Assembly: GCF_001746835.1 (NCBI RefSeq)
Contig: NZ_CP016094.1
Location: forward strand, 2,480,001-2,544,000
Origin: Lacunisphaera limnophila
GTDB lineage: Bacteria; Verrucomicrobiota; Verrucomicrobiia; Opitutales; Opitutaceae
Length of the DNA stretch: 64,000 nt
Direction: 5' to 3'
Part shown: positions 1-64,000 of the stretch, in pieces
Position numbering within the stretch: position 1 is the first letter of the stretch
Layout: every line of letters begins with the position of its first letter
Position numbers and translations under genes: made by a program
The notes under the pieces: model-generated
What the model was told of the DNA's origin: nothing
Databases searched by the model: none
What the model saw: only the letters and a program-made list of their open reading frames with translations

Positions 1-1
1 G

Positions 2-97
2 GGCCGGGCCGCGCGGGCTTTCTACGAACAGCATTTGTCGTTGCATACGGGCGCGAACGCTTTCGAGTCGGTTTTCCACTCGATCCGGCGGCATTGA
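2..97 (+). CDS. C-terminal tail of a possible glycosyltransferase (partial)
   Basis: An open frame enters from the left edge and ends at a TGA at 95-97, giving about 31 residues that include AFYEQHLSLHTG. This resembles the last helix of many GT-B glycosyltransferases (FYxxHFS-like). The stop lies 5 bases before the ATG of the next gene, as expected inside an operon. Function is inferred from a short tail and from the polysaccharide context only. Confidence 0.4.
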   Translation, partial: GRAARAFYEQHLSLHTGANAFESVFHSIRRH

Positions 98-102
98 AAG
101 TG

Positions 103-1140
103 ATGCATGACACAATGATCTCCCCGCTCCCGACGGCCGCCGCGATGCTGGCGGTTTGGGCCACGTCCGCGGCCCTGACCTATGCCTATTATCGGGTGGC
201 CTTGAAGGTAGGTCCCCTGGCGCTGCCGAATCATCGCAGCCTCCATCAAGTCCCTGTGCCCCGGGGCGGCGGGCTGGCGATCGCCACCACGGCGCTGCTG
301 GCCTACGCGGTGTTGCTGGGCACCGGGGGTCTGGATGGCGCGCGGGCGATGATATACATCGGCGGGGGCTTGATCTTCGGCCTATTGGGCGCGATCGATG
401 ACCGGCTGGAGCTGTCGCAGAAGCTGCGTCTGGGGGTCCAGCTGATCATGGGGCTTTGGATCTACTCCTGGCTCGGTGGATTCGCCGGCTGGGCGGGCTC
501 TGGCATGCCCCACGTGCTGGGCTGGATGGGGTACGGGCTGCTGCTCGTCGTGTGGGTCTGGCTCTTCAACGCCTTCAACTTTGTGGACGGGACCGATGGC
601 ATGGCGGCGGCGGCCACGGTTTATATCGCCGCCGTGATGGCGGCTGTGCTGGCGTTTGCCGGCCTGCACTCGACCGCCCTGGTTTTGTTTGTGCTCGCTG
701 CGGCCAGTGGCGGATTTTTGCTCTTCAATGCGCCGCCCGCCCGGCTGTTCATGGGGGACGCAGGGAGTGCCTTCATCGGATACATCCTGGTTGCCGCCAT
801 GGTGGACTCGTGCCGCCAGAACGGGGACCTGGTCTGGATTTGGCTGATCTGCACCGGCTTTTACCTGTGCGACACCACCATCACGACTTCGACCCGCGCC
901 TTGCGCACCCCGCGCTTTTGGGAAGGGCACCGCAGTCATGCCTACCAGAATCTCGCCCGCGTCTGGCACAGCCACGCCAAGGTGCTGGGTCTGGCCCAGA
1001 TCATCAACTTGCTGTGGCTTTTGCCGTGGGTGGTCGTGGCGATGAAGCTGCCCGGATCCGGCCCGCTGATCACCCTCGTGGCCCTGCTGCCGCTGGCCGT
1101 TTTCAGCCTGAAGTTTGGCCCGCTTTACCAGGACAAATAA
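103..1140 (+). CDS. WecA/WbpL-type polyprenyl-phosphate N-acetylhexosamine-1-phosphate transferase
   Basis: The 345-residue polytopic inner-membrane protein belongs to the MraY/WecA family, which moves a sugar-1-phosphate from a UDP-sugar onto undecaprenyl phosphate and so starts surface-glycan synthesis. Family motifs are all visible: D99-D100 (AIDDR), NFVDGTDG at 159-166, FMGD with D219, and the cytoplasmic HRSHAYQ motif at 276-282, which is typical of WbpL/WecA rather than MraY. Hydrophobic segments cover most of the chain. An in-frame TTG at 94 and ATG at 115 are alternative starts; ATG 103 was chosen because it follows the upstream stop closely. A WbpM-type dehydratase 6.7 kb downstream gives the WbpL/WbpM pairing known from O-antigen loci. 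The acceptor sugar cannot be read from sequence. Confidence 0.88.
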   Translation: MHDTMISPLPTAAAMLAVWATSAALTYAYYRVALKVGPLALPNHRSLHQVPVPRGGGLAIATTALLAYAVLLGTGGLDGARAMIYIGGGLIFGLLGAIDDRLELSQKLRLGVQLIMGLWIYSWLGGFAGWAGSGMPHVLGWMGYGLLLVVWVWLFNAFNFVDGTDGMAAAATVYIAAVMAAVLAFAGLHSTALVLFVLAAASGGFLLFNAPPARLFMGDAGSAFIGYILVAAMVDSCRQNGDLVWIWLICTGFYLCDTTITTSTRALRTPRFWEGHRSHAYQNLARVWHSHAKVLGLAQIINLLWLLPWVVVAMKLPGSGPLITLVALLPLAVFSLKFGPLYQDK

Positions 1141-1141
1141 C

Positions 1142-2155
1142 ATGCCAAGACACCAGCACGGCATCGCGGTTTGGGGGCTCGGCCGGCATGCGATAAACAA
1201 TGTCCTGCCGGCCGTTGCCGCCGGTCCGGGATTCCAGCTGGCGGGGGTTTGTTCGCGCAATCAGGCCGTCGGCGCGGAAGTGGCGCAGCGTTTTCATTGC
1301 GCTGCTTGGAACGACGCGGCGGCGATGTTGGCCGACCCGAGGGTGGAGGTCGTGTATATCTGCACGCCGGTGGGGGTGCATCTGACGCATGCGTTGCAAG
1401 CGCTCGAGGCGGGCAAGCACGTGATTTGTGAAAAATCCCTGGTCTGCGCTCCCGCCGACGCGGAGCGGCTCATCCGGGCGGCCGATGAGCGAGGGCTGGT
1501 CCTTTGCGAAGCGCTCATGTTTTTGCATCACCCCCGCACCGTCGAGTTGCTTGCCTTCCTGGCTCAAAACATGGGCGGCACCGTCCGCTCAATTTCCGCT
1601 GACTTTCTGCTGCCTCGGTTGGAATCGCCCGGTTATCGCGCTTCGAAGGCCTTGGGTGGGGGCGCCTTTTGGGACGTGGCCTGTTATCCTGTGGCGCTGG
1701 CGACCGCGGTCATGCAGGCTGCCGGCGCCGTGGCCCACGCGTCGTTTGCCGTGGACGTGGACACGGGGGTGGATTGCTCGGGTTCGGCGCGGCTGACCTG
1801 GTCCTCGGGTGCGTCCGCCCAGTTGAACTGGGGCTACGGGTTTGCGTACCGCAACCATGCCGTGATCGTGGGGGTCTCGCATGTGGTCGAAATTGGGCGG
1901 GTGTTCACCAAAGGAAACGAGGCATTGGATTTCGCGATATATGACTCCCGGGGGCAATTGCTGGAGCGCCGGGTGTCCCCCAGCGCCAACAGCTTTGCCT
2001 GCCTGTTGGAAGATGTCCGCCGGGCCGTGGACGATCCGGCGGGGCGCCGCGCGTTGTATGCCCGGGCGATGACGCAGGCCGACACCATGGCGGGAATCCG
2101 GCGGCACAGCACCCCGAATTCTCCGGTAAGCGGTCTCGACAGCCAGGACAAATAA
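1142..2155 (+). CDS. Gfo/Idh/MocA-family oxidoreductase
   Basis: The 337-residue NAD(P)-dependent oxidoreductase has an N-terminal Rossmann fold (GIAVWGLGRHA at about 7-17), the STPxxxH-like segment CTPVGVHL, and ICEKSL where the family has its EKP motif with the catalytic lysine. The C-terminal half is the alpha/beta substrate domain. The first ATG (1142) directly follows the previous stop, so the genes are probably cotranscribed. Members act on sugars or NDP-sugars, and the neighbours (formyltransferase, C-methyltransferase, deacetylase) point to an NDP-sugar oxidation or reduction step such as making a 3-keto or 4-keto intermediate. The substrate is unknown. Confidence 0.85.
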   Translation: MPRHQHGIAVWGLGRHAINNVLPAVAAGPGFQLAGVCSRNQAVGAEVAQRFHCAAWNDAAAMLADPRVEVVYICTPVGVHLTHALQALEAGKHVICEKSLVCAPADAERLIRAADERGLVLCEALMFLHHPRTVELLAFLAQNMGGTVRSISADFLLPRLESPGYRASKALGGGAFWDVACYPVALATAVMQAAGAVAHASFAVDVDTGVDCSGSARLTWSSGASAQLNWGYGFAYRNHAVIVGVSHVVEIGRVFTKGNEALDFAIYDSRGQLLERRVSPSANSFACLLEDVRRAVDDPAGRRALYARAMTQADTMAGIRRHSTPNSPVSGLDSQDK

Positions 2156-2180
2156 GGGCCCGATCGAAGGCTGTCACCAG

Positions 2181-3122
2181 ATGAAACCTATACGAGTCGG
2201 ATTTGCGGGATGTCACGTGCTGAGCTGGTTCTGCCTCAGGACTGTCGCGGAGCTTTGCCGGGGCTCGGGTGATACCCTGGCCGGGGTCTTCAACCTGCCG
2301 CCCGAGGTCGGCCAGAAGCACTCGGCGTATGTTGAGTTCGATGCGCTGGAGCGGGAGTACGGTTTTCCGCACCACCGGGTGCGTGACTTGGCGGAGCCGC
2401 CGACGCTGCAGGTCCTGCGCGAGTTGAACCTGGATGTGCTCTTTATCATCGGCTGGCACAAGATCGTGCCGCAGGAGGTGATTGACTCCGCGCGATTTTG
2501 TCTGGGCATGCACACCTCCCTGCTGCCGGCGGATCGTGGCAGTTCCCCCGTCAACTGGGCTTTGATCCGGGGTGACCGCCGGGGGGGCATCACCTTTTTT
2601 CACCTGACGACCGGGGTGGACTCGGGGGATGTTCTGGCCCAGCGCGGTTTCCGGATTCACCGGCGCGATACCTGCCGCGAGGTCCATCAACGGGCCACCA
2701 CGGCGGCCATCCGGATGTTGCGTGCGGAATGGCCCTTGATCCGGGCAGGCGTGCCGCCCCGGCTGCCGCAAAACGAGGCGCTGGCGACCTACAATCCCAG
2801 GCGCAGGGCGGCCGACGGCCTCATCAACTGGCAGGCCCCGGCGGAAGAAATTGACCGCTGGGTGCGGGCGCTCACCAGCCCCTATCCAGGGGCATTCACC
2901 CATTTTCGGGGGCGGAAATTGTTCATCTGGGAGGCCAAGCCAGCCAAGGGTGCGACGGCGCAAGCGCCGGGCACCATTGTCCGGGTCGGCGAAACGATCC
3001 ACGTCGCTACCGGGCGGGGACTCCTGGAACTCAAGCGCCTCCAGTTCGAAGGTGAGCCGGAATCTCCGGCGCATTTGTTTGCGGCGGTCCATTCGCCCGA
3101 GCCCGGCTCGCGCCTCGCCTGA
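2181..3122 (+). CDS. Formyltransferase of the Fmt/ArnA fold, probably NDP-amino-sugar N-formyltransferase
   Basis: The 313-residue protein has the N10-formyl-tetrahydrofolate formyltransferase core: HTSLLP at 111-116, ITFFHL at 137-142, and VDSGD ending in D150, which matches the family's conserved aspartate. Residues 250-300 resemble the beta-barrel C-terminal domain of Fmt and ArnA. The family catalytic Asn-x-His is Gly109-Met-His111 here, so the usual asparagine is missing at that position. Genomic context (sugar oxidoreductase, cupin, C-methyltransferase, deacetylase) favours formylation of an amino sugar over initiator Met-tRNA. No def or rsmB gene is adjacent, as would be common for a housekeeping fmt. 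Start ATG 2181 lies 25 bases after the previous stop. Confidence 0.72.
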   Translation: MKPIRVGFAGCHVLSWFCLRTVAELCRGSGDTLAGVFNLPPEVGQKHSAYVEFDALEREYGFPHHRVRDLAEPPTLQVLRELNLDVLFIIGWHKIVPQEVIDSARFCLGMHTSLLPADRGSSPVNWALIRGDRRGGITFFHLTTGVDSGDVLAQRGFRIHRRDTCREVHQRATTAAIRMLRAEWPLIRAGVPPRLPQNEALATYNPRRRAADGLINWQAPAEEIDRWVRALTSPYPGAFTHFRGRKLFIWEAKPAKGATAQAPGTIVRVGETIHVATGRGLLELKRLQFEGEPESPAHLFAAVHSPEPGSRLA

Positions 3123-3176
3123 ACGCATATCCAGTCTCGCTTTTCCGCGGCCGGCAAACTTAACCTCCCCCCCCTT

Positions 3177-3623
3177 ATGGAACATTGGAAGAACATCACC
3201 ATCGATGATCCGGCGCTCTGGCCGACGGACCATCTCATCAAACTGGACAGCGCGCATGTGGACGCGCGCGGTTCCATCCAGTGCCTGGTGAATTTCCCGG
3301 TCAAAAACATCTCCTTGATCACGTCACGCAAGGGCACCGTGCGTTCCAATCACTACCACAAGACGGATTGGCACTACATGTACGTGCTTTCGGGGCGCTT
3401 CGATTATTGTTACCGACCGACCGGGAGCGCCGCGCAGCCCACCAAGGTGACCCTGGGTGCGGGCGAGATGGTCTTTACCCCGCCGATGGAAGACCATGCG
3501 ACGCTCTTCCACGAGGACACGACCCTGATTGTGATGAGCCGCAATCCCCGTGATCAGGAAGCTTACGAAAGTGATGTCGTGCGCGTGCAGTTGGTCGATC
3601 CGGCAACGTTCACGGTGAAATGA
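3177..3623 (+). CDS. Cupin-domain protein, possible sugar isomerase/epimerase
   Basis: The 148-residue single-domain cupin has motif 1 at NHYHK (H59, H61) followed by the GxF turn at 73-75, and motif 2 around GEMVFTPPMEDH with H107. Cupins in NDP-sugar loci include 3,4-ketoisomerases (FdtA/QdtA type) and 3,5-epimerases. The overall pattern is not specific enough to choose one. The gene overlaps the following methyltransferase by 4 bases (ATGA), showing translational coupling, so it most likely acts in the same sugar pathway. Confidence 0.75.
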   Translation: MEHWKNITIDDPALWPTDHLIKLDSAHVDARGSIQCLVNFPVKNISLITSRKGTVRSNHYHKTDWHYMYVLSGRFDYCYRPTGSAAQPTKVTLGAGEMVFTPPMEDHATLFHEDTTLIVMSRNPRDQEAYESDVVRVQLVDPATFTVK

Positions 3624-4867
3624 AGACGGACGTTTACAAGAAAACCAACTGCCGGCTGTGTGACTCCCCAGACCTGGAATGCGTGATCAAGCTGGCGCCC
3701 ACGCCGCCCGGGAACCACTTCGTGGCCCGGGAGCAGTTGGGCCGTCCGCAGGCGAGCTACCCCCTGGAGGTGGATTTCTGCCGGCAGTGCCACCACCTGC
3801 AGCTGGGCCACGTGGTTGATCCGGGGATACTCTACCAACAGAACTATTCGTATGTATCGGGCACGTCGCCGGTCTTTGTGGACCATCTGGCCCGCTACGC
3901 GGATTACATCCTGGACCGTTACGCCATCCCGTCATCCGGCCTCATTGTCGATATCGGCTCGAACGACGGCACGGCGCTCGGATTCTTCCAGCGGAAGGGT
4001 CACCGGGTGGTGGGCGTTGATCCGGCCATCGAGATTGTGGCGCGAGCCAACGAGAACGGCATCGAGACGGTGTGTGATTTCTTCGGCGAAGCCGTGGCGC
4101 GGCCCTGCGTGGAAAAATACGGGAAAGCGGCGCTGATCAATTCCCACAATGCCTGCGCCCACATTGATGATCTCGCGGGCGTTTTCCGGGGTGTGGGCCA
4201 GTGGCTGGCGGACGACGGCCTGTTCGTCGTCGAAGTCGGATATCTGGGGGATATCGTGCGGAATGCGTGGTTTGACACGATCTATCACGAGCATGTCGAT
4301 TTTCACAGCATCAAGCCGTTGGTGCTGTTTGCGCCCCGCGTGGGCATGGAGGTGATTGCGGTCCAGGGCATCAGCCCGCAGGGCGGTTCCATCCGGGTGG
4401 TGTTCCAGAAATTGGGCGGACCCCGGAAGGTGGAGGAGTCGGTGGCGGCCATGGTGCGGCAGGAACAGCAGGCCGGCCTCCACGACGCGGAGACCTACCG
4501 GCGATTTGGTGTCCGGATTGATGCCATCGGCCGCGAGCTGGCCGGCCTGGTGCGAAAACTGAAGGAAGAGGGGGCCACGATCGCGGGCTTCGGGGCGCCG
4601 ACGAAAGCGACCACGTTGCTTTCCCATTTCCAGCTGGGCGGGCTGCTGGACTTTCTGGTCGACGAGAATCCGTTGAAGCAGAACCTCTACAGCCCCGGCC
4701 ATCACATCCCCGTCGTTTCGGCGCAGGAGCTTTACCGGCGGAAACCCGACTATCTGCTGATCCTGGCGTGGAATTTTGCCGAGAACATCATGGAACGGCA
4801 CCGGGCGTTTCGTGACCACGGCGGACGGTTTATCCTGCCGATGCCGACCCCCAAGGTGTGCGACTGA
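3620..4867 (+). CDS. SAM-dependent sugar C-methyltransferase (TylC3/NovU type)
   Basis: The 415-residue protein has the three-part layout of deoxysugar C-methyltransferases: an N-terminal zinc-binding domain with CRLC (C11, C14) and CRQC (C54, C57), a Rossmann methyltransferase core with VDIGSNDGT at about 110-118 and the acidic loop VVGVDPA, and a C-terminal domain with a second alpha/beta fold (GAPTKATTLL, VDENPLKQNLYSPG). Known members methylate a carbon next to the keto group of an NDP-4-keto (or 3-keto) sugar to make branched sugars. The start overlaps the cupin stop. Together with the oxidoreductase and formyltransferase it suggests a branched, substituted deoxysugar in the surface glycan. 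Confidence 0.85.
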   Translation: MKTDVYKKTNCRLCDSPDLECVIKLAPTPPGNHFVAREQLGRPQASYPLEVDFCRQCHHLQLGHVVDPGILYQQNYSYVSGTSPVFVDHLARYADYILDRYAIPSSGLIVDIGSNDGTALGFFQRKGHRVVGVDPAIEIVARANENGIETVCDFFGEAVARPCVEKYGKAALINSHNACAHIDDLAGVFRGVGQWLADDGLFVVEVGYLGDIVRNAWFDTIYHEHVDFHSIKPLVLFAPRVGMEVIAVQGISPQGGSIRVVFQKLGGPRKVEESVAAMVRQEQQAGLHDAETYRRFGVRIDAIGRELAGLVRKLKEEGATIAGFGAPTKATTLLSHFQLGGLLDFLVDENPLKQNLYSPGHHIPVVSAQELYRRKPDYLLILAWNFAENIMERHRAFRDHGGRFILPMPTPKVCD

Positions 4868-4872
4868 CTCCC

Positions 4873-5544
4873 ATGAAACGAAAGCATCTGCTCGTAGTGG
4901 CCCCGCATCCCGATGACGAGATCCTTGGCGCCGGTGGCACCATGGCCAAATACGCCAAGAACGGCATCGGGGTGAGCGTGCTGACGATCGCGGGCCACCG
5001 TCCGCCACTCTACACCGAGGAGGTCTATCAACAGACGGTGCGGGAGGCGAAGGCCGCCCACCGGATCATTGGCGTGGAACGCTCGATCTTTCTGGATCTA
5101 CCGGCCACCACCTTGGGCGGCATGAAGACGCACGAGTTGAACGGTCTCATCGCGCGGGCGGTCCAGGAGGTGCGGCCGACGATCGTGCTGTTGCCTTATC
5201 CGGACCGCCACGTCGACCACCGGGTGATTTTTGACAGCACGCTCGTGGCCACGCGGCCGGTGAACCAGGGGGTTGAGATCGAGATCGTGGCGGCCTACGA
5301 GACCCTATCGGAGACCCACTGGAATGCACCGCACATCGAGCCGAATTTCACTCCCAACTGGGTGTGTGACATTACCCAGACAGTCGAGCTCAAGCTGGAG
5401 GCACTGAGCTGCTTTCAATCGCAGATCCCGCCATTTCCGGGGGCGCGCTCAGTTGAGGCATTGAAGGCGCTGGCCATGTTTCGCGGCACGCAGGCAGGAT
5501 TTGCCTTCGGCGAGGGGTTTCACCTGATCAGGATGCGCGACTAG
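4873..5544 (+). CDS. PIG-L/LmbE-family zinc deacetylase
   Basis: The 223-residue protein has the two metal-binding motifs of the family: PHPDDE at 11-16 and RHVDH ending in D115-H116. Members hydrolyse the N-acetyl group from GlcNAc-containing substrates using a divalent metal. A GTG at 4858 is in frame, but ATG 4873, just after the previous stop, is the better start. As the last gene of the sugar cassette it could expose an amine that the formyltransferase then formylates; this is inference. It converges on the following minus-strand gene with only 19 bases between the stops. Confidence 0.85.
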   Translation: MKRKHLLVVAPHPDDEILGAGGTMAKYAKNGIGVSVLTIAGHRPPLYTEEVYQQTVREAKAAHRIIGVERSIFLDLPATTLGGMKTHELNGLIARAVQEVRPTIVLLPYPDRHVDHRVIFDSTLVATRPVNQGVEIEIVAAYETLSETHWNAPHIEPNFTPNWVCDITQTVELKLEALSCFQSQIPPFPGARSVEALKALAMFRGTQAGFAFGEGFHLIRMRD

Positions 5545-5563
5545 GCGACCGGGGCCGGTGGAG

Positions 5564-7663
5564 TCATTCCGGGGCGTGGACGTAGAGGTGGTGCCGGCCC
5601 ACCTGCAGCCGCTGGTATCCCAGTCGGCGGGCAAAGCTCTCGTGCTCCGTGCCATTGGCGTACTCCAGCGCGACCTCGACCGGGTGCCAGTGATGTGACA
5701 GGTAGGCGGTCGGCGACCAAGCGGTGTAGAGCCTAAACGGAGACTGCGGGATAAATAAGGTGGGGCCGGCTTCATGGACGGCTGATTCCAGATACAAGCG
5801 GACCCGCGTCGTTTTCTCGCCCGGGGATTCATTGATGGAACGGTAGGGTATGAGTACGTTGCGGGCCCCCGTGCTGTAAGCCGCATACGAAATTCCTTTG
5901 GATGCGACGAGCCGGGGATTCGCCGGCAAACCGACGGCGTGGGATTTTGCCTCCCCGATGGTCTCCAGCTCCTGGCGCAGGTTCAGGTCTGCAGGGGGCT
6001 GCAACAGGATGTTAAACAATCGGCCATAACCGGGAGAACTGGCCGGGATCAAAATCAACCCGGCCAGCGTCGCGGTCAGGATATAAAAAAACCAGGGAGG
6101 ATGGAGGCGTTGAGCCGGATGGCCTGAATCCGGGGCCGGCGCGTGGGTTGGGGCCGGACGCCCAGTGGAGTTCGGCGGGGCAACCCCCAGATCGTCCTGG
6201 AGGCTGGGAGAACGCCCGGCGCGCGCCAGGAGGGTCACAATGGCCAGCCCGGCGGGGATGGCGAACAGCATGCGGTGAAAGATCAACACGGGTTGGTTCG
6301 CCTGCAGCAATTGTTGGAGAAAGGGGACGGCCACGACCGGAAGGCTGAGGGCAACCAACGGGGTGATTGTAAGCCAGGCGACCACGTGGTTGCGATAAAG
6401 CAGACAAATGCCGGCCAGCAGGTTCAGCAAGCCGCCGCCGCCCAGGATCATCAGCATGCGCTCAAATGCCGGGGACGATATTTCGAACAGGTTGAAGCCG
6501 TACCATGACGTCAGCCATCCTTGCGTGCGAATGCTGTCGTCGATCAACGCACTGCGCGGCCAATAAAGAATGGTGACTACGCTGGCCCCGGCCAGGGCCA
6601 GCGCCAAGGTAAGCAGGATGCCCCGGGCATGCCGGGATTGCCCGATGCGCCAGACGGACACGGCGGCGATCCCCAGGGCCGCAATGCCCAGGCCTTGGGT
6701 GTGGCTGAAGGCGGTGAACGCAATCAGCGCCAAGGCGGTGAGTGCGAACCGGCTGAGTGGATAAAGCGCAGGCAGGAGCGCGGCGCGCGGCTTGGGCCAG
6801 CTCAACCCGCCAAACCCGTTCGCTTGCGCGATCCTGATGCCCAGTGTGATCAGGGCCACGGCGCCGAGTTGCGCGAAGACCGAGCTGGATATCCCGTAAT
6901 AGCGGGAGAATCCGAACAATCCGTTGCCCGTGGTCAGGGCATTCAGCACCACGAAGACAAAGGCCGCGCGCCGCCCGAGCCCGGTGGCCTGTGCCAGGCG
7001 GAAGTATTGCCAGCACAGCAGCAGGCTGCAGCCCGTGGCGTAGGCATTGAGCCACGTCAGTTGCCGCAGCGGCGAATCGATCTGGCCGACCAGGCTGTAG
7101 GCCAGGAAATAGCTGGATTTCGTCCACGCGTAGTGCTGGTTGACCGCTGCTTGGATGGACCACTCGTTGATGCGGCTATAGTGCTCCCACGTATCGGCGG
7201 GATACTCGAGGTATACACCGGGAACAGCGAACACCAACGCCAGGCCAAACCAAGGCAGGATCGCCCAGAGGGCCGAAGCCGCTGGGGAAAAACGGGCAGT
7301 CCCAGCCAGCGGGGACGCGTGGGCTTGCCACCAGCTGCGGAGCGCCACCGCGCCGAGGGCCAGATGCACCGCATGCAGCACCCAGTACACGTGGAGGAGG
7401 GCCGGTGGCAGGAAGAAGGAGGTCGGGACAGCAGGCGGGGCCAGCCCGCCGGCGGTGGCACCTTGCTCCAGCCCTTCGCCGAGGCCGGCCGGATTCACTC
7501 GCCAGGCCAGCAGGGCGTATAGCAGGTAGACGGCAAGGTAGGGGATGAAGAAAGCCCAGCCGCTCCCGAAGTATCGTTGCAGATAAACGCCGGCGTTGTT
7601 TCGGGCCAAGGGCCGGAAGGCGGGGAGGCGGGAGGCCGACGGGCCGTCTGCGGAAGGCAACAC
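5564..7663 (-). CDS. Large polytopic membrane protein of a polysaccharide locus, function unknown
   Basis: The 699-residue protein has roughly 12-13 hydrophobic segments spread from residue 35 to about 535, then a soluble C-terminal part of about 160 residues. I do not recognise a named family. Size and layout resemble integral-membrane (GT-C-like) glycosyltransferases or flippase-associated proteins. Loops between the early helices contain the aromatic and charged residues usual for GT-C, but I could not assign a catalytic Asp/Glu. The start is a GTG at 7663. It is encoded against the flanking sugar genes, so it has its own promoter. Confidence 0.7.
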   Translation of the reverse strand: MLPSADGPSASRLPAFRPLARNNAGVYLQRYFGSGWAFFIPYLAVYLLYALLAWRVNPAGLGEGLEQGATAGGLAPPAVPTSFFLPPALLHVYWVLHAVHLALGAVALRSWWQAHASPLAGTARFSPAASALWAILPWFGLALVFAVPGVYLEYPADTWEHYSRINEWSIQAAVNQHYAWTKSSYFLAYSLVGQIDSPLRQLTWLNAYATGCSLLLCWQYFRLAQATGLGRRAAFVFVVLNALTTGNGLFGFSRYYGISSSVFAQLGAVALITLGIRIAQANGFGGLSWPKPRAALLPALYPLSRFALTALALIAFTAFSHTQGLGIAALGIAAVSVWRIGQSRHARGILLTLALALAGASVVTILYWPRSALIDDSIRTQGWLTSWYGFNLFEISSPAFERMLMILGGGGLLNLLAGICLLYRNHVVAWLTITPLVALSLPVVAVPFLQQLLQANQPVLIFHRMLFAIPAGLAIVTLLARAGRSPSLQDDLGVAPPNSTGRPAPTHAPAPDSGHPAQRLHPPWFFYILTATLAGLILIPASSPGYGRLFNILLQPPADLNLRQELETIGEAKSHAVGLPANPRLVASKGISYAAYSTGARNVLIPYRSINESPGEKTTRVRLYLESAVHEAGPTLFIPQSPFRLYTAWSPTAYLSHHWHPVEVALEYANGTEHESFARRLGYQRLQVGRHHLYVHAPE

Positions 7664-7710
7664 GCCGCAGTGAACAATGGCGGCGCACCCCGCTCAACCC
7701 TCAACTTATG

Positions 7711-7749
7711 GCCGGGTGGTTTACCCCGGCAGGGCGGGACCTCGTCCCG
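7711..7749. repeat. Two adjacent small hairpins upstream of the WbpM-type gene
   Basis: Between the divergent genes lie GCCGGG (7711-7716) pairing with CCCGGC (7725-7730), and CGGGAC (7735-7740) pairing with GTCCCG (7744-7749) around a CTC loop. Neither is followed by a T run, so they are not terminators. They could be leader structures or a REP-like element. Evidence is base pairing only, and chance pairing is easy at this GC content. Confidence 0.25.
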
Positions 7750-7797
7750 GGCTTTGCACTTGCGAGGTGCGGCCGCCCCTTGGTTTACTGCCCACTA

Positions 7798-9810
7798 ATG
7801 AAAGCGTTTCTCAGCGGTATAGGTCTGCGCTTCTGGGTGACGGTTTGCGCCTACGTGGCAGTGCTCACTGTATCCTTCTACCTGGCCTATGAGCTGCGCT
7901 TTGATTTTGCCTTGCCGGCGGAATTCCAGGTGGAGCGACTGCGATTGCTCCCCTACGCAGTGGCGGTGAAATTTCTGGGCCTGGTCCTGCTCCGGCAGAT
8001 GGGCAGCATGCTGCGTTACTTCAGCATCCCGGATTTGATCCGCGTCACCACGGCGATGGCGGTGAGCAGCGCCCTCTTGATTGCCCCGCGCTTGCTCGGC
8101 CAGGCCGATTACGTGTTTCCGCGGGGCGTGCTCTTGATCGACCTGCTGCTGAGCGTGGTGGGGCTCTGTGCCTTCCGGATCGGACTGCGGGTTTATCAGG
8201 AACGAGGCATTGCGGGGCAAGCGGGCGCGGGTCACCGCGTCCAGGAAATCGTCATCGTCGGAGCCGGCGACACCGGGGCGTCCCTGGCCAAGGAGCTCCT
8301 CTCCAAGCCGGCGCGCGGTCTGAAGCCCGTGGCCTTTCTGGACGACGACCCGGACAAGCGGGGGCGCTTGGTGCACGGCATCCCCGTGCTCGGTCGACCG
8401 GATGATTTCAGCCGCGACCGGTTTCCGGAAGTCCACACCGTGGTCGTGGCCATGCCCTCCGCAGCGCAGCGGCGGGTGAAGGAGATCGTGCTCCGGCTCG
8501 TGCAACTTGGCTGCAAGGTGGAGATCATTCCCGCCATCGAGGACCTCGCTTCAGGTCGGGCCAAGGCGAGCCACCTCCGGGCGGTTGAGGTGGAGGATCT
8601 GTTGGGGCGCGACGCGGTCTCGCTTGATACCACTGCGATCCGCCGGTTTGTGGAGAATAAGGTCGTCATGGTCACCGGAGCCGGCGGGAGCATCGGCGCC
8701 GAGTTGTGCCGCCAGATCGCCCGGCTGAATCCCCAGCGGTTGCTCATGGTGGAGCAATCGGAGGTCAGCCTTTTCCAGATTGAGCAGGAAATGAACGAAC
8801 TCGGCATGGGTGCGATCTCCACCCCCCTGGTAGGCAGCATCCTCGATCAGGTCCGCATGAACGACATCTTTTCCCGCTTTCGTCCCCAGGTGGTCTTCCA
8901 CGCCGCAGCCCACAAGCATGTCTACATGATGGAGCGGCAGCCCTCGGAAGCCGTCCGGAACAACAGCATCGGCACCCGCCTGCTGGGTGAGATCGCCGCG
9001 GCCTTCAAGACGGAGGCCTTTGTCCTGATATCCACCGACAAGGCCATCAATCCCACCAATGTCATGGGCGCGAGCAAGCGGCTGGCAGAAATCCATCTTC
9101 AGGCCCTGCAAGCCCGGTTGCTGAAGGCGGAGGCCGGGGCACAGCGGGCGGAGGTGATGACCGTCCAATCGGCGCCCGTCACACGCGAGGCCGGGTTCGC
9201 CGTCGCGGCCAAATCAGGCCCGAGGCGGGAGCCGGTTCGTGCCGGCAGCGGTGATCTGGGCCCGGCCGGTGAAGCGGTCTCAACCAAGTTCATGGCCGTG
9301 CGCTTCGGGAATGTGCTCGGTTCTTCGGGCAGCGTGGTGCCCATTTTTAGAAAGCAGATAGCCGCCGGGGGGCCGGTCACGGTCACGCATCCCGATGTCA
9401 CCCGATATTTCATGACGATCCCCGAAGCGGTTGGACTGGTCATGCAGGCTGCGGTCATGGGCAAGGGCGGGGAGATCTTCGTCCTGGATATGGGGCAACC
9501 GGTCAAAATTGCGGATCTGGCCAGACAGATGATCGAGCTGAGTGGTCTCGCCGTCGGTGATGATATCGAAATCAAGTTCACCGGGCTGAAGCCCGGGGAG
9601 AAATTATACGAGGAATTGCAGCATCAGGACGAACGGCATCTGCCGACCGAGCACCCGCGGGTCATGCGTTTTGTTCCCAGCGGCGACGCCACAGCCGCCA
9701 GCGCCCAGGCCATCGATCAACTCGAGCCGATCCTCTACACGGTCAGCCCCAATCCGATCAAGGAGCAGATCAAGAGCATCATCCCCGAATATACTCCCTA
9801 TTTGGAGTAG
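7798..9810 (+). CDS. WbpM/FlaA1-type membrane NDP-sugar 4,6-dehydratase
   Basis: The 670-residue protein has N-terminal membrane helices (about 1-125), a CoA-binding-like Rossmann domain (IVIVGAGDTG near 150) and a C-terminal extended SDR domain with VTGAGGSIG near 291 and LISTDKAINPTNVMGASK near 410-427. The SDR tyrosine is replaced by methionine (M423, with K427), the hallmark of WbpM/FlaA1 4,6-dehydratases, which make UDP-4-keto-6-deoxy-GlcNAc-type sugars. VRFGNVLGSSGSV and the C-terminal GEKLYEEL also match. Residues about 442-494 form an Ala/Gly-rich insertion not usual at this place. An in-frame start exists at 7708, but ATG 7798 begins at the expected N-terminus. Confidence 0.9.
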   Translation: MKAFLSGIGLRFWVTVCAYVAVLTVSFYLAYELRFDFALPAEFQVERLRLLPYAVAVKFLGLVLLRQMGSMLRYFSIPDLIRVTTAMAVSSALLIAPRLLGQADYVFPRGVLLIDLLLSVVGLCAFRIGLRVYQERGIAGQAGAGHRVQEIVIVGAGDTGASLAKELLSKPARGLKPVAFLDDDPDKRGRLVHGIPVLGRPDDFSRDRFPEVHTVVVAMPSAAQRRVKEIVLRLVQLGCKVEIIPAIEDLASGRAKASHLRAVEVEDLLGRDAVSLDTTAIRRFVENKVVMVTGAGGSIGAELCRQIARLNPQRLLMVEQSEVSLFQIEQEMNELGMGAISTPLVGSILDQVRMNDIFSRFRPQVVFHAAAHKHVYMMERQPSEAVRNNSIGTRLLGEIAAAFKTEAFVLISTDKAINPTNVMGASKRLAEIHLQALQARLLKAEAGAQRAEVMTVQSAPVTREAGFAVAAKSGPRREPVRAGSGDLGPAGEAVSTKFMAVRFGNVLGSSGSVVPIFRKQIAAGGPVTVTHPDVTRYFMTIPEAVGLVMQAAVMGKGGEIFVLDMGQPVKIADLARQMIELSGLAVGDDIEIKFTGLKPGEKLYEELQHQDERHLPTEHPRVMRFVPSGDATAASAQAIDQLEPILYTVSPNPIKEQIKSIIPEYTPYLE

Positions 9811-9877
9811 CTTCACCGGACCGCGTGACCCGGCCAACCGACGTGGCCTACCCCCGTCACCGGCCTTGGCTTGGGGG

Positions 9878-10693
9878 CTAAAGCACGTCCGCGAAGCCGC
9901 CCCGCAGGCGCTGGAAGAGGGTGGCCCCGAGCAGGCAGGCAACCGTGCCGAACGCGTAGAGGTATCCCAAGTGCCGCAGGTTCAGCGGCCGGTCCCAGAA
10001 GACCAGGCCGCGCGCGGCTTCGATCGTCAGTAACAGCGGGTTGAACTTGAGGAAAACCCAGGCATCCGGCGGGATTTTGGCCAAGGGGTAAAACACCGCG
10101 CTGGCGAAGAGCAGGACGAGGGAGGCGAACTGGACAATCTGCGCGACGTCGCGCCAGAAGACCCCCAGTGCACCCAGTCCCAGGGCGAGGCCGTAGGCGG
10201 CCAGCAGCACCGGCAGGAGCAGCACCGGCAGCCAGAGCACGCCGGCGTGCAGGGGCACCCCGGTGAGGAGCGCACCGATCAGCACGAGGCCCAGGGTAAT
10301 CAGGAAGTGCAGGGCGGCCGAACCCACGCAGGCGGCGGGCAGGATCTCCAGCGGGAAAACCACCTTCTTGACGAAATTGGGGCTGTTGAGGATCAGGCTG
10401 GGGGCCACGGCCAGCACTTCCGCGATGAAATGATGGATCGCGAGGCCGAGGAAGATGACCAACGCGTATTCCACCCGCGATTCGGCCACGTCTGCCGGCT
10501 TGAACCGGCCGCCGAAGATATAACCAAAGACCAACACATACAGGCCGAGCAGCAGCAAAGGATTCAGAAACGACCAGATGAGGCCCAGATGGCTGCCTTT
10601 GTGGCGCAGTTCGACGTTGCGCAGGGTGAACTGCCGCAGGAGTTCGCGATGCTGCCACAGGCTGGTGACAGAGGCGGGGAGGCGGCTGAGCAT
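9878..10693 (-). CDS. ABC-2 type polysaccharide exporter permease (Wzm/KpsM-like)
   Basis: The 271-residue inner-membrane protein has the ABC-2 export permease pattern: the cytoplasmic lead-in RELLRQFTLRNVELRHKGS, then LGLIWSFLNPLLLLGLY and about six membrane helices. NSPNFVKKVVFPLEILP is the typical loop after helix 3. It would move lipid-linked or reducing-end-modified glycan across the inner membrane. ATG at 10693 was chosen over the longer open frame to 10795, whose extra residues are unlike the family. Its ATPase partner (Wzt/KpsT) is not in this window, and the gene points against both neighbours. Confidence 0.88.
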   Translation of the reverse strand: MLSRLPASVTSLWQHRELLRQFTLRNVELRHKGSHLGLIWSFLNPLLLLGLYVLVFGYIFGGRFKPADVAESRVEYALVIFLGLAIHHFIAEVLAVAPSLILNSPNFVKKVVFPLEILPAACVGSAALHFLITLGLVLIGALLTGVPLHAGVLWLPVLLLPVLLAAYGLALGLGALGVFWRDVAQIVQFASLVLLFASAVFYPLAKIPPDAWVFLKFNPLLLTIEAARGLVFWDRPLNLRHLGYLYAFGTVACLLGATLFQRLRGGFADVL

Positions 10694-10821
10694 GGTGACA
10701 GCTTTAAGTGATCCCAGGTCACCGCAGTCAAAGCCATTCATCCCGCGGACTTGGGAAGTTCTCCAGTGATTTACTGGTTGCCAAGGCACTTGCATTGCGG
10801 CGACCTGTCACCTCATATCCC

Positions 10822-12174
10822 ATGAAAAATCCGAGACGTTTGGTTGGTGCGGTATTGTGCGCGTTGGGTCTGTGGCAAGGCATGCACGCACAGGACGTGG
10901 TGACGCCGGAAATGGTCCTGCCCCAGCTGGATGCGATCCTGAAGCGAGCCGTCGCCCAGTCGCCGCGCATGATCAGCCGCGCGGTGGACCTCGAAATCGC
11001 CGAAAATGACTTGATTGCGTCTCGCGCCGGCCTGTTGCCCTCCGTGGGCGGCAACTATTCCTTCAACAAGGCCCGGGACAAGCGGGGTGACCTCGCCGGC
11101 CGGCTGGATGTGGACAAGGTTTACTACAACTTCTCCCTGAACCAGCCCCTGTTCCACTGGGGCGAACGCCGCAACTCCGCCCGCATCGGCCAGATCCGCG
11201 AGACCATCGCCCAAGGCCAGTACCGGGACGGCTACCGGCTCTACGCGCAGGAATTGCGCAGCCTCTATTTTTCGATGATCCTCGGCAAACTGCGCGCCAA
11301 GCGGGCCGCGTTCCAGCTCGAGTACAACAACCGCCTGCTCCAGCAGGGCGAGGAACGCCTCGCCAAGAAGGTGATCTCCGAGGCCCTGATCTTCGGCATC
11401 CGCATCGAGGCGGAGCGGGCTGCCATCAGCGCCGAGCGCGCGATCTTCGACTATGAAAACATCAAGGCCTCCTTCAGCCGCCTGACCGGCGAGCCGGCGC
11501 CCAGCGATGAGTCGATCCCTGATTCCATCCCCGCGCTCCCGCCCCAAACGACCGGGATTCAGAACGTGCTGGCCAGCTATCTGGCCCAGGCGGAAATCCC
11601 CTCGGTCGAGGCGGTGAACTTCCGGCATTCCCTGGCCATTGAAAAACTGAATCTCGCCAACCAGAAGACCCGCCTGCGCCCCAAGTTCAACCTGGTGCTC
11701 GGTATCTCCCAGGACGAGCAGAGCTACAGCCTCAATGTCGCCCAGAAATACCAGGTGAACTCCCAGTACGTCGGCATCTCCGCCAACTGGACCGTGTTCG
11801 ATGGTTTCAGCGCGCGCTCCGGGGTGCGCAGCGCCCTCGCCAAAATCCGCCAGCTCGAGGGTGATTACAAGGTCCTCAGCGACCGCATCGCTCAGCAGGC
11901 CCAGACGCAGGCCCGGCTGGCCGGCTTCCACGCCCGCTACGCCTCCATCAACGACCGCCTCCTGGATTCCAGCCAGAACAACCTCATTTCCGTGAAGGAA
12001 CAGTTTGCCCGTGGCGTCATTGCCCAGGAGGACGTCAGCGTCGTGCAACTCGGGCTTTTCGACCACCAGATCAACGCCTACTCGACCCGGGCCGACTACT
12101 ACAGCCAGGTGTCTGAATTCCTCGGCACCGTGGCCCAGGATCCGGTGCTCGCCAACCTGCCCCTCAACAAATGA
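10822..12174 (+). CDS. TolC-family outer-membrane efflux protein
   Basis: The 450-residue protein starts with a signal peptide (MKNPRRLVGAVLCALGLWQGMHA). Its two-fold repeated, Gln/Ala/Leu-rich helices and short strands are typical of the OEP family; SLNQPLFHWG and NWTVFDGF are the two beta-strand 'PLF/TVFDG' signatures. It would form the outer-membrane channel of the export machine encoded downstream. Its stop overlaps the next start (ATGA), so translation is coupled. Confidence 0.88.
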   Translation: MKNPRRLVGAVLCALGLWQGMHAQDVVTPEMVLPQLDAILKRAVAQSPRMISRAVDLEIAENDLIASRAGLLPSVGGNYSFNKARDKRGDLAGRLDVDKVYYNFSLNQPLFHWGERRNSARIGQIRETIAQGQYRDGYRLYAQELRSLYFSMILGKLRAKRAAFQLEYNNRLLQQGEERLAKKVISEALIFGIRIEAERAAISAERAIFDYENIKASFSRLTGEPAPSDESIPDSIPALPPQTTGIQNVLASYLAQAEIPSVEAVNFRHSLAIEKLNLANQKTRLRPKFNLVLGISQDEQSYSLNVAQKYQVNSQYVGISANWTVFDGFSARSGVRSALAKIRQLEGDYKVLSDRIAQQAQTQARLAGFHARYASINDRLLDSSQNNLISVKEQFARGVIAQEDVSVVQLGLFDHQINAYSTRADYYSQVSEFLGTVAQDPVLANLPLNK

Positions 12175-13310
12175 GCACGCCTGCCGCCCCAACCAGCCGC
12201 CGGTGGCTCTGGCGCGCCCTCGTGCTCGGCGCCGTCGCCGCCGGTCTCTGGTATGTTTTCTCTGTCGTGCTCCGCCCCGTCGCGGTCGTCGCCGCGGCCA
12301 AGCCGGGCCGGGCCATCAACGCCGTGCCCGGCAGCGTCGAGGTCAAGGCCGAGTACCTCATGGAGCTCAAGAGCGAGGTCGGCGGTCGCATCGTCGCCTC
12401 CGTCCTCGACCCGGGTCGCCCCGTGGCGAAGGACGAGGTCCTCGTCCAGCTCGACACCGGTGACGCCGACCTCGAGATCGAGCGCATCACCAACGAGGTC
12501 GCCGCCGCCCGCCGCCGCCAGGAAGTCGGCTCGACCCTCCGCGCCGAGGTCGAGAACAAGCGCGACAGCCTCGCCGAGATGGAGCGCGCCGTGAAGGCCG
12601 GCGCCAAGCCGCTCGCCGATTTTGAGAAGGAGCAGCGCCTCTACCAGCAGCTCGTCCAGCGCATGGACCTTGACGAGGTCAATCTGCGCCTGGCCCTCGA
12701 GAATTTTGAGAACGCCCTCCGCGCCAAGCAGCGCGAGAAGGCCAAGATGACCATCGTGGCCCCCACCGACGGCGTGATCTCTGAGGTCAGCCTCGCCGCC
12801 CGCGTCGGCGACCTCATCGGCCGCGACAACGTCATCGCCACGCTCATCTCCAGCAGCCGCGCCGTCGAGGCCAAGATCAGCGAGGAAAACTTCGCCGGCC
12901 TCAAGCTGGGCCAGAAGGCCTCGGTCCGCTTCCTCGGCTATGGCAACAAGAGCTTCCCCGCCACCATCACCAAGATCCTGCCGACGGCCAACCCCGAGAC
13001 CCAGCGCTACACCGTGCATCTGGCAGTCGACCTGGAGGTCGACAAACTCGTGCCCGGCCTCACGGGCGAGGTCACCATCGTGATCGGCCAGCGCGAGGGC
13101 GCAGCCGTCATCCCCCGCCGCGCGCTCCGCGGCAGCGAGGTTTTTGTCGTGACCGACGGCCGCATCGAGCTGCGCAAGGTCGAGCTCGGCTACGTCTCCA
13201 ACACCGACGTCGAAATCCTCTCTGGCCTCGCGCTCGGCGACCTCGTCATCGTGGAGGAGCTGGATCTTTACCGCCCGGGCAGCCGCGTGCGGACGAAGCT
13301 GCTCCAGTAA
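12171..13310 (+). CDS. Membrane-fusion (HlyD/MacA-type) periplasmic adaptor
   Basis: The 379-residue protein has one N-terminal membrane anchor (about 11-32), a biotinyl-lipoyl half-motif (SEVGGRIVASVLDPGRPV near 65), a long coiled-coil hairpin (about 95-195), the second lipoyl half (IVAPTDGVISEV) and a beta-barrel domain with GLTGEVTIVIGQR. It would link the TolC channel to the inner-membrane ABC transporter. It overlaps the TolC gene by 4 bases and lies 24 bases before the permease gene. Confidence 0.88.
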   Translation: MSTPAAPTSRRWLWRALVLGAVAAGLWYVFSVVLRPVAVVAAAKPGRAINAVPGSVEVKAEYLMELKSEVGGRIVASVLDPGRPVAKDEVLVQLDTGDADLEIERITNEVAAARRRQEVGSTLRAEVENKRDSLAEMERAVKAGAKPLADFEKEQRLYQQLVQRMDLDEVNLRLALENFENALRAKQREKAKMTIVAPTDGVISEVSLAARVGDLIGRDNVIATLISSSRAVEAKISEENFAGLKLGQKASVRFLGYGNKSFPATITKILPTANPETQRYTVHLAVDLEVDKLVPGLTGEVTIVIGQREGAAVIPRRALRGSEVFVVTDGRIELRKVELGYVSNTDVEILSGLALGDLVIVEELDLYRPGSRVRTKLLQ

Positions 13311-13334
13311 CCGGCCCGCCCGCCGTCCCGAGTG

Positions 13335-14585
13335 ATGTCCCCGACGCTGCGCATCGCCTTCCGGTTCCTCACGGCCAAGAAACGGGCCATGCTGATGAGC
13401 CTCTCCTGCATCGTGCTGGGGGTCGGCCTCTTCGTCGTCACCCAGGCCACCACCAGCGGCTTCGAGGATTTCTTCATCAAGACCATCCTCGGCACGAACG
13501 GGGCGATCCGCATCGAGGACAAGTTCCAGGACACCCTGCGTTCCATGGAGGCCGGCGGCGACGGCAGCGGGTCAACCTTTCAGATCCGGCAGAAGGAAGG
13601 CCGCAAGTACATCGAGGGCGTGGAAGAGCCGAAGCTGCTCATCGACGCCCTGCGCGCCTTCCGCAACGTCTCCGGCATCTCGGAGGTCGTCACCGGCGGG
13701 GCCGTCCTGCGCAGCGCCTTCAAGAGCGACTCGGTCAAGATCTACGGCATCGTGTTCGACAACCACATCCTGGTCTCCCAACTCGGCCAACAGATCATCC
13801 AGGGCCAGCCCGAGGACTTCCGCAAGGCCGCGACCGGCGCGCTCATCGGCAAGGACATCGCCGACCGCCTCCAACTCGCAACGGGCGACTCCTTCATCAT
13901 CGAGGCCGCCGGCCAGGCCCGGCGCTACCGGGTCTCCGGCATCTACCAGACTGGCGTAAGCGACATCGACAAGGAGCGCGTCTACTTGCACCTCCCCGAA
14001 GCCCGCTCTCAGCTCAAGAAGACGACCGGCGCCAGTTTCATCCAGGTCAGCCTCTACGACCACAACCGCGCGAAGGAAGACGCGGCCCAGATGGAGGAGG
14101 TCCTGCGCCACAGTGCCCGCAGCTGGCAGGTGCGCGAAAAAAGCTGGCTCGAAACCTTCCGCGCCCTCGGCGTCTCGTCCGCCATCACGGTCTCAGTTTT
14201 CTCGCTGATCGCCGGTCTGGCCATGTTTAACACCCTGGCCATGATCGTGATGGAGAAAACCAAGGAAATCGCGATCCTGCGCTCCATGGGCTACACCCGG
14301 GAGGATATCTCCCAGATATTCCTGTGGCAGGCCGGCATCGTCCTCGGCATCGGTTCCGTGATCGGTTGCATCGTCGGCGCCAGCCTCACCTACGCGGTGT
14401 CGCGGATCCCGCTGTCGATCACGGGCATTTTCCGGACGGACCACTTCATCGTAGCGCCATCACCCTGGCATTACGTGGCGGCGGTCCTGACCGCGGTCGT
14501 CATGGTGATGGTGGCCTCGCTCGTCCCGGCCCGCCGCGCGGCGCGCCTGGAGCCGGGTGACATCATCCGGGGGACCTCGACATGA
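13335..14585 (+). CDS. FtsX/LolC-like ABC transporter permease
   Basis: The 416-residue protein has the MacB/LolC layout: one N-terminal helix (about 18-40), a large periplasmic domain (about 45-275), then three C-terminal helices. KTKEIAILRSMGYTREDI is the cytoplasmic coupling helix. Such permeases drive mechanotransmission from ATP hydrolysis to a periplasmic adaptor rather than forming a classic channel. The substrate is unknown. ATG 13335 directly follows an in-frame GTG (13332). Its end overlaps the ATPase start by 4 bases. Confidence 0.88.
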   Translation: MSPTLRIAFRFLTAKKRAMLMSLSCIVLGVGLFVVTQATTSGFEDFFIKTILGTNGAIRIEDKFQDTLRSMEAGGDGSGSTFQIRQKEGRKYIEGVEEPKLLIDALRAFRNVSGISEVVTGGAVLRSAFKSDSVKIYGIVFDNHILVSQLGQQIIQGQPEDFRKAATGALIGKDIADRLQLATGDSFIIEAAGQARRYRVSGIYQTGVSDIDKERVYLHLPEARSQLKKTTGASFIQVSLYDHNRAKEDAAQMEEVLRHSARSWQVREKSWLETFRALGVSSAITVSVFSLIAGLAMFNTLAMIVMEKTKEIAILRSMGYTREDISQIFLWQAGIVLGIGSVIGCIVGASLTYAVSRIPLSITGIFRTDHFIVAPSPWHYVAAVLTAVVMVMVASLVPARRAARLEPGDIIRGTST

Positions 14586-15283
14586 GCGCACCCACGCAAC
14601 CGCACACCGGTCTCGCCCTGCGCTGCGAGAAACTCCACCGCTACCTCGGGCAGGGGGAGGGGAGAGTACACGTCCTCCGCGGGGTGTCCTTCGAGGCCAA
14701 GCGCGGGCATGTCACGGCCATCGTCGGCCCTTCCGGCTGCGGCAAGAGCACGCTCCTCTACCTGCTGGGTTTGCTCGACCAGCCCGATGGCGGCTCCATC
14801 TGGATTCGCGACCGGCTGATGTCCAACAGCGGCGACCTGGATCGCACCGCCGCGCGCGGCGAGCACATCGGGTTTGTCTTCCAGTTTCACTTCCTGATGC
14901 AGGAGTTCTCGGCCCTCGACAACGTGATGATGCCCATGCGCAAGCTGGGCCGCCTGTCCGAGCCCGAGATGGAGGCCCGCGCCCGCAGTTTGCTCGGCGA
15001 TGTCGGCCTGGGCGAAAAGGCCCACCGCCTCGGCACCCAGCTCTCCGGCGGTGAGCAGCAGCGCGTGGCCATCGCCCGGGCGCTGGCCAACCAGCCGGCC
15101 ATCATCCTGGCCGATGAGCCCACCGGTAACCTCGACGTCCGCAATTCCGGCCTGATTTTCGACCTCCTGACCCGGCTGGCCAAGGAAAACGGCCAGGCCG
15201 TGGTCCTGGTGACCCACAATCCCGACATCGCCAACCGCTGCGATGAGATCAAGCCGATGCGGGACGGCGAATTTGTCGTCTGA
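14582..15283 (+). CDS. ABC transporter ATPase (LolD/MacB type)
   Basis: The 233-residue nucleotide-binding protein has Walker A GPSGCGKST at about 50-58, the Q-loop in FVFQFHFLM, signature LSGGEQQR, Walker [10 protein letters not shown] and the switch histidine in VTHN. It pairs with the FtsX-like permease just upstream. The four overlapping or closely spaced genes form a complete tripartite exporter operon. Confidence 0.92.
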   Translation: MSAPTQPHTGLALRCEKLHRYLGQGEGRVHVLRGVSFEAKRGHVTAIVGPSGCGKSTLLYLLGLLDQPDGGSIWIRDRLMSNSGDLDRTAARGEHIGFVFQFHFLMQEFSALDNVMMPMRKLGRLSEPEMEARARSLLGDVGLGEKAHRLGTQLSGGEQQRVAIARALANQPAIILADEPTGNLDVRNSGLIFDLLTRLAKENGQAVVLVTHNPDIANRCDEIKPMRDGEFVV

Positions 15284-15405
15284 GCCGGGGTTCCACCCCG
15301 CCCAGACCTCACGGGCGGCGATCCGCCGTAACTTGCCCCGGGCAGTGAAATCCGACCCGGGCCCCGGTCGCCACGCGGTTTCGGGCGCCCCCGTCCGTTA
15401 CGATT

Positions 15406-15423
15406 AGCAACGCATCCGTTGCT
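15406..15423. promoter_or_regulatory. Perfect 7-bp inverted repeat, possible operator
   Basis: AGCAACG (15406-15412) and CGTTGCT (15417-15423) are exact reverse complements around a 4-base CATC spacer. It lies just upstream of the AT-rich stretch in the act leader. No T run follows, so a protein-binding site or a small RNA hairpin is more likely than a terminator. Confidence 0.35.
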
Positions 15424-15556
15424 CATGTTGGCGCTAATATTGAAACTCCGGGGGGTTGGGGTGGAAATTTTGTTTTACATTACACCCACGCCTTCTTTGC
15501 TCTGAAGGAACTTTTTACCGCACACCAATCGCTAGCCTGAATTCTTCGCTCAATTT

Positions 15557-15579
15557 AAGGGATCGCTGGTCGATCCCTT
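15557..15579 (+). promoter_or_regulatory. Hairpin in the act operon leader (attenuator-like)
   Basis: AAGGGATCG (15557-15565) and CGATCCCTT (15571-15579) form a perfect 9-bp stem with a 5-base loop, followed by CTGTTTTCC. It sits 31 bases before the actA ATG. The modest T run could make it a weak intrinsic terminator or attenuator, or it could stabilise the 5' end of the message. Confidence 0.45.
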
Positions 15580-15610
15580 CTGTTTTCCGCCGGATTCCAG
15601 ACTGACGCAC

Positions 15611-16270
15611 ATGTCCAAGATCTTCCCGAAATCCGCCAACGCGCTGCCCCTGCAGATCCTGATTTTCCTCGGTATCCTGGGTGGTGTCGCGGCGGCAGGC
15701 ATCACCTACTACGCCACTCCGGCCTATCTGCGCGTCGGCTACGCCCCGGTTCAGCCGGTGCCGTTCGACCACAGCCTGCACGCCGGCCAGCTCGGCCTCG
15801 ACTGCCGTTACTGCCACACTTCCGTCGAGAAGTCCGGCACCTCCAGCGTCCCCGCGGCCCAGACCTGCATGAATTGCCACAGCGCGATCAAGGCCCAGAG
15901 CCCGCTGCTGGAGCCCGTCCGCCAGAGCTACCAGACCGGCGACCCGGTGCCGTGGGTCAAGATCCACGCCACGCCCGACTACGTCTACTTCAACCACTCC
16001 GTCCACGTGAACCGCGGCGTCAGCTGCGTCGAGTGCCACGGCAAGGTGAATGAGATGCAGGTCGTCCAGCATGACCAGCCGCACAGCATGAGCTGGTGTC
16101 TGGACTGCCACCGCGACCCCGCCGCCCGCGTCCGCGCCCCCGAGGACGTCTTCAATCTCGATTCCCTCCGTTTGGCCGACCAAGGCCCCGAGGGACTTAA
16201 GAAAGCCAAGGATTTCGTCGAACACGCCAAGATCATGCCGCCGCAGAGCTGCTCCGGTTGCCATCGCTGA
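15611..16270 (+). CDS. actA: Alternative Complex III subunit ActA, pentaheme cytochrome c
   Basis: The 219-residue membrane-anchored cytochrome has one N-terminal helix (about 11-35) and five CxxCH heme sites: C65-H69, C86-H90, C139-H143, C163-H167 and C214-H218. The last lies one residue from the C-terminus. This matches ActA, the pentaheme subunit of the quinol:cytochrome c oxidoreductase ACIII. It passes electrons on the periplasmic side from the ActB iron-sulfur clusters to the monoheme acceptor. It is the first gene of the operon, and its stop overlaps the actB start (TGATG). Confidence 0.95.
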   Translation: MSKIFPKSANALPLQILIFLGILGGVAAAGITYYATPAYLRVGYAPVQPVPFDHSLHAGQLGLDCRYCHTSVEKSGTSSVPAAQTCMNCHSAIKAQSPLLEPVRQSYQTGDPVPWVKIHATPDYVYFNHSVHVNRGVSCVECHGKVNEMQVVQHDQPHSMSWCLDCHRDPAARVRAPEDVFNLDSLRLADQGPEGLKKAKDFVEHAKIMPPQSCSGCHR

Positions 16271-19200
16271 TGAAACGCAAATTTGATCATTCCGCCCCCG
16301 CGCAGCGCGACCTCTCCGGTCCGAAATACTGGCGCAGCCTCGACGAACTGGCCGACACGCCCGGCTTCCGCGAGCACCTAGCCCGCGAATTCCCCGAGGG
16401 CGCGTCCGAGCTGAACGGCGTCGACCGCCGCCAGTTCATGCGCCTGATGGCCGCCTCGTTCGCCCTCGGCGGCCTCGGCCTCGCCGGCTGCCGCCGCCCC
16501 GAGAAACACATCCTGCCCTACGGCAAGTCCGTCGAGTACACCGTCCCCGGCCTCCCGCTCTATTTCGCCACGGCCATGCCGCTGCGCAAGTCGGCCATCC
16601 CGCTCGTCGCCGAGACCCACCAGGGCCGCCCGACCAAGCTCGAGGGTAACCCCAGCTACGCCCCGCACGGTGGCGCCAGCTCGCTGCTCGCCCAGGCTTC
16701 CGTCCTCGACCTCTACGATCCCGAGCGCGCCACGACGCACACCGCCGCCGGCCGCACGCTGAAGGTCGCCGACGTCAACGATCTCCTCGCCCGCATCCGC
16801 GCGACCTACGCCGGCAACGGCGAGGGCCTCGCGTTCCTGGCCGATGAGTCCTCCTCGCCGACCCGCGCCCGCCTCATCGCGAAGCTGAAGAAAGAATTCC
16901 CCCGCGCCATCTGGTCCGAGTATGAGCCCGTGCAGGACGAGCCGCCGGTCGCCGCCGCCCAGGCCGCCTTCGGCCGCAACGTGAAGCCGGTCTACCGCTT
17001 CGCCAAGGCCAAGCGCATCGTCAGCCTCGATGCCGACTTCTTCCACGCCGAGGCCGGCGCGCTGTACTACTCGCGCGATTTCGCCAAGGGCCGCCGTGTC
17101 GCGACCAAGGAAGACGCCGATAAGATGAACCGCCTTTACGTGGCGGAGAGCGGGTTCTCCCTCACGGGCAGCATGGCGGACCACCGCCTGCGTCTCGCCA
17201 GCAACCACATGCTGGCCCTCGCCGCCGCCCTCGCGGGCAAGGCGCTCAACACTTCCGCCTACGAGTCTCTGGCCAAGGGCCTGGACATCAATCCGGCCTG
17301 GGTCGAGCAATGCGCCGCCGATCTCGTCGCTCACAAGGGCGAGTGCCTCGTGGTCGCCGGAGCCCACCAGCCCGCGCAGGTCCACGTGCTCGCTTACGCG
17401 ATCAACGCCGGCCTCGGCAACATCGGGAAGACGATCGACTTCGTCGCCGTCGAGCCCGCCGGCGCCTCGACCATCACCGCCCTCGCCACCGCCATCAAGG
17501 GCGGCGCGGTCAAGACCCTCTTCATCCTCAACGGCAACCCGGCTTACAACGCGCCGGCCGACCTCGATTTCGGCGCGCTGCTCAAGTCCGTGCCGGAGGT
17601 CATCCGCTACGGCTACTATCAGGACGAGACCTCCGCCCTGTCCGGAACCCACTTGGCCGCCACTCACTACCTCGAGTCGTGGGGCGACGCCCGCACGGTG
17701 GACGGCACGATCGTGCCGGTCCAGCCGATGATCATGCCGCTCTTCAACGGCCTGAATGAGGTCGAGCTGCTGGCCCGCCTCGCCGGCGAGGCCAAACCCG
17801 ACGCCTATGAGCAGGTCTTCGCCACCCGTGGCGGCGACCGCAAGGCCTTCGAGAAATTCCTGCACGACGGTCTGGCCGAGGGTTCGGCCTACCCGGCCGT
17901 CAGCGTTTCGTTTGATTCGGCCCGCGCCGGCGCCGCGTTCGCCTCGAACCCCGCCTTCGTCGCCCTCTCCAGGGACAACCTCGAGATCCGTTTCGCCACC
18001 GACCACAAGATGGACGACGGCCGCTTCGCCAACAACGGCTGGCTCCAGGAGTGCCCGGACCCGATGACCAAGATCGCGTGGGACAACGCGATCCTCGTCA
18101 GCCCGCGTCTCGCGAAGGATCTCGGCATCGTCCCCGGCGGCAGCCTACTCCAGGTCGCCCGCAAGGAAGTCGCCGAGTTCAAGATGGGCAAGGAGAACGC
18201 CTTCATCGGCGAGGTCACGGTGAACGGCCGCAAGGTCACCGGCCCCCTCCACATCCAGCCCGGTCTTTCGAATTACACCATCGTGCTCCCGCTCGGCTAC
18301 GGCCGCAGCGTGACGGGCCACGTCGGCACCGGCGCGGGCTTCAACGCCTACGCGGTCCGCACCAGCGACGGCATGGGCTTCATCACCGGCGCCGCCATCC
18401 GGGTGACGGCCGAGCGCCAGCTGCTCGCGAACACCCAGGAACACTGGTCGATGGAAGGCCGCGACATCGTGCGCGAGGCCAACGTCGAGGAATTCAAGTC
18501 GAACCCGGCCTTCGTGGACGGCATCGGCATGGAGTCCCACTCGCCGGCCATCCTCGGCGCGGACAAGGACAAGCCGCTCGCCTTCATCGCCACCGAGACG
18601 CCCCGCGGCAACTCGCTCTACGAGACCCCGAATTTCGACGGCATGCACCAGTGGGGCATGTCGATCGACCTGAACACCTGCATCGGCTGCAACGCCTGCA
18701 TCATCGCGTGCCAGGCGGAGAACAACATCCCGATCGTGGGCCGCGACCAAGTGCAGCGCGGTCGCGAAATGCAGTGGATCCGCCTTGATCGCTACTATTC
18801 TGACGGCCGGGCCGACGCCGAGGCGTTTGGCGCCGAGGGCAACACGGTGCTGCCGGAGGACCCGCAGGTCTCCATGCAGCCCATGACCTGCCAGCACTGC
18901 GAGCTCGCCCCGTGCGAGACGGTGTGTCCGGTCAACGCCACGGTGCACGACGACGAGGGCATCAACACGATGGCCTACAACCGCTGCATCGGCACCCGCT
19001 ATTGTGCGAACAACTGTCCGTACAAGGTCCGTCGTTTCAATTTCTTCGACTTCAACAAGCGCGCCACCGACGCCCTCTACATGGGCCCGCTCGGTCACCA
19101 GAAGGAAATGCCCGAACTGGTGAAGATGGTGAAGAATCCCGACGTCACCGTCCGCATGCGCGGCGTGATGGAGAAGTGCACGTACTGCGTGCAGCGCATC

Positions 19201-19572
19201 CAGCAGGCCAAGATCGCCCAGAAGCGGAAGGCCGGCGCCACCGGTGACGTCCTCATCCCCGACGGCTCGTTCAAGGTGGCCTGCCAGCAGGTCTGCCCGG
19301 TCGAGGCCATCGAATTTGGCAACATCAAGGACGAGGCCAGCAAGGTTTCGCAGTTGAAGGCCCAGGAGCGCGACTACGCGGTGCTCGGCTACCTCAACGT
19401 CCGCCCCCGCACCACCTACCTCGGCAAGCTCCGCAACCCGAACCCGCACATGCCGGACTATTCCGCCCTCCCGCTCAGCCGCGTGGAGTACAACCAGAAG
19501 AACGGCCACGCCGACCATGGCGCCCCGGCCGCTCACGCTGACCACGGTCACACCGACGGAGGGAAGCACTAA
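16270..19572 (+). CDS. actB: Alternative Complex III subunit ActB, Fe-S protein with vestigial molybdopterin domain
   Basis: The 1,100-residue periplasmic subunit has an N-terminal twin-arginine signal (R53-R54 in RRQFMRLM) followed by a hydrophobic stretch ending in LAGC (C74), a lipobox-like site. Residues about 75-750 are the molybdopterin-oxidoreductase-like part, which in ActB is known to carry no cofactor. The C-terminal part has the ferredoxin motifs [42 protein letters not shown] and [10 protein letters not shown], expected for three 4Fe-4S and one 3Fe-4S cluster. The C-terminal tail is His-rich. ATG 16270 overlaps the actA stop by one base; an in-frame TTG at 16258 is less likely. 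Confidence 0.95.
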
Positions 19573-21005
19573 TGGGCGCGCACGCATCCGACCATCCGGC
19601 CCCCGCCATCCTCGGCGAGGTCAAGCCCACGCCGCTGCCCCGCGCGGTGCTGGTGCACAATGACCGCGACTTCAAGTGGATCACCGACAAGATATGCGGT
19701 ATCGTCGAAGGCACGACCCCCGCTTGGTGGTGGTGGTGCTTCGGCATCGCCTCCCTGATCGCCTCGTTCACCGTCGCCGGCCTGATCTACCTCGTGTCCA
19801 CGGGCGTCGGCGTCTGGGGCCACGCGAACCCGGTCAACTGGGCCTGGGACATCGTCAACTTCGTGTTCTGGATCGGTATCGGCCACGCCGGCACCCTCAT
19901 CTCCGCGATCTTGTGCCTCCTGCGCCAGAAGTGGCGCACGTCCATCAACCGCGCCGCCGAGGCCATGACGATCTTCGCCGTGGTCTGCGCCGCGATCTTC
20001 CCGGTCTTCCACGTCGGCCGCATCTGGTTCGCCGTGATGCCCGGTTACCTGTTCCCGTTCCCCAACTCGAACGGCATCTGGCAGAACTTCCGCTCCCCGC
20101 TGGAGTGGGACGTGTTCGCGGTCTCGACCTACGGCACGGTGTCCTGCCTCTTCTGGTACATCGGCCTGATCCCCGACCTCGGCACGATGCGCGACCGCTT
20201 CACCGCGGCCGGCAACCTGCTCAAGGCCCGCATCTACGGTTTCTTCGCCATGGGCTGGCGCGGTTCCAACCGCCAGTGGAGCAACTACGAGATGGCCTAC
20301 CTCATCCTGGCCGGCATCTCGACCCCGCTCGTGCTCTCCGTGCACACGATCGTGTCGTTCGACTTCGCCGTCTCGCTCATCCCGGGCTGGCACACGACGA
20401 TCTTCCCCCCGTACTTCGTGGCGGGTGCCATCTTCTCCGGCTTCGGCATGGTGATGACGCTGATGCTCCCGCTGCGCGCCGTCTACCGCCTCGAGGACCT
20501 GATCACGCAGTACCACATCGACTGCATGTGTAAGATCACTTTGGCCACCGGCACCATGGTGGGCTACGCCTACTCGATGGAGTTCTTCATCGCGTGGTAC
20601 GGCGCGAACCCGTACGAGGGCTTCGCCTTCATCAACCGTGCGTTCGGCCACTACGCCTGGGCCTACTGGATCATGATTGGCTGCAACGTCATCACGCCGC
20701 AGTTCTTCTGGTTCAAGTCCATCCGCGAGAACACCGCGCTGGTCTGGGTCCTCTCGATCTTCGTCAACGTCGGCATGTGGTTCGAGCGCTTCGTGATCAT
20801 CGTCACGTCGCTTGCCCGCGACTTCCTGCCGTCGAGCTGGGGTTACTACTCCCCCTCGATCGTCGAGATCTTCACGTTCTTCGGCACCTTCGGTGTCTTC
20901 TCCTTCCTGTTCCTTCTCTTCATCCGCTTCGTGCCCATCATGCCGATGTCCGAGGTGAAGGCGGTCATCCCCGCAGCCGATCCGCACGGCGCGCACCACC
21001 ACTAA
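19572..21005 (+). CDS. actC: Alternative Complex III subunit ActC, NrfD-like quinol-site membrane protein
   Basis: The 477-residue NrfD/PsrC-family protein has about ten membrane helices; [14 protein letters not shown] and the charged, aromatic segments around [18 protein letters not shown] are typical of the family. ActC carries the proposed quinol-oxidation site next to ActB. The start overlaps the actB stop by one base (TAATG). Confidence 0.94.
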
Positions 21006-21017
21006 GAGGAACCCGCC

Positions 21018-21548
21018 ATGAAGACCAATTACGGAATCATCGCCGCCTTCGACACCGTCCCGTCGCTCTACCACGCCTGCGAGCAGGTGCGCGACGCCGG
21101 TTACTCGCAGTGGGACGCCATCACGTCCTTCCCCGTCCACGGGCTCGACTACGCCATGGGCGTGCGCCGCTCCAAGGTGCCGCGCTTCTCCCTCGCGGGC
21201 GGCATCACCGGTTTCTGCACCGGCATGTCGTTCATCTGGTGGGCCAACGCCTACGAGTATCCGCTGATCGTCGGCGGCAAGCCGTACTTCAGCCCGATGT
21301 TCGCCTTCCCGGTGTCCTACGAGCTGACCATCCTTTTCACCGCCTTCGCGACCATCGGCGGCATGTTCTTCCTGAATAAGCTGCCCATGCACTACCACCC
21401 GGTGCTCAAGGCCCCGCAGTTCGTGCGCGCGCTGGATGACCGCTTCTACATCGTGATCGAGTGCAACGACCCGAAATTCAACGCCGCCGAGACCCGCGCC
21501 CTGCTGGAGCGCGCCGGCGGCAAGGACATCGTCGAAATCGAGGAATAA
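21018..21548 (+). CDS. actD: Alternative Complex III subunit ActD (DUF3341)
   Basis: The 176-residue protein has an N-terminal soluble ferredoxin-like fold (YGIIAAFDTVPSLYHACEQV), two membrane helices (about 58-80 and 95-118) and a C-terminal acidic region. This is the ActD/DUF3341 pattern, a structural subunit. A good ribosome-binding site AGAGGA (21005-21010) precedes the ATG. Confidence 0.93.
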   Translation: MKTNYGIIAAFDTVPSLYHACEQVRDAGYSQWDAITSFPVHGLDYAMGVRRSKVPRFSLAGGITGFCTGMSFIWWANAYEYPLIVGGKPYFSPMFAFPVSYELTILFTAFATIGGMFFLNKLPMHYHPVLKAPQFVRALDDRFYIVIECNDPKFNAAETRALLERAGGKDIVEIEE

Positions 21549-21549
21549 G

Positions 21550-22182
21550 ATGCGCTACGCCTACTACACCCTCGCTTTCCTCGTCATCCTGACCCTCTCG
21601 GTCATGGGCTTCCGCGGCGCCAACGCCACGCGGCCCCCGATCGAGCTGTGGCCCGACATGGACCACCAGGCCAAATACAAGCCCCAGGCGGAATCCAAGT
21701 TCTTCGCTGACGGCCGCGCCGACCGCGCCATTCCGGCGGGCACGGTGCCGCGCGGCCGCACCACCGCGGCGGACGCCTCCTACCTGCGCGCCGACGAGGC
21801 GCACTACGCCGGCAAGAATGCCGACGGCTCCTTCGTCCGCGGTTTTCCTGTCCCCGTTACGCAGCAGCTGGTCGAGCGCGGCCAGAACCGCTACCAGATC
21901 TACTGCGCCCCGTGTCACGGTGCGGTTGGCGACGGCAACGGCATCACCAAGTCCTACGGCATGGTCGCCACGCCCACCTACCACGACGCCCGTCTCCGCG
22001 ACATGGCCGAGGGTGAGCTCTACAACACGATCACCAACGGCAAGAACACCATGCTCAGCTACGCTGACAAGTTGAGCCCCGACGACCGCTGGGCGGTCGT
22101 CGCCTATGTGCGCGCCCTCCAGCGCGCCGCGAACGCCACGATTGATGATGTCCCTCTCGAACAACGCGGAGGCCTGAAGTAA
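21550..22182 (+). CDS. actE: Alternative Complex III subunit ActE, monoheme cytochrome c
   Basis: The 210-residue cytochrome has one CAPCH heme site (C119, C122, H123) and a likely axial M167 in KNTMLSY. The N-terminus is a hydrophobic signal or anchor (about 5-22) without a lipobox cysteine, although ActE homologues are often lipoproteins. It takes electrons from ActA and hands them to a soluble carrier or oxidase. The ATG starts one base after the actD stop. Confidence 0.93.
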   Translation: MRYAYYTLAFLVILTLSVMGFRGANATRPPIELWPDMDHQAKYKPQAESKFFADGRADRAIPAGTVPRGRTTAADASYLRADEAHYAGKNADGSFVRGFPVPVTQQLVERGQNRYQIYCAPCHGAVGDGNGITKSYGMVATPTYHDARLRDMAEGELYNTITNGKNTMLSYADKLSPDDRWAVVAYVRALQRAANATIDDVPLEQRGGLK

Positions 22183-22183
22183 C

Positions 22184-23446
22184 ATGAGCGCACCCGCCTC
22201 CACCGCCTCTCTGGCGAACAAATTCCTGATCGCCGGCCTCGTCGGTCTCGCCGTCACCGCCGTCGGCCTCCTCGTGGCCGAGCCGCATGGTGTCGCCATG
22301 GCCTACCTCGTGGGTATCTCCTACTGGACCGCGGTCGCCATCGGCATGCTGATGCTGGTGATGATCCACCACATCTTCGACGCCGGCTGGTCCACCGTGA
22401 TCCGCCGCCAGTTCGAACACGGGCTGTCCGCCTTCAAGTGGCTGTTCATCCTGTTCATCCCGCTGATCATCTCGGCCTGGGTGAAGCCCGGCTTCGTCTG
22501 GCCCTGGATGGACCTCGACCACGCGCTGCACGGCGGCCACGGCACGGTCGGCACCGACATCCTTTACCAAAAGAAGGCCAGCTTCCTGAACGTCCCGATG
22601 TTCACCGGCATGACGCTCGCGTTCTTCGCCGGCTGGATCTGGCTCTCCGCCCGCCTGCGCAAGGCCTCGTTCTCGCAGGACAGCGACGGTGACCTCAAGT
22701 GGACCTACATGAACCGCAAGACCGCGGCCTTCGGCATCCCGATCAACGCGCTGGCCCTCAGCTTCGCTGCGATCTACTGGATGAAGAGCCTCGAGTACCA
22801 CTGGTTCTCCACGATGTACGGCGTCTGGTTCTTCGCTAACTGCATGCGCGCCGCCATGGCCGTCGGCGTGGTCATCACCTGGTGGCTCTACACCCGCGGC
22901 GACTACAAGGGCATCTTCAACACCAACCAGCTGCACTGCCTCGTGGCGCTCTCCTTTGCCTTCGTGGTGTTCTGGGCCTACGTCACCTTCTCGCAGTACT
23001 TCCTGATCTGGAACGCCAACGTCCCCGAGGAGACCTTCTGGTACAACATCCGTGAGTACGGCGACTGGAAGTGGGTCGGCCTGCTGCTCCTCTTCGGTCA
23101 CTTCTTCGTGCCCTTCCTCGCCTGGCTGTCCTATCGCCGCAAATCCACCCTGAAGCCCGCCCTGATCATCAGCATCTGGGTCGCCGGCGTCATCCTCGTG
23201 GACATCTGCTACAACGTCCTCCCGGCCCTCCGTGACGCGCACGAGAATCCCCAGCCGTTCCTTTCGCTCAACCTCCTGTGGGTGCTGACCTCCGTCATCG
23301 GCGTCGGCGGCATCTGCGCGTGGTCCTACCTCAAGAGTTTCCCGACCGCCAAGCTGATCCCGATCCGCGACCCGCGCATCGTCGAGTCGCTGACCCACCA
23401 CGAGGCCGCGGCCCCGGAGGCCTACCAGACCAAAGCCGCCCACTAA
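22184..23446 (+). CDS. actF: Alternative Complex III subunit ActF, NrfD-like membrane protein
   Basis: The 420-residue protein has about ten membrane helices and is the second NrfD-like subunit of ACIII, paralogous to ActC but shorter. It begins one base after the actE stop. Histidine-containing MIHHIFDAGWSTVIRRQFEHG near 63-83 marks the family. Confidence 0.92.
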   Translation: MSAPASTASLANKFLIAGLVGLAVTAVGLLVAEPHGVAMAYLVGISYWTAVAIGMLMLVMIHHIFDAGWSTVIRRQFEHGLSAFKWLFILFIPLIISAWVKPGFVWPWMDLDHALHGGHGTVGTDILYQKKASFLNVPMFTGMTLAFFAGWIWLSARLRKASFSQDSDGDLKWTYMNRKTAAFGIPINALALSFAAIYWMKSLEYHWFSTMYGVWFFANCMRAAMAVGVVITWWLYTRGDYKGIFNTNQLHCLVALSFAFVVFWAYVTFSQYFLIWNANVPEETFWYNIREYGDWKWVGLLLLFGHFFVPFLAWLSYRRKSTLKPALIISIWVAGVILVDICYNVLPALRDAHENPQPFLSLNLLWVLTSVIGVGGICAWSYLKSFPTAKLIPIRDPRIVESLTHHEAAAPEAYQTKAAH

Positions 23447-23449
23447 GCC

Positions 23450-23752
23450 ATGAGCGATTCCTCCTTCTCCTTCCCGCACCGCACGCCGGTCTTCACGGCC
23501 CTGATCGTGATTCTCTGCTTCGCGGCCTTTGGCTGGTTGGCCAAGCGCATCTACGTTCCCCATGCCGCCGACGTGCAGGCAGTCGAGGGCGTCCTCACTC
23601 CCGCCGAGCGCAAGGTCCGCCTCGCCGAGCTCCGCACCAAGGAGCAGTCCGCCGCCACGACTTACGGTTGGGTCGACCAGCCGAAGGGTGTTGTCCGCCT
23701 CCCGATTGACCGCGCGATCGAGCTCACCGTCCGCGACCACGCGAAGAAGTAA
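23450..23752 (+). CDS. Small single-span membrane protein between actF and the oxidase-like genes
   Basis: The 100-residue protein has one N-terminal membrane helix (about 13-33) and a soluble tail containing YGWVDQPKGVVRLPIDRA (73-90). I recall this WVDxxxGVVRxPIDRA motif from small proteins beside ACIII and cytochrome oxidase genes, but cannot name the function. It lies 3 bases after actF and 9 bases before the CcoN-like gene, so it is cotranscribed. It may be a structural linker or assembly factor, possibly filling the role of the small ActG-type subunits. Confidence 0.75.
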   Translation: MSDSSFSFPHRTPVFTALIVILCFAAFGWLAKRIYVPHAADVQAVEGVLTPAERKVRLAELRTKEQSAATTYGWVDQPKGVVRLPIDRAIELTVRDHAKK

Positions 23753-23761
23753 TCTCTGCCG

Positions 23762-25213
23762 ATGAATTCCAACGTTTCCCTCGCCCGGGCTGAGCAGGCG
23801 GAGATCGACTCCTCCGCCAAGTGGCCCGTGCTCGTCTTCTTCGGTTCCGCGCTGCTCTGGCTCCTCCTCGGGGGCGCCCTCCAGCTCGCCGCCAACATCC
23901 AGCTGCACACGCCCACGTTCCTCGCGGACTGCGTGTGGTTCACCCACGGCCGTCTCGCGCCCGCGGCGCAGAACGCGCTCGTCTACGGCTGGGGTTTCAA
24001 TGCCGCCTTCGCCTTCGGCCTCTGGCTGATGGCGCGCCTCTCGGCCACGACGCTCCGTCACGGCGGCTGGCTCTTTGTCGCCGCCAAGTTCTGGAACGTC
24101 GGGGTCACCCTCGGTATCGGCGGCATCCTCGGCGGCTACTCCAGCTCCTTCGAGTTGCTCGAGATGCCCCGCTACGTCACCCTGCTGCTGCTCGGCGCCT
24201 ACGCCCTGATCGGCGTCTGGGGCGTCACGACCTTCAGCATCCGCAACACGGAGAACACCTACGCCTCGCAGTGGTACCTCTTCGGCGCGGCCTTCTGGTT
24301 CCCCTGGATCTACAGCGTCGCCCAGGTGATGCTCTTCACCGCCCCCGTGCGCGGCGTGCTGCAGCCGGTGGTGAACGCGTGGTACGTCCACGGTCTCTAC
24401 AGCCTTTGGTTCCTGCCCGTGGCCATCGCCGCCATCTACTACCTCCTGCCCAAGCTCCTCGGTCGCGCGGTCAGCAACTACTACCTCGCCCCGCTCGCCT
24501 TCTGGTGGTTCGTGGTTGCTTCCGCCTTCGCGGGCGGCGCCCGCCTCGTCGGCGCGCCGGTGCCGGTCTGGATCCCGACCCTCGGCACCGTGGCCAACAT
24601 GGCCCTCGTCCTGCCGGCCGTCATCTTCGTCCTGAATTTCTTCGGTTCCCTCTCCGGCCGCACCCGCACGCTGGGCGGCAGCCTGATCCTCCGCTTCGTG
24701 CTGCTGGCCGTCGTCGGCCTCCTGCTCAACACGGTGGTCAACTTGCTGCTCTCGCTCCACGGCTTCGCCGCGGTGGCACAGTTCACCCTCTTCGGCGTCC
24801 TCCGCGACTGGTCGGCGCTCTACGCCACCTTCACCGTGGCGATGTTCGCCGCCGCCTATTTCTTCCTGCCCCGCCTGACTGGCAAGGACTGGCGGTCGTC
24901 CGCCCTGCTCCAGGCTCACTTCGGCGCCACGGTCCTCGGTGTGCTCATCATGGCCATCGGTCTGGCGGCCGGCGGCTGGCAGCAGGGCAGCCTGCTGCTT
25001 GACCCGGCGATCGCGTTTGGCGACGTCAGCCGGGCGATGACCAGCTGGCACACCACGGTCACGGTCGCCTCGGGCGTCCTGCTCGTCGGCCACCTGGCCT
25101 TCCTCATCAATTTCGTCTGGATCGCCTGCCCGATCAACTCGTCGGGCACGGCCAACGTCACCATCCCGGCCGCACCGGCTCTGAGCCTCGCGTCCAAGGA
25201 GGGCCACGCATGA
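23762..25213 (+). CDS. CcoN-like heme-copper oxidase subunit I lacking most metal-ligand histidines
   Basis: The 483-residue protein has about 12 membrane helices. Homology to cbb3 oxidase subunit I is visible in YYLLPKLLGRAVSNYYLAP (226-244), VPVWIPTLGTV and LPRLTGKDWRSSALLQAHF (369-387). H210 (WYVHG) matches one CuB histidine. The HH pair of the CuB site falls at A260-R261, the first heme ligand (RPLHTN in CcoN) falls at A69 in APAAQN, and no histidine at all exists between 334 and 385, where the HVH of the two hemes should be. As an oxidase it should be inactive. It overlaps the next gene by 4 bases and follows the ACIII genes in the same operon, suggesting a structural or proton/quinone-related role. 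Confidence 0.85.
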   Translation: MNSNVSLARAEQAEIDSSAKWPVLVFFGSALLWLLLGGALQLAANIQLHTPTFLADCVWFTHGRLAPAAQNALVYGWGFNAAFAFGLWLMARLSATTLRHGGWLFVAAKFWNVGVTLGIGGILGGYSSSFELLEMPRYVTLLLLGAYALIGVWGVTTFSIRNTENTYASQWYLFGAAFWFPWIYSVAQVMLFTAPVRGVLQPVVNAWYVHGLYSLWFLPVAIAAIYYLLPKLLGRAVSNYYLAPLAFWWFVVASAFAGGARLVGAPVPVWIPTLGTVANMALVLPAVIFVLNFFGSLSGRTRTLGGSLILRFVLLAVVGLLLNTVVNLLLSLHGFAAVAQFTLFGVLRDWSALYATFTVAMFAAAYFFLPRLTGKDWRSSALLQAHFGATVLGVLIMAIGLAAGGWQQGSLLLDPAIAFGDVSRAMTSWHTTVTVASGVLLVGHLAFLINFVWIACPINSSGTANVTIPAAPALSLASKEGHA

Positions 25214-25866
25214 AAAACGGTCTCGTCCTCTTCCTCGGCGTCTTCGCCACGCTCGCCCTGTCCTGGGCCGGGTTGTTGCTCGCCGCCCACAAGCAGATCG
25301 GCTCGCTCCCACAGTACAAGGACCCGATCGAGCAGACTCTTTTTCCCGCCCCGCTCACCGGCATCGCCGACCAGGGCCGCGCGGTCTATCAGGATCTTGG
25401 CTGCGTGAGCTGCCATACCCAGCAGGTCCGCTACGACGGCTTCGGTTCCGACCTGAAGCGCGGTTGGGGCGAACGCGGCAGCTTCGCCCGTGAGTACATC
25501 CGGGAGAAGACCGTGCTGATCGGCTCGAGCCGCCTCGGGCCTGACCTGCGCAACGTGGGCAACCGCCCGTATGCCAGCGCCGAGTATTTCCACGGCCTGC
25601 TCTACGCCCCCGAGTCCGTCGCCCCCGGTGGCAACAAGCCGGCGCACGCCTTCCTGTACGAGACCCGCGCGCTGGATGGCAACCAGGCGTCCTACAAGGC
25701 GCTGAAGCTCTCCAGCAAGTTCGCCCCGGGCGAGGGGCTGGAGGTCGTGCCGACCTACCGCGCCGAGGCGCTGGTCGCCTATTTGATGAGCTTGAAGGAC
25801 ACCTACAGTTATCCCGCCGAGTCCGGCCTGAACGCTCCCGCTCCCGCCAAGGAGGGCAGCCACTAA
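25210..25866 (+). CDS. CcoO-like membrane-anchored monoheme cytochrome c
   Basis: The 218-residue protein has an N-terminal membrane anchor (about 4-26), a heme site CVSCH (C65-H69) in the CcoO-type context LGCVSCHTQQVR, and LGPDLRNVGNR as in CcoO. The CcoO axial methionine motif (NMPxYPWL) aligns with NKPAHAFLY here, so lysine replaces the methionine and a histidine lies two residues on. The start overlaps the CcoN-like stop (ATGA). It probably forms the second subunit of the oxidase-like module and relays electrons from ActE. Confidence 0.85.
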   Translation: MKNGLVLFLGVFATLALSWAGLLLAAHKQIGSLPQYKDPIEQTLFPAPLTGIADQGRAVYQDLGCVSCHTQQVRYDGFGSDLKRGWGERGSFAREYIREKTVLIGSSRLGPDLRNVGNRPYASAEYFHGLLYAPESVAPGGNKPAHAFLYETRALDGNQASYKALKLSSKFAPGEGLEVVPTYRAEALVAYLMSLKDTYSYPAESGLNAPAPAKEGSH

Positions 25867-25867
25867 G

Positions 25868-26521
25868 ATGAGCTCGACCCCTGACAATCCGTTCAACTTC
25901 GAGGCGTCCGCCGCCAGCGACGAGAGCATCCGCGACGCCCACGCCAAGCTGCAGAGCCAGAAGCCGGACAAGCCCGGTGGCTATTCCGCGCTGCCGCTCG
26001 TGCTGCTCGGCCTGATGTGCGCCATCGTTTTCTTCGGCTCCATCTACATGGTGCATTATTCGATCCGCTTTGACCCGCTCGTGGTCAACAGCCACGCGAA
26101 CCGCGCCAAGCCCGGCAATACGGGCCCGGTGCAGCTGACCCGCGCCCAACTGGGCAAGTCCATTTACCTGGCCAACTGCGCCACCTGTCACCAGCCGAAC
26201 GGCATGGGTGTCCCGGGTGCCTTCCCCCCGCTGGCTGGCTCGGAGTGGGTCATGGGTAGCGAGGAGCGTATCATCCGCATCGTCATCCACGGCCTGCAGG
26301 GTCCGATCACGGTCAAGGGCAATGAATACAACAACGTCATGGCTCCTCTCGGCGCCGTGCTGAAGGACGAGCAGATCGCCAACGTGCTCTCCTACGTCCG
26401 TCAGGAATGGGGCAACACCGCCCCCGACGTCGAGCCGGCGACCGTCACGAAGGTTCGCGCCGACACGGCCACCCACACGGGTTACTGGACCGCCCCCGAC
26501 CTGCTGAAGATCGGTAACTGA
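25868..26521 (+). CDS. Membrane-anchored monoheme cytochrome c
   Basis: The 217-residue protein has a cytoplasmic N-terminus, one membrane helix (about 42-62) and a class-I cytochrome c domain with CATCH (C104-H108), the GxGVPGAFPPLAGS signature and a conserved axial M158 (NNVMAPLG). This resembles the cytochrome modules of CcoP or CoxB tails. It begins one base after the CcoO-like stop and is the last gene before a strong terminator. It could be the electron exit to a periplasmic carrier or a true oxidase elsewhere. Confidence 0.87.
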   Translation: MSSTPDNPFNFEASAASDESIRDAHAKLQSQKPDKPGGYSALPLVLLGLMCAIVFFGSIYMVHYSIRFDPLVVNSHANRAKPGNTGPVQLTRAQLGKSIYLANCATCHQPNGMGVPGAFPPLAGSEWVMGSEERIIRIVIHGLQGPITVKGNEYNNVMAPLGAVLKDEQIANVLSYVRQEWGNTAPDVEPATVTKVRADTATHTGYWTAPDLLKIGN

Positions 26522-26545
26522 GAACAGTCGCACCCCTCAATCACG

Positions 26546-26571
26546 AAGGCCGGGCTTGTGCCCGGCCTTTT
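26546..26571 (+). terminator. Rho-independent terminator of the act operon
   Basis: AAGGCCGGGC and GCCCGGCCTT form a perfect 10-bp stem with a TTGT loop, ending in TTTT. It lies 24 bases after the last cytochrome stop. Confidence 0.9.
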
Positions 26572-26656
26572 GCTTGGTGGTTTAAGAACCACGGCCAGGT
26601 TGCTTGTGGTTCGATTATTTCAATGCCCTCCGCCTGCTTGGCTGGGAGAGCAAGGT

Positions 26657-26715
26657 GTAGGGGTGCCGCTAGCGGCGACCTCGCTCATGGAGGTCCGCGC
26701 AATCACCGACCCTAC
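26657..26715. repeat. Structured REP-like intergenic element
   Basis: GTAGGG (26657-26662) pairs with CCCTAC (26710-26715). Inside lie the perfect palindrome GCCGCTAGCGGC (26665-26676) and GACCTC (26677-26682) pairing with GAGGTC (26690-26695). It sits between two convergent genes, a usual place for REP elements. No second copy was noticed in the window. Confidence 0.35.
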
Positions 26716-26749
26716 CTAAGTCGATATCGCGAATGCAGGAGATGCCCCC

Positions 26750-27457
26750 TTACTGCCCCAGGCCCTTCAGCATGTCGCCCATGTTGGGCATCTGGAATTT
26801 CTGCCAGCCGGCGGGCGCCTGGAAGAGGGAGGCGGGCAGGGTGCCGGGCTCGATCTTCGTGGCCTCCATCTTGAAAGTCTCGCGGCTCTTGGCATCCCGG
26901 GAAATGACGCGCAGGGGGAAACCGGGCTTGCCCTTGAACTTGGCTTCCCAGCCGGCCGCCGCGGCCTTCTTTTTGCCGCCAAACATGCCGCCCATCGCGC
27001 CGCCCCCGCCACTGTTGCCCAAGCCCATGAAGGAACCGAGGCCCTCGGCGACCCAGATCTCGGTGGTCACGTTGCGGTCCTTGGTCACGTATTCATCACA
27101 CTTGTAGCCGAGGATGGTATCCGTGCGGCCGGTCTTCTCGATGCTCGGATCCTTGGCCAGGGCCTCGTCGACGGCCGCCTCCACCTTGTCCTTGATCGGC
27201 ATGATCATGTACATCTGCTGCTCGGGCATGAGCATGAGCATTTCCATTTTCTCCAGGTCCATGATGGTGGCGAAGGTCTGGTCCTCCGCCGTCATGTCGA
27301 TGCGCATGGCCGAGCCCTTGATGGAGTAATCCAGCACCTGTTTCTGGCCCTTGCCCATTTCCATCGCGAGGGTGACCTTGCCTTCGAAACTGGCCGCATG
27401 GACGAGGGAGGCGGTGAGCAACGTGACTACCGCGAAAAGACGGAGGAGGTGATTCAT
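26750..27457 (-). CDS. Secreted DUF4412-like protein
   Basis: The 235-residue protein has a signal peptide (MNHLLRLFAVVTLLTASLVHA). The beta-rich body with KVTLAMEMGKGQKQVLDYSIKG, a Met-rich strand (EKMEMLMLMPEQQMYMIM) and DTILGYKCDEYVTKDRNVTTEIW matches DUF4412 proteins, whose function is unknown. ATG 27457 was chosen because it starts the signal peptide; 17 extra residues upstream are open but unlikely. Confidence 0.8.
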   Translation of the reverse strand: MNHLLRLFAVVTLLTASLVHAASFEGKVTLAMEMGKGQKQVLDYSIKGSAMRIDMTAEDQTFATIMDLEKMEMLMLMPEQQMYMIMPIKDKVEAAVDEALAKDPSIEKTGRTDTILGYKCDEYVTKDRNVTTEIWVAEGLGSFMGLGNSGGGGAMGGMFGGKKKAAAAGWEAKFKGKPGFPLRVISRDAKSRETFKMEATKIEPGTLPASLFQAPAGWQKFQMPNMGDMLKGLGQ

Positions 27458-27621
27458 GGCGCACAGACTGGGGACTGACGTGCCGGGACTCAAGCCGGCA
27501 CGGGGCAAATTTCCGTGAAAGAGGCGGGCATTAATACGTAGGCGGCCGTCGGGCCAAAGTGTAGGGGGGGCTCGGTCTGAAGCGCGTTGCCAAGTATGCC
27601 CGCCCGCACAAACCTCGCTCC

Positions 27622-28077
27622 ATGCCTTCCGAATTCCGCCTCACCCGCACGGTCGAGTTTTGCGAGACCGACATGGCCGGGATCATGCACTTCTCGAATT
27701 TCTTCCGCTGGATGGAGGCGTGCGAGGCCGGGTTCTACCGCTCGCTGAACCTGCCGCTCATTTCGTTCGTGCCGGGCAGCGTCGTGGGCTGGCCCCGGGT
27801 CAGCGCGTCCTGTACCTACAAGGCTCCGCTGCGCTTCAACGACACGGCGGAGGTGCGGCTGCTCATCAAGGAGGTTCGGACGCGGGCCGTGATCTTCGTG
27901 TTTCAATTCCGGCTGCTCGACGCGGCCGGCGGGGTTCTGCCGGCGGTGCTGGCCGAGGGTGAGATCGCCGCGGTGTGCGTGACCGCCGGGGCCGGGGGCA
28001 AGATGGTGGCGCAGCCGATCCCGGCCGAGGTGCGGGCCCGGCTCGAGGTCGCGCCCGCGTCGGCCTACGCGGGTTGA
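27622..28077 (+). CDS. Hotdog-fold acyl-CoA thioesterase (4HBT/YbgC type)
   Basis: The 151-residue protein carries the 4-hydroxybenzoyl-CoA thioesterase signature CETDMAGIMHFSNFFRWME (17-35), including the catalytic Asp and the HxxN segment. Such enzymes hydrolyse acyl- or aryl-CoA. The gene stands alone between two minus-strand genes, so the substrate cannot be inferred. Confidence 0.85.
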   Translation: MPSEFRLTRTVEFCETDMAGIMHFSNFFRWMEACEAGFYRSLNLPLISFVPGSVVGWPRVSASCTYKAPLRFNDTAEVRLLIKEVRTRAVIFVFQFRLLDAAGGVLPAVLAEGEIAAVCVTAGAGGKMVAQPIPAEVRARLEVAPASAYAG

Positions 28078-28102
28078 GGCCGGGCTGAGGGGTCCGGCCG
28101 GC

Positions 28103-29407
28103 TCAGCGGGCCAGGGCTTCCAGCCGCTCGATCAGTTGGAGGCACGCGCGGCTGTTGTGGTAGGGGCATTTCCAGACGCTCAATTTGGCGCTGGGGATCC
28201 GCTGGCCGAGTCGTGTGGTGATCTCGAGGATCGGCGTGCCGTCGCGCCGCAGGGTGTTGTGCCAGTCGCCGTGCTCCCGGTCCACCATCCGCTCCTGGAT
28301 AAAGGTCCAACTCCGCCGGGCCTGGGCATAAAACCGCGCGTCGCCCGAAATCTGATAGGCATTGAGGAAACCGACGGCCGCCTCGGCCTGCTCCCACCAT
28401 TCCTTGTTGGTGTTGGTGGGTCCGTGTGGGTCGCCCTCGTTGTAGACGCCACCGTCGGTGTCCAAGCCCCGCGCGAGGGTGGCCTCGGCCATGGCCACCG
28501 CGGCACGGCGCGCCCGGTCAAGGAGGGCAGGATCTCCGGCCACCTCCGCGGCCTCGACCAGCAGCCAGCTCAGCTCGATGTCGTGGCCGTAGGAGATCTC
28601 GTCCCCGACGGGCGTCCAATCATCCCGCATGAAGAGCACGAGGTGGCTCGTGCGGGGATCGATGATGCGGGTCAGAACCAGCTCGATGAGCTCACGGTGC
28701 CGGGCGCGCAGACCGGCGTCAGGCCAAACCCGGAGCAAGTTGGTGAAGCCCTCGAGAATGTGGATGTGGGAATTTTGGGACTTCTCCGCCGGCCCGAGGA
28801 GGTTCGTGCGCTGGCGGACCCATTGGCGGTCAAGGGCGTCGAAATAACCGCCGTGGACCGGGTCGCGGGTGTGCTGCTCGATCAGCCGGTAGAGGGCGAT
28901 CGCCTGGTCGAGGGCCGCCGTTTCGCCGGTGGCCCGGTAATATTCCGTGAGCCCGTAGATGGCGAAAACCTGCACATAAACCTGCTTGTGGGTCTCCAGG
29001 GGCCGGCCGTCGGGCCCGACGGACCAGAAGACGCCGCCGTGCTCCCGATCGAGGAAATGCGTGGTGAGGTCGCGCCAGGCGCGTTGGGCCAAGGCCAGGT
29101 AAGCCGGATCCGGGTGCTGCTGGTGCGCCGCCGAGAAGGTCCAGAGCAACCGGCAGGTCAGGAGCGCCCCGCGGGGCTGGTCGTTGTCCACCTCGAGGTT
29201 GACGCTGACAAATGCGTTGAAGCCCTCGCCGGACGGGTGGGGTGCATGCTTGAGCCAAAAGGGCAGGATGTTGGCGCGCAGTTCCCGTTCCGCGTCCTCC
29301 GCCAGGGCGCGCAGCTCGGATGCTGGCACGGCGGTGGGCGGGGTGGCATGGACCGATACCGCGGGCCACAAGGCCAAGGTCAGGAGGAGGCGCGGCCAGG
29401 TTTTCAT
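28103..29407 (-). CDS. Exported AGE-family epimerase/isomerase
   Basis: The 434-residue protein has a signal peptide (MKTWPRLLLTLALWPAVSVHA) and the alpha/alpha-barrel pattern of N-acylglucosamine/cellobiose 2-epimerases: GGVFWSVGPDGRPLETHKQVYVQVFAIYGLTEYY, HILEGFTNLLRVW, SYGHDIELSWLLVEAAE and KEWWEQAEAAVGFLNAY. These carry the conserved His and Arg positions of the family. Export is unusual for a sugar epimerase and suggests action on a periplasmic oligosaccharide. It is 17 bases downstream of the cyclase gene, possibly the last gene of that minus-strand run. Confidence 0.85.
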   Translation of the reverse strand: MKTWPRLLLTLALWPAVSVHATPPTAVPASELRALAEDAERELRANILPFWLKHAPHPSGEGFNAFVSVNLEVDNDQPRGALLTCRLLWTFSAAHQQHPDPAYLALAQRAWRDLTTHFLDREHGGVFWSVGPDGRPLETHKQVYVQVFAIYGLTEYYRATGETAALDQAIALYRLIEQHTRDPVHGGYFDALDRQWVRQRTNLLGPAEKSQNSHIHILEGFTNLLRVWPDAGLRARHRELIELVLTRIIDPRTSHLVLFMRDDWTPVGDEISYGHDIELSWLLVEAAEVAGDPALLDRARRAAVAMAEATLARGLDTDGGVYNEGDPHGPTNTNKEWWEQAEAAVGFLNAYQISGDARFYAQARRSWTFIQERMVDREHGDWHNTLRRDGTPILEITTRLGQRIPSAKLSVWKCPYHNSRACLQLIERLEALAR

Positions 29408-29424
29408 GAAGGTTGGCTCGCCGA

Positions 29425-31182
29425 CTAGACCGAGTAAGGCGGCTTGGTTTCGCCGCGGGCGGTAAGGGCGAAGATTTTCACGGCGTTGCTTTTGCCCTTC
29501 ACCGTCACCTCGCCGAGCTCGCGGGCCACGGGGCGCGGGTGGATCGCGCCGAGGGTGGCCTCGCTGACGATGATCGGCGTCGCGTAGGCGGGATCCTTGG
29601 TGAGGCTCTCGAGGCGCGAGGCGAGATTCACGCCATCACCGATGACCGTGTAGTTCAGCCGGCTGGAGGAGCCCATGTTGCCGGCCACCACGCGCGCGGT
29701 GTTGATGCCGATGCCAAAGGCGAGGGCGGGCCGGCCCTCGGCGCGGAGTTCGGCATTGAGGACCTCGAGGGCGCGGGCCATGTCGCGCGCGGCGGCTACG
29801 GCGCGGGCCGGGCCGTCGGCGAGAGCGACCGGTGCGCCAAAGAGGGCCATGATCGCGTCGCCGATGTATTTGTCGATCACGCCCCCGTGCTGCTCGATGA
29901 TCGCGCTCATGCGGTCGAGGTAGCGGTTGAGCAGGGTTAGCACCTCGGTGGGTGGCATTTTCTCGCTGAGGCTGGTGAAGTCGCGCAGGTCGGAGAACAG
30001 GATCGTGACCTCGCGTTCCTCACCGCCGAGCTTGAGGTCGGAGTGCAGCAGTTGCGTGGCGATCTCGGGCGAAACGACCTTGCCGAGCAGGTTGCGCACG
30101 CGGTCACGCTCGGCCAGGCCGGCGGTCATCTGGTTGAAGGCGGTGGCGAGCTGGCCGAGTTCGTCCTCCCGGTCGAGCGCGATGCGGGCGGTGTAGTCCC
30201 CGGCCGCCACCCGGCGGGTGTGCCCGGCCAGCGCCTGCACGGGCTGGCTGACGCCGCGGGCGACGGCCAGGGCGATGAGAGACGCGGCGATCAGGGCGGT
30301 GAGCAGGATGAGCAGCATGGTCTGCTCGAGGCGGCGGGCGGGGGCCAGTTCCGCCTCGAGGGAACGCTGCAGGGTGATGCGCGCCGGCGCCTCGGCCAGC
30401 AGCGCCAGCGGGGCGTACAGGGTTACGTACTGCTCGCCGCCCAGGTCGGTGAGCATAACCGCGCCGTCGTCCTTCAATTCCAGGGGGGCCTGGTCGGCCA
30501 CCTGCTGGGCGAGGGGGGCGGTAAGGGTGGAGGCCAGCACGCGCTTGCGGTCCTCGCTCAGGCCGCTCGTGAAGGTGACCTCGGTCTGCGTCGTGGCCTT
30601 CAGGTCGCGGGCGAAGGAGTCATCGATGGGGAACGCGATGCCGAACCAGCCGATGACGTTGGGCTCGGGCGCGTAGAGCGGCACGACGATGAGCACGTTC
30701 AGCTTGCCCTCGAGGTAGCCGAAATCGCTGTTCTGCTCCCAGCCGTTTTCCTCGGCGCCGCGGATCAGGTAGCGAAACGGACCGCAGGATTCGTCCGTGA
30801 GATGGTCGTTCGTGGTGGCCAGCATGACCCCGTCGACGTCGAAGGTGGCGAAGACCGGGGCGTTGAGCCGGGCGGCGTAGCTCTCCAAGGTGGTGCGGAG
30901 CGTCTTGAGATCCAGCTCCGGCTGCAGGTAGAGCGTCCGGATGGGCCAGTCGCGGCTCACGACCTTCGCGCCCTCGGCGAAGAAACGTTTGCGGAAGTCG
31001 ATCGAGGCCCAGAACACCTTCACGTCGCCGGCGAGCCGGTCCTCGATGTGGGCGATGGCGTTGGCGCGATTGGCGCGCGCCACCAGGAGGTAGGTGCTCA
31101 GCAGCGCGGCGGCGAGCAGGCCCAGCACCAGCAGGAGCAGGCGCGTGCTGAAACGACGGAAGGAAAAAAACCGGGCGGCCAC
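29425..31182 (-). CDS. Membrane adenylate/guanylate cyclase with periplasmic sensor and HAMP
   Basis: The 585-residue protein has TM1 (about 13-35), a periplasmic Cache-like sensor domain (about 40-280; FATFDVDGVMLATTND), TM2 (about 288-310), a HAMP domain (about 311-362) and a class III cyclase domain. The metal aspartates are in FSDLRDF and KYIGDAIMALFG, and the transition-state Asn/Arg are in GVNLASRLE, so the enzyme looks active. It probably makes cAMP in response to a periplasmic signal. The start is a GTG at 31182, 6 bases after the cupredoxin stop, which implies coupling to that gene. Confidence 0.88.
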   Translation of the reverse strand: MAARFFSFRRFSTRLLLLVLGLLAAALLSTYLLVARANRANAIAHIEDRLAGDVKVFWASIDFRKRFFAEGAKVVSRDWPIRTLYLQPELDLKTLRTTLESYAARLNAPVFATFDVDGVMLATTNDHLTDESCGPFRYLIRGAEENGWEQNSDFGYLEGKLNVLIVVPLYAPEPNVIGWFGIAFPIDDSFARDLKATTQTEVTFTSGLSEDRKRVLASTLTAPLAQQVADQAPLELKDDGAVMLTDLGGEQYVTLYAPLALLAEAPARITLQRSLEAELAPARRLEQTMLLILLTALIAASLIALAVARGVSQPVQALAGHTRRVAAGDYTARIALDREDELGQLATAFNQMTAGLAERDRVRNLLGKVVSPEIATQLLHSDLKLGGEEREVTILFSDLRDFTSLSEKMPPTEVLTLLNRYLDRMSAIIEQHGGVIDKYIGDAIMALFGAPVALADGPARAVAAARDMARALEVLNAELRAEGRPALAFGIGINTARVVAGNMGSSSRLNYTVIGDGVNLASRLESLTKDPAYATPIIVSEATLGAIHPRPVARELGEVTVKGKSNAVKIFALTARGETKPPYSV

Positions 31183-31188
31183 GACGGG

Positions 31189-31827
31189 TCAGTAGCCACC
31201 GGATTTGCCGGCGCCGCCGCGGCGGATGCGGCGATCGGGCTTGAGGGTGAGGCTGAAGGGGTGGACCGACGGCGTGTCGTCAGCCAGGGTGATTTCCTCG
31301 GTCACGGGCTTGGCCAGCCGCGGGTGCCAAATTTCCAGCCGGTAGCGGCCGGCCGGGGCCGTGAGCGTGGCGCGACCGGCGGGGTCGGATTTCGTGAACC
31401 AGGGGGTGGGCACGACCACGAGGTAGGCGATCATCCAGTCGTGGATGTTGCACCCGAGGGTCACGAGGCCCGTGGATTCAAAGACGAGGGACTCCTGGCC
31501 GCCAGGGTTGTACAGGGGCAGTTCGAATTTCTTGGACTTGGAGAGCGAGTAGACGTGGTGCTGCACCGTGTCGCGATTCGGGAAGGCCACCCGGGTGCCG
31601 GCCTGGACGATGGTGATGAAGCCGTGGAATTCCTGGCCTTCCTGCTCGATCTCGGCCTGGACGGTGACGGGGGCCGGCGGGGCCGGTTGGTCGAGGGGGA
31701 TGAGGGCGACGGTGGCCTCAATCAGGGGATCGCCGCCCTTGGCGTTGGTCAGGGTCGTGCTGAATTCCGCGGCGGGCAGCGTGGCGGCCAAGCAGGCTAA
31801 CAGGACAAGACGGGCGGCGGAGTTCAT
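31189..31827 (-). CDS. Secreted cupredoxin-like ('methylamine utilization') protein
   Basis: The 212-residue protein has a signal peptide (about 1-19). Its plastocyanin-type copper site is visible: a histidine in DTVQHHVYS and the loop GCNIHDWM with Cys, His and Met in type-1 order. The C-terminal half is a carboxypeptidase-regulatory-like beta domain (GRATLTAPAGRYRLEIWHP) and a basic Gly-rich tail. Proteins of this kind are annotated as methylamine utilization proteins by similarity, without proof. It lies between a beta-barrel gene and the cyclase gene on the same strand. Confidence 0.78.
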   Translation of the reverse strand: MNSAARLVLLACLAATLPAAEFSTTLTNAKGGDPLIEATVALIPLDQPAPPAPVTVQAEIEQEGQEFHGFITIVQAGTRVAFPNRDTVQHHVYSLSKSKKFELPLYNPGGQESLVFESTGLVTLGCNIHDWMIAYLVVVPTPWFTKSDPAGRATLTAPAGRYRLEIWHPRLAKPVTEEITLADDTPSVHPFSLTLKPDRRIRRGGAGKSGGY

Positions 31828-31895
31828 CGGGTCGGGGAGGGAGGACGATCCGCATCATGCAGGTTTGCCCCGGGGAGCGAAGCGAAGAATCACGC

Positions 31896-32798
31896 TCAGA
31901 ACCGATGCGTCAGGCCGAGGCTCCAGGAGTCGGTCGGGTAGGCGACGCCGACGCGGTTAACCACATAGGCGGCGGATTTGCGGAGCTCGAGCGCCGTCTG
32001 GTCCGACCAGGCGTAGCTGAGCGCGACGGACCAGAGGTCGACGTCGGCTTCGACATTGTAGGAGACCCAACCCGGGCCGTAGAGATCGGTCACCATCCAC
32101 GGCCGGGAGGTGTAGTAGTCAAAGATTACCGGGCCAAAGCCCCCGGCGAGCATGGTGCCCCAGATGGACCACGCGGCGTTGGCCACGATGTCGCCGCTCA
32201 GGCGCCCGGCGCTGCCGGCGAGGGACCAGCGGTCGTCGATGTCCCAGCGGGCGTCAAAGGCGTAGGTATGCTGGTTGAGATCGAAGGTGGCGCGGCGGGC
32301 CGCGTGTTCGAGCCAGTTGGCGCTGGCGGCGAGGCGGAGCTGAGGCAGCACCCGCTTGGCCAGTTCGAGGCCGGCCTCGGTCGTCCAGCCCTTGTCGCCG
32401 TCAAAGCGGGCCATCCGGTAGGTGGCGCCGGCGTTGACCGAGAGCACCGGGGCTTGTGGTCCGAGGCCGAACTTGTGTTGCAGCGCGAGGCGGCCGCCGA
32501 GGCGCTGGTGGTCCGTACGGTCGAAATCCGGCACGAGCAGGGCGCCGGCCTCGCCGGTGGCGACCAGGAGGAGGCTGGGGGCCAGCTGGCGGGCGTGGGT
32601 GCTGGTGAGGTTCAACTCGAACGTGGTCGCATCCTTGCTGGTCGGCTGATGCGAGGTACGGCTGATATTGTTGACCGCCGCCACCGTGCCGGTGGCGCTG
32701 AGGTGCAGGTTCTCTACCCAAGGGGCGGTGCCGGACTGGCCGAGCGCGCGGGGCAGGATCAGGGCGGCGAGGAGCAGGGTGAGTCCGGAACGTTTCAT
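31896..32798 (-). CDS. Predicted outer-membrane beta-barrel protein
   Basis: The 300-residue protein has a signal peptide (MKRSGLTLLLAALILPRALG), alternating polar/aromatic strands throughout and a C-terminal phenylalanine (LGLTHRF), the usual signal for barrel assembly. No named family is recognised. The start overlaps the TesA-like stop by 4 bases (ATGA) and the cupredoxin gene follows 68 bases later, so these proteins are probably made together and may share a periplasmic function. Confidence 0.75.
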   Translation of the reverse strand: MKRSGLTLLLAALILPRALGQSGTAPWVENLHLSATGTVAAVNNISRTSHQPTSKDATTFELNLTSTHARQLAPSLLLVATGEAGALLVPDFDRTDHQRLGGRLALQHKFGLGPQAPVLSVNAGATYRMARFDGDKGWTTEAGLELAKRVLPQLRLAASANWLEHAARRATFDLNQHTYAFDARWDIDDRWSLAGSAGRLSGDIVANAAWSIWGTMLAGGFGPVIFDYYTSRPWMVTDLYGPGWVSYNVEADVDLWSVALSYAWSDQTALELRKSAAYVVNRVGVAYPTDSWSLGLTHRF

Positions 32799-33445
32799 AG
32801 CAAGGGGTGGAGAGTCCGCCAGACGGTCTCGGCGACGATCCGATGGCCTTCGGGGGTGGGGTGGATGCCGTCGGGTAGGTTCAGGCTGGGCACCCCGCCA
32901 ACGCCTTCAAGCAGGAAGGGGATGAGCACGGCGCCGCCGGTGCGGGCGGCGTCCGGATAAATGGCGGCAAATTGCGCGGTGTATTCGGGCCCCATGTTGG
33001 TGGGCATCTGCATGCCGGCGAGGACGACGGTGGCGTCGGGGTAACGTTGGCGGACCCGTTGGATCATGGTCTCCAAATTGGCTCGGGTGGTAGCCGGGGC
33101 GATGCCGCGGAGACCGTCGTTGCCGCCCAACTCGATCACAAAACAGTGGACCGGCTGCCGCAGGATCCAATCCAGTCGGCGCAGGCCGCCGGCGGAGGTC
33201 TCGCCGCTCAGCCCCGCGTTCACCACCCGCCAGGGCCGGCCCGCCTCGTCCAGTTTCTTCTGCACGAGGGCCGGGTAGGCCTCATCCGGGTCCACGCCGT
33301 AGCCGGCCGTGAGGCTGTCGCCGAAGAAGACCAGGGTCTTGGTCTCGGCCGCGCCCAGCCCAACGGCGAGACCGAGGGCCAGGGCGAGGGCGCGCCACGT
33401 TTGGTTTTTGCGCTTTGGGGTAAGTTCGCTCTTGTTCGGGCCCAT
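32795..33445 (-). CDS. tesA: SGNH esterase/lysophospholipase, TesA-like
   Basis: The 216-residue periplasmic hydrolase has an N-terminal hydrophobic signal (about 18-33). The SGNH blocks are FFGDSLTAGYG (Ser), NAGLSGE (Gly), LGGNDGLRG (Asn) and DGIHPTPEGH (Asp/His). TesA acts on acyl esters and lysophospholipids. It is divergent from ybbA-ybbP with only 15 bases between starts, the same arrangement as in E. coli, where TesA works with the YbbAP transporter. Its stop overlaps the barrel gene's start. Confidence 0.87.
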   Translation of the reverse strand: MGPNKSELTPKRKNQTWRALALALGLAVGLGAAETKTLVFFGDSLTAGYGVDPDEAYPALVQKKLDEAGRPWRVVNAGLSGETSAGGLRRLDWILRQPVHCFVIELGGNDGLRGIAPATTRANLETMIQRVRQRYPDATVVLAGMQMPTNMGPEYTAQFAAIYPDAARTGGAVLIPFLLEGVGGVPSLNLPDGIHPTPEGHRIVAETVWRTLHPLL

Positions 33446-33460
33446 GTTTCTCACCCCGCA

Positions 33461-34156
<696 letters not shown>

Positions 34157-34226
34157 CCAGGATGAGCCCAGCCACCTTTGCCTTTGCCTGCTTCCGCCAT
34201 CCTGAGCGAAGCCATGTATCGAGGTC

Positions 34227-34296
34227 GTGGGCGGCCAGCTTGCTGGCGCCGCGAGGGCGGCAATCGGTTCATGGCGCGAGCAAGCTCGCCGCCCAC
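34227..34296. repeat. BIME/REP-like inverted repeat between ybbA and ybbP
   Basis: Two 24-base arms (34227-34250 and 34273-34296) are reverse complements at 22 of 24 positions, separated by 22 bases. Each arm contains its own small palindrome (GCCAGC/GCTGGC and GCGAGC/GCTCGC). The two mismatched positions pair with each other within each arm (C:G in one, G:C in the other), a compensatory change that supports real RNA or DNA hairpins. Confidence 0.65.
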
Positions 34297-34325
34297 CGGG
34301 TGATCTTCCCGGGCTTCTTGCTCTC

Positions 34326-36851
34326 ATGAACTTCATCCTCAAAATGGCCTGGCGGGATACCCGCGCGTCGCGGCGGCGGTTGCTGTTGTTTTCCCTGGCG
34401 ATCGTGCTGGGCGTGGCCGCGCTGGTGGCGGTCGGCTCCGTGCGTGACAACCTGCGGCAGGCGATCGAGGAGCAGACCAAATCCCTGCTGGGGGCCGATC
34501 TCACGGTCAATGCCCGCAGTGAATTTCCCGCGGAGGTCGCGGCGTATTTCGGCACGCTCGGCGAGGAACGCGCCACCGAGATTTCCTTCAACTCCATGCT
34601 GATCCTGCCCACCGCGGGCGGGCCGACCCGCCTGGTGCAGGTGCGGGCCATCGAGGGTAATTTTCCGTTCTACGGGGACTTCGACACCGCCCCCGCCGGC
34701 GCCCGCGAGTTGCTGCGCGGGGGCATGCATGCCGTCCTCGAGGAGAGCCTCTTGATCCAGTTTGGCCTGCAACCGGGGGACAAGGTGCGGCTGGGCTCCG
34801 CGGAATACACCGTGGCCGGCGGCCTCCGCGCCATCCCCGGCGAGGCCATGGCGGTCGCGACCATGGCGCCGCGCGTCTTCGTGCCGCTCTCCACCGTGGG
34901 TGGCACGGGCCTGCTCCAGCCGGGCAGCCTTTCGCGGCACCGGATGTATTTCAAATTTGCGCCCACCTTTGACGTGAACGCGCTGGAGCGCGACCTGCGC
35001 GAGCGGTTCAAGGAACAGCGTTATGGCTACGACACGGTCGAGGAGCGCAAACGTGAGCTCGGCCAGTCGATCAACAACGTGAATTCATTCCTCAGCCTGG
35101 TTGGTTTCGCGTCGCTGTTCCTCGGCGCCATCGGTGTGGCCAGCGCGATCCAGGCGCACATCCGGCAGAAGATTCCCACTGTCGCGATGCTGCGCTGCCT
35201 CGGGGCCTCGGCGCGCACCAGCTTCGCCATCTACCTGGTGCAGGGCATCGGCCTGGGCCTCATCGGCGCCACGTTCGGCGCCGCGCTGGGCCTGGCCATC
35301 CAGCTGGCCCTGCCGGTGCTGCTGCGGGACTTCCTGCCGTTCTCGCTCGAGTTGGCGGTTTCCTGGACGGCGATCGGCCAGGGGCTGGCGGCCGGTTTGG
35401 TGGTAAGCGTGGTCTTCGCGCTGCTCCCGCTGATGGAGGTGCGCCGCGTGTCGCCCCTGCTCACATTGCGCTCGGCCTTCGTGCCGTCCGCCGGGCGTGA
35501 TTGGTGGCAGCTCGCGCTGCTGGTCGTGATCGCGGCCCTCGTCTTCGGCTTTGCCTACTGGCAGACCGGGCGGCTGCGTTGGGCCGCGGGTTTCTCCGGC
35601 GCCCTGCTCATCAGTTTCGGGGTCCTCGCCGGCCTGGCCCAGGCGGTGTCCTGGCTGGCGCGGCGTTTCACGCCCCGCGGCCTGCCCTTTGCGTGGCGCC
35701 AAGGGGTGGCCAACCTCCACCGGCCTAACAACCGCACCCTGCTGCTCCTGGTCTCGCTGGGGCTCGGCACCTTCCTGATGATGACCCTGTACCTGTCCCG
35801 GGACACGCTGCTCGGGCAGTTGCGCGTGGTCGGGGGCGGGGACCGGCCGAACCTGATGTTCTTCGACATCCAGGACGACCAGGTCGAGTCGCTCAAAAAG
35901 ATCCTGCAGGCGCAGGGTGCCCCCGTGAAGGATCATGCGCCCATCATCACCATGCGCATCGCCTCGGTGAAAGGCCAGGCGGTCGCTGATCTGCTCAAGG
36001 CCGGCGATTCCCGCGTGCCGGGTTGGACCCTCCGTCGTGAATACCGCTCCACTTTCCGCGGAGCGCTGACCAACAGCGAAAAGCTCACGGCGGGTACGTT
36101 TACCGGGCGGGTGGGGGAGGGCACCGAGGTCGTGCCGGTTTCCATCGAGGAAAAACTGGCGGGCGACCTTAAGGTGACGCTCGGCGACGAGATCGTCTTC
36201 GACGTGCAGGGCGTGCCGGTCCGGGCCCGGGTCGACAGCCTGCGGCAGGTCGACTGGCGGCGCATGCAGCCGAACTTCTTCCTCGTCTTCCCCGAGGGCG
36301 CGCTCGAGGCGGCACCCAAGTTTCACATCATGGCCCTGCGTGTCGCCGATGCCGCGCAGTCCGCGCGGGTGCAGCAGGCCGTGGTCCGCGAGCACCCCAA
36401 TGTCTCGGCCATCGACCTGGCCCTCATCATCCAGACGATCGACGGGGTGTATACCAAGGCCTCCTTCGTCGTCGAGTTCCTCGCGTTCTTCACCGTGGTC
36501 ACCGGCGGTATCGTGCTGGCGGGAGCCGTCCTGATCGGCCGTTCGCAGCGGGTGCGCGAGAGCGTGCTCCTGCGCACGCTCGGTGCCACCAAGGCCCAGG
36601 TGAACCGGATCATGTTCGCGGAATACCTCGCCCTCGGCACGCTCGGCGCCGCGGTCGGCGCGATGCTGGCGGTCGGCGCGAACTGGGCGATGGCCTACCA
36701 GGTCTTCCAGGTCAAATGGACCGCGCCTTCGCCGGTGGTGCTGATCGCTGGCTGGGCGGCGGTGAGCCTGCTGACGGTGACGACCGGCCTGCTGTCCAAC
36801 CGGGGCATCTGCGATCATCCGCCCCTGGCGGTGCTGCGGGAGGAGACCTAA
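34326..36851 (+). CDS. ybbP: YbbP-like ABC transporter permease (double FtsX)
   Basis: The 841-residue protein has the YbbP layout: an N-terminal helix and extracytoplasmic domain, a first FtsX unit (three helices, about 250-400), further helices, a second extracytoplasmic domain (about 510-700) and a second FtsX unit at the C-terminus with RVRESVLLRTLGATKAQV as coupling helix. With YbbA and TesA it would extract hydrophobic compounds or lysolipids from the membrane. The open frame extends 99 bases upstream into the inverted repeat; ATG 34326 fits the family start. Confidence 0.88.
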   Translation: MNFILKMAWRDTRASRRRLLLFSLAIVLGVAALVAVGSVRDNLRQAIEEQTKSLLGADLTVNARSEFPAEVAAYFGTLGEERATEISFNSMLILPTAGGPTRLVQVRAIEGNFPFYGDFDTAPAGARELLRGGMHAVLEESLLIQFGLQPGDKVRLGSAEYTVAGGLRAIPGEAMAVATMAPRVFVPLSTVGGTGLLQPGSLSRHRMYFKFAPTFDVNALERDLRERFKEQRYGYDTVEERKRELGQSINNVNSFLSLVGFASLFLGAIGVASAIQAHIRQKIPTVAMLRCLGASARTSFAIYLVQGIGLGLIGATFGAALGLAIQLALPVLLRDFLPFSLELAVSWTAIGQGLAAGLVVSVVFALLPLMEVRRVSPLLTLRSAFVPSAGRDWWQLALLVVIAALVFGFAYWQTGRLRWAAGFSGALLISFGVLAGLAQAVSWLARRFTPRGLPFAWRQGVANLHRPNNRTLLLLVSLGLGTFLMMTLYLSRDTLLGQLRVVGGGDRPNLMFFDIQDDQVESLKKILQAQGAPVKDHAPIITMRIASVKGQAVADLLKAGDSRVPGWTLRREYRSTFRGALTNSEKLTAGTFTGRVGEGTEVVPVSIEEKLAGDLKVTLGDEIVFDVQGVPVRARVDSLRQVDWRRMQPNFFLVFPEGALEAAPKFHIMALRVADAAQSARVQQAVVREHPNVSAIDLALIIQTIDGVYTKASFVVEFLAFFTVVTGGIVLAGAVLIGRSQRVRESVLLRTLGATKAQVNRIMFAEYLALGTLGAAVGAMLAVGANWAMAYQVFQVKWTAPSPVVLIAGWAAVSLLTVTTGLLSNRGICDHPPLAVLREET

Positions 36852-36955
36852 CCGGCCCGCGGTTGGGAAGTGGCAAGTAACCGGAGGGTGGAGGCGTGTT
36901 TCGCCCGGCCTTTCCTCTTGTCACTTGTTCCTTGGTCCGTGTGACTTGGCGGCCC

Positions 36956-37417
36956 ATGGCCGCGCCTCGCCACCTCACCTTTCATTACACCCTGCGCAAC
37001 CGCGAGGGCCGCGTGCTGGACACCTCTCGGGGGAGCGCGCCGCTCGCCTGCGTGGAAGGCGCCGGCCAGATCATCGAGGGGCTGGAGGAACCTTTGCTGG
37101 GCATGACCGCCGGGGAGATCCGCCTCGTGGTCGTGCCACCGGAGCGGGGCTATGGCCGGCGCGAGGAGGCGATGATCCAGAAAGTGCCGCGGGCCCGGCT
37201 GCCGGTGGACGAAATCCGGGTGGGGGATCAGTTCCAGACCGGTCCGGATCGCTCGGACCCGGTCGTGACCGTGGTCGCCTTGGAAGGGGACGAGGTGCTG
37301 CTTGATGCCAACCACCCGTTGGCCGGAGAGGAACTCCATTTTGACGTCGAACTCGTCGCCTCGCGGCCGGCCACGCCGGCGGAGGTGCAGGCGGCCGGGT
37401 CGGTGGCCCGCGACTGA
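36956..37417 (+). CDS. SlyD-like FKBP-type peptidyl-prolyl isomerase
   Basis: The 153-residue protein has the SlyD/FkpA-like pattern: LTFHYTLRNREGRVLDTS, GAGQIIEGLEEPLLGMTAGE, the insert-in-flap region and DANHPLAGEELHFDVELV, which is diagnostic of SlyD-type FKBPs. It catalyses proline isomerisation and acts as a folding chaperone. The His-rich metal-binding tail of E. coli SlyD is absent. ATG 36956 was chosen over an upstream alternative start at 36896. Confidence 0.87.
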   Translation: MAAPRHLTFHYTLRNREGRVLDTSRGSAPLACVEGAGQIIEGLEEPLLGMTAGEIRLVVVPPERGYGRREEAMIQKVPRARLPVDEIRVGDQFQTGPDRSDPVVTVVALEGDEVLLDANHPLAGEELHFDVELVASRPATPAEVQAAGSVARD

Positions 37418-37501
37418 GCCTTGGTGGGCTCACCCAAATGGGTAGGGGCGCATTTATTCGCGTGATTCACCGCCGCCTTCCGGCCTAGGCTTGGTCAACC
37501 C

Positions 37502-38233
37502 ATGAAAGTACTCGGCATTGATATCGGTGGCTCCGCCTTCAAGGGCGCCCCCGTGGACACGAAGACCGGCCGCCTGCTGGCCGAGCGGCACCGCGTGGAG
37601 ATCAAGTCACCCTGCTCCCTGCGCGCCGGCGTGGCCGCGGCACGGGAGATCGCCCGTCACTTCCAATGGAAGGGCCCCGTCGGGATTGGTTTCCCGGGCG
37701 TCATCCAAGACGGACGGATCGGTGCAGTGGGCAACCTGGGAGACGTCTGGGTGGGGCAGAGTGGTGCCACCTTGTTTCGGCGCGCCACGGGCTGTCCGGT
37801 CCGGTTGGTCAACGACGCGGACGCCGCCGGCTTGGCGGAGATGCGGTTCGGCGCCGGGCGCGGCCGGAAGGGCACGGTGATCCTGCTGACGTTTGGGACC
37901 GGCATCGGTTCGGCGCTCTTTTATGACGGCCAACTGGTGCCGAATGCCGAGCTCGGCCACATTCCCTGGCGCGGGAAGCCCTTTGAACGGTATGCCGCCG
38001 CTTCCGTCCGCAAGCGGGCCCGGCTCGACTGGCCGGAGTGGGCCCAGCGCGTGAATGTCTATTTCGCCACCGTCGAGCGGCTGTTTTCCCCTCAGCTCAT
38101 CATAATCGGGGGTGGGGTGAGCAAGAAATCGGACAAATTCCTCAAATTTATCCGCGCCCACGCCCGGGTGGTGCCGGCCCGGCATCAGAACGACGCGGGC
38201 ATCGTCGGGGCGGCGATGACTTGGGAGCAGTAA
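37502..38233 (+). CDS. ppgK: Polyphosphate glucokinase (ROK family)
   Basis: The 243-residue cytoplasmic kinase phosphorylates glucose using polyphosphate. The family start GIDIGGSAFKGAPVDT, LTFGTGIGSALF, NAELGHI and the PPGK-specific C-terminal pattern RLDWPEWAQRVNVYFATVE...LIIIGGGVSKK are all present, and length is normal. It stands alone, with 84 bases upstream and a 246-base non-coding stretch downstream in which I see no gene. Confidence 0.92.
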   Translation: MKVLGIDIGGSAFKGAPVDTKTGRLLAERHRVEIKSPCSLRAGVAAAREIARHFQWKGPVGIGFPGVIQDGRIGAVGNLGDVWVGQSGATLFRRATGCPVRLVNDADAAGLAEMRFGAGRGRKGTVILLTFGTGIGSALFYDGQLVPNAELGHIPWRGKPFERYAAASVRKRARLDWPEWAQRVNVYFATVERLFSPQLIIIGGGVSKKSDKFLKFIRAHARVVPARHQNDAGIVGAAMTWEQ

Positions 38234-38479
38234 AGGCTGTGGACGGATGCGGCCCTCCGGTGCCATTCATCCGCCCCGGGCGTCCATTCATCAAAACCGG
38301 CTGCAACTTTGGCCGCGGGCCGGGTGTGATCACCCCATGCCCAGCCAAGCCCTCCTGTCCCCGTCCCGCCGGTTCGCCCGCGGGGCTGGCGGGTTGGCCA
38401 CCCTAGTGATCAACGGACGGGAGTAATCGCTGGCCATTTCCCGCCTCCGCCCCTCATTCTACCCGACCAACCGCACCCT

Positions 38480-39856
38480 ATGTCTGATTCCGCGAATCCC
38501 TCCCCCGCCAAGGCCCCGGCCCCGGCGCCCAAAAAGAAGTCCCGGCGCACGCTCCTGATCACCGTGATCGGCGTCCTCGTGGTCGCCATCGGCGTCGCCG
38601 TCGGCGTCGCCGCCAAGAAGAAGGACAAGGGCACGGTCGTGACCACCGACAAGGCGGTCATCAAGACCATCACCCAGACGGTCAACGCCACCGGCAAGGT
38701 TCAGCCCGAAACCGAGGTGAAGATCGCGCCCGAGGTCTCCGGTGAGATCACCGAACTGCCCTTCCGCGAGGGTGCCCAGGTCAAAAAGGGCGACCTGCTC
38801 GTCCGCATCAAGCCCGACAATTACAAGTACCAGCTCGACCAGCGCGAAGCCGCCCTCGCCGCCGCCCGCGCCTCGGCCATCACCGGCAAGGCCCAGCTGC
38901 TCAAGGCCGAGGAAGATTACAAGCGCAGCCAGGACCTCTACGCCAAGCAGCTCATCTCCGACGCCGAGATCACCGCCGCCCGCACCGCCTCCGAGCAGGC
39001 CCAGGCCAACTACGACAACTACCTCGCCCAGATCCGCAGCCAGGAAGGCCTGCTCGCCCAGGCGCAGGAGCTCCTCAGCAAGACCGAGATTTTCTCCCCC
39101 ATCGACGGCACGGTCAGCTCCCGCACCAACGAGGTCGGTGAGCGGGTCGCCGGCACCGGTTCCTACGGCGGCGCCGAGGTCATGCGGGTCGCCGACCTTG
39201 CCAACATGGAGGTCCGCGTGAACGTCAACGAGAACGACGTCGTCAACGTGAAGCTCGGCGACAAGGCCAAGATCTCCGTGGATGCCTACCCGAACCGCCG
39301 CTTCAACGGCGAGGTCTGGGAAATCGCCTCCAGCGCCCGCACCACGGGTATGAACACCCAGGAGGAGGTCACCAACTTTATCGTCAAGATCCGCATCACC
39401 GACCGCGACGTCGCCTTCCGCCCCGGCATGAGCGCGAGCGCGGACATCGAGACCAAATCCGTCGTCGATGTCGTCGCCGTGCCGATCCAGTCGGTCACCG
39501 TCCGCAGCAAGGAGGGGGCCAAGACCATCGACCAGCTGGCACAGGACCGCGAGAAGAAGGCCAAGGAAAACCAGGGTGAAGGCGCCGCCGCTGCCGTCAA
39601 CGAGAAGCAGCAGCGCGAGGGCGAGCGCGCCGACCGCGAGGCGCTCCAGCGCGTGGTCTTCCTGCGCAATGGCGACACCGTCAAGATGGTCGAGGTCAAG
39701 ACCGGCATCGCCGACGCCACTCACATGGAAATCACCGAGGGCCTCAAGAAGGATGACGAGATCGTCACCGGTCCCTTCAGCGTCATCACGCGCGTCCTCA
39801 AGGACGGGCACAAGGTGCGCGTCGAGGCGCCCAAGAAGCCTGCCGAGAAGAAGTGA
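38480..39856 (+). CDS. MacA/HlyD-type periplasmic adaptor
   Basis: The 458-residue protein has a Pro/Lys-rich N-terminus, one membrane helix (about 24-45), the lipoyl half-motifs ([23 protein letters not shown] and [17 protein letters not shown]) flanking a long coiled-coil hairpin, and a beta-barrel/membrane-proximal region. Residues about 340-390 form a highly charged helical insertion rich in Lys, Glu and Gln. It is the first gene of a MacAB-like operon. The outer-membrane partner is not encoded here. Confidence 0.88.
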
Positions 39857-39893
39857 TCCGACGGGCCGGCGCCCTGAGCCGGTCCCCCGCACC

Positions 39894-40628
39894 ATGACAC
39901 CTTCCCCCGCCCCCGCTCCCGCGCGCCTGCTCCGTCCTCCCGGCAAACTGGTCATCCAGATCGACGGGGTGACCAAGCTCTACAAGATGGGCGAGGAGAC
40001 GATCCACGCCCTCCGGGGCGTTGCGCTCCAGATCCGCCGCAACGAGTACCTCGCCATCATGGGCCCGTCCGGCTCCGGCAAATCCACCCTGATGAACATG
40101 CTCGGGTGTCTGGATACCCCCACCGCCGGGCACTATGATTTCAACGGCAAGAACGTCGCGCACATGGTGGACGACGAACTGGCGGAGATCCGCAACCGCG
40201 AGATCGGCTTCGTCTTCCAGACCTTCAATCTCCTGCCGCGCTCGAATGCGCTGCACAACGTCGAGCTGCCGCTCATCTACGCCGGCCTGCCGCGCGCCGA
40301 GCGCCTCGAACGCGCCCGCCAGGCCCTGACCGACGTGGGCCTGGGCGACCGCATGCATCACCGGCCCAACGAGCTCTCCGGCGGCCAGCGCCAGCGCGTG
40401 GCCATTGCCCGCGCCCTGGTCACGCGTCCGTCCATCATCCTGGCGGACGAGCCGACCGGCAATCTCGACTCCAAGACCGGCGTCGAGATCATGGATCTCT
40501 TCGAGCACCTGTACGACCTCGGCAATACCATCATCGTGGTCACGCACGAGGAGGACATCGCCCAGCACGCGCGCCGCATCGTCCGTCTCCGCGACGGCCT
40601 GATCGAGAGCGACCGGAGCACCGCCTGA
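39894..40628 (+). CDS. MacB-type ABC transporter ATPase
   Basis: The 244-residue ATPase has Walker [11 protein letters not shown]-loop [10 protein letters not shown], signature LSGGQRQR, Walker [10 protein letters not shown] and switch VTHE. The N-terminal Pro-rich 25 residues precede the domain. It is separate from the permeases, unlike fused MacB, and presumably drives both permeases encoded next. ATG 39894 lies 37 bases after the adaptor stop. Confidence 0.92.
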
Positions 40629-40634
40629 GCCGCC

Positions 40635-41878
40635 ATGCGCCGCCTGATCTACGAGCTGACCGAATCCGTCCGCATTGCGGCCGCCCAGATCCGCGCGAAC
40701 AAGTTGCGTTCGGCGCTCACCGCGCTCGGCGTGATCATCGGCATCGTGGCGGTCACCCTCATGGGCACCGCCATCAAGGGCATCGACGCCGGCGTGGACC
40801 GCAGCATGTCGGGTTTTGGCGACGATATCCTCTACGTGTCCAAGTGGCCGTGGAGCAACGTGGATGATTGGTGGAATTATCGCAACCGGAAGCCCATCCG
40901 CCACACCTACGCCGCACAGGTCAACGAGTGGGTGGCCACCACCCCGGGCAGCGCCCTCCGGCTCGCCGTGCCCACGGCCGAGCGTATGACCACGATCATC
41001 CGGGGCGAATACCGGCTGAACAACATCTACACGCTTGGTACCACCGCCGATTACTCCCGGATCACGCGCTCGGATCTCAATGAAGGACGTTTCTTCACCG
41101 ACTTCGAGGGTCAGGCGGGCTCGAATGTCTGCGTGATCGGCTTCGACGTGGCCGACGCGCTGTTTCCCAACGAATCCCCGCTGGGCAAGACCATCCGCAT
41201 CCGGGACCAGAATTTCCAGGTGATTGGCGTCGCGGCCAAACAGGGCAGCTTTCTCGGCCTGTGGAGCTGGGATTCCATGGTGGCGATGCCCCTCACCACC
41301 TTCCGCCGCTATTACCGCGTAGGCGAGGGCGGGGAGATCCGCGTCCAGGTCGACAACACCCGCATGGCCGAGGCCAAGGAAGAGCTGCAGGGCCTGATGC
41401 GCCGCTTGCGCGGCCTCGGGCCCGAGCAGCGCGATGATTTCAACATCAATGAGCAGGGTACGATCCGCGAGCAGCTCGACCCGATCAAGAACGGCATCGC
41501 CATGGCCGGCCTTTTCATCACCGGCCTCGCGCTTTTCGTCGGCGCCATTGGCATCATGAACATCACCTACGTGAGCGTGAAGGAACGCACCAAGGAGATC
41601 GGCACCCGCAAGGCGCTCGGCGCCCGTCGCCGCACGATCCTGCTGCAGTTCCTCGTCGAGGCCGTGGCCATCTGCTTTGTCGGCGGCGTGGCCGGTCTGG
41701 CCCTCGCCGCCGGGCTGACCAGCCTGGTCGGGATCGTTGCCCCCTCCTTCCCGCTCGTTTTCTCCACCAGCCTGGTGGTCATCGGCCTCACGGTGTCGGT
41801 GCTGACCGGCATCTTCAGCGGCTTCGCCCCGGCCTGGGCGGCCAGCAAACTTGATCCGGTGGTGGCCCTGCGTTACGA

Positions 41879-41882
<4 letters not shown>
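40635..41882 (+). CDS. MacB/FtsX-type permease 1
   Basis: The 415-residue permease has one N-terminal helix (about 22-45), a MacB-type periplasmic core domain (about 50-280) and three C-terminal helices, with [20 protein letters not shown] as coupling helix. It overlaps the next permease by 4 bases (ATGA). Two different permeases with one ATPase suggests a heterodimeric transporter. Confidence 0.9.
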
Positions 41883-43105
<1,223 letters not shown>

Positions 43106-43159
43106 AAGCCCCGCGTCCGGGGCGCAACCGCCCGGGCTGCCGTTACCGGGGAATTCCCC

Positions 43160-45538
43160 ATGAATTGCGGGTTGCCGACCGACGGCGCCTCGCCCTTCAT
43201 CGCCCCTCGCGTGCGTCTCCAAATCAAGCTCAACCGTTCGCTGCAGCGCGAGCTCGCCCCGGGCGACCGCCGGCTCTGGTTGCTTCGCTCCGTGGCGCTG
43301 CGCATCGAGCGGCACACCAATCCGCTGTGGGTCTTCGAGGTCTATCACCGCCGCCTGCTCCTGGCGCTTGGGGTCCTGGCCCTGGTGGGCTACTTCCTGC
43401 TGGCGACGGCGCTTTACGTCTGGCTCGACCGCAAACCCCACAATCAGGTGGCCTGGTTTGACCTCGCGGCGCCCTGGCGCTGGTCCGGCCTGCAGGCCAA
43501 ACGCGGGGACACCGCCATCGAGGCCGGTTTGGAACAACTGCGGCTGCGCAACTACCCGGATGCCTTTTATCAGCTGCGGGTCGGCCTCGCTCGCTCACCG
43601 GCCAACATCGAGGGCCGCCTGACGCTCGCGCGACTGTTTGCCGGGAGCGATCCCACCCGCGCCCTGACTCTGCTGGAGGATGGTCTCGCGCACGCCCCGG
43701 GCGACGAGCGGCTCGTCGCACTTCTGCTGGAATTCTACACCGTCCTGCAGGTGCAGGAACGCGCGCTGGCGACGGTGGATCGCCTGCTCGCGACCGCGCC
43801 CCAGGGCCGCGTGCGCTTTATGCTGGAACGGGCCCGCGTGACCCTGCTCCTGCAGCTGCAGCGTTATTCCGAGGCCGAGGCGGCGCTGGCGGCGGTGTCG
43901 GCACCCGCGGCGGCCGAAGAGGCCACCTGGCGGTCCTTGCGGCTGGAGCTGCTGCTCCGCACCGGCCGGGCGGCGCAGGCCCGACCCGGGCTGGACGCCC
44001 TGCTCGCCGATGGCACCCCCGCGCTGCTCCTGCGCCAGGTGGGCGAAGTGGCCGTCGCGCTCGATGATGCGGCGCTGTTGCAAAGCGTCGTGCGCCGGCT
44101 CCAAGCCCGCGAGCCTGAGGCGCCGGGACCGTATCTATTCGCCATCCAAGCCTGGCACCGGCTCAAGCGCGTGTCGCCGCAGGCCAACGCCGAGCGGGAG
44201 TACCTCCAGTTGTTTGCCGGCAACGACTCCGCCCTCCAGGCACTCGCGGCGCTGGCCGTGAACCTTGACCAGCCCGATCTCGTCAACCGCGTGCGACAGG
44301 CGGCGGCGTCAGCGCGCCTGAGCCAGTTCGCCTACCGGGTGCACCTGACCGAGATCGCACTGCGCCGGGGCGACACGGACACGGCGATGCGTACGCTGCG
44401 GGATTGGGAAAGTGGGGTGGAGACTCTCCCGGCCCAGCAACGCTTCTATCCCGAGTTCATCCGCCGTCTGGCCCGCGGGGCGTTCGCCGGCACCCCTGAT
44501 CAGGTCACCTCGGTCCTGGGCCACCTCGCCGCCAACCGGTTCCAGGCGCGGCTGCAGATCTATGATCTGGCGATCACGGTTTTCGAAAAGTCCGGCCACG
44601 CCGCGGCTGCCGACCAGCTCGCGCGCGCTGGCCTGCAGGTTTATCCCTATTCCGCGCCCTTGCTGGCGGCCGGCCAGCGTCTGGCGGCCGGGGAGGCCGC
44701 ACGGGCGGCCACCGCGGTCACGAGCGAGGCCGCGGCCAGCGGACCGGAGGCTTCGCTCCCCCTCACCGGGCCGCTGGCCCTCGCCGAGCTCGACCGCCGG
44801 CTGGCCGCGGACGAACTGGCCCCGGCACGGGATTTCCTGCGCGCGGTGCGGAGCCAACGCCCCGCCTGGCTGCCGGCCTTCGAGGCCGCGGTGGCCGCTC
44901 GCGATGTGGAGCTGACCTTCCTGGCCATCGACGCCATCGCCGGCCGTACGGCGGCCCGGTCCTACCTGGATCGCCACCGGAGCGAGGATGCGGTCCTGGG
45001 GCTGGTGGCGGTCACCGGGCGCCTGGCGGGGCGCGGCCGGCTGACCGATGCCCGGTTGCTGTACGACGAGATTGCGGCTTCCCCCGCCGCCACCGGCGCG
45101 GTGACGGCCGCTTTGAGTGCGTTGGCGCTGCCCGATGACTCGGCGACGCAGACCGCCAGCGAGACGGCGGCGGTCGCGGCGTTTGACCGATTCATCGCCG
45201 CCGCCGACTGGGCGCAGGCCGAGCGCCTGCTGCGCCAGCTCCGCGACAAGCCGCCTGAATGGCTGGCGGCCGGCGCCAGCGAGGTGAAGACGCGCGAAGT
45301 AGTTGTCCGGCTCGGGCTGGACCAGCGCCCGCTGGCCTTGGCGGCGCTCAAGGAATTGGTGGTGAAGGGCGGGGCGGCCCGCGGGGCCGCCTTCAGGCTG
45401 GTGCGGGATATGTTGGCGCGCGGGGAGCAGGATCAGGCCATCGTCCTCGCCCGCGAAATCCTCAAGCTCCTGCCCGGCGACCCGGCGGCCACGCGGCTGC
45501 TGCAAGAGGCCGAAGCCCCGCGGCCGACCGGGCCGTGA
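43160..45538 (+). CDS. Membrane-anchored TPR-like repeat protein
   Basis: The 792-residue protein has one helix at about 69-91 and a very Ala/Leu-rich alpha-helical body with degenerate TPR-like repeats (for example NIEGRLTLARLFAGSDPTRALTLLEDGLAHAP and PQGRVRFMLERARVTLLLQLQRYSEAEAALAAV). It has no catalytic motif. It lies 54 bases after the permease pair on the same strand and may be an assembly or scaffold factor for that exporter; this is inferred from position only. Confidence 0.75.
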   Translation: MNCGLPTDGASPFIAPRVRLQIKLNRSLQRELAPGDRRLWLLRSVALRIERHTNPLWVFEVYHRRLLLALGVLALVGYFLLATALYVWLDRKPHNQVAWFDLAAPWRWSGLQAKRGDTAIEAGLEQLRLRNYPDAFYQLRVGLARSPANIEGRLTLARLFAGSDPTRALTLLEDGLAHAPGDERLVALLLEFYTVLQVQERALATVDRLLATAPQGRVRFMLERARVTLLLQLQRYSEAEAALAAVSAPAAAEEATWRSLRLELLLRTGRAAQARPGLDALLADGTPALLLRQVGEVAVALDDAALLQSVVRRLQAREPEAPGPYLFAIQAWHRLKRVSPQANAEREYLQLFAGNDSALQALAALAVNLDQPDLVNRVRQAAASARLSQFAYRVHLTEIALRRGDTDTAMRTLRDWESGVETLPAQQRFYPEFIRRLARGAFAGTPDQVTSVLGHLAANRFQARLQIYDLAITVFEKSGHAAAADQLARAGLQVYPYSAPLLAAGQRLAAGEAARAATAVTSEAAASGPEASLPLTGPLALAELDRRLAADELAPARDFLRAVRSQRPAWLPAFEAAVAARDVELTFLAIDAIAGRTAARSYLDRHRSEDAVLGLVAVTGRLAGRGRLTDARLLYDEIAASPAATGAVTAALSALALPDDSATQTASETAAVAAFDRFIAAADWAQAERLLRQLRDKPPEWLAAGASEVKTREVVVRLGLDQRPLALAALKELVVKGGAARGAAFRLVRDMLARGEQDQAIVLAREILKLLPGDPAATRLLQEAEAPRPTGP

Positions 45539-45544
45539 GCGCGC

Positions 45545-46783
45545 TCAGCCGCGGCGGATCTCGGAGCCTTTGAAGCGGATGATGGTGCGGTAGACCTTCT
45601 TCACGCGGCAGGTAATCTTGCCGGTCGCCTGGTCGAAGCAGTCCGGCACCTCGATGCGGTGCACATCGACGACGGCGTGGAAACCGCGCTCGGAGAAGAT
45701 GTCGATAAACATGGCCAGGGCGTCGGGTTCGTTCAGGACGGGGTCCTCGCTGTTGATGTTGGCGTGGCCGGAGAGGGCGTGCCGCATCACGATCGGCATG
45801 ATCTTTTTCCCGATAAGGTTCACGACGCGCTGGAACAGCTCCGGCTGCGTGAGCTCGTAATGGTCGAGCCGGCGGACCAGTTCCTGCCGGGCATGGACCA
45901 CGATCTCACTCGCGAGCGGCAGGGTGCGCAGGCGGTCGAAGGTGCTCGGGTCGAGCTCGAGCGAGCTCTGGTACTCGAGTTCGCCGACGATGTTCTGCTC
46001 GACCTCCGCGATGGGGACCTGCGCGTTGATCAGGTGGTAGTGAAAGATGTCCTTCAGCGAGAGCAGGGCGTCCCAGGTCTGCTCCTTGAACACGCGGTAA
46101 CGACGGCGGGCGAGCTTGTCGTCGAAGTCGGTGGCGCGCTCCTCCAGCATGACGCCATGGCCGGTGCGCCGCACCTCCTCGTTGTGCATCTTGGTTTCCA
46201 GGCCGCGCTTGAGCTGGCGGGCGACGCTCTCCTTCTCGTCGATGAAGAGGACGACGATCTGGATGACCGGGTGGCGGAAATGGATGGCCAGCGGGGTGGC
46301 GTAGAACTCGCGCCGGAGCTGGACCATTTTCTCGAAGAGCATCTTGAGGCACTCGACCTGCACCTTGGTGCGGGGGAAGCCGTCGAGGATGACGCCGTCG
46401 CGGTACTCGGGCTTGAGCAGCTCGCGCAGCAGCACGGCGAGCACCTCGCGGTCACCGATCATGTTGCCGGCGTCCTTGATCCGCTTCATCTCCGGGGTGT
46501 CGAGCAGCGCGCTCATGACAACCGGCTCGCAGGTGAGCCCGCGGGTGCGGGCGATGAAGTCGGTGTTGGTGCCCTTGCCGGCGCCGGGGGCGCCGCCGAG
46601 GAGGATGATCTCCTTCGGGAACCGCAGGTGCTCGCGGCCGTAGTGGGATTCGAGGTCCTCCCAAATCGGCGAAAAGATCACCAGGGCGTCCTTGATCTCA
46701 AGGTCATGCGGGTTGGCGGCGGGAGCCGGGGCCGCAGCGGAGGCGGGGACCGGAGGGGTGTTTTTGCCGTTGGGCGATTCCAT
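45545..46783 (-). CDS. Long adenylate-kinase-like nucleoside monophosphate kinase
   Basis: The 412-residue protein is about twice normal Adk size. After a Pro/Ala-rich N-terminus the P-loop GGAPGAGKGT (65-74) and DGFPRTKVQVE give a clear adenylate-kinase domain to about residue 260. The remaining 150 residues form an extra C-terminal domain that I cannot name (DYELTQPELFQRV-like helices, then beta-strands near the end). A zinc-type LID (four Cys) is not visible. The start is ATG 46783, before the P-rich segment. Phosphotransfer on NMPs is expected; the extra domain may regulate or target it. Confidence 0.82.
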   Translation of the reverse strand: MESPNGKNTPPVPASAAAPAPAANPHDLEIKDALVIFSPIWEDLESHYGREHLRFPKEIILLGGAPGAGKGTNTDFIARTRGLTCEPVVMSALLDTPEMKRIKDAGNMIGDREVLAVLLRELLKPEYRDGVILDGFPRTKVQVECLKMLFEKMVQLRREFYATPLAIHFRHPVIQIVVLFIDEKESVARQLKRGLETKMHNEEVRRTGHGVMLEERATDFDDKLARRRYRVFKEQTWDALLSLKDIFHYHLINAQVPIAEVEQNIVGELEYQSSLELDPSTFDRLRTLPLASEIVVHARQELVRRLDHYELTQPELFQRVVNLIGKKIMPIVMRHALSGHANINSEDPVLNEPDALAMFIDIFSERGFHAVVDVHRIEVPDCFDQATGKITCRVKKVYRTIIRFKGSEIRRG

Positions 46784-46898
46784 GGGGAAGCATGGAAAAT
46801 ACACCCGGACGCCGGTTTGACGCGACCAAAATTGCGGCCGACCGCCACTTCCCACCCGGGCGAAGGGCCGGACCCGGCCGGGTGTGGGCTGGGCCGGG

Positions 46899-49523
<2,625 letters not shown>

Positions 49524-49567
49524 GGGCGGGGAGGCTCGACCACATTTCGGCCGGGTGCAAACTCAGG

Positions 49568-50494
49568 TTAGGAGCCGGATTTGAAGGGGGCGGAGGTGGT
49601 GGTGCTGGCGATCGGCCCGACCACGGCCCGCGCGACATCAGCGAAGACCTGCGCCCCCCGCCCGAGGTGCCGGCGCCGGTGTCGGACGAGGGCGATGTCG
49701 CGGGACGGTTGGACCGGCCCCGAGAACTTCCGGAAGATCAGGCCCTCCGGGTCCGTGGCGCTGCGGGCGCTGCGGGGGAGGACCGTGATGCCGAGGCCGA
49801 GGGCGGTCAGGGACTTGGCCGTGGCCAGCTGGCCGCAGCGGTGGCTGATGCGCGGCTCGAAATCGGCATCCCCGCAGAAATGCTGGATCTGGAGGGTCAG
49901 GGTGGAGGCCTCGCCGAGCAGAATGAAATTCTCATCGCGCAAGGCATCGAAGGTGAGGTTGCCGACTTGGGCCAGCCGGTGATGGGCGCTCATCGCGACC
50001 CAGAGCGGCTCGGAATAGAGCTTTTCGAAATGCAGTCGCGGCTCATTGAACGGCACGGAGATCAGCGCCCAGTCCAGGTGCCCCTCGAGTACGGCTTCGG
50101 TCAGGGGTCGGCGGAAGTCCTCCTGGGTCTGGATAACCAGGGGGATTTCGTTGGCCCGGCAATGGGCGATCACGGCCGGAAAGAAGAAGGAGGCGACGGT
50201 AGGGATGGCGCCCACCGCGACCTTGGGACCGAGGCCGGTGCTTTCCTTGAGTTCCTGCAGGGTCTGGTCGACTTCACTGAGGACCCGGCGGGCAGTTTCG
50301 AGCAGCTTAAGCCCGGCGTCGGTCAGGACGACCTTGCGGGCCATGCGGTGGAAGAGCTTCTGTCCGACCTCTTCCTCGAGGTTAAGAATCTGTTGGCTGA
50401 GGGACGGCTGGGACACGAAAACGCGCCCAGCGGCTTTTGTAAAATTCCCTGTCTCGGCCACTGCCAAGAAGTAACGTAGTTGGTAGATCTCCAT
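49568..50494 (-). CDS. LysR-family transcriptional regulator, OxyR-like subgroup
   Basis: The 308-residue protein has an N-terminal winged HTH (residues 1-60; NFTKAAGRVFVSQPSLSQQI) and a LysR substrate domain. The region FILLGEASTLT...GLGITVLP is close to OxyR. C207 aligns with the OxyR resolving-cysteine region, while the usual first redox cysteine is not at its place; C220 is nearby. It is divergent from a small membrane protein with 118 bases between starts and probably regulates it and itself. Confidence 0.87.
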   Translation of the reverse strand: MEIYQLRYFLAVAETGNFTKAAGRVFVSQPSLSQQILNLEEEVGQKLFHRMARKVVLTDAGLKLLETARRVLSEVDQTLQELKESTGLGPKVAVGAIPTVASFFFPAVIAHCRANEIPLVIQTQEDFRRPLTEAVLEGHLDWALISVPFNEPRLHFEKLYSEPLWVAMSAHHRLAQVGNLTFDALRDENFILLGEASTLTLQIQHFCGDADFEPRISHRCGQLATAKSLTALGLGITVLPRSARSATDPEGLIFRKFSGPVQPSRDIALVRHRRRHLGRGAQVFADVARAVVGPIASTTTSAPFKSGS

Positions 50495-50514
50495 AGGTAA
50501 ATCGGATGGAAGCA

Positions 50515-50543
50515 ATAGAATCTAAGTATTTTGGCTATTGCAA
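50515..50543 (-). promoter_or_regulatory. Candidate sigma-70 promoter for the LysR gene
   Basis: On the minus strand, TTGCAA (50543-50538) and TTCTAT (50520-50515) are separated by 17 bases, and the LysR ATG starts 20 bases further on. It overlaps the candidate promoter of the divergent small gene. Confidence 0.45.
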
Positions 50544-50558
50544 GCTATGCCGTATAGT
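50531..50558 (+). promoter_or_regulatory. Candidate sigma-70 promoter for the 63-residue membrane protein
   Basis: TTGGCT (50531-50536) and TATAGT (50553-50558) are separated by 16 bases in a locally AT-rich region. The start codon is at 50613, giving a 5' leader of roughly 45 bases. Confidence 0.5.
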
Positions 50559-50565
50559 AGGCGTA
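50546..50565. promoter_or_regulatory. Possible LysR-type operator
   Basis: TATGCC (50546-50551) and GGCGTA (50560-50565) are an imperfect inverted repeat (5 of 6 pairs) spanning the -10 box of the divergent gene. LysR regulators commonly bind such dyads in the shared intergenic region. Assignment is by position and symmetry only. Confidence 0.4.
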
Positions 50566-50612
50566 TCACCAGAACAGGTGACTTACCAAGAAACACCAAA
50601 CACATCAAATTT

Positions 50613-50804
50613 ATGAAGAACAACACGATCCAAGTCATTACCTCCACCATTGCCATCGCGATCGTCGCGGGTCTGGGGAGCACGAAGGTTACCGGAAATT
50701 ACATGGCCGGTGTCGCGGTCGGGGTCGCTTACCTGGCGGTTGCCGCCCTTTTGGCCATGGCCGCTTCGGACTACCGCGGCAGCCAGCGCGGCTACTCGGC
50801 GTAA
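50613..50804 (+). CDS. Small two-helix membrane protein
   Basis: The 63-residue protein has two hydrophobic segments (about 6-23 and 29-51) and a short charged tail DYRGSQRGYSA. No family is recognised. It has its own promoter and a strong terminator, so it is a monocistronic unit. It is divergent from a LysR gene, which suggests it is expressed on demand. Confidence 0.72.
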   Translation: MKNNTIQVITSTIAIAIVAGLGSTKVTGNYMAGVAVGVAYLAVAALLAMAASDYRGSQRGYSA

Positions 50805-50839
50805 GCCGCCTTAACTTTAAGTAGTGCAAGTGTGTAACA

Positions 50840-50869
50840 GAGGCCGGAGGGCAACCTCCGGCCTCTTTT
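50840..50869 (+). terminator. Rho-independent terminator after the small membrane protein gene
   Basis: GAGGCCGGAGG and CCTCCGGCCTC form a perfect 11-bp stem with a GCAA loop, followed by TTTT. It separates the small gene from the ECF sigma operon. Confidence 0.92.
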
Positions 50870-50957
50870 AATGTCTGCATCCGACGATTTACCGGACAGA
50901 GTCAGACAAATCAGCCGGCTCGTGACGCTCTTCAGGAAATCACCCGAAATACCCCGC

Positions 50958-51473
50958 ATGGAGAGCGCCCACGAGCACAACACCTGGAAGGACTGGATCG
51001 AGGCCCATGGCCCCCGCCTCCTGCTTTGTGCCCGGCAATGGACCCGTTCCCTCGCGGATGCCGAGGATGTGCTGCAGGACGCCTTTGTGCGTTATTGGCG
51101 CCACCAACGGCAGCTACCGGGTGATCCCCGGGCCTTGCTGGTCACCTCGATCCGGCGCGCGGCAATCGACCTCGCCCGGCGCGATGATCGCCGCCTGGCC
51201 CGCGAGGAGCGGGCGGAAGAGCCAGCCGGCGCCGGCCAGACCCTCTTTCAACATTTGCCCGGAGAAGGCGACGAGCGCCGTCAGGAAATCGAGGCAGCCT
51301 TGCAACGCCTGCCCGCCGAACAGCGTGAGGTCCTCGTGCTTAAGATCTGGCAGGAGCTTACCTTCGAGCAGGTGGGCATCGCGCTTGATATCCCGGCCAA
51401 CACCGCCGCCTCGCGCTACCGCTATGCCTTGAATGCCCTTCGCAAACAACTGGAGCCCCTTTGCCATGGATGA
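50958..51473 (+). CDS. ECF-type RNA polymerase sigma factor
   Basis: The 171-residue protein has region 2 (LADAEDVLQDAFVRYWRH, with the DAEDxxQDxF core) and region 4 (LPAEQREVLVLKIWQELTFEQVGIALDIPANTAASRYRYALNALRKQL). ATG 50958 gives a normal ECF N-terminus; an in-frame ATG at 50871 just after the terminator adds 29 unlikely residues. Its end overlaps the next gene by 8 bases, as is common for sigma and anti-sigma pairs. Confidence 0.9.
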   Translation: MESAHEHNTWKDWIEAHGPRLLLCARQWTRSLADAEDVLQDAFVRYWRHQRQLPGDPRALLVTSIRRAAIDLARRDDRRLAREERAEEPAGAGQTLFQHLPGEGDERRQEIEAALQRLPAEQREVLVLKIWQELTFEQVGIALDIPANTAASRYRYALNALRKQLEPLCHG

Positions 51474-51996
51474 GACCCTCCTCGAACTCGAAAACGAACT
51501 GAAACGCCTGACCCCCCGCCGGCCGTCGGCGCTGTTTCGCGCCGCCTTGGAGGAAGCGATGAGCGCCCCGACTCCGGTCCTGGCGCCCCGTAATGATCCG
51601 ACCGCGACGACCGTGCGCCCTTGGAAATGGGTCGCGTGGTCGCTGGCGGGTGTCGCGGCGGCGGTGGCATTCCTGTTCACGCTGCCGGTGGTTCGCGACG
51701 AGCCCACGCCGGCCCTTGAACCGGTCCCGGCGTCCGGTCTGGCGGTGGCCGGACCGGAGGAGCTGGCCCAACCGGTCGCGATGGTCGCCAACCGGTATGC
51801 GCCGGTCCAGGCCACTTCCGTGCTGTACGACCTGCATGAAGGCGACCCCACCACACTGCCTGATCGCACTGAGGGCCGTGAAGTGCGCTACCGTTATGTG
51901 GACACTTACACGTGGAAAAATCCCGCGACCAACGCGTCGCTCCGCTGGAGTGTCCCGCGTGATGAAGTGCGGCTCATCCGGGCCAACCTCGACTGA
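51466..51996 (+). CDS. Single-span membrane protein, candidate anti-sigma factor
   Basis: The 176-residue protein has a cytoplasmic N-terminus of about 50 residues (MDETLLELENELKRLTPRRPSALF), one membrane helix (about 54-76) and a periplasmic tail. The zinc-binding HxxxCxxC motif of classic anti-sigma domains is absent. Overlap with the sigma gene and the topology make an anti-sigma or sigma-sensor role likely but unproven. Confidence 0.7.
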   Translation: MDETLLELENELKRLTPRRPSALFRAALEEAMSAPTPVLAPRNDPTATTVRPWKWVAWSLAGVAAAVAFLFTLPVVRDEPTPALEPVPASGLAVAGPEELAQPVAMVANRYAPVQATSVLYDLHEGDPTTLPDRTEGREVRYRYVDTYTWKNPATNASLRWSVPRDEVRLIRANLD

Positions 51997-52008
51997 AACC
52001 CTTTCCCC

Positions 52009-53082
52009 ATGAAAAACCCAATCGTCATTCGCCTTGTTCCGCTCCTCCTGCTCGCCGTCACGGCCTTCGCCGAGACGGAAGCGAAGAAGGAAATCGTCAT
52101 CCGTCGTGGCCCCCCCGTCCACGGCGGCGGCCAGCAACTTAACATCAACATGGATCGCCGCGGGCCCGGCCCGCTGGAGATGGAGAAGGTCGCCTACCTC
52201 GGCGTCGAGACCATGCCAGTGGATCCGACCATGGCGGCGCAACTCGGGCTGCCACGCGGCACGGGCCTCGTCGTTCGTCGTGTCGCCGAGGGCAGTCCGG
52301 CCGCCGGTTTGCTCCAGGAGCACGACATCCTGACCAAACTCGATGACCAGATCCTGGTGAACATGCCCCAGCTCAGCGTGCTGGTCCGCAGCCACCAGAG
52401 CGGGAACGAAGTGAAGCTGACCTACGTCCGCGCGGGCAAGGAGGCGACCGCCACCGCCAAATTGGGCGAGCGTGAGGTGCCCAAATTATCCTCGGCTGGG
52501 GCGATGGGCGCGCCCGGTCTGCAATTCTTCGGGCAAAACGGCCCGATGGGTGGCGGCCATGGCATGGCGTTCTCGCACGCGATGCCCGCCATGCCGATGG
52601 CGCCGGGCCAGCCCGGGGCCATGGCCATGCCCGCGATGCCGGCTAACGAGGCCGGCGATGTCATGCGCGTGATTGGTGGCGACCGGATGCACTGGTTTGG
52701 TCAGCCCCGCGTGCACGTGCTGCGTCGGCAGGGCGGCATGGGCTCGACGATCCTGGACCTGCCCTCTGGCAATTTTGTTTTCTCGGACGACGACGGGTCG
52801 GTCGAGGTCAATGCCTCCGAGGGCAAACGCGAACTCACGGTGAAGGACCCGGCGGGCAAGGTCACCTTTCAGGGACCGATTGGCAGCCCGGAGGAGCACG
52901 CCAAACTGCCCCCCGAGGTCCGCACCCGGATCGACGCGATCGGCGGCGCCGAACTGGACGGGGAGGCGGGGGAAATCCGCATCGAGACCAAGGTGCTCGA
53001 GCCGGCCTCCAAAATCCGTTTTGAACTGCCGCCCTCGGGCGACGCCGCCAACGAGGAGGACGCCAGCCTGCGGACCCTGTAG
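52009..53082 (+). CDS. Periplasmic PDZ-domain protein with methionine-rich segment
   Basis: The 357-residue protein has a signal peptide (about 1-21) and one PDZ domain (about 62-152: AYLGVETMPVD, GTGLVVRRVAEGSPAAGLLQEHDILTKLDDQIL). Residues 166-227 follow, with 11 methionines in a Gly/Pro/Ala background (AMPAMPMAPG, AMAMPAM). A C-terminal beta-rich region has no protease triad. It lies 12 bases after the anti-sigma candidate, so it probably belongs to the same envelope-response operon, perhaps as sensor or effector. Confidence 0.82.
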   Translation: MKNPIVIRLVPLLLLAVTAFAETEAKKEIVIRRGPPVHGGGQQLNINMDRRGPGPLEMEKVAYLGVETMPVDPTMAAQLGLPRGTGLVVRRVAEGSPAAGLLQEHDILTKLDDQILVNMPQLSVLVRSHQSGNEVKLTYVRAGKEATATAKLGEREVPKLSSAGAMGAPGLQFFGQNGPMGGGHGMAFSHAMPAMPMAPGQPGAMAMPAMPANEAGDVMRVIGGDRMHWFGQPRVHVLRRQGGMGSTILDLPSGNFVFSDDDGSVEVNASEGKRELTVKDPAGKVTFQGPIGSPEEHAKLPPEVRTRIDAIGGAELDGEAGEIRIETKVLEPASKIRFELPPSGDAANEEDASLRTL

Positions 53083-53157
53083 GCGATTTATGCCGGTACC
53101 CAGCCGGTGATTCCGCCGCCGACGAGTCCGGGCGCGACGCCCGGACCGCCGGTCAGA

Positions 53158-53673
53158 TCAGACGGTCGGGGCCGGGGCGGGGCGCTTGAGGATCGCCGCG
53201 GCGATGAGGGAGATGATCGTGCCGAGCACGACAGCCATGATCGGGGTCATGATGGCCTGGGCCACCGGGCCCATCATCGCCCGGGTGAAACCCTCGGCTT
53301 GCTCCATCTGGGCGGCACCCATGCCGGCCTCCTCCCACTTGGCGCGGATCAGCTCCAGCTGGTAGTCCGCAAACTCGGTGTTCACGAATTTGAAGTGGAT
53401 GAAGCTGTAGACCGCGCTCATGAGGCCGCTGAACAGCGAGATGAGCACGCCGGTGCCCACGCCCTTGCCGTAGGTCAGGGATTTGTCGGGGGCTTCCTCG
53501 CGCACGGCCTTGATGCCGAGGAACAGCACGACGATCATGATGATCAATCCGAGCCAGTTGAGGTGTTGCCCGACCGCGAGTTTCTCGGTCTGGAACCCGG
53601 TGAAATAAAGGAGCAGCTGGAAAACCGCGCTCGCGATGGTAAGGATCAGTGCGTAGGTGAATTTAGTGCCCAT
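53158..53673 (-). CDS. DUF4199-type membrane protein
   Basis: The 171-residue protein has four hydrophobic segments (about 5-25, 36-56, 73-95 and 139-162) and the soluble insert [20 protein letters not shown] between helices 3 and 4. This is the DUF4199 pattern, common in Bacteroidota and Verrucomicrobiota and of unknown function. The ATG is at 53673. The upstream AIM24 gene would overlap it by 28 bases as sequenced, but not if that gene's frameshift is restored. Confidence 0.82.
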
Positions 53674-54548
53674 GTCCCGAATCTGGGAAACATGGGCGCG
53701 TGACTCAACGCCTGAATGACGGGCGGCAGTGATGCCGGGTTGGGCGGTTTAGCTGTTGTCGCCGTCGAGCACGCGGCCGAGGCCGCCGAGCACGGAGCCT
53801 TCGCCGCGACCGCCGCGGCCGGTCTGGGGGCGGCGGCCACGATGCGGCCGGCCAGGCGGGAGAACGGCAGGGACTGGAGCCAGATCTTACCTGGGCCCCG
53901 CAGCGTGGCGAAGAACAGGCCTTCACCACCAAACAGGGCGGTCTTGATGCCGCCCACGAGTTGGATGTCGTAGTCGATCGACGGCTGGAAGCCCACGATG
54001 CAGCCCGTATCCACGCGCAGCGTCTCGCCCGGGGCGAGGGTGCGTTCGTAGAGCGTGCCGCCGGCATGGATGAAGGTCCACCCGTCGCCGGTCAGGCGCT
54101 GCATGATGAAGCCCTCGCCGCCAAACAGGCCGGCGCCAAGGCGTTTCTGAAAGGCGATGCCAACACTCACGCCCTTGGCGGCGCAGAGAAAGGAATCCTT
54201 CTGGACGATGAGCTCGCCGCCGAGGTCGGCGAGACGGAGCGGCAGGATCTTGCCGGGGAAGGGGGCGCCAAAGGCGACCTTCTTTTTGCCCATGCCCTGG
54301 TTCTGGAACACGGTCATGAAGAGCGATTCGCCCGTGAGCAGGCGCTTGCCGGCGCCGAGCAGCGCGCCCATGAAACCCGAGTTCTTCGTCGAGCCGTCGC
54401 CAAAGATCGTCTCCATGGCGATGCCGTCGTCCATGTACATCATGCCACCCGCCTCGGCCACGACGGCCTCCTGCGGGTCGAGTTCAATCTCGACGAACTG
54501 CATGTCGTCGCCGTGGAGCTGGTAGTCAATTTCGTGCATTGCGTTCAT
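53646..54548 (-). CDS. AIM24/TIGR00266-family protein, C-terminus probably frameshifted
   Basis: The 300-residue reading frame has the AIM24 (TIGR00266) core: [72 protein letters not shown] and [31 protein letters not shown]. After codon 241 the translation becomes low-complexity Ala/Pro. Re-reading one base at the C5 run (minus strand, 53830-53826) restores the family's usual Gly-rich end, [23 protein letters not shown]-like, with a stop at 53751-53749 and a length of 266. The family's function is unknown. As sequenced the end overlaps the DUF4199 gene. Confidence 0.85.
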
Positions 54549-54592
54549 AAGTGAGGGAAGGACCCGCAGGGTGGCAGGAAAGTCGCGCGGCT

Positions 54593-54889
54593 TCAGCAGG
54601 AATCGTCGGGCTTTAGTGTAACGATCGTCGCCCCCCAGCCGCCGGAGGTCTCATCCCCGGTGGCCCAACCGGCAATCTCTGGCGCGCGACGCAGGTGCGC
54701 CTGGACCGTGGCCCGGAGCGTGCCGGTCCCTTTGCCGTGGATGACACGCACGCGGTACCGTCCGCGCCGGCGACAGGCGGCGAAATATTCATCCAAAAGC
54801 GAAGGAATCTCCGACGGGCGAAAGGTGTGCAGATCCAGCTCGCCCGTGATGGGGATGGCGACCGGTGCGTTATCGTCGGCGGGTGGCAC
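54593..54889 (-). CDS. Smr-domain protein
   Basis: The Smr (small MutS-related) domain is clear: GELDLHTF (LDxH motif), a helix, then [24 protein letters not shown] (HGxGxxxL motif). Such domains have endonuclease or nucleic-acid-binding activity, and stand-alone copies are often ribosome-linked. The frame is open to 54961, but that extension reads straight through a terminator hairpin, so the GTG at 54889 (98 residues) is preferred. Confidence 0.78.
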
Positions 54890-54924
54890 GCGGCCATGTT
54901 TGCCGGGCTCTGTTGCCAGGCGAC

Positions 54925-54955
54925 AAAAAACCCGCCCTCTGCAGGGCGGGTTTTT
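54925..54955 (-). terminator. Bidirectional-looking terminator downstream of the small secreted protein gene
   Basis: CCCGCCCT (54931-54938) and AGGGCGGG (54943-54950) form an 8-bp stem with a 4-base loop, with a T run on both strands (AAAAAA before, TTTTT after). On the minus strand it ends the gene at 54994-55293. Confidence 0.88.
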
Positions 54956-54993
54956 GCACACACACTACTGACAAAGGGAGGCGGATGCCCGGT

Positions 54994-55293
54994 TCAGGAT
55001 TTCGCAAGAGTCTTGGGCGCCGCGGCGGGGCGGACCTTGACCAGCTTGTCCGTCCGGGCCTCACCCGCCTGGAGCAGCGGCAGCTCAGGGCGGAGGACCA
55101 CCGGCGCGGCCGCACGTTGGCGCAGCTCATCGAGGCTGGATTGGATCAGGCGCTCGACCGGCTGGTAGCGCGGGGCGCTGACCACGTAGGTGGGCAGGAC
55201 GTAGGGTTTCGATTCGGTCTGGTTCGCCGCGGCTGGAACCGTGGAGGCGATGACCGCGAAGCTGACGAGAGCGAGGAGTGTGTTGGCTTTCAT
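54994..55293 (-). CDS. Small secreted protein, unknown function
   Basis: The 99-residue protein has a clear signal peptide (MKANTLLALVSFAVIASTVPAAA, cleavage after AAA). The mature part contains YVLPTYVVSAPRYQPVERL and a Leu/Arg helix. No family is recognised. It has its own terminator. The 262-base gap upstream (55294-55555) holds no other gene that I can support. Confidence 0.68.
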   Translation of the reverse strand: MKANTLLALVSFAVIASTVPAAANQTESKPYVLPTYVVSAPRYQPVERLIQSSLDELRQRAAAPVVLRPELPLLQAGEARTDKLVKVRPAAAPKTLAKS

Positions 55294-55555
55294 ATTCTGG
55301 TTTGGTTGATTCCACTACACGCAAGGGAAGTGCCAAGTTGCAGAGCCGCATGTAAGTCACCCGTGACCAGGCAGAAGGAATGATTATCGCCTTTTGCCGG
55401 ATTTTTGAACCACCGCAGCATGACACGAATTTGAAATCCATGCTTCCCGCGCATGGGCCCCGCCCCTCGTCACCATGACCATGACTTCAGTCCGGCAAGT
55501 CATTCTCGTGTTTCGCGGCAAATCACTCCTACCTCGGCCCAGCAAACTCCCACGC

Positions 55556-56473
55556 ATGCTCGTTCTGGAAAACATCGGCAAACGTTACGGCACCCTTACC
55601 GCCTTGGATGGCGTGTCCCTCCGCATCGAGGCCGGCGAATTTTTCGGCCTGCTCGGGCCCAACGGGGCCGGCAAGTCCACGCTCATGTCGCTGGTGGCCG
55701 GACTGCGGTCACCCGATACCGGCAGCATCACTCTCGACGGCCGGCCCCTGACGGCGGCGGATGCGGCTGCGCGGATGACCCTTGGGCTGGTGCCCCAGCA
55801 CATCGCACTCTACCCGAAGCTCAGCGCCGAGCAGAACCTGAAGATCTTCGGTCAGCTCTACGGATTGGGCGGCGCGTTGTTGCGTGAGCGGATCGACGGC
55901 GGGCTGGAGGCGATGCATCTCGCCGACCGGCGGCGGGACCCGGTGCACACCTTCTCGGGCGGCATGCAACGCCGGCTCAACATCGTCGCTTCGCTCCTGC
56001 ACCGGCCGAAGCTGCTGCTCTGCGACGAGCCGACGGTCGGCGTGGACCCGCAGTCGCGCAACGCCATCTTTGAATTCCTCGAGCACCTGAACCGCGAGGG
56101 CCTGACGGTCATCTACTCGACCCACTACATGGAGGAAGCGACGCGGCTGTGTTCCCGAATCGGGATCATCGATCATGGCAAGATCCACGCCCTGGGCACG
56201 CTGGACGAGCTTTTGCTCCGGTTGCCCTTCGAGGAGGAGATCCGGTTTCCGGCGGACGACCGCACCGCGGGACTGGCCGCGCAACTGGCCGACGCGGGCA
56301 CGATCGAGCAGACGGAGGAATTGTTCCGCTTCCGTCCCCGTCCCGGTTATCCGCTTTCAACCTTTTACGGCCGGACGGAATCGCTCGGCCTGCCGGCGCG
56401 GCTCTTCACCAGCCAACGGCCCACGCTCGAGGCGCTCTTCCTTCACCTGACCGGGCGCAAGCTGCGCGAATAA
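55556..56473 (+). CDS. ABC-2 type transporter ATPase
   Basis: The 305-residue ATPase has Walker A GPNGAGKST, signature FSGGMQRR, Walker B LLLCDEPTVGVDPQ, and the DrrA/NatA-type C-terminal domain after switch STHYMEEA. ATG 55556 gives the family N-terminus; 27 more residues are open upstream. It pairs with the permease 10 bases downstream and probably exports a lipid, drug or polymer. Confidence 0.9.
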   Translation: MLVLENIGKRYGTLTALDGVSLRIEAGEFFGLLGPNGAGKSTLMSLVAGLRSPDTGSITLDGRPLTAADAAARMTLGLVPQHIALYPKLSAEQNLKIFGQLYGLGGALLRERIDGGLEAMHLADRRRDPVHTFSGGMQRRLNIVASLLHRPKLLLCDEPTVGVDPQSRNAIFEFLEHLNREGLTVIYSTHYMEEATRLCSRIGIIDHGKIHALGTLDELLLRLPFEEEIRFPADDRTAGLAAQLADAGTIEQTEELFRFRPRPGYPLSTFYGRTESLGLPARLFTSQRPTLEALFLHLTGRKLRE

Positions 56474-56483
56474 CTTCCCTCCC

Positions 56484-57821
56484 ATGCGCACCATCCTCGT
56501 TCTCGTCCGGAAGGATCTCGCCCTGTTTTTCCGCAACAAGGCGGCGGTTTCGCTGACCTTCCTCGTGCCCTTCGTCCTGATCTGGCTGTTTGGCATGGTG
56601 TTCGGGGTCAACCGCAAGGACAGCGGTCCGAGCGGCATCACGCTGGCCGTGATCAATGCCAGCAGCGATCCGGCGGCGGAAAAACTAGTCCAAGCCCTGC
56701 AGGCGGAGAAGACCTTCAAGGTGATCACCTCCTGGCCCGCCGCGGATGGGACGGAGCGGCCGCTGCGCGAAGAGGATCTCCTGCCGCTCATGCGGGCCAA
56801 CCACTTTCGTTTTGCGGTCGTGATCCCGGCCGACCTGATCAGCCCGACCGCGTTTGGCCTGCATCTGAAGATCTTTAACAACCCGCGCAATGAGATCGAA
56901 ACGCAGCTGGTCAACGGCATCCTCCAAAAGACGATCTTCGCCAACGTGCCGCAGTTGCTCGGCCAGTCCTTGATCGCGCGCGGCCGGGGGCTGATCGGTG
57001 CGTCGGAGCAGTCTGAGTTCAACCGGGGCATCGCGGATCAGGTCGCCAAGAGCTTCGGCGGGGATCCGACCGTGATTCTGCGCGGCATCGAGCAAGGGGA
57101 TTTCGGATTGGGGAAGGTGCTGGGCGGTAATGAAAACGGGAGCGGCTCCGCGACCTCCCTAATGGATCAGGCCCTGCGGATCGAGTCCGTCCAGGTGGCC
57201 GGGCAGGACGTGAAGTCGCCGGCGGCGACGCGCATCGTCGGCGGCTGGGCCATGCAATTTCTGCTCTTTGCGCTGAGCGGGGCGGCCACGGCATTGTTTT
57301 ATGAGCGGGACCACGGGATCTTTCACCGCATCCTTGCGGGGCCGGTCGGGCGCGCGCAGATCCTCTGGAGCAAATTCATCTACGGCATCTGCATCGGGAT
57401 GATCCAACTCATCGTGCTCTTCATTGGCGGACGGATCCTGTACGGGATCGATATCGAGAATCATTTCGGGATGCTGCTCCTCGTGTGCGTCTTTGCGGCG
57501 GCCGCGTGCACAGCCTTCGGGATGCTCCTGGCCGCAGTGACCAACTCGCCCGAGGCGGCCAGCGGCCTGGCCACCTTTTGCATCCTGCTGATGTGTGCCG
57601 TGGGCGGGGCGTGGTTTCCCGTGACTCTGATGCCGGAGGCCGTCCAGCAGTTCAGCAAGCTGACACTCGTCTACTGGGCGATGGAGGGTTTCGCCCAGGT
57701 TTTGTGGGCGGACGCGTCGCTGGGTGAATTGCTGCCGACGCTGGGCATCCTCGGCGGGATGACGGCAATCGTGATGACGATCGCCGTGTGGCGCTTCAAC
57801 CGGGGGAATATTTTCGGCTGA
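56484..57821 (+). CDS. ABC-2 type transporter permease
   Basis: The 445-residue permease has one N-terminal helix (about 22-42), a large extracytoplasmic domain (about 50-250) and five or six C-terminal helices (ILLMCAVGGAWFPVTLMPEAVQQF is the typical ABC-2 loop). It is of the YhhJ/YbhS kind. The substrate is unknown. It follows its ATPase directly. Confidence 0.9.
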   Translation: MRTILVLVRKDLALFFRNKAAVSLTFLVPFVLIWLFGMVFGVNRKDSGPSGITLAVINASSDPAAEKLVQALQAEKTFKVITSWPAADGTERPLREEDLLPLMRANHFRFAVVIPADLISPTAFGLHLKIFNNPRNEIETQLVNGILQKTIFANVPQLLGQSLIARGRGLIGASEQSEFNRGIADQVAKSFGGDPTVILRGIEQGDFGLGKVLGGNENGSGSATSLMDQALRIESVQVAGQDVKSPAATRIVGGWAMQFLLFALSGAATALFYERDHGIFHRILAGPVGRAQILWSKFIYGICIGMIQLIVLFIGGRILYGIDIENHFGMLLLVCVFAAAACTAFGMLLAAVTNSPEAASGLATFCILLMCAVGGAWFPVTLMPEAVQQFSKLTLVYWAMEGFAQVLWADASLGELLPTLGILGGMTAIVMTIAVWRFNRGNIFG

Positions 57822-57833
57822 AAACCTGAGGCC

Positions 57834-58142
57834 TTAACCGGCGGCCGGGGGCGGCGGAGTTTGCGCGGGGGGCGGGGCGGGAGGGGGCGTTTCGCCCTGA
57901 CCGATGGTCCCCAGGGGGCGGGGCTTCGGCGACGGGGGCGGTTCCTCCATGGCGCGACGGACTTCCTGTTCGACTCCGCTGGTGGCCTTCTTGAATTCGC
58001 GGACGGCCCGGCCGAAGCCACGGGCGAGGTCGGGCATCCGGTTGGCCCCAAAGAGCAGCAGGATCACAAACATGATCATGAGCAGCTCGGGACCGCCGAT
58101 GCCCTCAATGAAGGCGGGGGGTAGGGTAGGAAAGCCGGTCAT
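57834..58142 (-). CDS. tatA: TatA-type twin-arginine translocase subunit
   Basis: The 102-residue protein has the TatA/Hcf106 pattern: a short membrane helix (GGPELLMIMFVILLLFGA, 16-33), the hinge NRMPDLARGFGRAVREFKKA (amphipathic helix) and a long Pro-rich tail (about 65-102). No tatC lies in the window. It would form the pore for folded Tat substrates, such as the ActB subunit encoded in this window. ATG 58142 was chosen at the family start. Confidence 0.88.
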   Translation of the reverse strand: MTGFPTLPPAFIEGIGGPELLMIMFVILLLFGANRMPDLARGFGRAVREFKKATSGVEQEVRRAMEEPPPSPKPRPLGTIGQGETPPPAPPPAQTPPPPAAG

Positions 58143-58176
58143 GCTGGAAGAGAAGGTGGGGTTAATCCCGATAAAA

Positions 58177-59097
58177 TCAACCGAGCGAAATTTCGACGTA
58201 GAATTTCTGGGTCTGGCCCGGGGCGACGCTGTGCAGGCCGACCTTGGTCTCGGGCGCATTGGGCGGTCCCATCCAGGGCTCGATGCAATAGTACGGGGAC
58301 TTTTCGTCCGCGGTCCAGGTGACCACGGCCAGGTCCTTGGCGGTGCTGCCGGCCATGCTGGTGCGGAAGTAGAGGCGGTTGCCGGTGCCGGCCTCGGTGA
58401 CGGCGAAGACCTCCCGTTTCAGGCCGGTGTGGATCAGGTCGACGAGGTTCGGATTATCCAGGGTGGACCGGGTCTCGGTCTGGGGGCCGGCGGCGAGCTG
58501 ACCCTGCTCATCGCGTCGCAGGTGCTTGGTGGCGGTGGTCTCGAGCGTGTAGTCGCGACGGGTGCGGCCGGGGCTCCACGGCAGGGTGAAATAGAAGTGG
58601 TGGCCGGCCGACCAGGGCATGGGCGTGTTGCCCAGATTGGTCAGCTGCAGCTCGACGAACAGGGCGAGGGGGTCGAAACGGTAGCTCACGACGAATTCGT
58701 AGTCGTAGGGGTAGGCCGCCTTGGCGGCCTCGTCGGGCACGAACTGGGCGGAGAAGCCGCCCTCGTCGAGGCGGGTGAGGCGGAACTGACCCTGCCGCGC
58801 CAGGCCGTGCATGGGCATGGGGCGGCGCACCCCGTCCTCAGCCCGCCAATGGTGGATCTCGCCGCGGTCGTAGGTGCGGCCGTTGAAGGGAAAGAGGATC
58901 GGGTTGCCGCCGCGGATGCTCGCGATGGCATCCAGGTTGTCCACCTCGGGCCAGTACAGGATGTCGCGCACACTGCCGTCGCCGAGGGTGACGTTCCAGT
59001 TCATGAGCCGCGCGCCCTTTTCCGGCAGGGCGAGAAAGGACGAGGCGCCGACCTGCCACTTGAAGATTGTGTGCCCGAGATACGGGATGCGTTCCAT
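58177..59097 (-). CDS. Aldose 1-epimerase family protein
   Basis: The 306-residue protein has the galactose-mutarotase-like fold pattern: GGNPILFPFNGR, MPMHGLARQGQF (conserved His and Arg), SAGHHFYFTLP (second His) and CIEPWMGPPNA (catalytic Glu). It interconverts anomers of a hexose or hexose-6-phosphate. ATG 59097 (MERIPYLG) was chosen over a longer open frame. It is 34 bases upstream of tatA on the same strand. Confidence 0.87.
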   Translation of the reverse strand: MERIPYLGHTIFKWQVGASSFLALPEKGARLMNWNVTLGDGSVRDILYWPEVDNLDAIASIRGGNPILFPFNGRTYDRGEIHHWRAEDGVRRPMPMHGLARQGQFRLTRLDEGGFSAQFVPDEAAKAAYPYDYEFVVSYRFDPLALFVELQLTNLGNTPMPWSAGHHFYFTLPWSPGRTRRDYTLETTATKHLRRDEQGQLAAGPQTETRSTLDNPNLVDLIHTGLKREVFAVTEAGTGNRLYFRTSMAGSTAKDLAVVTWTADEKSPYYCIEPWMGPPNAPETKVGLHSVAPGQTQKFYVEISLG

Positions 59098-59251
59098 GGC
59101 TTGTTGGTAAAACGTAATGCCGCGTGTGTTCCAAGACAAAGTCGGACAATTTTCCGCCGGTGGGTTCGCGGCGGGTTAAACTTGAAAGAATCCAGCCAAT
59201 TGTAAGTTGGCCGCGCTTGCTACGCGTGGGAGGGAAGGTAGGCTGGCCGCG

Positions 59252-60658
59252 ATGTTTCGACAGCTGATCATGTTCGTAGTTTTGCTGGTGGCGTCCCTCG
59301 CTGGCCAGGCCCAGGAACCCGCCGCCACGGCCGCGCCCGCCGTTACGCCGAAGACGGTAGTCTATGTGATTCCGGTGCGGGACGAAATCAGCACTCCCAC
59401 GCTCTATATTCTCCGGCGGGGACTGAAGGAGGCGATCGAGCGCAAGGCCGACGTGGTGCTCCTCGACATGGACACCCCGGGTGGCGCGCTGGACAAGACT
59501 TTCGAGATCATGGAGGCGCTGGAGAAGTTCCCGGGGCTCAAGCTGACCTACGTGAACAAGGAGGCGATGTCGGCCGGGGCGTTCATCTCGGCCGCGACGG
59601 ATGAGATCTATTTCGCCCCCAGCTCCGTCATCGGCGCCGCGGCCCCGGTGCTGTCTACGGGGGGCGACGTGGACAAGACGATGAAACAGAAGATCGTCAG
59701 CTACCTGCGGGCCCGGGTGCGCGCCACCTCGGAAGGAAAAGGTTACCGCGGCCAGGCCATCGAGGCGATGATCGACGAGGATTTTGAATTCAAGATCGGG
59801 GACAAGGTGTTGAAACCCAAGGGTGAGTTGCTGTCCTTGACGGCCTCGGAGGCGATGCAGCCCTATGGTGAGCCGCCGCAGGCCCTGCTGGGTGCGGGCA
59901 AGGCGGCGGACATCGCCGCCTTGCTGGCCGGAAAATACGGCGCGGGGAATTACACGGTGCATCAATTTGAGGTCACCTGGTCGGAAAAGGTGGCCCAATA
60001 TCTCAATGCTATCGCCCCGATCCTGATGGGGCTCGGCATGCTCGCCCTGTTTGTGGAATTCAAGACCCCGGGCTTCGGTTGGCCGGGCATCGCGGGGCTG
60101 GTCATGCTGGGGGTCGTGTTTCTCGGACATTACGTGGCCGGTTTTTCGGGCCACGAGCCGGTGCTGCTTTTTGCCCTCGGCCTGCTGCTCATCTCGGTGG
60201 AACTGTTCTTTTTCCCGGGTCTGGTCGTGGCGGGCGTCACCGGGGCGGCGATGGTCCTCGGGTCGTTAGTCTGGGCCATGGCGGATATCTGGCCGCATGA
60301 GCCGATCCGGTTTTCACGGGAGCTTTTCCTGGGGCCGCTGCAAAATCTCGGGCTGGCGCTGGTGATCACGGCCGCCTTGGCCGCCGCGTTGCTGCGCTAC
60401 CTGCCCCGGGCTTGGTTCTGGGACAAGATGGTGCTCGCGACCGCGATTGCCGGGACGTCCGGCGAACCGGTGACCAATGATCCCCTGATCGGCGCGGTGG
60501 GCGTGACGGTGACCCCGATGTTCCCCAGCGGCGAGGTCGCGATCGACGGACGCCGCTATGAAGCCAAGCTGGCCCTGGGCCACGTGGCGGCCGGCACCCC
60601 GGTGGTGGTGTTGGGCCGGGAAGGATTTGCCCTGCTGGTCGAACCCAAAATCTCATGA
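59252..60658 (+). CDS. NfeD1b-type membrane serine protease
   Basis: The 468-residue protein has a signal/anchor (about 3-19), a ClpP-class protease domain (about 35-235) with the nucleophile S107 in EAMSAGAF and lysine candidates K145 or K147, then about four or five membrane helices (about 250-390) and a C-terminal OB-fold NfeD domain (LIGAVGVTVTPMFPSGEVAIDGRRYEAK). Relatives cleave stomatin-type proteins. It overlaps the short NfeD gene by 4 bases and heads a flotillin operon. ATG 59252 starts the signal sequence. Confidence 0.88.
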   Translation: MFRQLIMFVVLLVASLAGQAQEPAATAAPAVTPKTVVYVIPVRDEISTPTLYILRRGLKEAIERKADVVLLDMDTPGGALDKTFEIMEALEKFPGLKLTYVNKEAMSAGAFISAATDEIYFAPSSVIGAAAPVLSTGGDVDKTMKQKIVSYLRARVRATSEGKGYRGQAIEAMIDEDFEFKIGDKVLKPKGELLSLTASEAMQPYGEPPQALLGAGKAADIAALLAGKYGAGNYTVHQFEVTWSEKVAQYLNAIAPILMGLGMLALFVEFKTPGFGWPGIAGLVMLGVVFLGHYVAGFSGHEPVLLFALGLLLISVELFFFPGLVVAGVTGAAMVLGSLVWAMADIWPHEPIRFSRELFLGPLQNLGLALVITAALAAALLRYLPRAWFWDKMVLATAIAGTSGEPVTNDPLIGAVGVTVTPMFPSGEVAIDGRRYEAKLALGHVAAGTPVVVLGREGFALLVEPKIS

Positions 60659-61122
60659 CCGCCATCATCCTCTTCTTTGCCCTTGGGCTGGTGCTGCTGT
60701 TTTTCGAGGTTGTTGTGCCCGGGGCCATCCTGGGCATCATCGGCGGCATCTTCATGCTCATCGGCTGCGGGCTGGCCTTCACGGCGTATGGAGTGGGCGG
60801 GGGCGCGCTGGCGGTCCTCGTGGCCGTGCTGCTCCTCGGGCTGACCTTCTATCTGGAATTTTATGTCCTGCCTCGCACCCGGATCGGTCGAAAAATGTTC
60901 CTCGACAGCACGGTGCGGGGCGCCAGCCATCAGCCGCCCGCCCAGGCGGCCGACGTGGTCGGCCAGCTGGGCGAAGCCTTGACCCCGTTGGCACCGTCGG
61001 GCTTCGTCCTGATCGGCGGCAAACGCTACGAAGCGGCGTCGCAAAGCGGCCTGCTCCCCAAAGGCGCCCCCGTCAAGGTGGTGGGCGTCGACACTTTCCG
61101 CCTTACTGTTTCCAAACCCTAA
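60655..61122 (+). CDS. Short NfeD-like protein
   Basis: The 155-residue protein has two or three membrane helices (about 3-75) and a C-terminal OB-fold domain (VGQLGEALTPLAPSGFVLIGGKRYEA). This is the NfeD1a-like form without a protease. The start overlaps the protease stop (ATGA). It probably assists or replaces the protease's NfeD domain in binding the flotillin. Confidence 0.87.
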   Translation: MTAIILFFALGLVLLFFEVVVPGAILGIIGGIFMLIGCGLAFTAYGVGGGALAVLVAVLLLGLTFYLEFYVLPRTRIGRKMFLDSTVRGASHQPPAQAADVVGQLGEALTPLAPSGFVLIGGKRYEAASQSGLLPKGAPVKVVGVDTFRLTVSKP

Positions 61123-61134
61123 ATTCCTCCCCTT

Positions 61135-62139
61135 ATGCAATCATTCGGAATCGTCGGTATCGTTATCGTCATCGTCGCCGCCCTCGTGCTGGTCGGCATC
61201 TTCTGGTCCTTTTTCGGCGTGTGGATTCGCGCCTGGCTGGCCGGTGCGCCGGTCGGCTTGGTCACCTTGGTGGCCATGCGGCTGCGGCAGGTTCCCCACG
61301 GCGTGATGGTGGATGCGCGCATCCGGGCGACCAAGGCCGGCATCCAGCTGTCCATCGACGACATCGAGGCGCAGTACCTGGCCGGCGGCAATGTGCTCGC
61401 GTGCGTGCACGCGCTCATCGCGGCCCAAAAGGCCGGCATTGCGCTCGATTGGAACCGCGCCTGCGCGATCGATCTCGCGACGAAGGGCTCGGGCAAATCC
61501 GTGGAGGAGGCCGTGCGCACCTCGGTCGACCCGAAGGTGATCGACTGCCCGAATCCCGAGGGTGGCCGGACGACCATCGACGGCGTGGCCAAGGACGGCA
61601 TCCAGGTGAAGGTCAAGGCACGCGTGACGGTCCGCACCAACCTGGACCGGTTCGTCGGCGGCGCCAAGGAAGACACGATCATCGCCCGCGTGGGTGAAGG
61701 CATCGTCTCGACCATCGGCTCGTCCGAGAGCTACAAGGTCGTGCTCGAGTCGCCGGACAGCATTTCCAAGACCGTGCTGGCGCGCGGCCTCGACGTGGGC
61801 ACGGCGTTTGAAATCCTTTCGATCGACATCGCCGACGTGGACGTCGGCGAGAACGTCGGCGCCAAGCTGCAGGAAGCGCAGGCCGAGGCGAACAAGAGCA
61901 TTGCGCAGGCGCAGGCGGAAATCCGGCGCGCGGCCGCCGTGGCGGTCGAGCAGGAGATGAAGGCCCGCGTGCAGGAGATGCAGGCGGAGGTCGTGCGGGC
62001 CCAGGCGCAGATCCCGCTGGCGATGGCCGAGGCCTTCCGTTCCGGCCGGCTTGGCGTCATGGACTATTACAAGATGGAGAACATCCAATCTGACACCGCC
62101 ATGCGTGGTTCCATCGCTAATCCCGAGGGCAAGAAGTAA
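61135..62139 (+). CDS. floA: Flotillin-like protein FloA
   Basis: The 334-residue SPFH protein has an N-terminal membrane segment (about 5-28), the FloA-specific core ([58 protein letters not shown]) and a C-terminal Ala/Gln/Glu coiled coil ([29 protein letters not shown]). It oligomerises into membrane microdomains. It lies 12 bases after the NfeD gene, a standard pairing. Confidence 0.93.
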
Positions 62140-62190
62140 GGGTGGGGAAACCCCTCCTGCGACACTCTGCCACCTCCGCTATTCCGACCC

Positions 62191-62760
62191 ATGAAATGGA
62201 TCCAATGGCTCATCGATAACGCCTGGACGGTGATCATCGTCGGCACCGTCCTGGCGCAGATGCTCCAGGCGGTTTTCAAGAAGAAGGGCGGGGATCCGAC
62301 GGTGGGGGAGGAGCCGCCCAAGGAATACGAATTCGAGGATCCCGAGCTGGCGGAGCGGACGCGGCAGATCCGCGCGGAGATCCAGCGCAAGATCGAGCAG
62401 CGGACGCGCGGACAGGAAGAGGCTCCCCCGCTGGTCGTGGAGGCCACGCCACCGCCCGTCATCCGGGAGGTCGTCGTGACGCGTGACGCCGAGGCGGCGG
62501 GCTACACCCGCGCCGAATCGCAACGTCAGGCGGAGATTCTGGAGCAGCAGGCGGTTTGGGCGGAAAAATTAAAGGAAGCGCAACGCCTGAAGGCATCGAT
62601 TGAGAAGCGCACACTATTCGAGTCGGCCACGGCCGACCATTCCAACGACGCGAGGACCTTGAGTCGCGGCGGTCTGATCACCGAGTTGCGCACGCCGGAG
62701 GCCTTGCGACGGGCTTTTGTCCTGCGTGAGGTGCTTGGTCCGCCGGTGGCGCTGCGATAG
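62191..62760 (+). CDS. Membrane-anchored coiled-coil protein downstream of floA
   Basis: The 189-residue protein has one N-terminal helix (about 9-28), charged coiled-coil segments (ELAERTRQIRAEIQRKIEQRTRGQEE and SQRQAEILEQQAVWAEKLKEAQRLKAS) and the C-terminal motif ALRRAFVLREVLGPPVALR. I do not recognise a named family. The short distance to floA (51 bases) suggests cotranscription and a role with the microdomain. Confidence 0.72.
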   Translation: MKWIQWLIDNAWTVIIVGTVLAQMLQAVFKKKGGDPTVGEEPPKEYEFEDPELAERTRQIRAEIQRKIEQRTRGQEEAPPLVVEATPPPVIREVVVTRDAEAAGYTRAESQRQAEILEQQAVWAEKLKEAQRLKASIEKRTLFESATADHSNDARTLSRGGLITELRTPEALRRAFVLREVLGPPVALR

Positions 62761-62805
62761 AACGCCGGCCCGGTGCGGGTTAGAACCCGGCGCCAGGCGC
62801 GGGGG

Positions 62806-63543
62806 TTAATCCAGCGCGAAGCGGCCGTAGCCGTCGAGCGGGACCGGGTAGCTGCGGCCGTTGACCTCCATGCGGAGGTTCTTGCCGGCCTCAACGGTGA
62901 TGAGGAGCTTGCCCTGCTTCTTGAAGGACTTGGTCTCACCCTTGACGAGCGCACCATTGTAGAGGGTGGCGCCGTCGAAATCCTGGACGACCTTGACGCG
63001 CGTGGCTTCCACGGCGGTGAGGGTGAGGGTCTGGGCCGGATCGGCCTGAACGGTGGGCGCTGGCGGCTCGGCGGCCGCCACCGGTTTGGCCGGCGTGCTG
63101 GAGAACAGCACGTTGATGAGGAGAATGACGACGACGATGACGACGATGGCGCCACCACCGAGGAGGCCGAACTTGAGAAGCATGGCCTTGTCCCGGGCGG
63201 CCTGGCTGCTGGTGGCGGTTTCGCCGCTCTCCTGGCTGCGGGCCTCGCCGGCGCCGAAATCCACCCGCCCGAGCGGCTCGCGTTGTTCCCGGCGGGCCGG
63301 TTTGCCGTCGCGGACGAGGGTGGCGTCGACCTCGCTCACCAGGCGCTCGGGATCGAGTTCAAGGTAGCGGGCGTAGGTGCGGACGAAGCCACGGATGTAG
63401 AGGGCGGGCAGGTCGATGTCGAAGGAGTTGGCCTCGAATTTCTGCAGGTAGTCACCGCGGATCTTGGTGTGCTCCGCGGCCTCGCGGATCGAGATGCCCT
63501 TGCGCTTGCGCGCCTCCTCGAGTCGTTCGCCGATGGTCTGCAT
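62806..63543 (-). CDS. rodZ: RodZ-like cytoskeletal/cell-shape protein
   Basis: The 245-residue protein has an N-terminal HTH_25 domain (IGERLEEARKRKGISIREAAEHTKIRGDYLQKFEANSFD, 4-42), then a charged linker, one membrane helix (about 131-153) and a periplasmic DUF4115 beta domain (LTAVEATRVKVVQDFDGATLYNGALVKGE). This matches RodZ, which links MreB to the peptidoglycan elongation machinery. It is divergent from the floA operon and just upstream of ftsK on the same strand in map order. Confidence 0.85.
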   Translation of the reverse strand: MQTIGERLEEARKRKGISIREAAEHTKIRGDYLQKFEANSFDIDLPALYIRGFVRTYARYLELDPERLVSEVDATLVRDGKPARREQREPLGRVDFGAGEARSQESGETATSSQAARDKAMLLKFGLLGGGAIVVIVVVILLINVLFSSTPAKPVAAAEPPAPTVQADPAQTLTLTAVEATRVKVVQDFDGATLYNGALVKGETKSFKKQGKLLITVEAGKNLRMEVNGRSYPVPLDGYGRFALD

Positions 63544-63626
63544 GGGAATTGGTTAGGAAAGGAGGCGGGGCATGTCACCACGAAACGCGCGCCCGGGGTG
63601 AAAATCAGCGTGAAACCGGACCGGGC

Positions 63627-64000
63627 TCAGGGCTGGTAGGTGTCGAGATCGACCAGGATCTCGCGGGGCGAGGAGCCGTTCTCCGGGCCGACGATGCCCT
63701 TTTGCTCCATCAGGTCCATGATGCGGGCGGCGCGGTTGTAGCCGATGCGCAGGCGGCGCTGCATCATCGAGGTGGACGCGCGGCGCGTGGACTTCAGGAC
63801 ATCATAGGCCTGGGCGAAGAGGTCGCCGTCGTCGCCCATGTCGCCGTCGTCCTCGCCTTCCTCATCCTCGTCGTCCTCGCGGGCGGCGCGGTCGATCTGC
63901 TGCTGGACGGCCTGGGCGTACTGGGGCGGCCCGTTCTTCTTGAGGAACTCGACGATTTCCTGGACTTCCTCGTCGGCGACGAAGGCGCCCTGGGCGCGCA
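63627..64000 (-). CDS. ftsK: DNA translocase FtsK, C-terminal part (partial)
   Basis: The gene enters from the right edge; only the last 123 codons are present. The segment QGAFVADEEVQEIVEFLK and the gamma winged-helix domain (TSMMQRRLRIGYNRAARIMDLMEQKGIVGP) are diagnostic of FtsK/SpoIIIE, the KOPS-reading domain. Between them is an acidic stretch (EDDEDEEGEDDGD). FtsK pumps chromosomal DNA at the septum. The remaining domains lie beyond position 64000. Confidence 0.93.
   Translation of the reverse strand, partial: RAQGAFVADEEVQEIVEFLKKNGPPQYAQAVQQQIDRAAREDDEDEEGEDDGDMGDDGDLFAQAYDVLKSTRRASTSMMQRRLRIGYNRAARIMDLMEQKGIVGPENGSSPREILVDLDTYQP

Follow-up and report, generated by a model that had tools for sequence, protein, structure and literature searches.

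A CcoN-like oxidase core lacking most of its metal ligands in the Alternative Complex III operon of Lacunisphaera limnophila

In Lacunisphaera limnophila, the operon for Alternative Complex III (ACIII) carries a gene, here called N, whose product has the sequence and the predicted fold of the cbb3 oxidase subunit CcoN and retains one of the six histidines expected to bind heme b, heme b3 and CuB. At the same operon site, relatives encode either a version with all six histidines or a ligand-poor one. Comparison of these sequences identifies N as an ACIII-linked C-type oxidase core that has degenerated repeatedly, and not as a separate type of subunit from the start. We consider it probable that the degenerate core is kept as a cofactor-free scaffold, which would hold the cytochromes O and P by ACIII.

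The ACIII operon and the CcoN homologue N

The window, as the whole analysed stretch of 64,000 nucleotides is called here, contains the genes in the order actABCDEF (15611-23446), SP, N, O and P (Table 1). Annotation of the neighbouring genes with Pfam and NCBIfam agreed with the operon setting given in the original prediction. Lying downstream of actF and SP and upstream of O and P, N belongs to the ACIII-linked CcoN-like family. It overlaps O by 4 bases, and the gap between actF and N amounts to 318 bases. No Pfam family was found for actF at E ≤ 0.001 and none for SP at E ≤ 1; in many loci, a homologue of SP separates actF from N.

Table 1. Features of the ACIII operon in the window
Feature	Coordinates	Strand	Description
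actA	15611..16270	+	multiheme c-type cytochrome of ACIII; Pfam Cytochrome_C7, NCBIfam QrcA-like
actB	16258..19572	+	molybdopterin-like plus FeS subunit; Pfam Fer4 domains; TIGR04519, QrcC/QrcB-like
actC	19572..21005	+	NrfD-like membrane subunit; Pfam NrfD 1.5e-22
actD	21018..21548	+	Pfam ActD 9.5e-63
actE	21550..22182	+	cytochrome c subunit; Pfam Cytochrome_CBB3/Cytochrom_C
actF	22184..23446	+	named from position and conservation; kept upstream of N in relatives
SP	23450..23752	+	100-aa small protein, single hydrophobic stretch (by eye)
SP/N junction	23753..23761	+	site of the FixS/CcoS-like gene in live relatives; no space for one here
N	23762..25213	+	ligand-poor CcoN homologue of 483 aa (pseudo-oxidase core)
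O	25210..25866	+	CcoO/FixO-like mono-heme c subunit; Pfam FixO 9.6e-17; CxxCH retained
P	25868..26521	+	cytochrome c, CcoP-like, one CxxCH; Pfam Cytochrom_C 1.9e-14

The frame of N is open over 483 aa. The protein matched Pfam COX1 with E = 3.3e-37 and the NCBIfam ccoN model TIGR00780 with E = 1.3e-25; the latter score (90 bits) lies under the curated cut-off of 583, which the genome's own CcoNO exceeds with 624.6 bits. In a phmmer search of PDB chains, the CcoN chains 9g6b_A (4e-18) and 3mk7_A (6.3e-17) were the best sequence matches. An AlphaFold2 model, computed from an alignment of the window N and 47 loci (A3), reached a mean pLDDT of 88.4 and a pTM of 0.90, and its comparison with 3mk7_A gave TM-scores of 0.87/0.90. 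Sequence and model together assign N a 12-helix CcoN-like heme-copper oxidase fold with homology over most of the length, in line with the original prediction of a CcoN homologue.

Alignment to the genome's own six-histidine CcoNO placed A69, H210, A260, R261, R348 and W350 at the six ligand positions, and S254 at the position of the active-site tyrosine in TM7. It had been predicted that H210 is the only ligand left, that alanine 69 replaces the first heme ligand and that the CuB histidine pair is A260-R261; all three readings hold in this alignment. The predicted lack of any histidine at 334-385 is exact, the flanking ones being 333 and 386 in the full set of nine (49, 62, 100, 210, 333, 386, 430, 444 and 482). 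The alanine at the first ligand position and an Arg-x-Trp at the TM10 positions are common to 21 loci of the window clade. Hence, the pattern is neither chance nor sequencing error, and the latter was ruled out as a source of the ligand loss. Internal stops were absent from the N matches of the window genus. N presumably carries neither b hemes nor CuB, and it is almost certainly incapable of being a normal oxidase.

Complete and ligand-poor versions at the same site

With P0001 as query, matches turned up in 50 of 57 relatives and, across the phylum, in 91 of 288 genomes; they include low-scoring ordinary CcoN. The locus scan used a six-histidine alignment (A2), and because its patterns contain TM6 residues, the 80 named loci are skewed to live copies. 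Copies with all six histidines are referred to as live, all others as dead or ligand-poor. Merging of identical N left 183 loci for comparison. The set of six histidines is complete in 106 of these, every one of them with the TM7 tyrosine (106/106), and incomplete in 77, two of the latter being artefacts (L102, the window genome's own CcoN, poorly extracted, and L146, a live copy cut at its 5' end). These two, L084 and L097 make up the four not-full rows without act context; in L084 the N is ligand-poor, and its act genes are found upstream at a distance of about 7.5 kb. Among the live copies, 24 of 106 lack ActF in the sampled DNA, three of which begin at the edge of the locus (L138, L153, L155). 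Seven loci (L002, L102, L097, L004, L105, L019 and L025) had been omitted from an earlier locus set.

With ActF upstream, 82 of 155 loci are live and 73 are ligand-poor, counts that are not natural frequencies given the uneven sampling of act operons. The truncated L025 is included in the 73 and excluded from later counts (n = 72). Thus, ligand loss is shared by many homologues adjoining actF, and in 63 of the 72 ligand-poor act rows no more than one histidine of the six is left. The original prediction had taken N for a new kind of respiratory subunit. What stands of this is a dead core that is kept, shared among relatives and set in an ACIII operon; the interpretation as a separate subunit type fails, because 82 of the 155 act operons have, in this position, a homologue with all six histidines, which the prediction itself had named as counter-evidence. 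The combination of six histidines and a cbb3-type tyrosine speaks against nitric oxide reductase, and for the live members, which have both, this identity was rejected.

Several individual loci deserve description. In L097 (genome G130, 7016-9182), a ligand-poor N is shortened to 346 aa and O and P are retained; no match to ActC was found in that genome. Genome G033 carries a live act-linked copy (L105) and a second live copy without act genes nearby (L104), with CtaD about 6 kb upstream. The extracted N frame of L134 begins far upstream (615 aa) and overlaps the SP match, so that an SP-N fusion is possible. The sole internal stop listed among the dead N matches, in G026, falls by its coordinates at the end of a 481-aa ORF.

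The residues that replace the ligands vary between dead lineages. The patterns, headed by INTERMEDIATES, are written in the order heme b (TM2), CuB (TM6), tyrosine, CuB (TM7) twice, heme b3 (TM10) and heme b (TM10). In two intermediates, L127 (HHSARHH) and L134 (HHQRHHH), CuB/Tyr residues are gone and the heme histidines are present; two others, L061 and L062 (both HNSQRYH), retain the low-spin pair alone. These four intermediates suggest, without proving it, that the CuB site and the tyrosine were lost before the b3 ligand, and the b ligands last.

The ligands were lost more than once. Mapped on trees of the operon partners, the live and dead states need 19 changes for ActC-E (108 rows), 20 for ActF (108 rows), 13 for ActB (69 rows) and 12 for O+P (107 rows), and the ActB-E tree (148 rows) contains 20 all-dead clades. 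Rows were hand-picked for the trees of 108 act loci and for the 113-row N tree, the act tree is midpoint-rooted because the planctomycete rows did not form one clade, and several branches have low support. The tree of N itself (113 rows, 53 dead) needs 4 changes and groups 48 dead sequences from many families. Its dead branches exceed the live ones in length by a factor of about 2.5 (median root-to-tip distance 2.64 vs 1.04 for live N), and hence it is not the best basis for a count. Even on this tree, the dead L235 falls with live copies from the family to which it belongs, L127 and L134 are placed among live Opitutaceae, and L061 and L062 group with the live L141 (support 73). Judged from these trees, four losses are the floor and 12 to 20 are likely; fewer could suffice if N was exchanged by transfer.

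Selection and gene content of ligand-poor operons

Selection on N was assessed by pairwise NG86 estimates, which are rough under codon bias. For the nearest pairs, dN/dS was 0.11-0.25 in the window clade (four pairs), 0.15-0.33 in other dead Opitutaceae (four pairs), 0.12-0.15 in the pmo-bearing clade (three pairs) and 0.025-0.057 in live N (four pairs); the ratios are not strictly comparable, the dS of the nearest pairs being 0.88-2.0 for live and 0.17-0.53 for dead N. Medians at dS < 1.2 were 0.30 for the window clade (104 pairs), 0.37 for other dead Opitutaceae, 0.14 for the pmo-bearing set and 0.22 for live N. With values well under 1 in all sets, these estimates indicate purifying selection on dead N that is real but weaker than on live N. 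A pseudogene was rejected on the grounds of the open frame and a dN/dS not near 1, which agrees with the predicted intact, non-decaying gene. Long open frames also occur in deeply separated dead lineages.

Live N has 134 conserved positions. Among dead copies, 58 of these are retained by at least 80% and 27 by at most 30%, the latter including five of the six ligands and the tyrosine. Within the window clade, 90% retain H210, and H386 occurs in 92% of dead N; Y226, Y227 and K231, like H386, reach at least 80% among the dead copies. Residues that are new in the window clade and fixed there include R261, Q340, R348, D349 and W350.

Live operons contain one further small gene, located between SP and N. 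A FixS-like ORF was found at this site in 82/82 live and 2/72 dead act operons, the two dead ones being the intermediate L127 and L247. Pfam FixS (PF03597) matched 19 of 21 sampled copies of the extra gene at E ≤ 0.1 (best 2.1e-9) and FixQ matched 10 of them (best 3.6e-4); of three copies scanned singly, one scored over the FixS cut-off. On the ActC-E tree, 14 independent pairs differ in ligand state, and the FixS-like gene is concordant in 12 to 14 of them and opposite in none (sign test, median p 0.00024). The profile, whose seed came from a live operon, could overlook divergent copies; most dead operons also have a shorter gap between actF and N, consistent with a real absence. Some dead operons have a long gap. 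The absence refers to the operon site and not to the genome, since a genome-wide search of the window genome with Pfam FixS gave no match although a true CcoNO is present, so that this model misses copies. According to one report, active cbb3 cannot be formed without CcoS, CcoH and CcoI (PMC7558416).

The cytochrome partners of dead N keep their c-type heme motif: CxxCH is present in 70/70 O, 66/66 P and 69/69 ActE of dead operons. In O, a methionine two residues past a conserved serine, which we take to be the axial ligand known from CcoO, occurs in 79/79 live and 52/70 dead copies. Ten dead O have cysteine at this position, nine of them rows of family f23. The window O has lysine there, a replacement that weakens the case for an electron relay through O in this organism; its sister L192 has methionine. 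The conserved methionine of P is present in all live and 94% of dead copies. Seven f23 loci (L066, L067, L069, L071, L072, L073 and L078) have a P-like cytochrome c match directly upstream of dead N, which in L069 is a 258-aa cytochrome c protein filling the long gap between actF and N. The same seven loci have cysteine at the methionine position of O.

Among operons for which at least 3.6 kb of sequence beyond N was available, same-strand CtaD lies downstream of N in 17/31 dead and 4/45 live ones, a contrast that is confounded by phylogeny, most dead cases coming from families f23, f24 and f27. In L082, for example, the order is SP-N-O-P-COX1-COX3-COX4-COX2, with small ORFs ahead of COX2. In the window, no ctaD follows N; the genome encodes a ctaD elsewhere, its COX1 looking aa3-like, and a true six-histidine CcoNO. 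When 80 genomes (54 ligand-poor, 26 live) were searched for COX1, a single match was obtained in G046 and G191 only, both of them live, and every one of the 54 ligand-poor genomes had at least two. The window genome also encodes a 474-aa COX1-like protein (G000:C1:413308-414498, minus strand; L005/L103) scoring 23.8 bits, under the Pfam cut-off, and located near a 584-aa COX1 homologue. By eye it has several histidines and no HH pair, and it may be another unusual relative of the oxidases.

Possible role of N and relation to described systems

N resembles CcoN of cbb3 oxidases in fold, in sequence and in its FixO-like and cytochrome c partners. It differs in having lost all but one of the six metal ligands, together with the active-site tyrosine, and its operon differs in being linked to ACIII and in having no FixS-like gene. 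Type C oxidases are described with a diheme subunit (PMC8361435, in part), whereas P has a single CxxCH. A C-type oxidase near ACIII in Opitutaceae and verrucomicrobial methanotrophs, reported in passages of PMC8498564 citing Refojo 2010, occupies the same operon position as N and most likely belongs to the same family; there it is called cbb3, the available passages being silent on ligand loss, whereas the N described here is ligand-poor.

We propose that N arose from a functional oxygen reductase of the cbb3-like (C-type) kind, encoded in the final part of an ACIII operon. The active site would have been lost first and the low-spin heme site later, in the window lineage and in several others independently, and the FixS/CcoS-like maturation gene would have disappeared alongside, the cell retaining other oxidases. 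The 12-helix body may then have been kept for a cofactor-free job, the anchoring of O and P beside ACIII; where aa3-like genes follow, N would probably lie between ACIII and aa3. Electrons would pass from the ACIII cytochromes to O and P and on to another oxidase. For this role N would have to form a physical complex with ACIII, acting as scaffold and relay. That it bridges to another oxidase in general is a more tentative suggestion, for which we see slightly less than an even chance. A model for such a unit is the ACIII-aa3 supercomplex of Flavobacterium johnsoniae, in which ACIII and an oxidase form one unit; there, a live aa3 touches ACIII and the passages at hand describe no dead C-type core (PMC8361435), whereas here the association is one of gene linkage. 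At the bc1-cbb3 interface of Rhodobacter capsulatus, membrane-anchored helices of CcoH and of cytochrome cy, one of the two a cytochrome, lie between complexes III and IV (PMC7876108, in part); these are single helices and N is a whole oxidase core. The scaffold reading is weakened by G130, which has a ligand-poor N, O and P without an ActC match.

Other explanations have to be weighed. N could be a slowly decaying relic, its frame open only since an interruption would harm translation of O and P. Its faster evolution on the N tree, the 4-base overlap with O, the shortened N of G130 and a dN/dS above that of the nearest live pairs would all fit, and yet dN/dS is well under 1 in every set, 58 of the 134 live-conserved positions persist across dead lineages, the window clade has fixed new residues and frames have stayed long and open in deeply separated lineages, which makes a relic unlikely. 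The newly fixed residues, and those kept in dead N (H386, Y226, Y227 and K231), could be taken to mean that N kept or gained another activity, with a different cofactor, a quinone or proton movement, and the persistence of H210 and H386 would suit another bound group. The substitutes at the ligand positions differ among the dead lineages, however, with no common new site seen, and we rate this activity as somewhat less likely even than decay. N might also have remained a terminal oxidase that uses unusual ligands, which would agree with its fold and its cbb3-type operon partners; with five of six ligands, the tyrosine and the FixS-like gene all gone, and further COX1 matches in each of the ligand-poor genomes that were searched, this is highly improbable. 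The cofactor-free scaffold is thus the reading we prefer.

The finding bears on published accounts of verrucomicrobial methanotrophs. A cbb3-type oxidase adjoining ACIII is reported for these organisms in passages of PMC6688271, PMC8498564 and PMC11102522; according to the same partial sources, the ACIII-linked cbb3 of Methylacidiphilum fits the observed high O2 affinity (PMC6688271), and all isolates but one have cbb3, aa3 and ba3 oxidases (PMC8498564). In family f24, pmoB was found in five of five genomes. The N of the five pmo-bearing genomes reads SESSHFV or ADAAHQT, with one histidine of six, and ligand-poor N in these relatives is followed by aa3-like genes. In G125, NosZ and NosD lie between the act genes and SP-N-O-P-ctaD, an arrangement like that described for strain IT6. 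No ccoN match in the five genomes reached the curated cut-off, which the CcoNO of the window genome does. The printed cbb3 of these methanotrophs would then be the ligand-poor gene. If the five genomes represent those organisms, the statements on cbb3 need revision, because no ccoN scores over the cut-off and the ACIII-linked copy keeps one of six ligands. Among titles, abstract openings and passages of the literature, no report of ligand loss in ACIII-linked CcoN was found, which is not proof that nobody has noticed it.

More broadly, respiratory chains may repeatedly turn an oxidase core into a cofactor-free 'pseudo-oxidase' that wires ACIII, via c-type cytochromes, to a working oxidase. Loss of the CcoS-like gene would mark each conversion, and the high-affinity ACIII-linked 'cbb3' of methanotrophs would be one case; we regard this generalization as plausible, if not quite as probable as its opposite. 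Genes for heme-copper oxidase subunit I serve as markers of aerobic respiration, and cbb3 as a marker of high affinity. The widespread N form clears the Pfam COX1 cut-off, yet reduction of O2 is not expected of it. A single locus with live, intermediate and dead forms constitutes a natural series on the non-catalytic roles of an oxidase core.
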